From a virus: a DNA stretch of 23,260 bases. The notes beneath the pieces were generated by a model that was given only the letters and a program-made list of their open reading frames with translations, was not told the origin of the DNA and ran no database searches. A program made the position numbers and the translations under genes. This document shows, one piece after another, positions 1 to 23,260 of this stretch (position 1 is the stretch's first letter; each line of letters begins with the position of its first letter). The DNA lies in IMG/VR virus record IMGVR_UViG_3300018015_000031, positions 1 through 23,260 of that record. One strand, written 5' to 3'.

Positions 1-579
1 CTCAGTAAAATAAGTAGAAACAACTGCGTTGTCTTTCTTAAAAGCAGTTTGTGAAGTATCATAATCCATTTCAGAAAGTTGGAGATATTCATTAACTTGG
101 TTTAGCGTTTTTGTAGTTACATGAAGTTTTGGTCCAACAGCAGATGGATTCACATAATTAATATCCATTGCAGGCTGCTTATCAGACGCTTTCCACATAG
201 TTTGAAGTGTAGGTGTCTTAAATTCAGGATTAAAGGTAAGAGTACCAACGGCATTAACCAAATAATCATCATAATAAGTGCCATCTGAAAGATCAATTAC
301 TGGAATGATCATTCGTACTACTTCTTGCTTAACTGCCAACTTAGGTTGAGAAGCAACAACAACCTGAGCCAAATTAATATTTCCAATCGGACCCTTAATT
401 GACTGACATCTTATTGTCGTTCCATCTGGATATTTATATGAAATTGCTTGATTTGTGATAGATGCATCAAAAATTGATGCATTTTTCATATAAAGTTTCC
501 TGACTTCCCGAATCCACTTTCCCTTATCTTCAGGAGGACCATCATAATTTATATTGAAAATCTTTGATTCGTTACTCAT
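1..579 (-). CDS. Hypothetical virion-region protein, 3' end cut off by window edge
   Basis: An open frame of 193 codons runs off the left edge, so the C-terminus is missing. Its ATG overlaps the stop of the upstream gene in a TAATG junction. There is no good Shine-Dalgarno, so translation is probably coupled. The protein begins MSNESKIFNINYDG and has no motif I recognise. It is mixed and beta-rich in appearance, without membrane segments. Its place after the fibre and the long helical protein suggests a virion or tail-associated role, but that rests on context only. Codons 33-40 contain one copy of the dispersed palindrome, read as Ala-Ser-Ile-Phe-Asp-Ala. Confidence 0.75.
   Translation of the reverse strand, partial: MSNESKIFNINYDGPPEDKGKWIREVRKLYMKNASIFDASITNQAISYKYPDGTTIRCQSIKGPIGNINLAQVVVASQPKLAVKQEVVRMIIPVIDLSDGTYYDDYLVNAVGTLTFNPEFKTPTLQTMWKASDKQPAMDINYVNPSAVGPKLHVTTKTLNQVNEYLQLSEMDYDTSQTAFKKDNAVVSTYFTE
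462..482. repeat. Dispersed palindrome copy 1 (ATCAA-N3-TTGAT)
   Basis: The 13-bp core ATCAAAAATTGAT is at 466-478. The palindrome extends to nine-base arms (ATGCATCAA / TTGATGCAT) around AAA. It lies inside the left-edge gene, about 100 bp after its start. It is the longest of eight related sites. Confidence 0.8.
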
Positions 580-2498
580 TATTCACTATAATTATAATTG
601 AAATTTTCATCAACACTAAAAGAAGCCGAATTCGAGTTGTTTAATGATTCAGATATATGATCAGCTATTCCTGCACTTGCATTTAATCCAGCCAACGCTG
701 AAGCAGCAAGTTGTCCAGAAACTTGTGCAGCAGATTCAGAAAGTTTTGCACGAGCCAACATAGCTTCATTATAAGCAGTTAATTCAACCTTAGCCCGCTC
801 AACATTAAGGTTTGCTATAGCAATTGCTTGCTGAATCAAACTTGCAAATTCTTTAAGTCGAGCATCAGTAACTGCAACTTGAGTTGTTGAATCGGTTTTA
901 TACTCCTCAACTTCTATCTCAAATAACTTAAGTAATGCATTAACCTGCACAGCTGATGCATCAACTTGAGTTTTAAACGCCTCAATTTGAGTAGCATAAA
1001 TATCAATCATATTCTTATTATTTGCTATCTCAGTTCGAGCAATTTCCGTAACTGCATCAACATCTACTTTAGCCGCCTCAACCTGAGTTTTATAGGCTTC
1101 AACTTGTGTTGCATAAATTTGTGTCAATCCAAGTTGTCCACGAATTGCAGATTCATACATATTAAATTGAGCAACTTGTAAGTCAACTTGAATTTTATAC
1201 GCCGTAACCTGAGCAACAAATGCTTCAATCTTAACTTTATCAATACCAAGAATGATATTTGCTGCTTCCAACTCTGTTTTATAAAGATCGATTTGTTGCT
1301 GAATTGCTCCCAATAAAGCTGAATAAAGTGCAACCTTATTTTTATCCACTTCAGTGATTATACGAATTCCTTCCAACTGAGCTTTATACAACTCAACAAT
1401 GACTAAGTTAGCTTTAACTTCCTCAGAGTAAACATACGCCTGCGCCTTAAAAAGTTCAGTATCTGCATTGAACTTTGCAACTGCTGAATTGAATAAGTCA
1501 ATTGATGCACGCATAACTGCAACTTGTGCATCTAATGAACGTTGTGCCATTTGACTTGCATATTTCATCAATTCTGCTTCAAGACCAATCGCTTGCTGAA
1601 TAACAAACTTTGCTCGATCATACATCAATTCATATTGCTTCACTGCAACGTCTCGAGATGTTGTCAAACGACCATCTTGAAACTTTGTATCAACTTCAAG
1701 AAGCATTGTTGTAAGTACACCATCTGGCAAAGAGAATCCCGCTTTCGCCCACTCTGTTGTTAAGCGAAGTTTAACATCTGCATTATCAAGCAATGTCCGT
1801 TCAAGTTCACGATTCCAAAGCAATGCTTCTGCTGCTGGATTTAATCCATCTGAATTTCCTGTTGAAATTTCTGTCAATAAACTACTTGCTAAAGCAGTAA
1901 GTGTTGCGTCTGTATACATACTCTCAAAAAACGAGATTGTATTCTGTGGAACTGTTAAATTATCTACTGGAGTTACACCAGCAAAATTTGGTATGTTTAA
2001 TGCTGGTGGAGTTGGAAATGTATACGTCTCCAGTGTCGGTACTATTGGTAATGTATAAGTTGGAATTGATGGCAAAGTTGGATTGTCAATCGACGGTACT
2101 GCCCCAACCACTGGAGGAGGAGTAGGTGTTGGTTCGACTGGTAAATTTAGCACTAAAGGAGGAACCGTAAATGTAGGAATTGTATTAATTACTCCCATTA
2201 CAACATCTGGAATTGTTGGAGTAACTGGAGCAGTTGGAGCTACAACAACTGCAGATGGAGAAGTAGGTTTAGCAACAGCAGCAATTGTTGGATCAATGGC
2301 TTGTGTGTTAAATGGAAAGGTTAAGACCATATTTGGATCTTCAACAGCAATTGCCTGAAATTGTTGAATCAAGTTTAATGCAATATTTCTTGCCGCCTCA
2401 GCATATGCTTGAGCATTATTGAAATACTGAGCAACAAGATCTTCGGCTTCTGCTGACGCTGACGTATTTAAATATACAGGTGGTGCTGCATCAGACAT
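579..2498 (-). CDS. Long helical virion protein with Pro-rich N-terminal region
   Basis: This 639-aa protein has three parts. Residues 1-60 are helical. Residues about 76-185 are rich in Pro, Thr and Val and probably extended. Residues about 190-600 are long, Ala/Gln/Lys-rich and helical. The helical part has internal repeats: IYATQVEAYKTQV at 461 recurs as IYATQIEAFKTQV at 500, and LYKAQLEG at 370 recurs as LYKTELEA at 405. I know of no named family. A long helical rod beside the tail genes could be a tail or fibre connector or an ejected protein. The ATG overlaps the upstream stop (TAATG) and has a GAGGAGG Shine-Dalgarno 8 nt upstream. Residues 75-78 are VAKP, a motif shared with four other proteins here. 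Confidence 0.85.
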   Translation of the reverse strand: MSDAAPPVYLNTSASAEAEDLVAQYFNNAQAYAEAARNIALNLIQQFQAIAVEDPNMVLTFPFNTQAIDPTIAAVAKPTSPSAVVVAPTAPVTPTIPDVVMGVINTIPTFTVPPLVLNLPVEPTPTPPPVVGAVPSIDNPTLPSIPTYTLPIVPTLETYTFPTPPALNIPNFAGVTPVDNLTVPQNTISFFESMYTDATLTALASSLLTEISTGNSDGLNPAAEALLWNRELERTLLDNADVKLRLTTEWAKAGFSLPDGVLTTMLLEVDTKFQDGRLTTSRDVAVKQYELMYDRAKFVIQQAIGLEAELMKYASQMAQRSLDAQVAVMRASIDLFNSAVAKFNADTELFKAQAYVYSEEVKANLVIVELYKAQLEGIRIITEVDKNKVALYSALLGAIQQQIDLYKTELEAANIILGIDKVKIEAFVAQVTAYKIQVDLQVAQFNMYESAIRGQLGLTQIYATQVEAYKTQVEAAKVDVDAVTEIARTEIANNKNMIDIYATQIEAFKTQVDASAVQVNALLKLFEIEVEEYKTDSTTQVAVTDARLKEFASLIQQAIAIANLNVERAKVELTAYNEAMLARAKLSESAAQVSGQLAASALAGLNASAGIADHISESLNNSNSASFSVDENFNYNYSE

Positions 2499-4177
2499 TA
2501 TGCTATCCTCCTCGTTAATATCTCAACATTGAGATCAATAGCATCAACCTCAAAATCACTTCCATCTTCATTCTTAAAGAAGATTCCCCATGAACTACTT
2601 TTCCGTCTTCGACTTAATTTTACACGTCTATTCTCAATTCCATCTCCATTGCTTGGCATAACTAAGCCATCAAACTCTTCTCCATTATCTGTCCTTATTT
2701 TAACTGAAAAATCACCATCTGTCTTCAATGTTAAATACACGTTCCAAGGACGCTTTTGAAATCCATTTTCCATGAAATTTCTTGGAACGTAAAAATATGC
2801 TTCAATAGCCGAGCCGTTGTCGTCATCACCATCTAAATCAAACAATCCAGATCCGTTTGCCCCAATATATCTTCCATTAAAGTAAGCAAACGAATTAAAA
2901 TTGTAATTTTCATATTCACTTAATGCTTCATTCTCTGTATTGAAAACTAAGCATGTTGCGTTATTTACCTTAATTATTGGTAAGATTGGAATAATTGGCT
3001 TAACATCAAGGATAAATATTGGTTCTCCACCAATAACGATTCCAAGTAAAGTCGGTTGCTTACATGAAATTATTAAAGTTGGAATCCCACCAATGACATC
3101 TCCGCCACTTATCAACTCTTTGTAAGTATGATGTTGCGATTCAGTAGATGATCCACCAGTCACTAAACCATAAATTGCATAAATTTTTGATCCAATCTTT
3201 AATATGGACAAACCACCAAGAACCAATCCACCACTAACTGCACAAGCAAACTTAGTAGTATTAAGAATTGCTCCACCTAAGATCATTCCTCCGTTGACAA
3301 TGTTGTGACATTTACTTAACGGAATAACATTTCCGCCAAGATCGACTCCACCATTTATCAACTGAACATACGATTTAATGCCAGCAGAAGTTACCGTTCC
3401 ACCGAGCACAATACCTTTGCTTGGATTAAAAATACATTCTCTTATCCAGCCAACCTTACCTCCTGAAATAAAACCACCTAAAACAGGATTAATACACTTC
3501 CATTTTTGGACGGCTGAACCACCAATAACAATTCCAGTAATAGCAAGTATGGCATTACCGAAGCGTACTATTACGTTTCCTCCAAAAATTGATCCTCCAT
3601 TTATTGTTTGAGTATATGATTCCGCAGTAGTCACATGTCCATTTGCACTTGCACTTCCACCTGAAACAAATCCTCCAATTACTGTTTGAGTATATATTTT
3701 ATTATGCTCTGTTATTGCTGCATTTCCACCAATAATTGCTCCAGCGACAACTGTTTGAGTATACGATGATGGTCCTGCCTCATATGTCTGAGTCTGACCC
3801 ACAGTAAATGTCTGACCTGTATACGTTGCAACAGTCGTCCATATAGAACCATCATCTGAGTAATCAAGGGTAAAATTACCAGGAGCATAAGCTGTTGAGT
3901 ATAATGAACATGTAATAAGAAATTCTACTACATTTGCTGCAGTTGGAAGTTCATAACCAATGTAACTGGGAAAACCAGTGGCTCCCCAACAATCAGCAGG
4001 ATTTCCATCAAAAGCATTTGCTACTGCACCAAGATCAGATGCATTACATAAAGGTGTTCCTCCTGAACAAAGAGTTGATCCTCCTCTAACTGAATTAAAT
4101 TGAAGCTCTGCGACTTCAGTACCATAAGCCGAAGGAGTCGAAGTTATGTTTATTCTCCAATAAAGATGGGTTGCCAT
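2498..4177 (-). CDS. Tail fibre/receptor-binding protein: discoidin-like domain plus 20-residue GG solenoid
   Basis: This is a 559-aa protein. Residues about 1-130 resemble an F5/8 type C (discoidin-like) carbohydrate-binding domain, with AELQF, NAFDGNPADCW and FTLDYSDDGSIWTTV. Residues about 140-390 hold twelve copies of a unit ending in x-h-h-x-G-G. The GG pairs sit at 150, 173, 199, 219, 239, 259, 281, 301, 321, 341, 363 and 383, so the usual period is 20 residues. That regularity suggests a beta-solenoid shaft. Residues about 415-559 (NSFAYFNGRYIGANGSGLF ... DFEVDAIDL) resemble a conserved C-terminal domain of phage tail proteins. The role in host recognition is inferred. Both ends overlap their neighbours in TAATG junctions. 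Confidence 0.8.
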   Translation of the reverse strand: MATHLYWRINITSTPSAYGTEVAELQFNSVRGGSTLCSGGTPLCNASDLGAVANAFDGNPADCWGATGFPSYIGYELPTAANVVEFLITCSLYSTAYAPGNFTLDYSDDGSIWTTVATYTGQTFTVGQTQTYEAGPSSYTQTVVAGAIIGGNAAITEHNKIYTQTVIGGFVSGGSASANGHVTTAESYTQTINGGSIFGGNVIVRFGNAILAITGIVIGGSAVQKWKCINPVLGGFISGGKVGWIRECIFNPSKGIVLGGTVTSAGIKSYVQLINGGVDLGGNVIPLSKCHNIVNGGMILGGAILNTTKFACAVSGGLVLGGLSILKIGSKIYAIYGLVTGGSSTESQHHTYKELISGGDVIGGIPTLIISCKQPTLLGIVIGGEPIFILDVKPIIPILPIIKVNNATCLVFNTENEALSEYENYNFNSFAYFNGRYIGANGSGLFDLDGDDDNGSAIEAYFYVPRNFMENGFQKRPWNVYLTLKTDGDFSVKIRTDNGEEFDGLVMPSNGDGIENRRVKLSRRRKSSSWGIFFKNEDGSDFEVDAIDLNVEILTRRIA

Positions 4178-5133
4178 TAACTCACCATTGTCGTAATGTA
4201 TTGCTTACTTTCATTATTCTTTCTCAAAAGTGCTGTACCAGATGTGCAATTTGGCATAGCATATTTCATTTCTGTCCGATTCAAAATCTGACCATTCAAA
4301 TCTCCTGTAATTATTCCATGTGTACTTAACCATATTGCAGCAATTCCCTGACCTTCCTTAGTCAAATTAAATGTCAGTTTATCAGGAATCTTAACCAAGG
4401 ATGCTGCATCAATTGCTAAGCCCGTACCCGCTACAGCGGGATATGGTAATAAATGAATAAGCTGAAATTCCTCCGGTCTCAAGCCCAACATGAAATATGT
4501 GTTTTCCTTATCTGAAATGTAAATTCCATTATTTACTGGAAGCATCATTATGATATCTGTTGGCAATTGCTTAAATCCACGTCTTGCATCAACAATACCA
4601 AAGTTTAATGGATCAGTAATCCAAAGAACATTACCGCTTGCGACGTAAAGTCGCGCATTAAAATAAGCTAAAAGTTGTCCAGGAGGAGTTGTTCTCTTAA
4701 ACAAGGGGTATTGTGGGGGTGAACCGAATACGCTTGCCACTCCATCCTGGACAAAGCCGATAACCGAACCATTTGTAAAGTAAACAATGTCATTTACGTA
4801 GTCATAGGACACGGGACTTGAGCCCATTCCAGACATGAGGATATTGTATGACCAGTCTGAGTTGAAGAAGATGAGATCTCCGTTAAGTACGGACAAACAG
4901 ACCACTCCGTTGCTCCACAAACTTTGTATTTCTCCTGCAATAATTTGTGTTGATCCTCTTCTTCTCTTAACATTCCCAATCCTCGTAATGTCCACGTTTC
5001 TCCCCATTTTAAGCATTCCAATAGGAAGATCAACTTCATCATTAATCGTATTGATTCCTTCAAACTTATCAATACGCAAACCAAGCATTGTTCCACCTAC
5101 TTGAAAGGGAGGTTTGTATACGCCATTAGCCAT
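4177..5133 (-). CDS. Tail nozzle / packaged-DNA stabilisation-like protein
   Basis: This 318-aa beta-rich protein has an N-terminal GINTINDEVDLPIGMLKMGRN ... VKRRRGSTQI signature. That is typical of short-tailed phage nozzle or stabilisation proteins, which often start with a 'gl.n...dlp.g.l..~~N.d....G.l..R.G' pattern. Strand-rich segments follow (YDYVNDIVYFTNGS, LLAYFNARLYVASGNVLWITDP, NNGIYISDKENTYFM), consistent with a propeller. It directly follows the adaptor gene, the usual order for adaptor then nozzle (T7 gp11-gp12, P22 gp4-gp10). It would close the tail tube and hold the packaged DNA. It is shorter than T7 gp12 or P22 gp10, and the assignment rests on pattern and gene order. The start is an ATG just after the previous stop. 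Confidence 0.6.
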   Translation of the reverse strand: MANGVYKPPFQVGGTMLGLRIDKFEGINTINDEVDLPIGMLKMGRNVDITRIGNVKRRRGSTQIIAGEIQSLWSNGVVCLSVLNGDLIFFNSDWSYNILMSGMGSSPVSYDYVNDIVYFTNGSVIGFVQDGVASVFGSPPQYPLFKRTTPPGQLLAYFNARLYVASGNVLWITDPLNFGIVDARRGFKQLPTDIIMMLPVNNGIYISDKENTYFMLGLRPEEFQLIHLLPYPAVAGTGLAIDAASLVKIPDKLTFNLTKEGQGIAAIWLSTHGIITGDLNGQILNRTEMKYAMPNCTSGTALLRKNNESKQYITTMVS

Positions 5134-5134
5134 A

Positions 5135-5842
5135 TTAATAATCCCATACCGAATGAGATCGATTATCGCGTCTCTTAACGAGCCAATGATTAAGCTTCAT
5201 TAATCCTTCTTGATAATATTTTTCGTAACGAATTGTATTGATTTTATCTCCCTCAATTCCATCTTCAATATCTTTAAACAGCAAGGTCGCTGTTTTATAG
5301 ACAAGTAAATCTCTGTGCAAATATTCTGGCAATGAAACTGGAATATCGGTTGGCTCAACCAATTTCACCGGCTTCTTTGCATAGAGGATAATTAAGACAC
5401 GTGGAATCTCTGGAATCCCTTGATACCAAAGCACGTTGTCTTCAAGTGCAACAAATTCAATATCTCCACGATGATCAAGTTTTGGGTAAAAACTCATCAA
5501 TTGTTCAAGTCCATCACAAACCTTAATCCCACGTTCATCTGCCCAAGGGTAAACATTAAGTACCCAAGGGCCAAAGTATGTATTATACATCGAAGCGCCC
5601 GGATGTGGATTACTAATGAAAAGTAAGCGTGAAAATTGAGGAGGAAGCGTCACGTAGGCTTTTGTAAGATCGATGTCAACCGTAAAAGGCACCTTTAACG
5701 ATGGTATCGTTATGCAAGCCTCTTCGGTGATTTCAGTGTACGCCTTGTTGACGTACTCTTTCAAGTCCAGTGGGCGTTCTGTTCCAAGCTCCGTATCTTG
5801 GACAGCCTTAAGTGACGCTCCCATTATCTCCTCAAATGTCAA
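5135..5842 (-). CDS. Head-to-tail adaptor protein (gp11/gp4-like), TTG start
   Basis: From the TTG at 5842 the product is 235 aa. It contains LKEYVNKAYTEITEE, PPQFSRLLFISNP, LIILYAKKPVKL and LHRDLLVYKTATLLFKDIEDG. This helical layout with a small central beta domain is typical of podovirus adaptor (tail tubular A-like) proteins that join portal to nozzle. I chose this start because a perfect AGGAGG (5848-5853) lies 5 nt upstream of the TTG. The frame is open further, to an ATG at 5863 and a TTG at 5878, but neither has a Shine-Dalgarno and both fall on a palindrome (5860-5876). With the TTG start that palindrome is intergenic. The family call is fair, not certain. Confidence 0.65.
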   Translation of the reverse strand: MTFEEIMGASLKAVQDTELGTERPLDLKEYVNKAYTEITEEACITIPSLKVPFTVDIDLTKAYVTLPPQFSRLLFISNPHPGASMYNTYFGPWVLNVYPWADERGIKVCDGLEQLMSFYPKLDHRGDIEFVALEDNVLWYQGIPEIPRVLIILYAKKPVKLVEPTDIPVSLPEYLHRDLLVYKTATLLFKDIEDGIEGDKINTIRYEKYYQEGLMKLNHWLVKRRDNRSHSVWDY

Positions 5843-5859
5843 CTTAACCTCCTCAGACC

Positions 5860-5876
5860 GCATCAAATTTTGATGC
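5860..5876. repeat. Dispersed palindrome copy 2, intergenic before the adaptor RBS
   Basis: The 17-bp perfect palindrome GCATCAAATTTTGATGC has its 13-bp core at 5862-5874. It lies between the stop of the upstream gene (5887) and the AGGAGG of the adaptor gene. The reading frame across it differs from the frame used at the coding copies, which supports a DNA-level rather than peptide-level role. Confidence 0.85.
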
Positions 5877-5886
5877 AATCTTAATA

Positions 5887-6513
5887 TTAACTCTGCCTGT
5901 TAGCAATTGGCTCACCCGGAAATTCAGAGATAAGCATATGAACCCGCACACGTCCTGATGTTATTATCGATGATCCAGTTGCATCAATCAAGAACAAAGC
6001 TACACAGAATACTGGTCCAGTATCTCCATCAACTCCAAGAATGAACTGAGAAGCTGCAGCGCTCACTGTGCCACCGTAAGCGGACGTCAGCCATGCACTT
6101 GTATGATTGCTGGTTGGAGTGTAATAACCAACCGTGCCCATTGTAACATCTGCAGCAAGCACATATGCATTATCGGTTGACGTAAAAGTCAACGTGCCAT
6201 TTATTCCAGGAGCAATTGAAGTTGCAAGTGGAATCGTTCCCCACCCCACTGTCAAGGTTGCAGCACCTCCAGAAGCTGCAAACAACTGAGTAATTTGCAC
6301 CACCACCTGATGCACCTGCGTCACCCTTCCCGCATAAGGGAAATCAAACAAAACTGCCGCATTTCCATGGTAAGTATCAATAGGAACCGTCTGAGAAGTC
6401 CCATACATGATTCCACCAAGTTCGGCAGAAGTTATCCAGTATGGGTTGTATAGACCGATCTGTTTACGCTGATCGGTCCGTCTTGCGTCAATCGCTGTAA
6501 TCGTTGCAGACAT
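5887..6513 (-). CDS. Beta-rich virion protein (head decoration/fibre candidate)
   Basis: This 208-aa protein is rich in Ala, Gly, Thr and Val. It has strand-like segments such as VHQVVVQITQLFAASGGAATLTV and GPVFCVALFLIDATGSS, with no signal peptide or charged helices. It follows the capsid gene and a smaller, similarly organised protein. Both share an A-F-x-A-x-x-G-x-x-A/S-x-T/I-T-V-G core and a late 'GT/P-V-F-x-V' strand, so they may be paralogues. A head decoration or head-fibre role is inferred from position and composition. The Shine-Dalgarno AAAGGAGG lies 5 nt before the ATG. Confidence 0.75.
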   Translation of the reverse strand: MSATITAIDARRTDQRKQIGLYNPYWITSAELGGIMYGTSQTVPIDTYHGNAAVLFDFPYAGRVTQVHQVVVQITQLFAASGGAATLTVGWGTIPLATSIAPGINGTLTFTSTDNAYVLAADVTMGTVGYYTPTSNHTSAWLTSAYGGTVSAAASQFILGVDGDTGPVFCVALFLIDATGSSIITSGRVRVHMLISEFPGEPIANRQS

Positions 6514-6524
6514 TTCTTCCTCCT

Positions 6525-6911
6525 TTAAGATATCTGAGCAAAGGTAACAAAAACAACAAATGTTCCCTGTGTTCCGGAATCCGCATTAGTCGTTACCGTA
6601 ATTGCTCCTTTATCAGCACTGAACCAGTACGGTACATTCTCTGCTGTATATCCAGCTGCACCTGTTGTAGTGAGAAAGTATGCAGCCGAATCTACTACTT
6701 GATTTCCCGAGTACCCAACTGTAATTGATGCACCTGCACCAGCTCCAAAAGCCGTAGTTACAAGCACCCAAGTCCCTATAACGAACGCCGTCCTGGGAAC
6801 TCTTATAATTGAGAAATAACCGTCGGCTGCAGGAGTAATCACCTTTGACCTTGCAAACCAAATATGGTCTGATTGGTTAAGGCTTGCATTCATGTCAGTC
6901 AATGTAGCCAT
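6525..6911 (-). CDS. Small beta-rich virion protein (decoration candidate)
   Basis: This 128-aa protein lies directly downstream of the major capsid gene, the usual position of a decoration protein. It contains FSIIRVPRTAFVIGTWVLVTTAF, GAGASITVGYSG and GTQGTFVVFVTFAQIS, consistent with a compact beta fold. It resembles the next, larger protein in the order of its strands. AAAGGAGG lies 5 nt before the ATG. No family is recognised with confidence. Confidence 0.75.
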   Translation of the reverse strand: MATLTDMNASLNQSDHIWFARSKVITPAADGYFSIIRVPRTAFVIGTWVLVTTAFGAGAGASITVGYSGNQVVDSAAYFLTTTGAAGYTAENVPYWFSADKGAITVTTNADSGTQGTFVVFVTFAQIS

Positions 6912-6923
6912 TTAAGCCTCCTT

Positions 6924-8030
6924 TTATGCTAACGGCGCTCCCCACGCTGAACCAATTACTATACCGAAATCGGTGTAAGATGTTGCACCAATTGCTGAAT
7001 TTCCAAACTTCGTCTTGGTCATACCGAAAATCCCTCCTCCACGGATCATAACGAAGCGTTTTGCATCCTTTTCGTAAGGCACAAATGCAAGCGTTGTAGA
7101 ATGAGATTCTCCGGCACCGCCCCAAGCCCAGCATGCAGCCTGAGCACCGACCAAGAAGTTCCTATACACATTACCTGTAGTATTGTAAGATGATGCACGC
7201 ACACGCTGAGATTTGCTAACGATCAAGCCGTTGTACTCAAACTCAACATTCGGTATCTGTAACTTCTGCCCAGATCTTACAATGTCTCCCCATTGCCCTG
7301 CGTTCATGTTCGTTCTTAACGCATCAAAGCAATAATTATGCAAGAACACACGGTAGTAATTCTTACCGTTGTGCCGGATTGGTCTGACCTTGTAATAAGG
7401 AGGAAGGTTCAGGTCCATCAATTCGGCCCTCTGCTTCATCTTATCCAAGAATGACAAATCTATGTAATTTGCTGCAGTCATGGCTGCTTCTGCACCCGAT
7501 GAACCATCTGTTCCTGTAGCTAAACCAGAGCACATCCAATGCTTAGCATCCGGGTCGGTTATTGCTGTAGCAAACGACTGCCCAGCAATGAGGAACGACG
7601 TGTCACCGCAGAGATTGGCAAACATATAATCTGAAAGCTTTGCAGCCCACCAATCATTGAGAGCCATTTTGCCCTCTTCCATAAGAGCATATGGAATTCT
7701 CTGCTCATCCATTTTGCTCCCTGTATCGACAGCATGATTAAGCTCTTCAATTGTTACTTTGAAGTTCCTAAAAGCCAAACGCTCTTCGTTTCCCTCAACA
7801 GGCATCTGGCCAACAACACCTTCTCCGGTTAACGGAAGACGAATACCGAAGGTGATTGTATCTCCCACTCCCTTAGCAAGATCATTCTTCATCTGAACAA
7901 TTGCATCTGCTGAAGTACCAACAAGATCGTTGAATTCTACAGCAGGAAGCAAAATCCTGAATAGATCCCTTGCCCACTTCTTTCTCGTGAGTGGATCGTT
8001 GGTTAGAAAAATCAACGGTTCTGTAGCCAT
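6924..8030 (-). CDS. Major capsid protein, N4 gp56-like family
   Basis: This is a 368-aa protein. Its N-terminal half matches the pattern I associate with N4 gp56-family capsid proteins: FLTNDPLTRKKWARDLF, GTSADAIVQMKNDLAKGVGD, ITFGIRLPLTGEGVVG, then the GNEERL ... NHAVDTGSKMDEQRIPYALMEEG ... LNDWWAAKLSDYMFANLCGD segment. Later segments include FLHNYCFDALRTN and GGGIFGMTKTKFG. It forms the HK97-fold icosahedral shell. It lies immediately after the scaffold gene, as expected. The Shine-Dalgarno AAGGAGTG precedes the ATG. The family has no obvious prohead-protease delta domain here, and the separate scaffold agrees with that. Confidence 0.9.
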   Translation of the reverse strand: MATEPLIFLTNDPLTRKKWARDLFRILLPAVEFNDLVGTSADAIVQMKNDLAKGVGDTITFGIRLPLTGEGVVGQMPVEGNEERLAFRNFKVTIEELNHAVDTGSKMDEQRIPYALMEEGKMALNDWWAAKLSDYMFANLCGDTSFLIAGQSFATAITDPDAKHWMCSGLATGTDGSSGAEAAMTAANYIDLSFLDKMKQRAELMDLNLPPYYKVRPIRHNGKNYYRVFLHNYCFDALRTNMNAGQWGDIVRSGQKLQIPNVEFEYNGLIVSKSQRVRASSYNTTGNVYRNFLVGAQAACWAWGGAGESHSTTLAFVPYEKDAKRFVMIRGGGIFGMTKTKFGNSAIGATSYTDFGIVIGSAWGAPLA

Positions 8031-8040
8031 CTTTCACTCC

Positions 8041-8850
8041 TTATTTTAACTCATTCCTAAGATACTTGTCGTAAATATCATTAGGAACCTTACTTAATTC
8101 AATTTCCGGAAGAGCATCAATTTTTGCTGCAGTCCAACCAGAGGTTGCTCCTGCTCCTCCACCTGGAAGATCTTGAATACTTGTTGCTGTCTTAATGGGC
8201 TCTTTACCTTTGACGACTTCACCGGGCTTAACCTCTGGAGCCTTAGCATATGCTGGATGATATTGCTTAATCATTCCATACATATATTTATAAGGATTGC
8301 GAAGGGACCAAATTTCAGCCTCAAGTCCGCGACGAACTTCATCAACATTCCCACCATTCTTAGCAACAAGTGCGTTAGCCATCGACTCAACCACATCATC
8401 AAAATGTGCTTGATTTACGACTTCGCTAACATCTTCGTACTTCGGATTCATCTCCATAACGTCCAACAATGTTTGGAGTTGTTCCGCACGTACCTGCTGA
8501 CCGTATTGAAGAGCAGCTTGCTTTTCCTTATCTTCATCGGAGACCAAATTCGTCTGTTCCAACAACTTGTTGGTCTTAGCTAATTCAGCCTCCAATGTCT
8601 CTAAGGTGCGTTTCTGCTCTCTCGCAATTTGCCTGAGATTGACCAACTCATCCTCTTTCTCAGACTCATTGTCTACTGTAAGTTTGGCAAGCTCTGCGGC
8701 TTTTAATACGGCTGCTTGCTCTTCCTCAGCAATCTGCTCAGCAGTCTTCTCGACTTCACCGTCCGTTCCCACGTCTGTCTTAGTCAAATCCAATCTTTCA
8801 ACTGCCTCAACAGGCTCTTTAACCTCTTGCACAGTAAGTACATCTGCCAT
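8041..8850 (-). CDS. Capsid scaffolding protein
   Basis: This is a 269-aa, strongly acidic, helical protein. Residues about 35-115 form a predicted coiled coil (EQIAEEEQAAVLKAAELAKL ... LRQIAREQKRTLETLEAEL). A Gly/Ala linker (GGGAGATSG) follows, then a short helical tail ending LSKVPNDIYDKYLRNELK. That tail resembles the capsid-binding C-terminus of many scaffolds. The order portal-scaffold-capsid is classical. Translation starts at an ATG 2 nt after the portal stop, with GGGAGG upstream. It would direct procapsid assembly and then exit or be degraded. Confidence 0.85.
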   Translation of the reverse strand: MADVLTVQEVKEPVEAVERLDLTKTDVGTDGEVEKTAEQIAEEEQAAVLKAAELAKLTVDNESEKEDELVNLRQIAREQKRTLETLEAELAKTNKLLEQTNLVSDEDKEKQAALQYGQQVRAEQLQTLLDVMEMNPKYEDVSEVVNQAHFDDVVESMANALVAKNGGNVDEVRRGLEAEIWSLRNPYKYMYGMIKQYHPAYAKAPEVKPGEVVKGKEPIKTATSIQDLPGGGAGATSGWTAAKIDALPEIELSKVPNDIYDKYLRNELK

Positions 8851-8852
8851 AA

Positions 8853-10832
8853 TTACTTTCCTCCCTTTTTACCTTCTTTTGGTTTAGCCACTTCTTGAGA
8901 TTTTTGATGTCCCTTTAACCCCGTATCAACAATCTTTCCATGAATCTTATGGTCAGCAATTGCCTCCTTCGACTGATTCTGTGCATCAATCTTTCTCAAT
9001 TCCAACTGCAATTGTTGTTCTCTAAACTGAGCAACTTGTCTCCGCGCTGAGAGTGGCATATCCATATACTCCATAATCATTTCTGGAGGTATTGTGCCTG
9101 GATTATTTTGTGAGAAATCATTAAGCATTGCTGCAATCGTCATTCTCATCGTAACATTATCAACCGCTTCATCAACTGCCAAATCATACTCTCCCGCTGA
9201 AAGATCATTGATTTTTGGTGCAGCAGGGTGTATTTGTTGATTAACTGCAATGTTCATCGCCCCCTCTTGTCCTTCAATTCGTATCATGGTTTCTTCTGTA
9301 ACAAACTGCTGAATCATGCCTAAGAGAAACTTTCCTCCCTGAATTCTTGATTCCCTAAAATTGTCATATAAGGTGTAGAGGACTGCAATATTGGTATCTT
9401 GTCTCATCTTTGCAGTCACGCCCGGCTCCCGAGACGATGTTTGAATTCCAAGCATCGTATCTTGAATACCGGAGACGTCTTTCATATCTTGATCAGCCAT
9501 TTGTTCAAGTTGATTATAAGTCTGAGGAATCTGTGGCTGATCCGTAAACTTCCACTTATCCCAAAATGGCGGATTGATTTCAAGACGGAAATTTGGTTCA
9601 GATGAATGTTCCTTATATTTCTCTTCATCAGCCAAAGCACCAACTGCATGAACTAAAATGTTCTTTTGTGCAACATTAAGCAAATGGGCAAGTTGCCTCT
9701 TAACGGTATTCTGCAAACGTTGAGGATCTTTCATACCTCGAATTACGCTCAACCACCTATTTTCATCTTCAAGTTTATAAGCTCCATACAAAATAATTGG
9801 AAAGTAATCATTGTCATTTCCTCTGAATTTATATGGTGATGGTCCTTGCTCCATGATCATTGTACTTGAAAAAACTGCGTAAAATACGGTCTTGCGTAAA
9901 CGCTCAGCTGACTGAATTTGCTTAGGGTCAATCTTAATAGACTTACCATCAGGCCCCGGAACTCCTTGAACAAAAGCTTCCTGAACTTTCTTAAATTCAG
10001 CTGGTGAGCATGATTCAATCTTTCCACTCAACGGATTTCTGAACCAAGTCACTTTATCCCAGACACGATACCAACATTCACTTACCCGATATTTGTTGCG
10101 AATTTCATCATAATAAAAGGGAATTGGATGAGGAGGACTGGTATTGCTTAATGATCTCACTTGATTGAGATCCAGTTGAGGCCAGTATGCCAGAATGTCT
10201 TCAGCAAAAAGCCACTTATCAACTACGATATATCTTGCATCAGACATATCATATTCTTGAGATAACGGATCTACCAAGACATCACGACCAGCAAGACGCT
10301 TACTTTTCAATTCAGGCTTGAATGGATTTGATCCACTTACCCAATAATACTGATATGATCGACCTGACTTAATTGCGTGTTCAAAACACTCATTCTCAAT
10401 ACGCTTAATGCGCATATTTCTACGATAATGTTTCATTGCTCCATTCATAATTTCGCTCATTGCTTCATCTTCCTGAGCAACGGAAAAGATGTATGGTGCT
10501 CTATTTGATTGAGCAGCTAAACCAACAAGCATATTGATCTTAGGCATGATCTTATTAAATGTTGAATTGGGCCGTCTTTGATCTCTTAATTTATCTGCAA
10601 CCTCTTTTGTATCTTGAAAGCCAGCATACATACGATAATCTTCTTCACTCTCAATACGCCAATTATACTCCGGTGTAGAACATTCTGCTTCATTCACCCA
10701 ATAAAGTAATTTGTTACGTAAGGTGATTTCATCCTTAACATCCGTCGCAAGGTTGATGTCAGGAACGTCACCGACACCAGACATTGGTTGATTATGTACT
10801 AAGGTATCGGGAATATCGACTATGTTTGCCAT
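8853..10832 (-). CDS. Portal protein, P22 gp1-like
   Basis: This 659-aa protein is slightly shorter than P22 gp1. Characteristic segments are NKLLYWVNEAE, EEDYRMYAGFQ, RRPNSTFNKIMPKINMLVGL, HAIKSGRSYQYYW, GRDVLVDPLSQEYDMSDARYI and ISGIQDTMLGIQTSSREPG, all recognisable from the P22-type portal family. It forms the dodecameric ring at the packaging vertex that binds terminase and the adaptor. The C-terminal 60 residues are Gln-rich and helical and end in a basic tail, EVAKPKEGKKGGK, with a VAKP motif shared by nearby small proteins. The ATG overlaps the previous stop (TAATG), and TGGAGT is upstream. Confidence 0.9.
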   Translation of the reverse strand: MANIVDIPDTLVHNQPMSGVGDVPDINLATDVKDEITLRNKLLYWVNEAECSTPEYNWRIESEEDYRMYAGFQDTKEVADKLRDQRRPNSTFNKIMPKINMLVGLAAQSNRAPYIFSVAQEDEAMSEIMNGAMKHYRRNMRIKRIENECFEHAIKSGRSYQYYWVSGSNPFKPELKSKRLAGRDVLVDPLSQEYDMSDARYIVVDKWLFAEDILAYWPQLDLNQVRSLSNTSPPHPIPFYYDEIRNKYRVSECWYRVWDKVTWFRNPLSGKIESCSPAEFKKVQEAFVQGVPGPDGKSIKIDPKQIQSAERLRKTVFYAVFSSTMIMEQGPSPYKFRGNDNDYFPIILYGAYKLEDENRWLSVIRGMKDPQRLQNTVKRQLAHLLNVAQKNILVHAVGALADEEKYKEHSSEPNFRLEINPPFWDKWKFTDQPQIPQTYNQLEQMADQDMKDVSGIQDTMLGIQTSSREPGVTAKMRQDTNIAVLYTLYDNFRESRIQGGKFLLGMIQQFVTEETMIRIEGQEGAMNIAVNQQIHPAAPKINDLSAGEYDLAVDEAVDNVTMRMTIAAMLNDFSQNNPGTIPPEMIMEYMDMPLSARRQVAQFREQQLQLELRKIDAQNQSKEAIADHKIHGKIVDTGLKGHQKSQEVAKPKEGKKGGK

Positions 10833-11617
10833 TAACTTACTCCATTTTCATTTGCATCAAAAATTGATGCATCTGGTTGCTTTTTCAAGCCCATTTGTTG
10901 AGACAATGGAATCGTCGATGCCCCTGCAATTCCAGCCGTCTTAAGATAACGATTTTTTACTTTTTGTGGAATCTTCCTCCATACATTAACTAAGTCAGGG
11001 TCTTTAAACAATTCTGGAGTTACGTTAGCTTTAAATACAGTAGCTACTCCACTAAGAGATGCATCAACTTCTGCAGAATTATGTTTTTCACCGTAAGCTC
11101 TTTTCCAATCTTCATAACTTCCAACATTTTCATTTATGCCTAACTCATCAATAAGTCCTTCATTTCTAAGTCTGTTTACATTATCAAGAGATAATCCCTG
11201 TGTATGTGCTGCAGTATAAGGTCTTTCAATATACGTATATTGATCAGAACCAAGGTTAAAAACATTTTTTGTAAATTCCTTATTCCCGAACTGTTCAATA
11301 TGTCTGAGTTCATGTGGCAATGTAGATGGATACGTCCATCCAATTCTTGGAAGAGCTATTCTATTTGTATCTGGATTAGCAAACGATGAGTGACGTAAAG
11401 AAGGATATTTATTAATAATGTTAGAATACTCTTCTTTACCCATAAGGTCTGCTAATCCCAACTTTTCCGGATTTATTGCTGAAGCAATTTCGTGCTGTAA
11501 TAATAACGCCGAAGCGTATTTCTTACCAATATGCCTTACTGACTCTCCAGTAAGCTCAGCGCTGTGTTCAATCAATTTCTTAATAAAAGTGTCTGCTGCT
11601 TCAGATAATAATCCCAT
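10832..11617 (-). CDS. Putative zinc metallopeptidase (HELRH) beside the portal
   Basis: This 261-aa protein has a zincin signature, PHELRHIEQF, with H102, E103 and H106. About 77 residues later, SAEVDASLSG (E183, D185) could supply the third zinc ligand, as in gluzincins with an E-x-x-A/D-A motif. The N-terminus is helical and has no signal peptide. It lies between small basic genes and the portal, where many phages keep a prohead maturation protease, though those are usually serine-type. Processing of virion proteins is therefore a hypothesis. Its C-terminus (QPDASIFDANENG) is encoded by dispersed palindrome copy 3. It overlaps both neighbours in TAATG junctions. Confidence 0.6.
   Translation of the reverse strand: MGLLSEAADTFIKKLIEHSAELTGESVRHIGKKYASALLLQHEIASAINPEKLGLADLMGKEEYSNIINKYPSLRHSSFANPDTNRIALPRIGWTYPSTLPHELRHIEQFGNKEFTKNVFNLGSDQYTYIERPYTAAHTQGLSLDNVNRLRNEGLIDELGINENVGSYEDWKRAYGEKHNSAEVDASLSGVATVFKANVTPELFKDPDLVNVWRKIPQKVKNRYLKTAGIAGASTIPLSQQMGLKKQPDASIFDANENGVS
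10853..10871. repeat. Dispersed palindrome copy 3
   Basis: The core ATCAAAAATTGAT is at 10856-10868, with eight-base arms TGCATCAA / TTGATGCA. It lies in the last codons of the metallopeptidase gene and ends about 20 bp before the portal ATG. It shares its central bases with copy 1. Confidence 0.8.
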
Positions 11618-11811
11618 TATTCCCTCGGTTTTGCAACCTTCTTACCCTTCTTTCCTTTATGATAAGGTAAGCCTTTCTCGCCAGTTGCTGCAAATTCATG
11701 AAGCATTTTATGCCCCATCTTCAACAAACCCTTATTCCTTTTATAAAGTTTCTCGGGTTCATGTTCTGCAATAGCCATTGCTGTTCGTTGAGCGACTGAT
11801 TCAGCTGGCAT
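11617..11811 (-). CDS. Small basic protein, DUF3008-like N-terminus, VAKP tail
   Basis: This 64-aa protein starts MPAESVAQRTAMAIAEHEP and continues LKMGHKMLHEFAATGEKGLP. The MPA-x-S-x-AQ start and the 'hEFA.T..KGLP' segment resemble small phage proteins of the DUF3008-like type, whose function is unknown. The C-terminus is highly basic (HKGKKGKKVAKPRE) and carries the VAKP motif. It overlaps the next gene by TAATG. There is no clear Shine-Dalgarno before its own ATG, so it is probably coupled to the gene upstream. Confidence 0.7.
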   Translation of the reverse strand: MPAESVAQRTAMAIAEHEPEKLYKRNKGLLKMGHKMLHEFAATGEKGLPYHKGKKGKKVAKPRE

Positions 11812-11812
11812 C

Positions 11813-12058
11813 TTATTTCATCCAAGTTGGCTTAGCAACTTTTGATCTCTTTAATTTGTTCTTCCCTTCATTCTTCAAAATATCATCAAGCCTTATATCT
11901 TCCAATTTACGCTTAGATGGCGATAAGGATTGATAGGAAGCAATTGCCTTATCTTCTCGTTGATTATATTCATAAATCTTCTTACGATATTCAGGCGATG
12001 TCTCACCCCAATTTCCCTTCATCCAAGGATTTGATGGATCATCAATCTTCGTAGCCAT
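11813..12058 (-). CDS. Small basic protein with C-terminal VAKP motif
   Basis: This is an 81-aa charged protein of unknown function. It includes NPWMKGNWGE near the start and ends KLKRSKVAKPTWMK. The WMK tripeptide appears near both ends. GGGAGTG lies upstream of the ATG. It sits in a run of three small basic genes between large terminase and the metallopeptidase. Confidence 0.7.
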   Translation of the reverse strand: MATKIDDPSNPWMKGNWGETSPEYRKKIYEYNQREDKAIASYQSLSPSKRKLEDIRLDDILKNEGKNKLKRSKVAKPTWMK

Positions 12059-12060
12059 TT

Positions 12061-12333
12061 TTATTCACTCCCTGGAGTAAAAATGTTCCCTTTCCTTAAC
12101 TTTTTAAGATTATCCCAAACTGTCCTTCCCTTTGTCGGCACTGGCTTAGCAACGTCAACCCTTTTCTCTTTCTGTTTCGTATCTTGAAATTCATTCATTT
12201 GCTTAGCAAATAAAGCATCTCGATCTGTAATTTCCTTTTCTCTTTTCGTTCCACTACCTCCTTTGACTCGTAACGGAGTGACATCAGAAGTAGTCATTCT
12301 TGCAATCGGTATAAATGGTCCTCGTCTTGCCAT
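12061..12333 (-). CDS. Small basic protein with internal VAKP motif
   Basis: This is a 90-aa protein, strongly basic overall (MARRGPFIPIARM ... KRVDVAKPVPTKGRTVWDNL), of unknown function. It follows large terminase directly and has AAGGAGAAATGA before the ATG. The VAKP motif is at about residues 62-65, followed by a Trp-containing basic tail. Confidence 0.7.
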   Translation of the reverse strand: MARRGPFIPIARMTTSDVTPLRVKGGSGTKREKEITDRDALFAKQMNEFQDTKQKEKRVDVAKPVPTKGRTVWDNLKKLRKGNIFTPGSE

Positions 12334-12352
12334 TTCATTTCTCCTTAAACTA

Positions 12353-13864
12353 TTACGCGGTCATCCAGGCGTAATTATCTCCTGTTCCCTTTCCAAACTG
12401 CTTTTCTCTCCACCTGAAATTTGGATCTTTTTTAACTTGCGATTTATTTGCAAACACTTTTGTTGAGATATTGTTAAAATACTCAGATAGACATAATGCA
12501 TCAGCGATATTTGGTGAAGCAATTCCTCGTGCTCTCATTTGCTTCTTGCTCTCAACCTTAATTCCACCATTGACATTAAAATCATATGTTGGACTTGACA
12601 ATTCATTAGCCAATTGTCGACCAAGTGACAATGTATCTCCAGCTCGCATGATGTCTGGAAAGGAATACTTTGCTGCCAAACACTTTTCCTTAACCATGAC
12701 CCAAAGTTCATCACGTAAGCGATCGTATCGCGTAATGTCACTTGACATATTTGCTACATTAATACCAAATAATCCCCTTAAATTGTGTTTCATCAGCCAA
12801 TCCGTAACGCCAGCGCCAACGCCTATCTCATCAATTGCTATACCTTGAGCTTCCATTTCCTGAAAACTTTGGAGTATAAATCCACCAAGACTTATTGTAT
12901 TAAGTCCGTGGAACTCTTCCCAGGGGGAGATGACATTTCCTCTTCTTGGAAGGATAATAGAAGCATCTTCGCCGTACCTCGCAACATCAACTCCAAGATA
13001 TATTGGTTCATCTTCAGATGCCACGATATCATTTCCGATACACTGCTCAGCCCAAGATAAAGAGATAAGTGTTCGTTCATCCTCCAACGGAGGTTCTCCC
13101 ATGACTCTGATTCGAAAGACATTTGACGCCTCCCCATACTTAGTTTTCATATCCTGCCACATTGATTCCTTAACCAATGATGATTTCCGTGAGTCAAAAT
13201 GGAATTTCGTCCACTTCTTATTTATTTCTGGATGAAAATGCGTATCATAAAAATAGCCCGAATTTCTGGTCATGTTTCCAATAAGAATGCATTTGTTATC
13301 TTCCTGAGTCAATGCACCTTCAAGAGGTATGAAAATTGGATCTACGACGCCCGAAGCTTCGTCCACCACCACCATAAGATGTTTCTCATGTAAGCCTGCA
13401 AGCGTTTCAGCTTGCTCTTCTTTCGTAGCTTTAGCCGAAGCGGTAATTGCTCTACACCACCATGTTTTTGGAAAATCCTTATGAAAGATTTTATCTTTCT
13501 GAATAACGAACTCATTTTTTATCTCCGAGCCAAGCATCCACTTCGCAATTTCGCTCCACAAAATATCAGATAATTGATGCCCTGTAGGCGCTGTGCATGC
13601 TACCTTACATACCATGACATCAGATCCATCATCAGATGTCCCAGCATGAGTCACCATAAACCAGCAAATTGCAACAGCAATACATGCATCCTTACCAACT
13701 CCATGCCCACTTCTGACGGTAATGTGAGTTGAATTGGGAAGGGTGGAGAGTATCTGTGCTTGCTGATCGCTTGGAGTGAAATGCATACATTCCTTAGCGA
13801 AAAGTAACGGAGATACTCTCCACTCATTAATCTTCCTTAAGACAACCGGGTTAAGACTTCCCAA
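12353..13864 (-). CDS. terL: Terminase large subunit
   Basis: This 503-aa protein has both terminase domains. ATPase: Walker A GHGVGKD at residues 53-59, Walker B VVVDEA at 165-170, and coupling motif IGNMTR at 195-200. RNase H-like nuclease: GVDVARYGED at 291-300 (D293), IAIDEIGVG at 342-350 (D345) and PNIADAL at 451-457 (D455) supply the acidic metal ligands. It packages DNA into the procapsid through the portal. The start is a TTG, chosen because AAGAGG lies 5-6 nt upstream and the conserved N-terminal segment (WRVSPLLFAKEC ... PSDQQAQIL) would be lost from the ATG at residue 27. The stop of the upstream gene overlaps this Shine-Dalgarno. Confidence 0.95.
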   Translation of the reverse strand: MGSLNPVVLRKINEWRVSPLLFAKECMHFTPSDQQAQILSTLPNSTHITVRSGHGVGKDACIAVAICWFMVTHAGTSDDGSDVMVCKVACTAPTGHQLSDILWSEIAKWMLGSEIKNEFVIQKDKIFHKDFPKTWWCRAITASAKATKEEQAETLAGLHEKHLMVVVDEASGVVDPIFIPLEGALTQEDNKCILIGNMTRNSGYFYDTHFHPEINKKWTKFHFDSRKSSLVKESMWQDMKTKYGEASNVFRIRVMGEPPLEDERTLISLSWAEQCIGNDIVASEDEPIYLGVDVARYGEDASIILPRRGNVISPWEEFHGLNTISLGGFILQSFQEMEAQGIAIDEIGVGAGVTDWLMKHNLRGLFGINVANMSSDITRYDRLRDELWVMVKEKCLAAKYSFPDIMRAGDTLSLGRQLANELSSPTYDFNVNGGIKVESKKQMRARGIASPNIADALCLSEYFNNISTKVFANKSQVKKDPNFRWREKQFGKGTGDNYAWMTA

Positions 13865-13873
13865 TTCGACCTC

Positions 13874-14203
13874 TTACGATGTCTTTGTCTGCGATGTCGA
13901 AGCCGCAGCTGCTATTGCTGCGTTTGCTGCCGCAGCTTGTAATGCACTTTCAAGTATAGGTTGTGCGACTGTTACCCCTTGAGATAACAAACCCTTCGCT
14001 AAGCTTTCTACCGCTGCAACAAGGCCCTCGCCAGTCAGTGTGCCGAGTGCCGCTTCCCCAAGGTCTTCAACAACTTCCTCCGCAACCTTGATAATAACGG
14101 GACCGATTGCCGTCTTGAACTGTGCTATAAGCGGCACAAAAAATGCCTCGGTCTTACCAAAAACGCTGTCAAAATCTGTTTCTACTGCACTCCAGAAAGA
14201 CAT
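13874..14203 (-). CDS. Ala-rich small protein of unknown function
   Basis: This 109-aa protein begins MSFWSAVETDFDSVFGKTEAFF and contains an amphipathic, weakly hydrophobic centre. The C-terminus is Ala-rich (ALQAAAANAAIAAAAS). I see no clear membrane helix. AAGGAGGT lies before the ATG. It lies between the lysis-region genes and large terminase. A membrane-associated or structural role is possible, but nothing specific can be assigned. Confidence 0.7.
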   Translation of the reverse strand: MSFWSAVETDFDSVFGKTEAFFVPLIAQFKTAIGPVIIKVAEEVVEDLGEAALGTLTGEGLVAAVESLAKGLLSQGVTVAQPILESALQAAAANAAIAAAASTSQTKTS

Positions 14204-14242
14204 ATGCTACCTCCTTGTTCGTTTGCCCATACGAGCCTACGA

Positions 14243-14398
14243 CTACCCTCTCTGCTTCTCTTCCTCGAACTTAGCTTCGATACCTACATCTCCTGCCACA
14301 GAGCCAAATGCCCCTGCTTTCATTAATTCTTCCATCTGACTCTCCAAGACCTCAACGCGAGCCTCCAACTTTGTCACTCTCTCTTCATCCCAGGCCAT
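14243..14398 (-). CDS. 51-aa coiled-coil protein
   Basis: This short gene starts MAWDEERVTKLEARVEVLESQM, a clear leucine-type heptad coiled coil, and ends in an acidic-basic tail (AKFEEEKQRG). AAAGGAGGT lies upstream of the ATG. Its first 25 bp overlap the end of the preceding gene in another frame, so its RBS lies inside that gene. The function is unknown. Oligomerisation through the coil is inferred. Confidence 0.7.
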   Translation of the reverse strand: MAWDEERVTKLEARVEVLESQMEELMKAGAFGSVAGDVGIEAKFEEEKQRG

Positions 14399-14601
14399 AA
14401 CTTACCTCCTTTTATTATTCGTTCGGCTCTGACTGCAAGGCTTTTGAGTGTGATAATGACCCCTCTTATTTCATCACACACTTTGATTTTTGGGTCCTGA
14501 TAGCTTGGATGGACATAGTAGCTGTCAGAAATCTGTTTATGCAGGGATTCCAACTTCTCCGCATTTTCCCACACTTCGTTAATAAACTGTTTCGAGATCA
14601 T
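14374..14601 (-). CDS. Small helical hypothetical protein
   Basis: This 75-aa protein is mainly helical (FINEVWENAEKLESLHKQI ... VIITLKSLAVRAERIIKGG). I recognise no family. AGGAGG lies 9 nt before the ATG, directly after the TAA at 14618-14620. Its 3' end overlaps the following 51-aa gene by 25 bp. Confidence 0.7.
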   Translation of the reverse strand: MISKQFINEVWENAEKLESLHKQISDSYYVHPSYQDPKIKVCDEIRGVIITLKSLAVRAERIIKGGKLWPGMKRE

Positions 14602-14617
14602 GGGTCTATTCCTCCTC

Positions 14618-15085
14618 TTAAATATTAAATTCCCATGTATGTGAGACGCTCATACTAAGTACCTTTGGATGTTCACTTTCCTGAAGGGCCTCCAAGTCCA
14701 CCTGTTCCTTTAATCCAATCAGGAATGTACTCGTTGAGTTTTCCCTCTGCGCTTCCTGAATTTTCGATAGTAGTTCCCCCTCCAGTGACTTTGGGTCCAC
14801 GTTCCTGTTCGGGTCGTATGGTCTGAGTAGGTTGTTCGGATCCGCTTCCTCTTTCAATGGTTCCTCTTCCCCCCACAGCGTGGGGGCTGACACGACAGCT
14901 TTCGTCAGAATATTTCGTGTTGCAAGATATTGGAGTATCCGTTTCTTGGCCGCCAAATCGTCCGAGATTTGATGCTCCTCCCCCTGTTTGTAATTCGGGT
15001 CGCGGGACAATGCTGCCATCTGGTAGGAGTTTCTGAGTTGTCGGATCAAATTTGAACTCTGAGAAAACCTTTGATTCATAGTCAT
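14618..15085 (-). CDS. Hypothetical protein overlapping the preceding gene in another frame
   Basis: An open frame of 155 codons lies inside, and extends past the end of, the 200-aa gene 14673-15275. From the ATG at 15085 the product is charged and helical (MNQRFSQSSNLIRQLRN ... DDLAAKKRILQYLATRN ... GELLSKIQEAQREN) and looks like a real protein. AAGG/AAGGG lies upstream of the ATGs at 15085 and 15079. Its TAA abuts the AGGAGG of the next gene, the junction style used elsewhere in this operon. Without it there would be a 71-bp gap in a tightly packed operon. It could be a true overlapping gene or an accidental open frame. Confidence 0.5.
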   Translation of the reverse strand: MTMNQRFSQSSNLIRQLRNSYQMAALSRDPNYKQGEEHQISDDLAAKKRILQYLATRNILTKAVVSAPTLWGEEEPLKEEADPNNLLRPYDPNRNVDPKSLEGELLSKIQEAQRENSTSTFLIGLKEQVDLEALQESEHPKVLSMSVSHTWEFNI

Positions 15086-15275
15086 TCCCTTTTTCCTTCC
15101 CAATGAAATACTGCACAAAGCCCATAATCAACTGAAGAGTTGAGTTGGCGCGGATTCTCTTTGTCGCAGCCAAATATTGCTCAAAGGCCAGAAATGCCGA
15201 CAAGATGACCAAGAGCGGGGCCATGTACCCCTGCGGGATGTAGTGATTTAATACTTGAAACAATAACCAGTCCAT
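14673..15275 (-). CDS. Membrane-anchored protein with Gly-rich disordered tail
   Basis: This is a 200-aa protein. Residues about 15-35 (YMAPLLVILSAFLAFEQYLAA) form a membrane helix, and a second hydrophobic stretch is at 48-58 (LQLIMGFVQYFIG). The rest is hydrophilic, rich in Gly, Thr, Pro and Ser, and probably disordered. GGGAGG lies 5 nt before the ATG. Its position after the endolysin and a small membrane protein suggests a lysis or membrane role such as a holin partner, but no family is recognised. Its 3' three-quarters overlaps another long frame on the same strand. Confidence 0.65.
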   Translation of the reverse strand: MDWLLFQVLNHYIPQGYMAPLLVILSAFLAFEQYLAATKRIRANSTLQLIMGFVQYFIGKEKGNDYESKVFSEFKFDPTTQKLLPDGSIVPRPELQTGGGASNLGRFGGQETDTPISCNTKYSDESCRVSPHAVGGRGTIERGSGSEQPTQTIRPEQERGPKVTGGGTTIENSGSAEGKLNEYIPDWIKGTGGLGGPSGK

Positions 15276-15494
15276 TTATGCCTCCCTGTTGAAATAAGCA
15301 TCACTTCCTGTCTGATGCCTATTCCCCCAAAATTCCACCAATTTCTGATGCTCTTCCCATGAAATAGCTTTAGTCCCATAATCTTTCTCGGTCAATTCAA
15401 AAGCGCATCTAAGGCACATGACCCCAACGCCGGGCCTGTAACTGACTTCATCTGAGTCATCAAAATGGTCTTCTGAACATGCAAATTTCCACAC
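15276..15494 (-). CDS. Small Cys/His protein (possible zinc binding), GTG start
   Basis: From the GTG at 15494 the product is 72 aa, with C6, H10 and C27-x2-C30 in MCLRC. This is a possible zinc site. I chose the GTG because GGGAGG (15501-15506) is 6 nt upstream; an ATG further up at 15521 has no Shine-Dalgarno and falls within the preceding gene. The start context is identical to that of the preceding 46-aa gene (17 bases). Function unknown. Confidence 0.65.
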   Translation of the reverse strand: MWKFACSEDHFDDSDEVSYRPGVGVMCLRCAFELTEKDYGTKAISWEEHQKLVEFWGNRHQTGSDAYFNREA

Positions 15495-15495
15495 G

Positions 15496-15636
15496 TCACG
15501 CCTCCCACTTTTCAAGTTCATCCGCAGCCTGCGCCTGCCGTTCTGCCTGTTTGTCCCTTATTTCCCACCCAATTCCAACGCCCACGAGAACACCGGTAGC
15601 AAGACTGATTAAAATGATAAATGCGGTTTCCCACAC
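15496..15636 (-). CDS. 46-aa single-span membrane protein in lysis cassette, GTG start
   Basis: The product starts MWETAFIILISLATGVLVGV. It has one membrane helix at about residues 5-24, then a charged helical cytoplasmic or periplasmic segment (IRDKQAERQAQAADELEKWEA). The order of a short N-terminal membrane span and a charged helix suits a small holin-like or spanin-like protein. There is no lipobox. The GTG is preceded by AAGGAGG, which overlaps the endolysin stop codon (TGAcGTG). It lies directly after the endolysin, which supports a lysis role. Confidence 0.65.
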   Translation of the reverse strand: MWETAFIILISLATGVLVGVGIGWEIRDKQAERQAQAADELEKWEA

Positions 15637-15637
15637 G

Positions 15638-16069
15638 TCACGCCTCCTTCAAAATCATTGCTCTTAATGCTTCACACCTATTAAGCAATCCCTTCAAGAA
15701 CTCTGGTTTTGCACTTGCATGATAATGTTCTTCTCGTTGTCGTAAATACTCATTCCAATCTTGCGTTAAAATCAATGTTGTTCTTGCCCAAGATGGACCA
15801 AGATTTACGCTTGAATCAAAGACCACTATATCTAAAGGATATGATAAGTCATCACAATCAAGTGGAGTCCAAAAATGGATCTTGTAAAATGCTTCCGCAT
15901 AAGCTTGACGTGATGTTGGTAGAAGATCTTTTATTGCTTTATATTCTTTTGGCCAGTAATGAGATGAGATTCCCATAATGGTAGACCCACCTGGATCATC
16001 TCTCAAATCAGATAGATTCCCTTCTGCCCTTAAAGTAAACGAGATTCCAATAGGCCAACTTGTTTTCAT
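15638..16069 (-). CDS. Endolysin, glycoside hydrolase family 108-like muramidase
   Basis: This 143-aa protein has the GH108/TtsA-like N-terminal signature: FTLRAEGNLSDLRDDPGGST then MGISSHYW. The Glu in RAEGN (E16) is the expected catalytic acid, and DDPGGSTxxGIS is the family's substrate-loop motif. The C-terminal half (YPLDIVVFDSSVNLGPSWA) also fits. It would cleave peptidoglycan at the end of infection. It has no signal peptide, so release depends on a holin-type protein, probably one of the adjacent membrane proteins. The ATG overlaps the previous stop (TAATG). Confidence 0.85.
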   Translation of the reverse strand: MKTSWPIGISFTLRAEGNLSDLRDDPGGSTIMGISSHYWPKEYKAIKDLLPTSRQAYAEAFYKIHFWTPLDCDDLSYPLDIVVFDSSVNLGPSWARTTLILTQDWNEYLRQREEHYHASAKPEFLKGLLNRCEALRAMILKEA

Positions 16070-16329
16070 TATTGCATCTTGATATCCAATTTTTCAAATA
16101 CCTTATCAAATTTCTTGGTCATACTATCCTCGATCCTCTCTTGTCCTTCTTTGAGATTCCTCAATTCAGTAACAAGCCCTGTATGCTCCATACAAGTCAT
16201 TGGTGTTTCATGCCTATCTTCTGGTCTAATGGCACTTTGAGATAATCCTCTTGTCTTAATGACCGTTATAACAATTGCCGCTGCTGGAATAGCTACTGCT
16301 GCTAAGTTTGCCGCCATTTCATAAGGCAT
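16069..16329 (-). CDS. Small membrane protein with coiled-coil tail (holin/XhlA-like candidate)
   Basis: This 86-aa protein has an N-terminal membrane helix at about residues 5-24 (MAANLAAVAIPAAAIVITVI). Next comes a linker with C-x2-H (CMEH), then a coiled coil at 53-84 (VTELRNLKEGQERIEDSMTK). A 'C.eH..lv..l..l' segment plus coil recalls XhlA-type lysis-associated proteins, although their membrane helix is C-terminal. It precedes the endolysin, so a holin or antiholin role is likely but inferred. GGAGGG precedes the ATG. Confidence 0.7.
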   Translation of the reverse strand: MPYEMAANLAAVAIPAAAIVITVIKTRGLSQSAIRPEDRHETPMTCMEHTGLVTELRNLKEGQERIEDSMTKKFDKVFEKLDIKMQ

Positions 16330-16343
16330 TGAATCCCTCCAAC

Positions 16344-16355
16344 ATCAAAATTGAA
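16344..16355. repeat. Degenerate palindrome candidate
   Basis: ATCAAAATTGAA matches the 12-bp form seen at 21016-21027 with one mismatch. It spans the stop codon of the HTH gene, about 15 bp upstream of the next ATG. Confidence 0.35.
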
Positions 16356-16809
16356 AAACTTCATCTTCATCATTTCCATTTGTCAATTTCGGAGTTACAT
16401 CAATTATTGATGTCTCTGATCCAATTACGTAATTTCTCTTTTCTAACTCAATTAAATAAGCAACCAGGCCCGTTATCTTACCTTTTACTGGATTTTCAAT
16501 CTCCGTCTCACTTTCACTTAAGACTTTATATGAAAGAACTAAATCTTTCAATGAAGCCTCTTCAATCTTTTCAGGAGTGATTCGATCAAGAATTGCGGCC
16601 TGTAACTCAGTTAATTTTAACGACTTAATTGCTCTCCAATTAAGGAGGATTCCCTCTTTTTGTCTGAGATCGTTGATCTTCTTATTCAATGTATTAATCG
16701 AGCAGCCCAACTCTCCTGCAATTTCACTCTTAGGAACACCATCCTCAAGCATGTTTATCATTGCTTCAGTATCCATTTCAAAAGGCGGACGACCAACTCC
16801 GTTACCCAT
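16345..16809 (-). CDS. HTH protein, probable terminase small subunit
   Basis: This 154-aa protein starts GRPPFEMDTEAMINMLEDGVPKSEIA and continues ELGCSINTLNKKINDLR. That is a helix-turn-helix at about residues 10-50, preceded by the GRP motif common in phage small terminases and resolvase-type HTHs. A helical region follows that could oligomerise. It is the only DNA-binding candidate in the packaging region, but it is separated from large terminase by the lysis cassette. A late transcription regulator is the main alternative. It overlaps the PAD-like gene by 8 bp. Confidence 0.6.
   Translation of the reverse strand: MGNGVGRPPFEMDTEAMINMLEDGVPKSEIAGELGCSINTLNKKINDLRQKEGILLNWRAIKSLKLTELQAAILDRITPEKIEEASLKDLVLSYKVLSESETEIENPVKGKITGLVAYLIELEKRNYVIGSETSIIDVTPKLTNGNDEDEVFQF
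16397..16413. repeat. Dispersed palindrome copy 4
   Basis: The perfect 17-bp palindrome ACATCAATTATTGATGT has its core at 16399-16411. It lies near the 3' end of the HTH gene, about 70 bp upstream of the next ATG. Confidence 0.75.
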
Positions 16810-17698
16810 TTTTCAAGTTTCCATCAATTTTTGATCCAATCTGATAATCCATCGTCACACAAGCCAATAAACCACCTTCCATAGACAATTGTCTGCAGTC
16901 AATAAAGACAATGGAATACTTTGGATATAAAAACTTAAGCATCTTTCTTACTTCAGCATCCTTTGCAAGCCCCATTGCCGGAGCCAAAATAAGTTTATCA
17001 ACCTTTAAGAAATTGATATAATATCCAAAACCTGGATTGAAATCATCTGCTTCCGGAAACGCTTTTCTGAAATTCTCTTCTGTCATGTTCCAGTCCCAAG
17101 CATCAAACGCAAAGGGAAGTTTGTAATAATTAAGGCTGTGACTTTCCAAAACCTTAATCAATTTCTTTTCATAAGCAATGTATGCTTTTGCATTCTTTGT
17201 GCAAGATGAATATTCGTTGATTAAGACAGTATTTTCATTGATCCACTTACAAATGCCATCAGCATGACCCAAATCATCATCTGGTTCAATAGGAACAATG
17301 ATTATTTCTGCTTGAAGAATCCACTCAAGTTTCATAACCACATCAGGTCCATTTTGAGCAATCACCTTATCACAAATAATTGCTCTGTCAAAATCCATAA
17401 TCACATTACCGATGTCAAGAATAATGTCACTATCAATTACTGGTTCAATAAGTCTCCTCCATATTGATTCATCAGGAACCGTTAATTGTTCAAAGTCAGT
17501 CCCATAACGGTCATAAACGAACTTGACAAAATGATCTCCAACTTGAATAGGCATCCAATCTCTACTCCAAATATTTCTGGTATTTGGAATAAGATTTACT
17601 TTAATTCCATAAGCCTCTAAATTGAGTTTCAGTGCCCAAAACACGTCTGGGTATCTTATTGCCAAATACTCTGTCATAAATACAATATTGCTCTCCAT
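16802..17698 (-). CDS. Agmatine deiminase / peptidyl-arginine deiminase-like pentein enzyme
   Basis: This 298-aa protein matches the agmatine deiminase/PAD_porph pattern along its length. IWSRDWMP (D47) corresponds to the W-M-R-D-x-x-P motif. IGNVIMDFDRAIICD corresponds to the G-G-N strand. GHADG (H145, D147) corresponds to the catalytic H-x-D. FGYYINF and DCRQLSMEGGLLACVT end in the nucleophile C280. The catalytic Asp, His, Asp and Cys all appear present. The residue before the Cys is Ala, where agmatine deiminases usually have His. The family removes ammonia from a guanidino group (agmatine to N-carbamoylputrescine, or peptidyl-Arg to citrulline). It sits 9 bp after the PSD-like gene and has TAGGAGG before the ATG. 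The substrate is unknown. Confidence 0.75.
   Translation of the reverse strand: MESNIVFMTEYLAIRYPDVFWALKLNLEAYGIKVNLIPNTRNIWSRDWMPIQVGDHFVKFVYDRYGTDFEQLTVPDESIWRRLIEPVIDSDIILDIGNVIMDFDRAIICDKVIAQNGPDVVMKLEWILQAEIIIVPIEPDDDLGHADGICKWINENTVLINEYSSCTKNAKAYIAYEKKLIKVLESHSLNYYKLPFAFDAWDWNMTEENFRKAFPEADDFNPGFGYYINFLKVDKLILAPAMGLAKDAEVRKMLKFLYPKYSIVFIDCRQLSMEGGLLACVTMDYQIGSKIDGNLKNG
16823..16835. repeat. Dispersed palindrome copy 5
   Basis: The core is ATCAATTTTTGAT, flanked by CC on both sides. It lies near the 3' end of the PAD-like gene, 13 bp upstream of the HTH gene's ATG, so it covers that gene's RBS region. Confidence 0.75.
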
Positions 17699-17706
17699 AA
17701 TGCCTC

Positions 17707-18420
17707 CTAATTCCTTGAGATTTTTATAATTCTGTCAATTCCCGCTTCCACATGCCACTTTTCAACCACCAAAGGCGAAAATTTAATGGACTTATTAATA
17801 AAGGGAATAATCAAATCTACTTGACTTCCCATTCTTACCGTTGAAAACCTTTCACATTGTGTATAAAATGCTCCACTTTCATGAAACGGAGCAATGACTT
17901 CAACTTCAAAATCAGCAATCTGAAGCAAATAATACTTTTGCTTGATGTTATTTAAGAAGATTTCGTTTTTCATGGCTTCGTTGAATAGAGAGTAAGACAT
18001 TTGGGCTTTCGGGACTCCCATCTTCTCCAGAATTCCACTCTCTATTGGCCTCATCGATAAATTCGTGACTTTCAAACTCGGCATCTTTTCGTATTTCACG
18101 AAGCCGCTCGTAGGCAAGCGATTCACGTGAACATCCAGGAAGGTCATAAATATGCTTAAGATAAGACATTTTTCTTTTATCTCTTCTCTTAGCAAATTGT
18201 TAATTGTGTACTTTCCTCCCTTAACATCAATAATGTCTTTATTCGGATCAACGATCTTGGAATAAAGAACAAATCCATCTGACGGAGCATAAAATGCATC
18301 TTTATCGTAGTAAGTTGCCCGAATCGGATCACGAGTCATATGATTAAGCCACTCACTTGTTGGAGTAGTCATCATTTTCTTTACATCACTTCTTGATAAA
18401 TATGAAGACATTGATTCCAT
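17707..18420 (-). CDS. Phosphatidylserine decarboxylase-like pyruvoyl enzyme
   Basis: This 237-aa protein has the PSD proenzyme landmarks. FYAPSDGFVL (D48) corresponds to the (S/A)-P-A-D-G motif. FLDVHVNRLPTSGFV (H98) corresponds to the L-D-V-H-V-N-R-x-P-x-x-G motif of the short PSD type. QIADFEVEVI and ERFSTVRMGSQVDLIIP contain the self-cleavage Gly-Ser (G198-S199), where the serine becomes the pyruvoyl group. Asp, His and Ser form the known self-processing triad. The length fits the short soluble-type PSD family. The substrate could be phosphatidylserine, but PSD homologues also decarboxylate free amino acids. The two neighbours act on guanidino compounds, so arginine or a derivative is a possible substrate. 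The Shine-Dalgarno is weak and 42 bp separate it from the previous gene. Confidence 0.8.
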   Translation of the reverse strand: MESMSSYLSRSDVKKMMTTPTSEWLNHMTRDPIRATYYDKDAFYAPSDGFVLYSKIVDPNKDIIDVKGGKYTINNLLREEIKEKCLILSIFMTFLDVHVNRLPTSGFVKYEKMPSLKVTNLSMRPIESGILEKMGVPKAQMSYSLFNEAMKNEIFLNNIKQKYYLLQIADFEVEVIAPFHESGAFYTQCERFSTVRMGSQVDLIIPFINKSIKFSPLVVEKWHVEAGIDRIIKISRN

Positions 18421-18462
18421 TCAATCTCGATTTCAATCTGGTCTTGGGTCTCGCCTGGAACT

Positions 18463-19401
18463 TTAATCAGGATAGGCGATACGATTAAGATGAAATACAC
18501 AACATGACAATGCCGCGCCACTTTTTGAGAATTCAGACAAATTTACGAATACTGGAGACAATGCCACCTTTGAACAAATCTTCTCCAACTCTTCATTCTT
18601 ATGTTTTTCGAAAGGATAATTTTCGTCCGTCTTCTTCAATTCAGATATGTCAGTCCCGTTATAAACGATCGAGCCAATCCTGACGCTATTTGTAATAGAC
18701 CACTGTGAATCTTTTTTCGAAACTGAGATAATTTCAGCCACACTCTCAATCTCTTTCTTGATATTAACATCAAGATTGTCTGTAGCCAAGATAACTTTAG
18801 ATCCTGATATAGGAAAGACGGAACAGTCGAGATGATATCGAAGTTGGTCTGGTTCATGCATCTTAATGATTTTTGCTCCAGAGAAACGTTCAATCCAGGA
18901 TAATGCGCGAATGTCACTTCTCTCCCCATATCCACCAATATAAATGTTCTCCCTTATCCATTTTAATTCAGCTTCACCTTCGAACTTAAATGGACATCTG
19001 GCCACTTTATACTCAGTAAATTCGAGAAATTTTGCAAGTTCTTTCTCTTCACCTGGCCTGCCTGGAGCGGTGAAATTTGATAAGATAATTTCCTTTCCAG
19101 CATGAGGAAGCGAAACTCCAGCATTTGTTATATAAACTTGATCTTGTAAACCTTTCTTAGGAGGAAGCAAATAAACCAAGGCATCTTGTGAGAACAAACC
19201 ATACATGGAGAAAAACTCAGCCATAGCTTTATTCTGATCGATAGGCCCTCCACCTTCTCGATTCATCCATGCATTGTTCTTAATTTTATTTGAGATGTAT
19301 TTCGGTGGACAAAGAATCAATTCGAGGAAGGACTCTTGAATCGAATCCTTCCCCTTAATGATTGAGGGATTCTTAAAAACCTTACTCGAGTTTTCGGCCA
19401 T
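18463..19401 (-). CDS. DDAH/arginine deiminase/amidinotransferase-like pentein enzyme
   Basis: This 312-aa protein has guanidine-modifying-enzyme motifs in order: LILCPPKYIS and NNAWMN near the N-terminus; ITNAGVSL (residues 91-98); ILSNF then GRPGEE (106-119); FEGEAEL (140-146); GYGERSD (157-163); RYHLDCSVFPI with H190; and FSKSGAALSCCVF with C300 as the likely nucleophile (C301 adjacent). This order matches the DDAH/citrulline-forming amidinotransferase family, not the agmatine deiminase family. The reaction would be hydrolysis or transfer of a guanidino group through a Cys-amidino intermediate. It is the second gene of the late operon. An in-frame stop directly precedes its ATG, so this is the furthest upstream start. 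Confidence 0.75.
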   Translation of the reverse strand: MAENSSKVFKNPSIIKGKDSIQESFLELILCPPKYISNKIKNNAWMNREGGGPIDQNKAMAEFFSMYGLFSQDALVYLLPPKKGLQDQVYITNAGVSLPHAGKEIILSNFTAPGRPGEEKELAKFLEFTEYKVARCPFKFEGEAELKWIRENIYIGGYGERSDIRALSWIERFSGAKIIKMHEPDQLRYHLDCSVFPISGSKVILATDNLDVNIKKEIESVAEIISVSKKDSQWSITNSVRIGSIVYNGTDISELKKTDENYPFEKHKNEELEKICSKVALSPVFVNLSEFSKSGAALSCCVFHLNRIAYPD

Positions 19402-19422
19402 TCAATCGATCTGTTGGATCAT

Positions 19423-19521
19423 TCATTTCTTTCCGCCCGTCGTCTTCCCACCTTTTGTTCCGCCACCAGCGGGCATTCCACCCTTACCTCCACCTTTTCC
19501 ACCAGCACAACCTTTTGACAT
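19423..19521 (-). CDS. 32-aa Gly/Lys-rich peptide at the head of the late operon
   Basis: This short gene starts MSKGCAGGKGGGKGG and ends TKGGKTTGGKK. It is almost entirely Gly and Lys, with one Cys (C5) and no Arg. It has the strongest Shine-Dalgarno of the operon start (AAGGAGG) and is the first gene after the late promoter, so it should be abundant. Similar tiny Gly/Lys peptides of unknown role exist in phages. It could be a nucleic-acid-binding peptide or a modified peptide. Adjacency to Cys-dependent and pyruvoyl enzymes makes the second idea worth testing, but nothing proves it. Confidence 0.7.
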   Translation of the reverse strand: MSKGCAGGKGGGKGGMPAGGGTKGGKTTGGKK

Positions 19522-19543
19522 CTTAATCACCCTCCTTAATGTG

Positions 19544-19577
19544 ATATGCTACCTTCATTATGTAGATGATAGCATAT
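19544..19577. promoter_or_regulatory. Inverted repeat over the late promoter -10 and start site
   Basis: ATATGCTA (19544-19551) and TAGCATAT (19570-19577) are perfect eight-base arms around 18 bp. They bracket the expected transcription start and overlap the -10. It could be an operator for a late-gene regulator, or form a hairpin at the mRNA 5' end. Confidence 0.5.
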
Positions 19578-19594
19578 TTATTCCAGAAAGTCAA
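19566..19594 (-). promoter_or_regulatory. Late-operon promoter (sigma70-type)
   Basis: Read on the minus strand, TTGACT (19589-19594) is separated by 17 bp from TATCAT (19566-19571). A TG one base before the -10 makes it an extended -10. Transcription would start near 19559 and enter the 32-aa gene. It is the only clear minus-strand promoter at the head of the structural operon, so it probably drives the whole late region. Confidence 0.7.
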
Positions 19595-19674
19595 GGTTTA
19601 TTTTTAGGCCATGTTTTATAGGGTGGGTGGGCGGGAACTTGATTTAAATAAGACATTGTTTAACATCCAGATGG

Positions 19675-19687
19675 ATCAAAATTTGAT
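19675..19687. repeat. Dispersed palindrome copy 6, intergenic
   Basis: The core is ATCAAAATTTGAT, flanked by GG on the left and GTC on the right. It lies about 80 bp upstream of the late promoter -35 and about 165 bp upstream of the early promoter, in noncoding DNA, so coding constraint cannot explain it. Confidence 0.8.
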
Positions 19688-19815
19688 GTCTGCTTGCGGA
19701 CACTAAGTAGTTTCAATAGGATTTTGGTCTGGGTAGAAAGTGGGCAATCTCTTGCGTGATCGAGGGGTGCCTGGGGCTCGACGGGGGCCTGCTCAAAGGC
19801 AGACACACACGTCAT

Positions 19816-19841
19816 GCCATGCATGTCATGGCAAGCCATGA
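19816..19841. promoter_or_regulatory. Operator candidate upstream of early promoter P1
   Basis: TCATGGCAAGCCATGA (19826-19841) is a perfect palindrome with seven-base arms and a 2-bp spacer. A third half-site, GCCATG, lies at 19816-19821. The palindrome ends 10 bp before the P1 -35, a typical activator position. Its regulator is not identified in the window. Confidence 0.55.
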
Positions 19842-19851
19842 CCATAATCAT

Positions 19852-19880
19852 TTGACAACGCCCTGGCATTGTGGTATAAT
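19852..19880 (+). promoter_or_regulatory. Early promoter P1 (sigma70 consensus)
   Basis: TTGACA (19852-19857), a 17-bp spacer and TATAAT (19875-19880) are perfect consensus, with an extended -10 TGG. It shares TTGACAAC and TGTGGTAT-AT with the second plus-strand promoter at 21115. It drives the parS-containing leader and the 153-aa gene. Confidence 0.85.
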
Positions 19881-19899
19881 ATGTACGTTGGAGGAGTTC

Positions 19900-19914
19900 A
19901 TGCTCGCTGTGTGA
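19900..19914 (+). CDS. Possible four-codon leader peptide (MLAV)
   Basis: The early mRNA starts near 19887 and soon meets GGAGG, a 5-nt gap, then ATG CTC GCT GTG TGA. Such a minigene with a strong ribosome site could be a translated leader. It could also be a chance match. Confidence 0.3.
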   Translation: MLAV

Positions 19915-20042
19915 TTGGCCGACCCATGCGTCACCATCATTCCGAATGAACGCCGACGTTACCAGTTGAACGGGAATAAATGGGCGGGAATATAAGCCGA
20001 CCGTTCGACAATGACAAGACCATTAGTCAAGTCATCATGGAA

Positions 20043-20058
20043 TGTTTCACGTGAAACA
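20043..20058. promoter_or_regulatory. parS: parS site, perfect chromosomal ParB consensus
   Basis: TGTTTCACGTGAAACA is identical to the chromosomal-type parS consensus TGTTNCACGTGAAACA bound by ParB/Spo0J proteins in most bacterial phyla. It extends to an 18-bp palindrome with flanking A and T. It lies in the untranslated leader between promoter P1 and the gene at 20093. Host ParB should bind it and could spread from it. It may serve segregation of a circular prophage, recruit host ParB, or control the adjacent promoter. No parA or parB gene is in the window. Confidence 0.85.
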
Positions 20059-20092
20059 TCACTGGCGTGGTGAACGCCCACGGGAGATAAAC

Positions 20093-20554
20093 ATGAAGGC
20101 AAAAAGGAATTACGACCTTTCAGCTATGACGTTCGATATTCTGGGCCACACGTTTAGCGTCATATCAGATCCTGCGATGTTCTCGAACGACGCGATAAAG
20201 CGCTGCCTGCTTCGGGGCGCTTATGATACAACTGTCGATAGTTGCAGTACGTTGACTATCAAGGACGGTTACACGGCAGAACAACGTATGACCAAGATGA
20301 TTGAGACGTGCGCTGCGATAAACGACGGTTCTTATAAAAAGGTAAGAGCCGAACGTGTCGCGTCAGCGGACCAAATAACGAAGGCTGAGGAAAATATCGC
20401 CTTAATATTTGTTAAGGTCGCCAAAGCGAAATGCTCAGGCGATTGGTCAGAAATAAACACTGCTGAGGCGGAAGTGATCAAGAAGTATGACATTGACTTA
20501 TATAATGACTGGTTTGAATGGCCGACGGCAAGTCGTAACGACGACGCTGAATAA
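20093..20554 (+). CDS. Conserved-type phage early protein of unknown function
   Basis: The product is 153 aa. GGGAG lies 6 nt before this ATG. The frame also opens at an ATG at 20042, but that one has no Shine-Dalgarno and its first codons are the parS palindrome, so I reject it. The sequence (SAMTFDILGHTFSV, AIKRCLLRGAYDTTVD, TAEQRMTKMIETCAAINDGSY) resembles a small phage family with an 'F.v..h.f.v......i...ll..G......D' layout and no known function. It is followed by a 32-aa gene and a terminator, so P1 drives a self-contained unit. Confidence 0.8.
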   Translation: MKAKRNYDLSAMTFDILGHTFSVISDPAMFSNDAIKRCLLRGAYDTTVDSCSTLTIKDGYTAEQRMTKMIETCAAINDGSYKKVRAERVASADQITKAEENIALIFVKVAKAKCSGDWSEINTAEAEVIKKYDIDLYNDWFEWPTASRNDDAE

Positions 20555-20616
20555 TTAAGTGAGACACATGATGACTTGATTAATGGAAAAAAACACTTAA
20601 AAAGGTGGTGATCTTA

Positions 20617-20715
20617 ATGAAGCCGAATAATTATTGGTTACAGAAAATGGCTAAGGCTGGATGTTTTAAGATGATCTATGGAAGAACTGTAATACTTCTA
20701 AGAAGTATGATGTAA
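20617..20715 (+). CDS. 32-aa basic peptide gene before terminator
   Basis: AAGGTGGTGATC lies before ATG, and the peptide starts MKPNNYWLQKMAKAGCFKM and ends in a basic-hydrophobic stretch (RTVILLRSMM). It ends 5 bp before the terminator stem, so it is the last gene of the P1 transcript. No family is recognised. Confidence 0.6.
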   Translation: MKPNNYWLQKMAKAGCFKMIYGRTVILLRSMM

Positions 20716-20720
20716 GAGGA

Positions 20721-20760
20721 GGGGAGTGCTTAGAAATAATTGAGCACTCCCCTTTTCTTT
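20721..20760 (+). terminator. Intrinsic terminator of the P1 unit
   Basis: GGGGAGTGCT (20721-20730) pairs perfectly with AGCACTCCCC (20743-20752) around a 12-nt loop, followed by TTTTCTTT. This is a textbook rho-independent terminator. It separates the P1 unit from the origin-like region. Confidence 0.9.
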
Positions 20761-20767
20761 AAAAAAG

Positions 20768-20795
20768 AAACGCTTATTCAATTAAAACGCTTATT
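20768..20795. repeat. Direct repeat AAACGCTTATT, two copies
   Basis: AAACGCTTATT occurs at 20768-20778 and 20785-20795, a 17-bp period, between the terminator and the iterons. It could be part of the origin-like region. Confidence 0.55.
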
Positions 20796-20815
20796 TAGTT
20801 AAGTGCCTTTGTAAC

Positions 20816-20839
20816 ACGGTAATACGGTAATACGGTAAT
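20816..20839 (+). repeat. Left iteron array, 3 x ACGGTAAT
   Basis: Three exact 8-bp direct repeats lie head to tail. The reverse complement of the unit recurs as a second three-unit array at 21065-21088. See the origin-like region entry. Confidence 0.85.
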
Positions 20840-20997
20840 TTGCCCTAATCGGGCGTGGTCCTATGTAAGATGGAAGAGTGTACTTAAATAAACTAAGTAA
20901 ATTTACGTCCTAAGTCTTATTTGTTATACATATATATAATATATATATATATATATAATAATGTAATATGATGTAAGATATCTTAGTAAGAAGAGAG

Positions 20998-21011
20998 CTT
21001 AGTTAACTAAG
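20998..21011. repeat. 14-bp palindrome CTTAGTTAACTAAG
   Basis: This perfect palindrome directly abuts dispersed palindrome copy 7. It is a candidate protein-binding site within the origin-like region. Confidence 0.55.
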
Positions 21012-21015
21012 ATGC

Positions 21016-21027
21016 ATCAAAATTGAT
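21016..21027. repeat. Dispersed palindrome copy 7 (N2 form)
   Basis: ATCAAAATTGAT has a 2-bp centre instead of 3 and is preceded by GATGC, as in copy 1. It is noncoding and lies about 90 bp upstream of P2. Confidence 0.7.
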
Positions 21028-21064
21028 GTAACTTGATGAGGGCCGGTCGATGGTCGTAGAGGAA

Positions 21065-21088
21065 ATTACCGTGTTACCATGTTACCGT
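21065..21088 (-). repeat. Right iteron array, 3 inverted units
   Basis: The units are ATTACCGT, GTTACCAT and GTTACCGT. They are reverse complements of ACGGTAAT with zero, two and one changes, in the same 8-bp period as the left array. The arrays are 225 bp apart in opposite orientation. Confidence 0.8.
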
Positions 21089-21114
21089 ATCACACATGAA
21101 CCTGAAAAAAGGTG

Positions 21115-21143
21115 TTGACAACCTGGGGTAAATGTGGTATGAT
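21115..21143 (+). promoter_or_regulatory. Early promoter P2 (sigma70)
   Basis: TTGACA (21115-21120), a 17-bp spacer and TATGAT (21138-21143), with an extended -10 TGG. It closely resembles P1 in the -35 flank (TTGACAAC) and the -10 flank (TGTGGTAT). It drives the small-gene cluster that runs off the right edge. Confidence 0.8.
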
Positions 21144-21194
21144 ACTCAATATGATGATGGACCGACGAACGCCGATAAAGGGAGGTGAAATGAA

Positions 21195-21389
21195 ATGAAA
21201 GATATAAAAGCGAGTAAAGATGAATTAATCAATTCGATTGAAGGGCTGTGCGAACAGTTATCTGTAATAATCACAGAACGTGATTATATTATGAAGCTAC
21301 TTAATGACACTAATGGCACGCTTTATAGATATCAGCGTATTATGAAGATACTTCATGACACGAGGATAGACTTAATGGAGATGAAATAA
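21195..21389 (+). CDS. Small coiled-coil early protein
   Basis: This 64-aa helical protein (SKDELINSIEGLCEQLSVIITERDYIMKLL) has a short internal echo: YIMKLLNDTNGTLYRYQ and RIMKILHDTRIDLMEM. GGGAGGTG precedes the ATG. An ATG 5 bp earlier ends after one more codon, so the second ATG is used. First gene after P2; function unknown. Confidence 0.7.
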   Translation: MKDIKASKDELINSIEGLCEQLSVIITERDYIMKLLNDTNGTLYRYQRIMKILHDTRIDLMEMK

Positions 21390-21390
21390 A

Positions 21391-21594
21391 ATGAGAATAA
21401 AAAAGGAAGCTTATGAACCAAGGAGAATTGCAAGTCGAATGAACCGTGGTGGAGCATTTATGCCTTCATCATCACGCCCAGATGGAGTTAGTTTTCAGGA
21501 TATGATAAATAAGTCTGAAGAGCAGATCAAAGAAGATAAGGACAGTATGACCACAGATGCGTTTTATGAAAAGTATAAAATATGGATATACTAA
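21391..21594 (+). CDS. Small early protein of unknown function
   Basis: This 67-aa charged protein has an Arg-rich N-terminus (EPRRIASRMNRGGAF) and an acidic-basic helical C-terminus. It starts 1 bp after the previous stop with only a weak, distant GGAG, so translation may be coupled. No family recognised. Confidence 0.65.
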   Translation: MRIKKEAYEPRRIASRMNRGGAFMPSSSRPDGVSFQDMINKSEEQIKEDKDSMTTDAFYEKYKIWIY

Positions 21595-21622
21595 ATAAAA
21601 CGCCCGATAAAGGAGGAAAACG

Positions 21623-21808
21623 ATGACCTGTAAGACGTGGGATGAAAAAACGGCCGAGATAGTCGCCTGGTATGTCAGGCGGGATGCGGGCATAAGGCAG
21701 AGCCGCGACCTTCTAGATCTAGCCAGAGACGTGCGGAAGGTATTCCGCGTGAAGCTGGCCTTTAAGTTTCGTGCTTGGCCTACCGCACAGATAGTAAAGC
21801 TGGCCTAA
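21623..21808 (+). CDS. Small Arg-rich protein in a GC-richer stretch
   Basis: This 61-aa basic helical protein (IVAWYVRRDAGIRQSRDLLDLARDVRKVF) has a strong Shine-Dalgarno (AAAGGAGG). Its base composition is clearly GC-richer than its neighbours and it uses codons such as GCG, CGG and GCC. That suggests recent acquisition or a different origin. Function unknown. Confidence 0.65.
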   Translation: MTCKTWDEKTAEIVAWYVRRDAGIRQSRDLLDLARDVRKVFRVKLAFKFRAWPTAQIVKLA

Positions 21809-21828
21809 TCAATCAACCCCTCCCCGCA

Positions 21829-21848
21829 GCTCGGCCGGGAAGCCGAGC
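21829..21848 (+). other. Stable hairpin without U-tract
   Basis: GCTCGGC and GCCGAGC form a seven-base GC-rich stem around a 6-nt loop. It lies between two genes and is followed by AAAAG rather than a T-run, so it is unlikely to be an intrinsic terminator. It could protect or process the mRNA. Confidence 0.5.
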
Positions 21849-21872
21849 AAAAGGCAGGCAAAGGAGAGAAAA

Positions 21873-21977
21873 ATGATGGTTCAACTGTGGTTTATCTGGC
21901 AGCAAAACGCGATGGGGAGACAATTCGCGCCGTGGAGAATGTTTAACAAATACTCTCCAATATGGCCACTGCTTTAA
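21873..21977 (+). CDS. 34-aa Trp-rich small protein
   Basis: AAAGGAGAGAAAA lies before ATG, and the peptide (MMVQLWFIWQQNAMGRQF ... WPLL) contains four Trp in 34 residues. It is moderately hydrophobic but not a clear membrane helix. It shares its 16-bp RBS-start sequence with two downstream genes. Function unknown. Confidence 0.6.
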   Translation: MMVQLWFIWQQNAMGRQFAPWRMFNKYSPIWPLL

Positions 21978-21990
21978 AAGGAAATCAACC

Positions 21991-22443
21991 ATGTATTCTA
22001 AAGGACTTTTCGACCAGGCAATATCTCTCCAAAAAGGAGATAAAATGCTCATCCCTTGTGAAAATAAGCGTGAGCAAGAGTCAGTTCGTGTTTCTTTGTA
22101 TCACTTGCGTAGTTTGCTCTCACGTTCAAATAGAACGCTTGCAAATGAATTGTTTATTTATAGAGCAAACATTGAAGGAAAGTTGTTTGTTACTATTGAG
22201 CATTCTAAAGGCTCAAGTGGTGCAATAATTATCCATAAAGATGGGTCGATTTCAGAAGCTAATATCGAAGTAGAAACTTCTGAATTAGCCCGCATTATTG
22301 GATTAATGTTAAGTGATGGGTTACGGACAAAAGAGATTTTGGAAAATTTGTCTGAAACGTACTCACCAAAAGACATTTTGGACGAAATTGTAAGACAAAG
22401 TGGAAACGGTGACAAAGATGGATCAAATTTTGATGCAACTTAA
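21991..22443 (+). CDS. Early protein of unknown function (150 aa)
   Basis: The N-terminal half (ISLQKGDKMLIPCENKREQESVRVSLYHLRSLLSRS) looks like a compact alpha/beta domain with a conserved-looking 'G-D-K-M-L-I-P-C' strand. The C-terminal half is helical and acidic (SELARIIGLMLSDGLRTKEIL). AAGGAA lies before the ATG at 21991. A second ATG at 22045 has a better Shine-Dalgarno (AAAAAGGAGATAAA) and could give a shorter form. I prefer 21991 because the residues before the second ATG continue the same domain. The last codons contain dispersed palindrome copy 8. Confidence 0.7.
   Translation: MYSKGLFDQAISLQKGDKMLIPCENKREQESVRVSLYHLRSLLSRSNRTLANELFIYRANIEGKLFVTIEHSKGSSGAIIIHKDGSISEANIEVETSELARIIGLMLSDGLRTKEILENLSETYSPKDILDEIVRQSGNGDKDGSNFDAT
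22422..22434. repeat. Dispersed palindrome copy 8
   Basis: The core ATCAAATTTTGAT is the same centre as copy 2. It occupies the last codons before a stop and lies 32 bp upstream of the next ATG, on the plus-strand operon. Confidence 0.75.
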
Positions 22444-22466
22444 AAAACTAAACTAAGGAGAGAAAA

Positions 22467-22688
22467 ATGACAAGGGCGAAGAGACTGGCAATAAAAAGGT
22501 TAGTGGAGAAAAGTGGAGTAGTAGTAATTGAGAAGACATGGTCGAAATTACGTAAGGCCAATATCATCGATTATGTGTTACATCTAACATTAGACCAAGA
22601 TCACGAAGTAAATTTCCGCTCAGTTGCTCCCGATCTTCAAACGTGTCTGCGGGAAAAGAATGCGTTTATGGTACAGTTTATTAAATAA
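22467..22688 (+). CDS. Small early protein of unknown function (73 aa)
   Basis: It starts with a basic helix (MTRAKRLAIKRLVEKSGVVV) followed by a mixed alpha/beta segment (IIDYVLHLTLDQDHEVNF). The RBS-start AAGGAGAGAAAAATGA is identical to those of two neighbouring genes. No family recognised. Confidence 0.7.
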   Translation: MTRAKRLAIKRLVEKSGVVVIEKTWSKLRKANIIDYVLHLTLDQDHEVNFRSVAPDLQTCLREKNAFMVQFIK

Positions 22689-22713
22689 TAAGCTTTGCTT
22701 AAAGGAGAGAAAA

Positions 22714-22902
22714 ATGACAGTAGGAGTGATTCACTGCAAAAACGTCCATGATTACTGGAAAAAGGTTAAGGAAATTCACGATGATTATGCAAAGCGGACG
22801 GGATACCGTCTTACCCTTTCCGCGCCGGCAATCTTACCTGTCTGTCCATTCTGTGCTCGTGTAATTAAGGAATGTTATTGTAAAAGGGAGGCGATGAAAT
22901 GA
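22714..22902 (+). CDS. Small Cys-rich protein, possible zinc ribbon
   Basis: From the ATG at 22714 (AAAGGAGAGAAAA upstream) the product is 62 aa. The C-terminal half has CPFC and ECYC (C-x2-C, 6 residues, C-x-C), a possible zinc site. A further Cys and His lie near the N-terminus (IHCKNVHDYW). A longer frame from 22624 overlaps the previous gene and lacks an RBS, so I reject it. It overlaps the next gene by ATGA. Confidence 0.7.
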   Translation: MTVGVIHCKNVHDYWKKVKEIHDDYAKRTGYRLTLSAPAILPVCPFCARVIKECYCKREAMK

Positions 22903-23243
22903 GCGAACTTCAAACTTTTGGGGTCGGTGAGCATGTAATTATTAAGAATATTCTTCCTACATCAGCACACTTCAACGATCGTAAGTATTATATTGGCAAA
23001 GAAGTAATAATCACAGAAGTATGTGATCATAGAGAAGAAGATCTTTGTCCTCAAGTTCTTTGCATATATTTTGTGTTTCCTGAAGAAACAAAAGAAGAAA
23101 ACGTTCGAAACTGTATTTATGGTGTTGAACTTGAAAAGATAGAAAAGCGTGAGAAGGTAATAGATGAGCTTAAGTTGACTGATGTCTATGATACAATACA
23201 AGAACTATCAATTGAGGATATTCAAAATGAGAAGAAAGCGTGA
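22899..23243 (+). CDS. Early protein of unknown function (114 aa)
   Basis: It starts MSELQTFGVGEHVIIKNI with strand-like segments (KEVIITEVCDHR, QVLCIYFVF) and ends in an acidic-basic helix. An SH3-like small beta domain is possible from the 'GVGEHVIIKN ... YYIGKEVIITEV' layout, but this is weak. AGGGAGGCGATGAA precedes the ATG, which overlaps the stop of the previous gene. Confidence 0.65.
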   Translation: MSELQTFGVGEHVIIKNILPTSAHFNDRKYYIGKEVIITEVCDHREEDLCPQVLCIYFVFPEETKEENVRNCIYGVELEKIEKREKVIDELKLTDVYDTIQELSIEDIQNEKKA

Positions 23244-23254
23244 GGAGGTGATAT

Positions 23255-23260
23255 ATGAGA
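23255..23260 (+). CDS. Start of a further early gene, truncated by window edge
   Basis: ATGAGA is preceded by GAGGAGGTGATAT, a very strong ribosome site, directly after the previous stop. Only two codons are visible. The P2 operon continues beyond the window. Confidence 0.6.

Follow-up and report, generated by a model that had tools for sequence, protein, structure and literature searches.

A coupled ArgZ-like enzyme and PSD-fold decarboxylase in phage late operons, with a predicted route from arginine to putrescine

Phages and other viruses with their own polyamine pathways use pyruvoyl enzymes derived from SpeD, and obtain ornithine via a Mn arginase (Li et al. 2023, PMC9992855). In that viral polyamine survey, agmatine deiminase homologues were found only in chloroviruses, and neither PSD homologues nor arginine dihydrolases were mentioned. 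The closest described relatives of the genes analyzed here are the cyanobacterial arginine dihydrolase ArgZ and two PSD-fold decarboxylases with free amino acids as substrates, PsiD and an arginine decarboxylase of Aspergillus oryzae. In the literature searched, no paper described the ArgZ-like and PSD-like genes together as a pathway in phages, and one survey of marine viral genes omits the pair.

Three enzymes at the head of a late operon

The window analyzed here is a stretch of viral DNA of 23,260 nucleotides. Three intact, adjacent open reading frames lie on its minus strand at positions 16802-19401. They encode an ArgZ-like guanidino enzyme of the pentein type (312 aa, 18463..19401, phrog_12759), a PSD-fold pyruvoyl decarboxylase (237 aa, 17707..18420, phrog_12670) and an enzyme of the agmatine-deiminase/PAD superfamily (298 aa, 16802..17698). 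An initial annotation, made from the sequence alone, had placed the three genes at the head of a late operon and named their catalytic residues. All of these residues are present, and the late setting was confirmed. On the same strand, the downstream genes encode an HTH protein (154 aa, 16345..16809; open reading frame and profile searches), a GH108 endolysin (15638..16069; PF05838, E 8.7e-17), the large terminase subunit (12353..13864; phrog_2, E 4e-34), the portal protein (8853..10832; phrog_156, E 2e-82), the major capsid protein (6924..8030; phrog_334, E 8e-57) and a head-closure protein. The first 8 nt of the HTH gene are shared with the end of the PAD-like gene, and the position of the HTH gene makes its product a possible small terminase. 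A weak promoter-like site (TTGACT-17-TATCAT, 10/12 consensus matches) was detected ahead of the cassette on the minus strand at 19566..19594; the region holds 17 such sites against 11.8 expected. A short Gly/Lys-rich open reading frame lies just 5' of the cassette.

ArgZ-like protein: Comparison with PDB sequences matched the first protein to the solved arginine dihydrolases Sll1336/Alr4995 (E 4e-18). Its model aligned with ArgZ (6JV0) at Z 35.6, with an rmsd of 1.8 Å over 264 residues, which bears out a Cys-His-Glu catalytic set in a pentein fold. DDAH and AstB scored Z 28.3 and 27.9, and amidinotransferases, also structural relatives, about 24. By sequence and fold, its closest solved relative is the cyanobacterial ArgZ. 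The initial annotation had called the protein DDAH/arginine-deiminase-like. The pentein assignment with H190 and C300 stands, whereas the generic DDAH label gives way to ArgZ; no Pfam profile was matched above its cut-off, including PF02274, which the annotation had named for this protein.

All ArgZ active-site residues that could be mapped are present in the ArgZ-like protein. Its catalytic set consists of N43, N93, R115, E141, R161, H190, D192 and C300, and the positions matching ArgZ N22, N71, R90, E118, R139, H168, D170 and C264 are 97-100% conserved among 72 relatives. In the alignment, N43 and N93 (ArgZ N22 and N71) are each found in 71/72, R115 (R90) in 72/72, R161 (R139) in 69/71, H190 in 71/71 and C300 in 70/71, and E141 is invariant or nearly so. 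The residue roles, which we take to be those of ArgZ/AgrE, are consistent by residue number and letter, and the N71 position presumably marks a dihydrolase. In ADI/DDAH, the substrate carboxyl is held by two arginines, and the R90/R139 positions match these in order and rough spacing (PMC11659421). By analogy, R115 and R161 may hold a carboxyl in the ArgZ-like protein. Agmatine has no carboxyl, and the conserved arginines would thus favour arginine as the substrate. The protein scored 86.6 bits with the arginine dihydrolase model NF052232 (cut-off 450), nearly tied with the 84 bits of a dimethylargininase model. Since the former score is below the cut-off, we describe the protein as a predicted arginine dihydrolase that would work like ArgZ but stands outside the equivalog.

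PSD-like protein: The second protein matched PF02666 well above the gathering cut-off (E 1.1e-17, 64.8 bits against 22), and D48, H98, G198 and S199 are each conserved in 70/70 relatives. Thus, its earlier assignment as a PSD-like self-cleaving decarboxylase was supported, and the proenzyme is predicted to be cleaved between G198 and S199. The model (pLDDT 88.8) matched PSD (Z 11.1), PsiD (Z 9.5) and the fungal arginine decarboxylase 9JF5 (Z 8.7). Foldseek alone gave no match for it, and with a second aligner EIIA-glucose domains outscored PSD, PsiD and the fungal enzyme over fewer residues. The best score against the NCBIfam PSD equivalogs was 63 bits (cut-off 183). The protein represents a separate subfamily of PSD-fold pyruvoyl decarboxylases and is a predicted ornithine (or arginine) decarboxylase.

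PAD-like protein: The agmatine deiminase/PAD-like class proposed for the third protein was upheld by PF04371 (E 9.2e-21, above the curated cut-off) and by matches to agmatine deiminase structures. D47, H145, D147 and C280 are each found in 14/14 relatives; together with D95 and N229, they are invariant in 13-14. The score against the agmatine deiminase equivalog TIGR03380 was below the cut-off (34.8 bits against 381.8). No NCPAH (PF00795), the carbamoylputrescine hydrolase that follows the deiminase in the agmatine-to-putrescine pathway, was detected in 21 phage records, many of them fragments; the third enzyme would therefore need host help.

Coupling of the first two genes

The ArgZ-like and PSD-like genes were found together in dozens of phages of differing types and in several bacterial phyla. 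Among 80 viral ArgZ-like loci, the PSD-like gene lies beside or near in 77, and the remaining three end at a contig edge. In bacteria, an ArgZ-like gene adjoins 26 of the 28 PSD-like loci; one Latescibacterota genome carries both genes unlinked. A 1-base start/stop overlap was observed in 69/82 adjacent pairs. The mirror-tree correlation of the pair was 0.945, and none of 500 permutations exceeded 0.21. The usual place of the pair in T4-like phages is directly behind the major capsid gene, and 54 phage loci with the pair directly behind a capsid gene were counted.

The complete trio was found again in about ten contigs, with its gene order either kept or permuted, and therefore is not a chance arrangement. 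The initial annotation had treated the three genes as one unit and made their co-occurrence in related phages decisive. The co-occurrence was found; however, the third gene is missing beside the pair in most phages. Thus, the core unit is the ArgZ-like/PSD-like pair, with the agmatine-deiminase-like gene as an optional addition.

In public records, the pair genes are named phosphatidylserine decarboxylase and amidinotransferase. Because of these names, the pair may be counted among lipid or creatine genes in surveys of viral metabolism. Neither gene is mentioned in a transcriptome paper on infection by Campylobacter phage NCTC 12673.

Predicted pathway and alternative readings

We consider it about evenly balanced that the pair forms a two-step route that leads from arginine via ornithine to putrescine and runs late in infection, with the third enzyme as an adjunct. 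The ArgZ-like enzyme, as a dihydrolase and not a deiminase, would convert L-arginine to L-ornithine, ammonia and CO2 via a covalent cysteine intermediate. The PSD-like proenzyme would cleave itself at G198-S199 to generate a pyruvoyl group, and the mature enzyme would decarboxylate ornithine to putrescine. Where present, the third enzyme would probably convert host-made agmatine to N-carbamoylputrescine, from which host enzymes would form more putrescine. In favour of the route, a PotD-like spermidine/putrescine-binding protein and MATE exporters are among the neighbours of the pair in bacteria. Five Verrucomicrobia with the pair show one LysA-sized PF02784 protein; searches for OKR and PvlArgDC decarboxylases gave nothing convincing there, and neither SpeD nor arginase/agmatinase was found. 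Since the cassette sits with head, packaging and lysis genes, the polyamine would be available during DNA packaging. Polyamines can serve as DNA counter-ions. Their simplest use here would be as counter-ions of the packaged DNA, or in the upkeep of translation. A stronger form of the proposal, that this is an undescribed putrescine pathway widely shared by phages and bacteria, in which an arginine dihydrolase is combined with an ornithine decarboxylase of the PSD fold and which phages express along with their head genes to supply packaging counter-ions, is put forward more tentatively. If the pair does make putrescine, it adds to polyamine metabolism an enzyme fold and an ornithine source that are both new. 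Furthermore, the origin of the counter-ions of packaged DNA is an old question, and the pair would offer a source that can be tested by gene removal.

The order of the two steps might be reversed, with the PSD-like protein decarboxylating arginine to agmatine and the ArgZ-like enzyme, plus the third enzyme where present, acting on agmatine. This reading is the nearest to the initial annotation, which proposed a polyamine route through agmatine and carbamoylputrescine. A solved PSD-fold arginine decarboxylase (9JF5) and the agmatine deiminase superfamily membership of the third protein are consistent with it. However, both putative carboxyl-holding arginines occur in nearly all of the 72 ArgZ-like members, most phages with the pair do without the third gene, and one pair-bearing Latescibacterota genome already possesses a PvlArgDC-agmatinase/arginase-DHS cluster. 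We consider this order unlikely. The polyamine route itself is supported, and the likeness to ArgZ together with the two arginines fits the ornithine path better.

Slightly less likely still, the pair may lead from arginine to a product other than putrescine, for example a secreted metabolite or an amidino-compound, or may, instead of supplying polyamine, break down arginine to release ammonia and consume protons, which would relieve acid stress or provide nitrogen. The MATE exporters beside the bacterial pair agree with this reading. Several pair-bearing bacteria have other ADC/ODC routes, for example SpeA-sized PF02784 proteins; Saccharothrix has OKR decarboxylases, and the Latescibacterota genome its PvlArgDC cluster. 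The pair may thus serve another purpose. Only 3 of 19 bacterial genomes were found to encode a DHS-like (homospermidine synthase-like) protein, and its occurrence does not follow that of the pair. Amidinotransferases are among the relatives of the ArgZ-like protein, but they rank well below ArgZ by fold, and the late-operon setting in phages suits nucleic-acid packaging more than a secreted product.

A lipid or virion role, in which the decarboxylase is a true phosphatidylserine decarboxylase altering the host membrane or the enzymes are structural parts of the head, appears very improbable. The PSD annotation of Campylobacter phage genes in public records and the adjoining capsid genes agree with such a role. 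However, the coupling with a guanidino enzyme is strict, all NCBI PSD equivalog cut-offs are far above the observed scores, and a purely structural role leaves the invariant catalytic residues unexplained. Furthermore, 16 of the 19 bacterial genomes encode a separate canonical PSD (137-211 bits, compared with 78-97 for the PSD-like protein of the pair). Thus, the decarboxylase of the pair probably does something else than the phospholipid enzyme, and phosphatidylserine, one substrate suggested initially, found no support.

Least probable is the modification of DNA bases or of a peptide that the initial annotation also raised: the Gly/Lys-rich open reading frame and the polyamine-modified thymine of phage phiW-14 speak for attachment of putrescine, ornithine or agmatine to phage DNA or for an altered arginine/lysine peptide, but Pfam listings of two relatives of 57-61 kb contain no hypermodification genes, only an N6/N4 methylase, a thymidylate synthase homologue is absent outside large T4-like phages, and no such short peptide was found upstream in the related loci checked.

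Comparison with known systems

The arginine-ornithine-putrescine reading resembles the described viral polyamine systems (PMC9992855) in phage-borne putrescine synthesis, in a pyruvoyl decarboxylase predicted to act on ornithine or arginine and in an enzyme predicted to give ornithine from arginine. It differs in that a PSD-fold decarboxylase and a predicted ArgZ-like dihydrolase take the places of the SpeD-derived enzyme and the arginase.

With ArgZ/AgrE of the cyanobacterial ornithine-ammonia cycle, the phage protein shares the fold and the full active-site set. In contrast, it is a single-domain protein of about 25% identity, lacks the C-terminal ornithine cyclodeaminase part and is paired with a decarboxylase. 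The PSD-like protein resembles PsiD, which acts on tryptophan, and the Aspergillus oryzae enzyme in its PSD fold, pyruvoyl chemistry and predicted soluble amino acid substrate. These two enzymes are fungal and longer, whereas the 237-aa PSD-like protein is prokaryotic and viral and is coupled to ArgZ-like genes. The third protein carries the catalytic Asp, His, Asp and Cys of agmatine deiminase and Porphyromonas-type PAD, but is shorter (298 aa) than the solved PF04371 relatives (330-390 aa).

Scattered polyamine genes were already known in phages. Here, two enzymes are locked together across many phage lineages and several bacterial phyla, and the cassette, with its predicted substrates, appears to be a variation on known phage polyamine metabolism.

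The cassette and the late operon of the window

The initial annotation described a three-enzyme cassette. In the 23-kb virus record, which is the sequence basis for the window, the three ORFs are present, intact and tightly packed on the minus strand: the genes for protein 1, an ArgZ-like enzyme (18463-19401), protein 2, a PSD-like enzyme (17707-18420), and protein 3, a PAD-like enzyme (16802-17698). The spacing is 42 nt between genes 1 and 2 and 8 nt between genes 2 and 3, and an HTH protein gene on the same strand (16345-16809) overlaps the protein 3 gene by 8 nt. Since lysis, packaging and head genes (GH108 endolysin, large terminase, portal, major capsid protein and head-closure protein) lie downstream on the same strand, the cassette heads a late operon, as had been proposed.

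Directly ahead of the cassette, a short minus-strand ORF (19422-19521) with a good ribosome-binding site encodes a 32-residue Gly/Lys-rich peptide (MSKGCAGGKGGGKGGMPAGGGTKGGKTTGGKK). No such peptide was found upstream of the ArgZ-like gene among the related loci checked. A perfect sigma-70 promoter (19852-19880, plus strand; TTGACA, 17 nt, TATAAT with TG) is located in the divergent region and points at the right-hand genes.

Coupling of the ArgZ-like and PSD-like genes

IMG/VR was scanned with each of the three proteins and GTDB with the PSD-like family, and all ORFs of the fetched loci were then searched with profiles. Pairs were counted as loci, not contigs; some contigs carry several locus ids. 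At least 243 viral loci matched the ArgZ-like profile. Of the 80 that scored best, 77 have the PSD-like gene downstream on the same strand, and in the other three the contig ended within about 140 bases. In most adjacent pairs (69 of 82), a single base is shared by the ArgZ-like stop and the PSD-like start. An ArgZ-like gene, in reversed order, was also beside the PSD-like gene in 26 of 28 bacterial loci found by the PSD-like profile alone; of the remaining two, one was truncated and one was a Latescibacterota chromosome with an ArgZ-like gene elsewhere in the genome. Distances of the two proteins were correlated (0.945, 62 loci; at most 0.21 in 500 permutations). The complete trio was detected in ten contigs, the window counted, in two gene orders, and four further trios were cut by contig ends. 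In Bacteroides DAC phages the pair is adjacent and the third-type gene far off, and Campylobacter Fletcherviruses possess both genes of the pair unlinked. These results show that the unit is the ArgZ-like and PSD-like pair.

In 54 loci of T4-like contigs, the major capsid gene immediately precedes the pair; behind it, PhoH and neck genes are frequent. The window's nearest relatives carry portal and adaptor genes of P22/SU10-like type. Thus, the pair is in late gene blocks of differing phage types.

Assignment of the three proteins

No Pfam family scored over the cut-off for protein 1. It matched Sll1336 (ArgZ) and Alr4995 (AgrE), two arginine dihydrolases of known structure (E 4e-18), and with a profile from 36 relatives only ArgZ/AgrE structures matched at E ≤1e-5 (best, 5e-36). 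The AlphaFold model (pLDDT 91) aligned with ArgZ over 264 residues (Z 35.6, rmsd 1.8), followed by DDAH (28.3), AstB (27.9), arginine deiminase (26) and amidinotransferases (about 24). N22, N71, R90, E118, R139, H168 and D170, which we take to be the ArgZ active-site residues, all fell on the correct letters when the alignment was numbered with an offset of 21, and correspond to N43, N93, R115, E141, R161, H190 and D192 of the window. C300 corresponds to ArgZ C264 from the structural range. The mapped residues, C300 included, are 97-100% conserved in 72 non-redundant relatives. PDB 6JUZ is, by its title, the N71S mutant trapped with a covalent intermediate. In ADI and DDAH, two arginines hold the substrate carboxyl, according to a paper on a related enzyme (PMC11659421), and R115 and R161 agree with them in order and approximate spacing. 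We infer that protein 1 is an arginine dihydrolase; it scores far under the NCBI equivalog cut-off and is not a formal member. Xanthomonas phage phiXF1 (PP475461.1, 37805-38668) encodes a distantly related DDAH-like protein (21.8% identity), which carries the annotation dimethylarginine dimethylaminohydrolase; the same search series gave no PSD-like match in this phage.

Protein 2 matched PF02666 (E 1e-17), and the Asp, His and Gly-Ser self-cleavage site is kept in 70/70 relatives; scores against all NCBI PSD models were far under cut-off. Structural relatives of the model (pLDDT 88.8) include E. coli PSD (Z 11.1), tryptophan decarboxylase PsiD (9.5) and Aspergillus oryzae arginine decarboxylase (8.7). 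Given the latter two, free amino acids, arginine included, are known substrates of the fold. EIIA-glucose domains gave somewhat higher Z, though across fewer residues. By itself the fold match is therefore moderate, and the sequence profile is the main basis for assigning protein 2 as a PSD-fold decarboxylase.

Protein 3 matched PF04371 (E 9e-21), with catalytic residues invariant across 13-14 relatives. Among solved structures, agmatine deiminases and their relatives come nearest; protein 3 is shorter than these and far under the agmatine deiminase cut-off. On a human faecal contig (L006), a PAD-like protein that is extended far at its N terminus (6972-8513) is encoded together with an intron-type reverse transcriptase; this contig is probably a bacterial mobile element, not a phage.

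Predicted polyamine route and known systems

The best-supported prediction is that protein 1 would convert arginine to ornithine and protein 2 ornithine to putrescine. Protein 3 is likely an accessory enzyme, which would use host agmatine; no enzyme for the following step was found in any phage record searched. Polyamines neutralise phage DNA, which, together with the gene position, suggests that the polyamine may serve as a counter-ion for packaged DNA.

Among bacterial carriers of the pair, many of them MAGs that may be incomplete, 16 of 19 possess a second, canonical PSD. Five Verrucomicrobia carriers each encode a single LysA-sized PF02784 protein, and none of them shows a convincing OKR decarboxylase, or a PvlArgDC, SpeD or arginase/agmatinase; thus, no putrescine source other than the pair is visible in them. 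In one of the five, an OKR match barely over the cut-off (27.8 vs 27 bits) was taken as another fold-type I PLP enzyme. However, several other carriers possess further decarboxylases, counter to a sole-source argument, and one Latescibacterota carrier (L148, 5156-7744, minus strand) has a PvlArgDC, arginase/agmatinase-family and deoxyhypusine-synthase-like (DHS) cluster, which looks like a complete polyamine pathway running through agmatine. Near the pair, Verrucomicrobia encode a PotD-like spermidine/putrescine-binding protein. A MATE exporter often adjoins the pair in bacteria, suggesting that its product or by-product is exported. This exporter is downstream in loci L009, L010, L012, L013 and L035; the bacteria with this arrangement are Sulfurimonas, Sedimenticola, Chthoniobacterales and Pseudonocardiales.

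A literature search that covered few subscription journals gave no paper on the pair. Polyamine enzymes of phages were shown by Li et al. 2023 (PMC9992855), among them SpeD-derived pyruvoyl ODC and ADC; agmatine deiminase homologues were reported there to be absent from viruses other than chloroviruses. That study mentions neither PSD homologues nor dihydrolases, the enzyme types to which the pair is assigned here as a putative dihydrolase and a PSD-fold decarboxylase.
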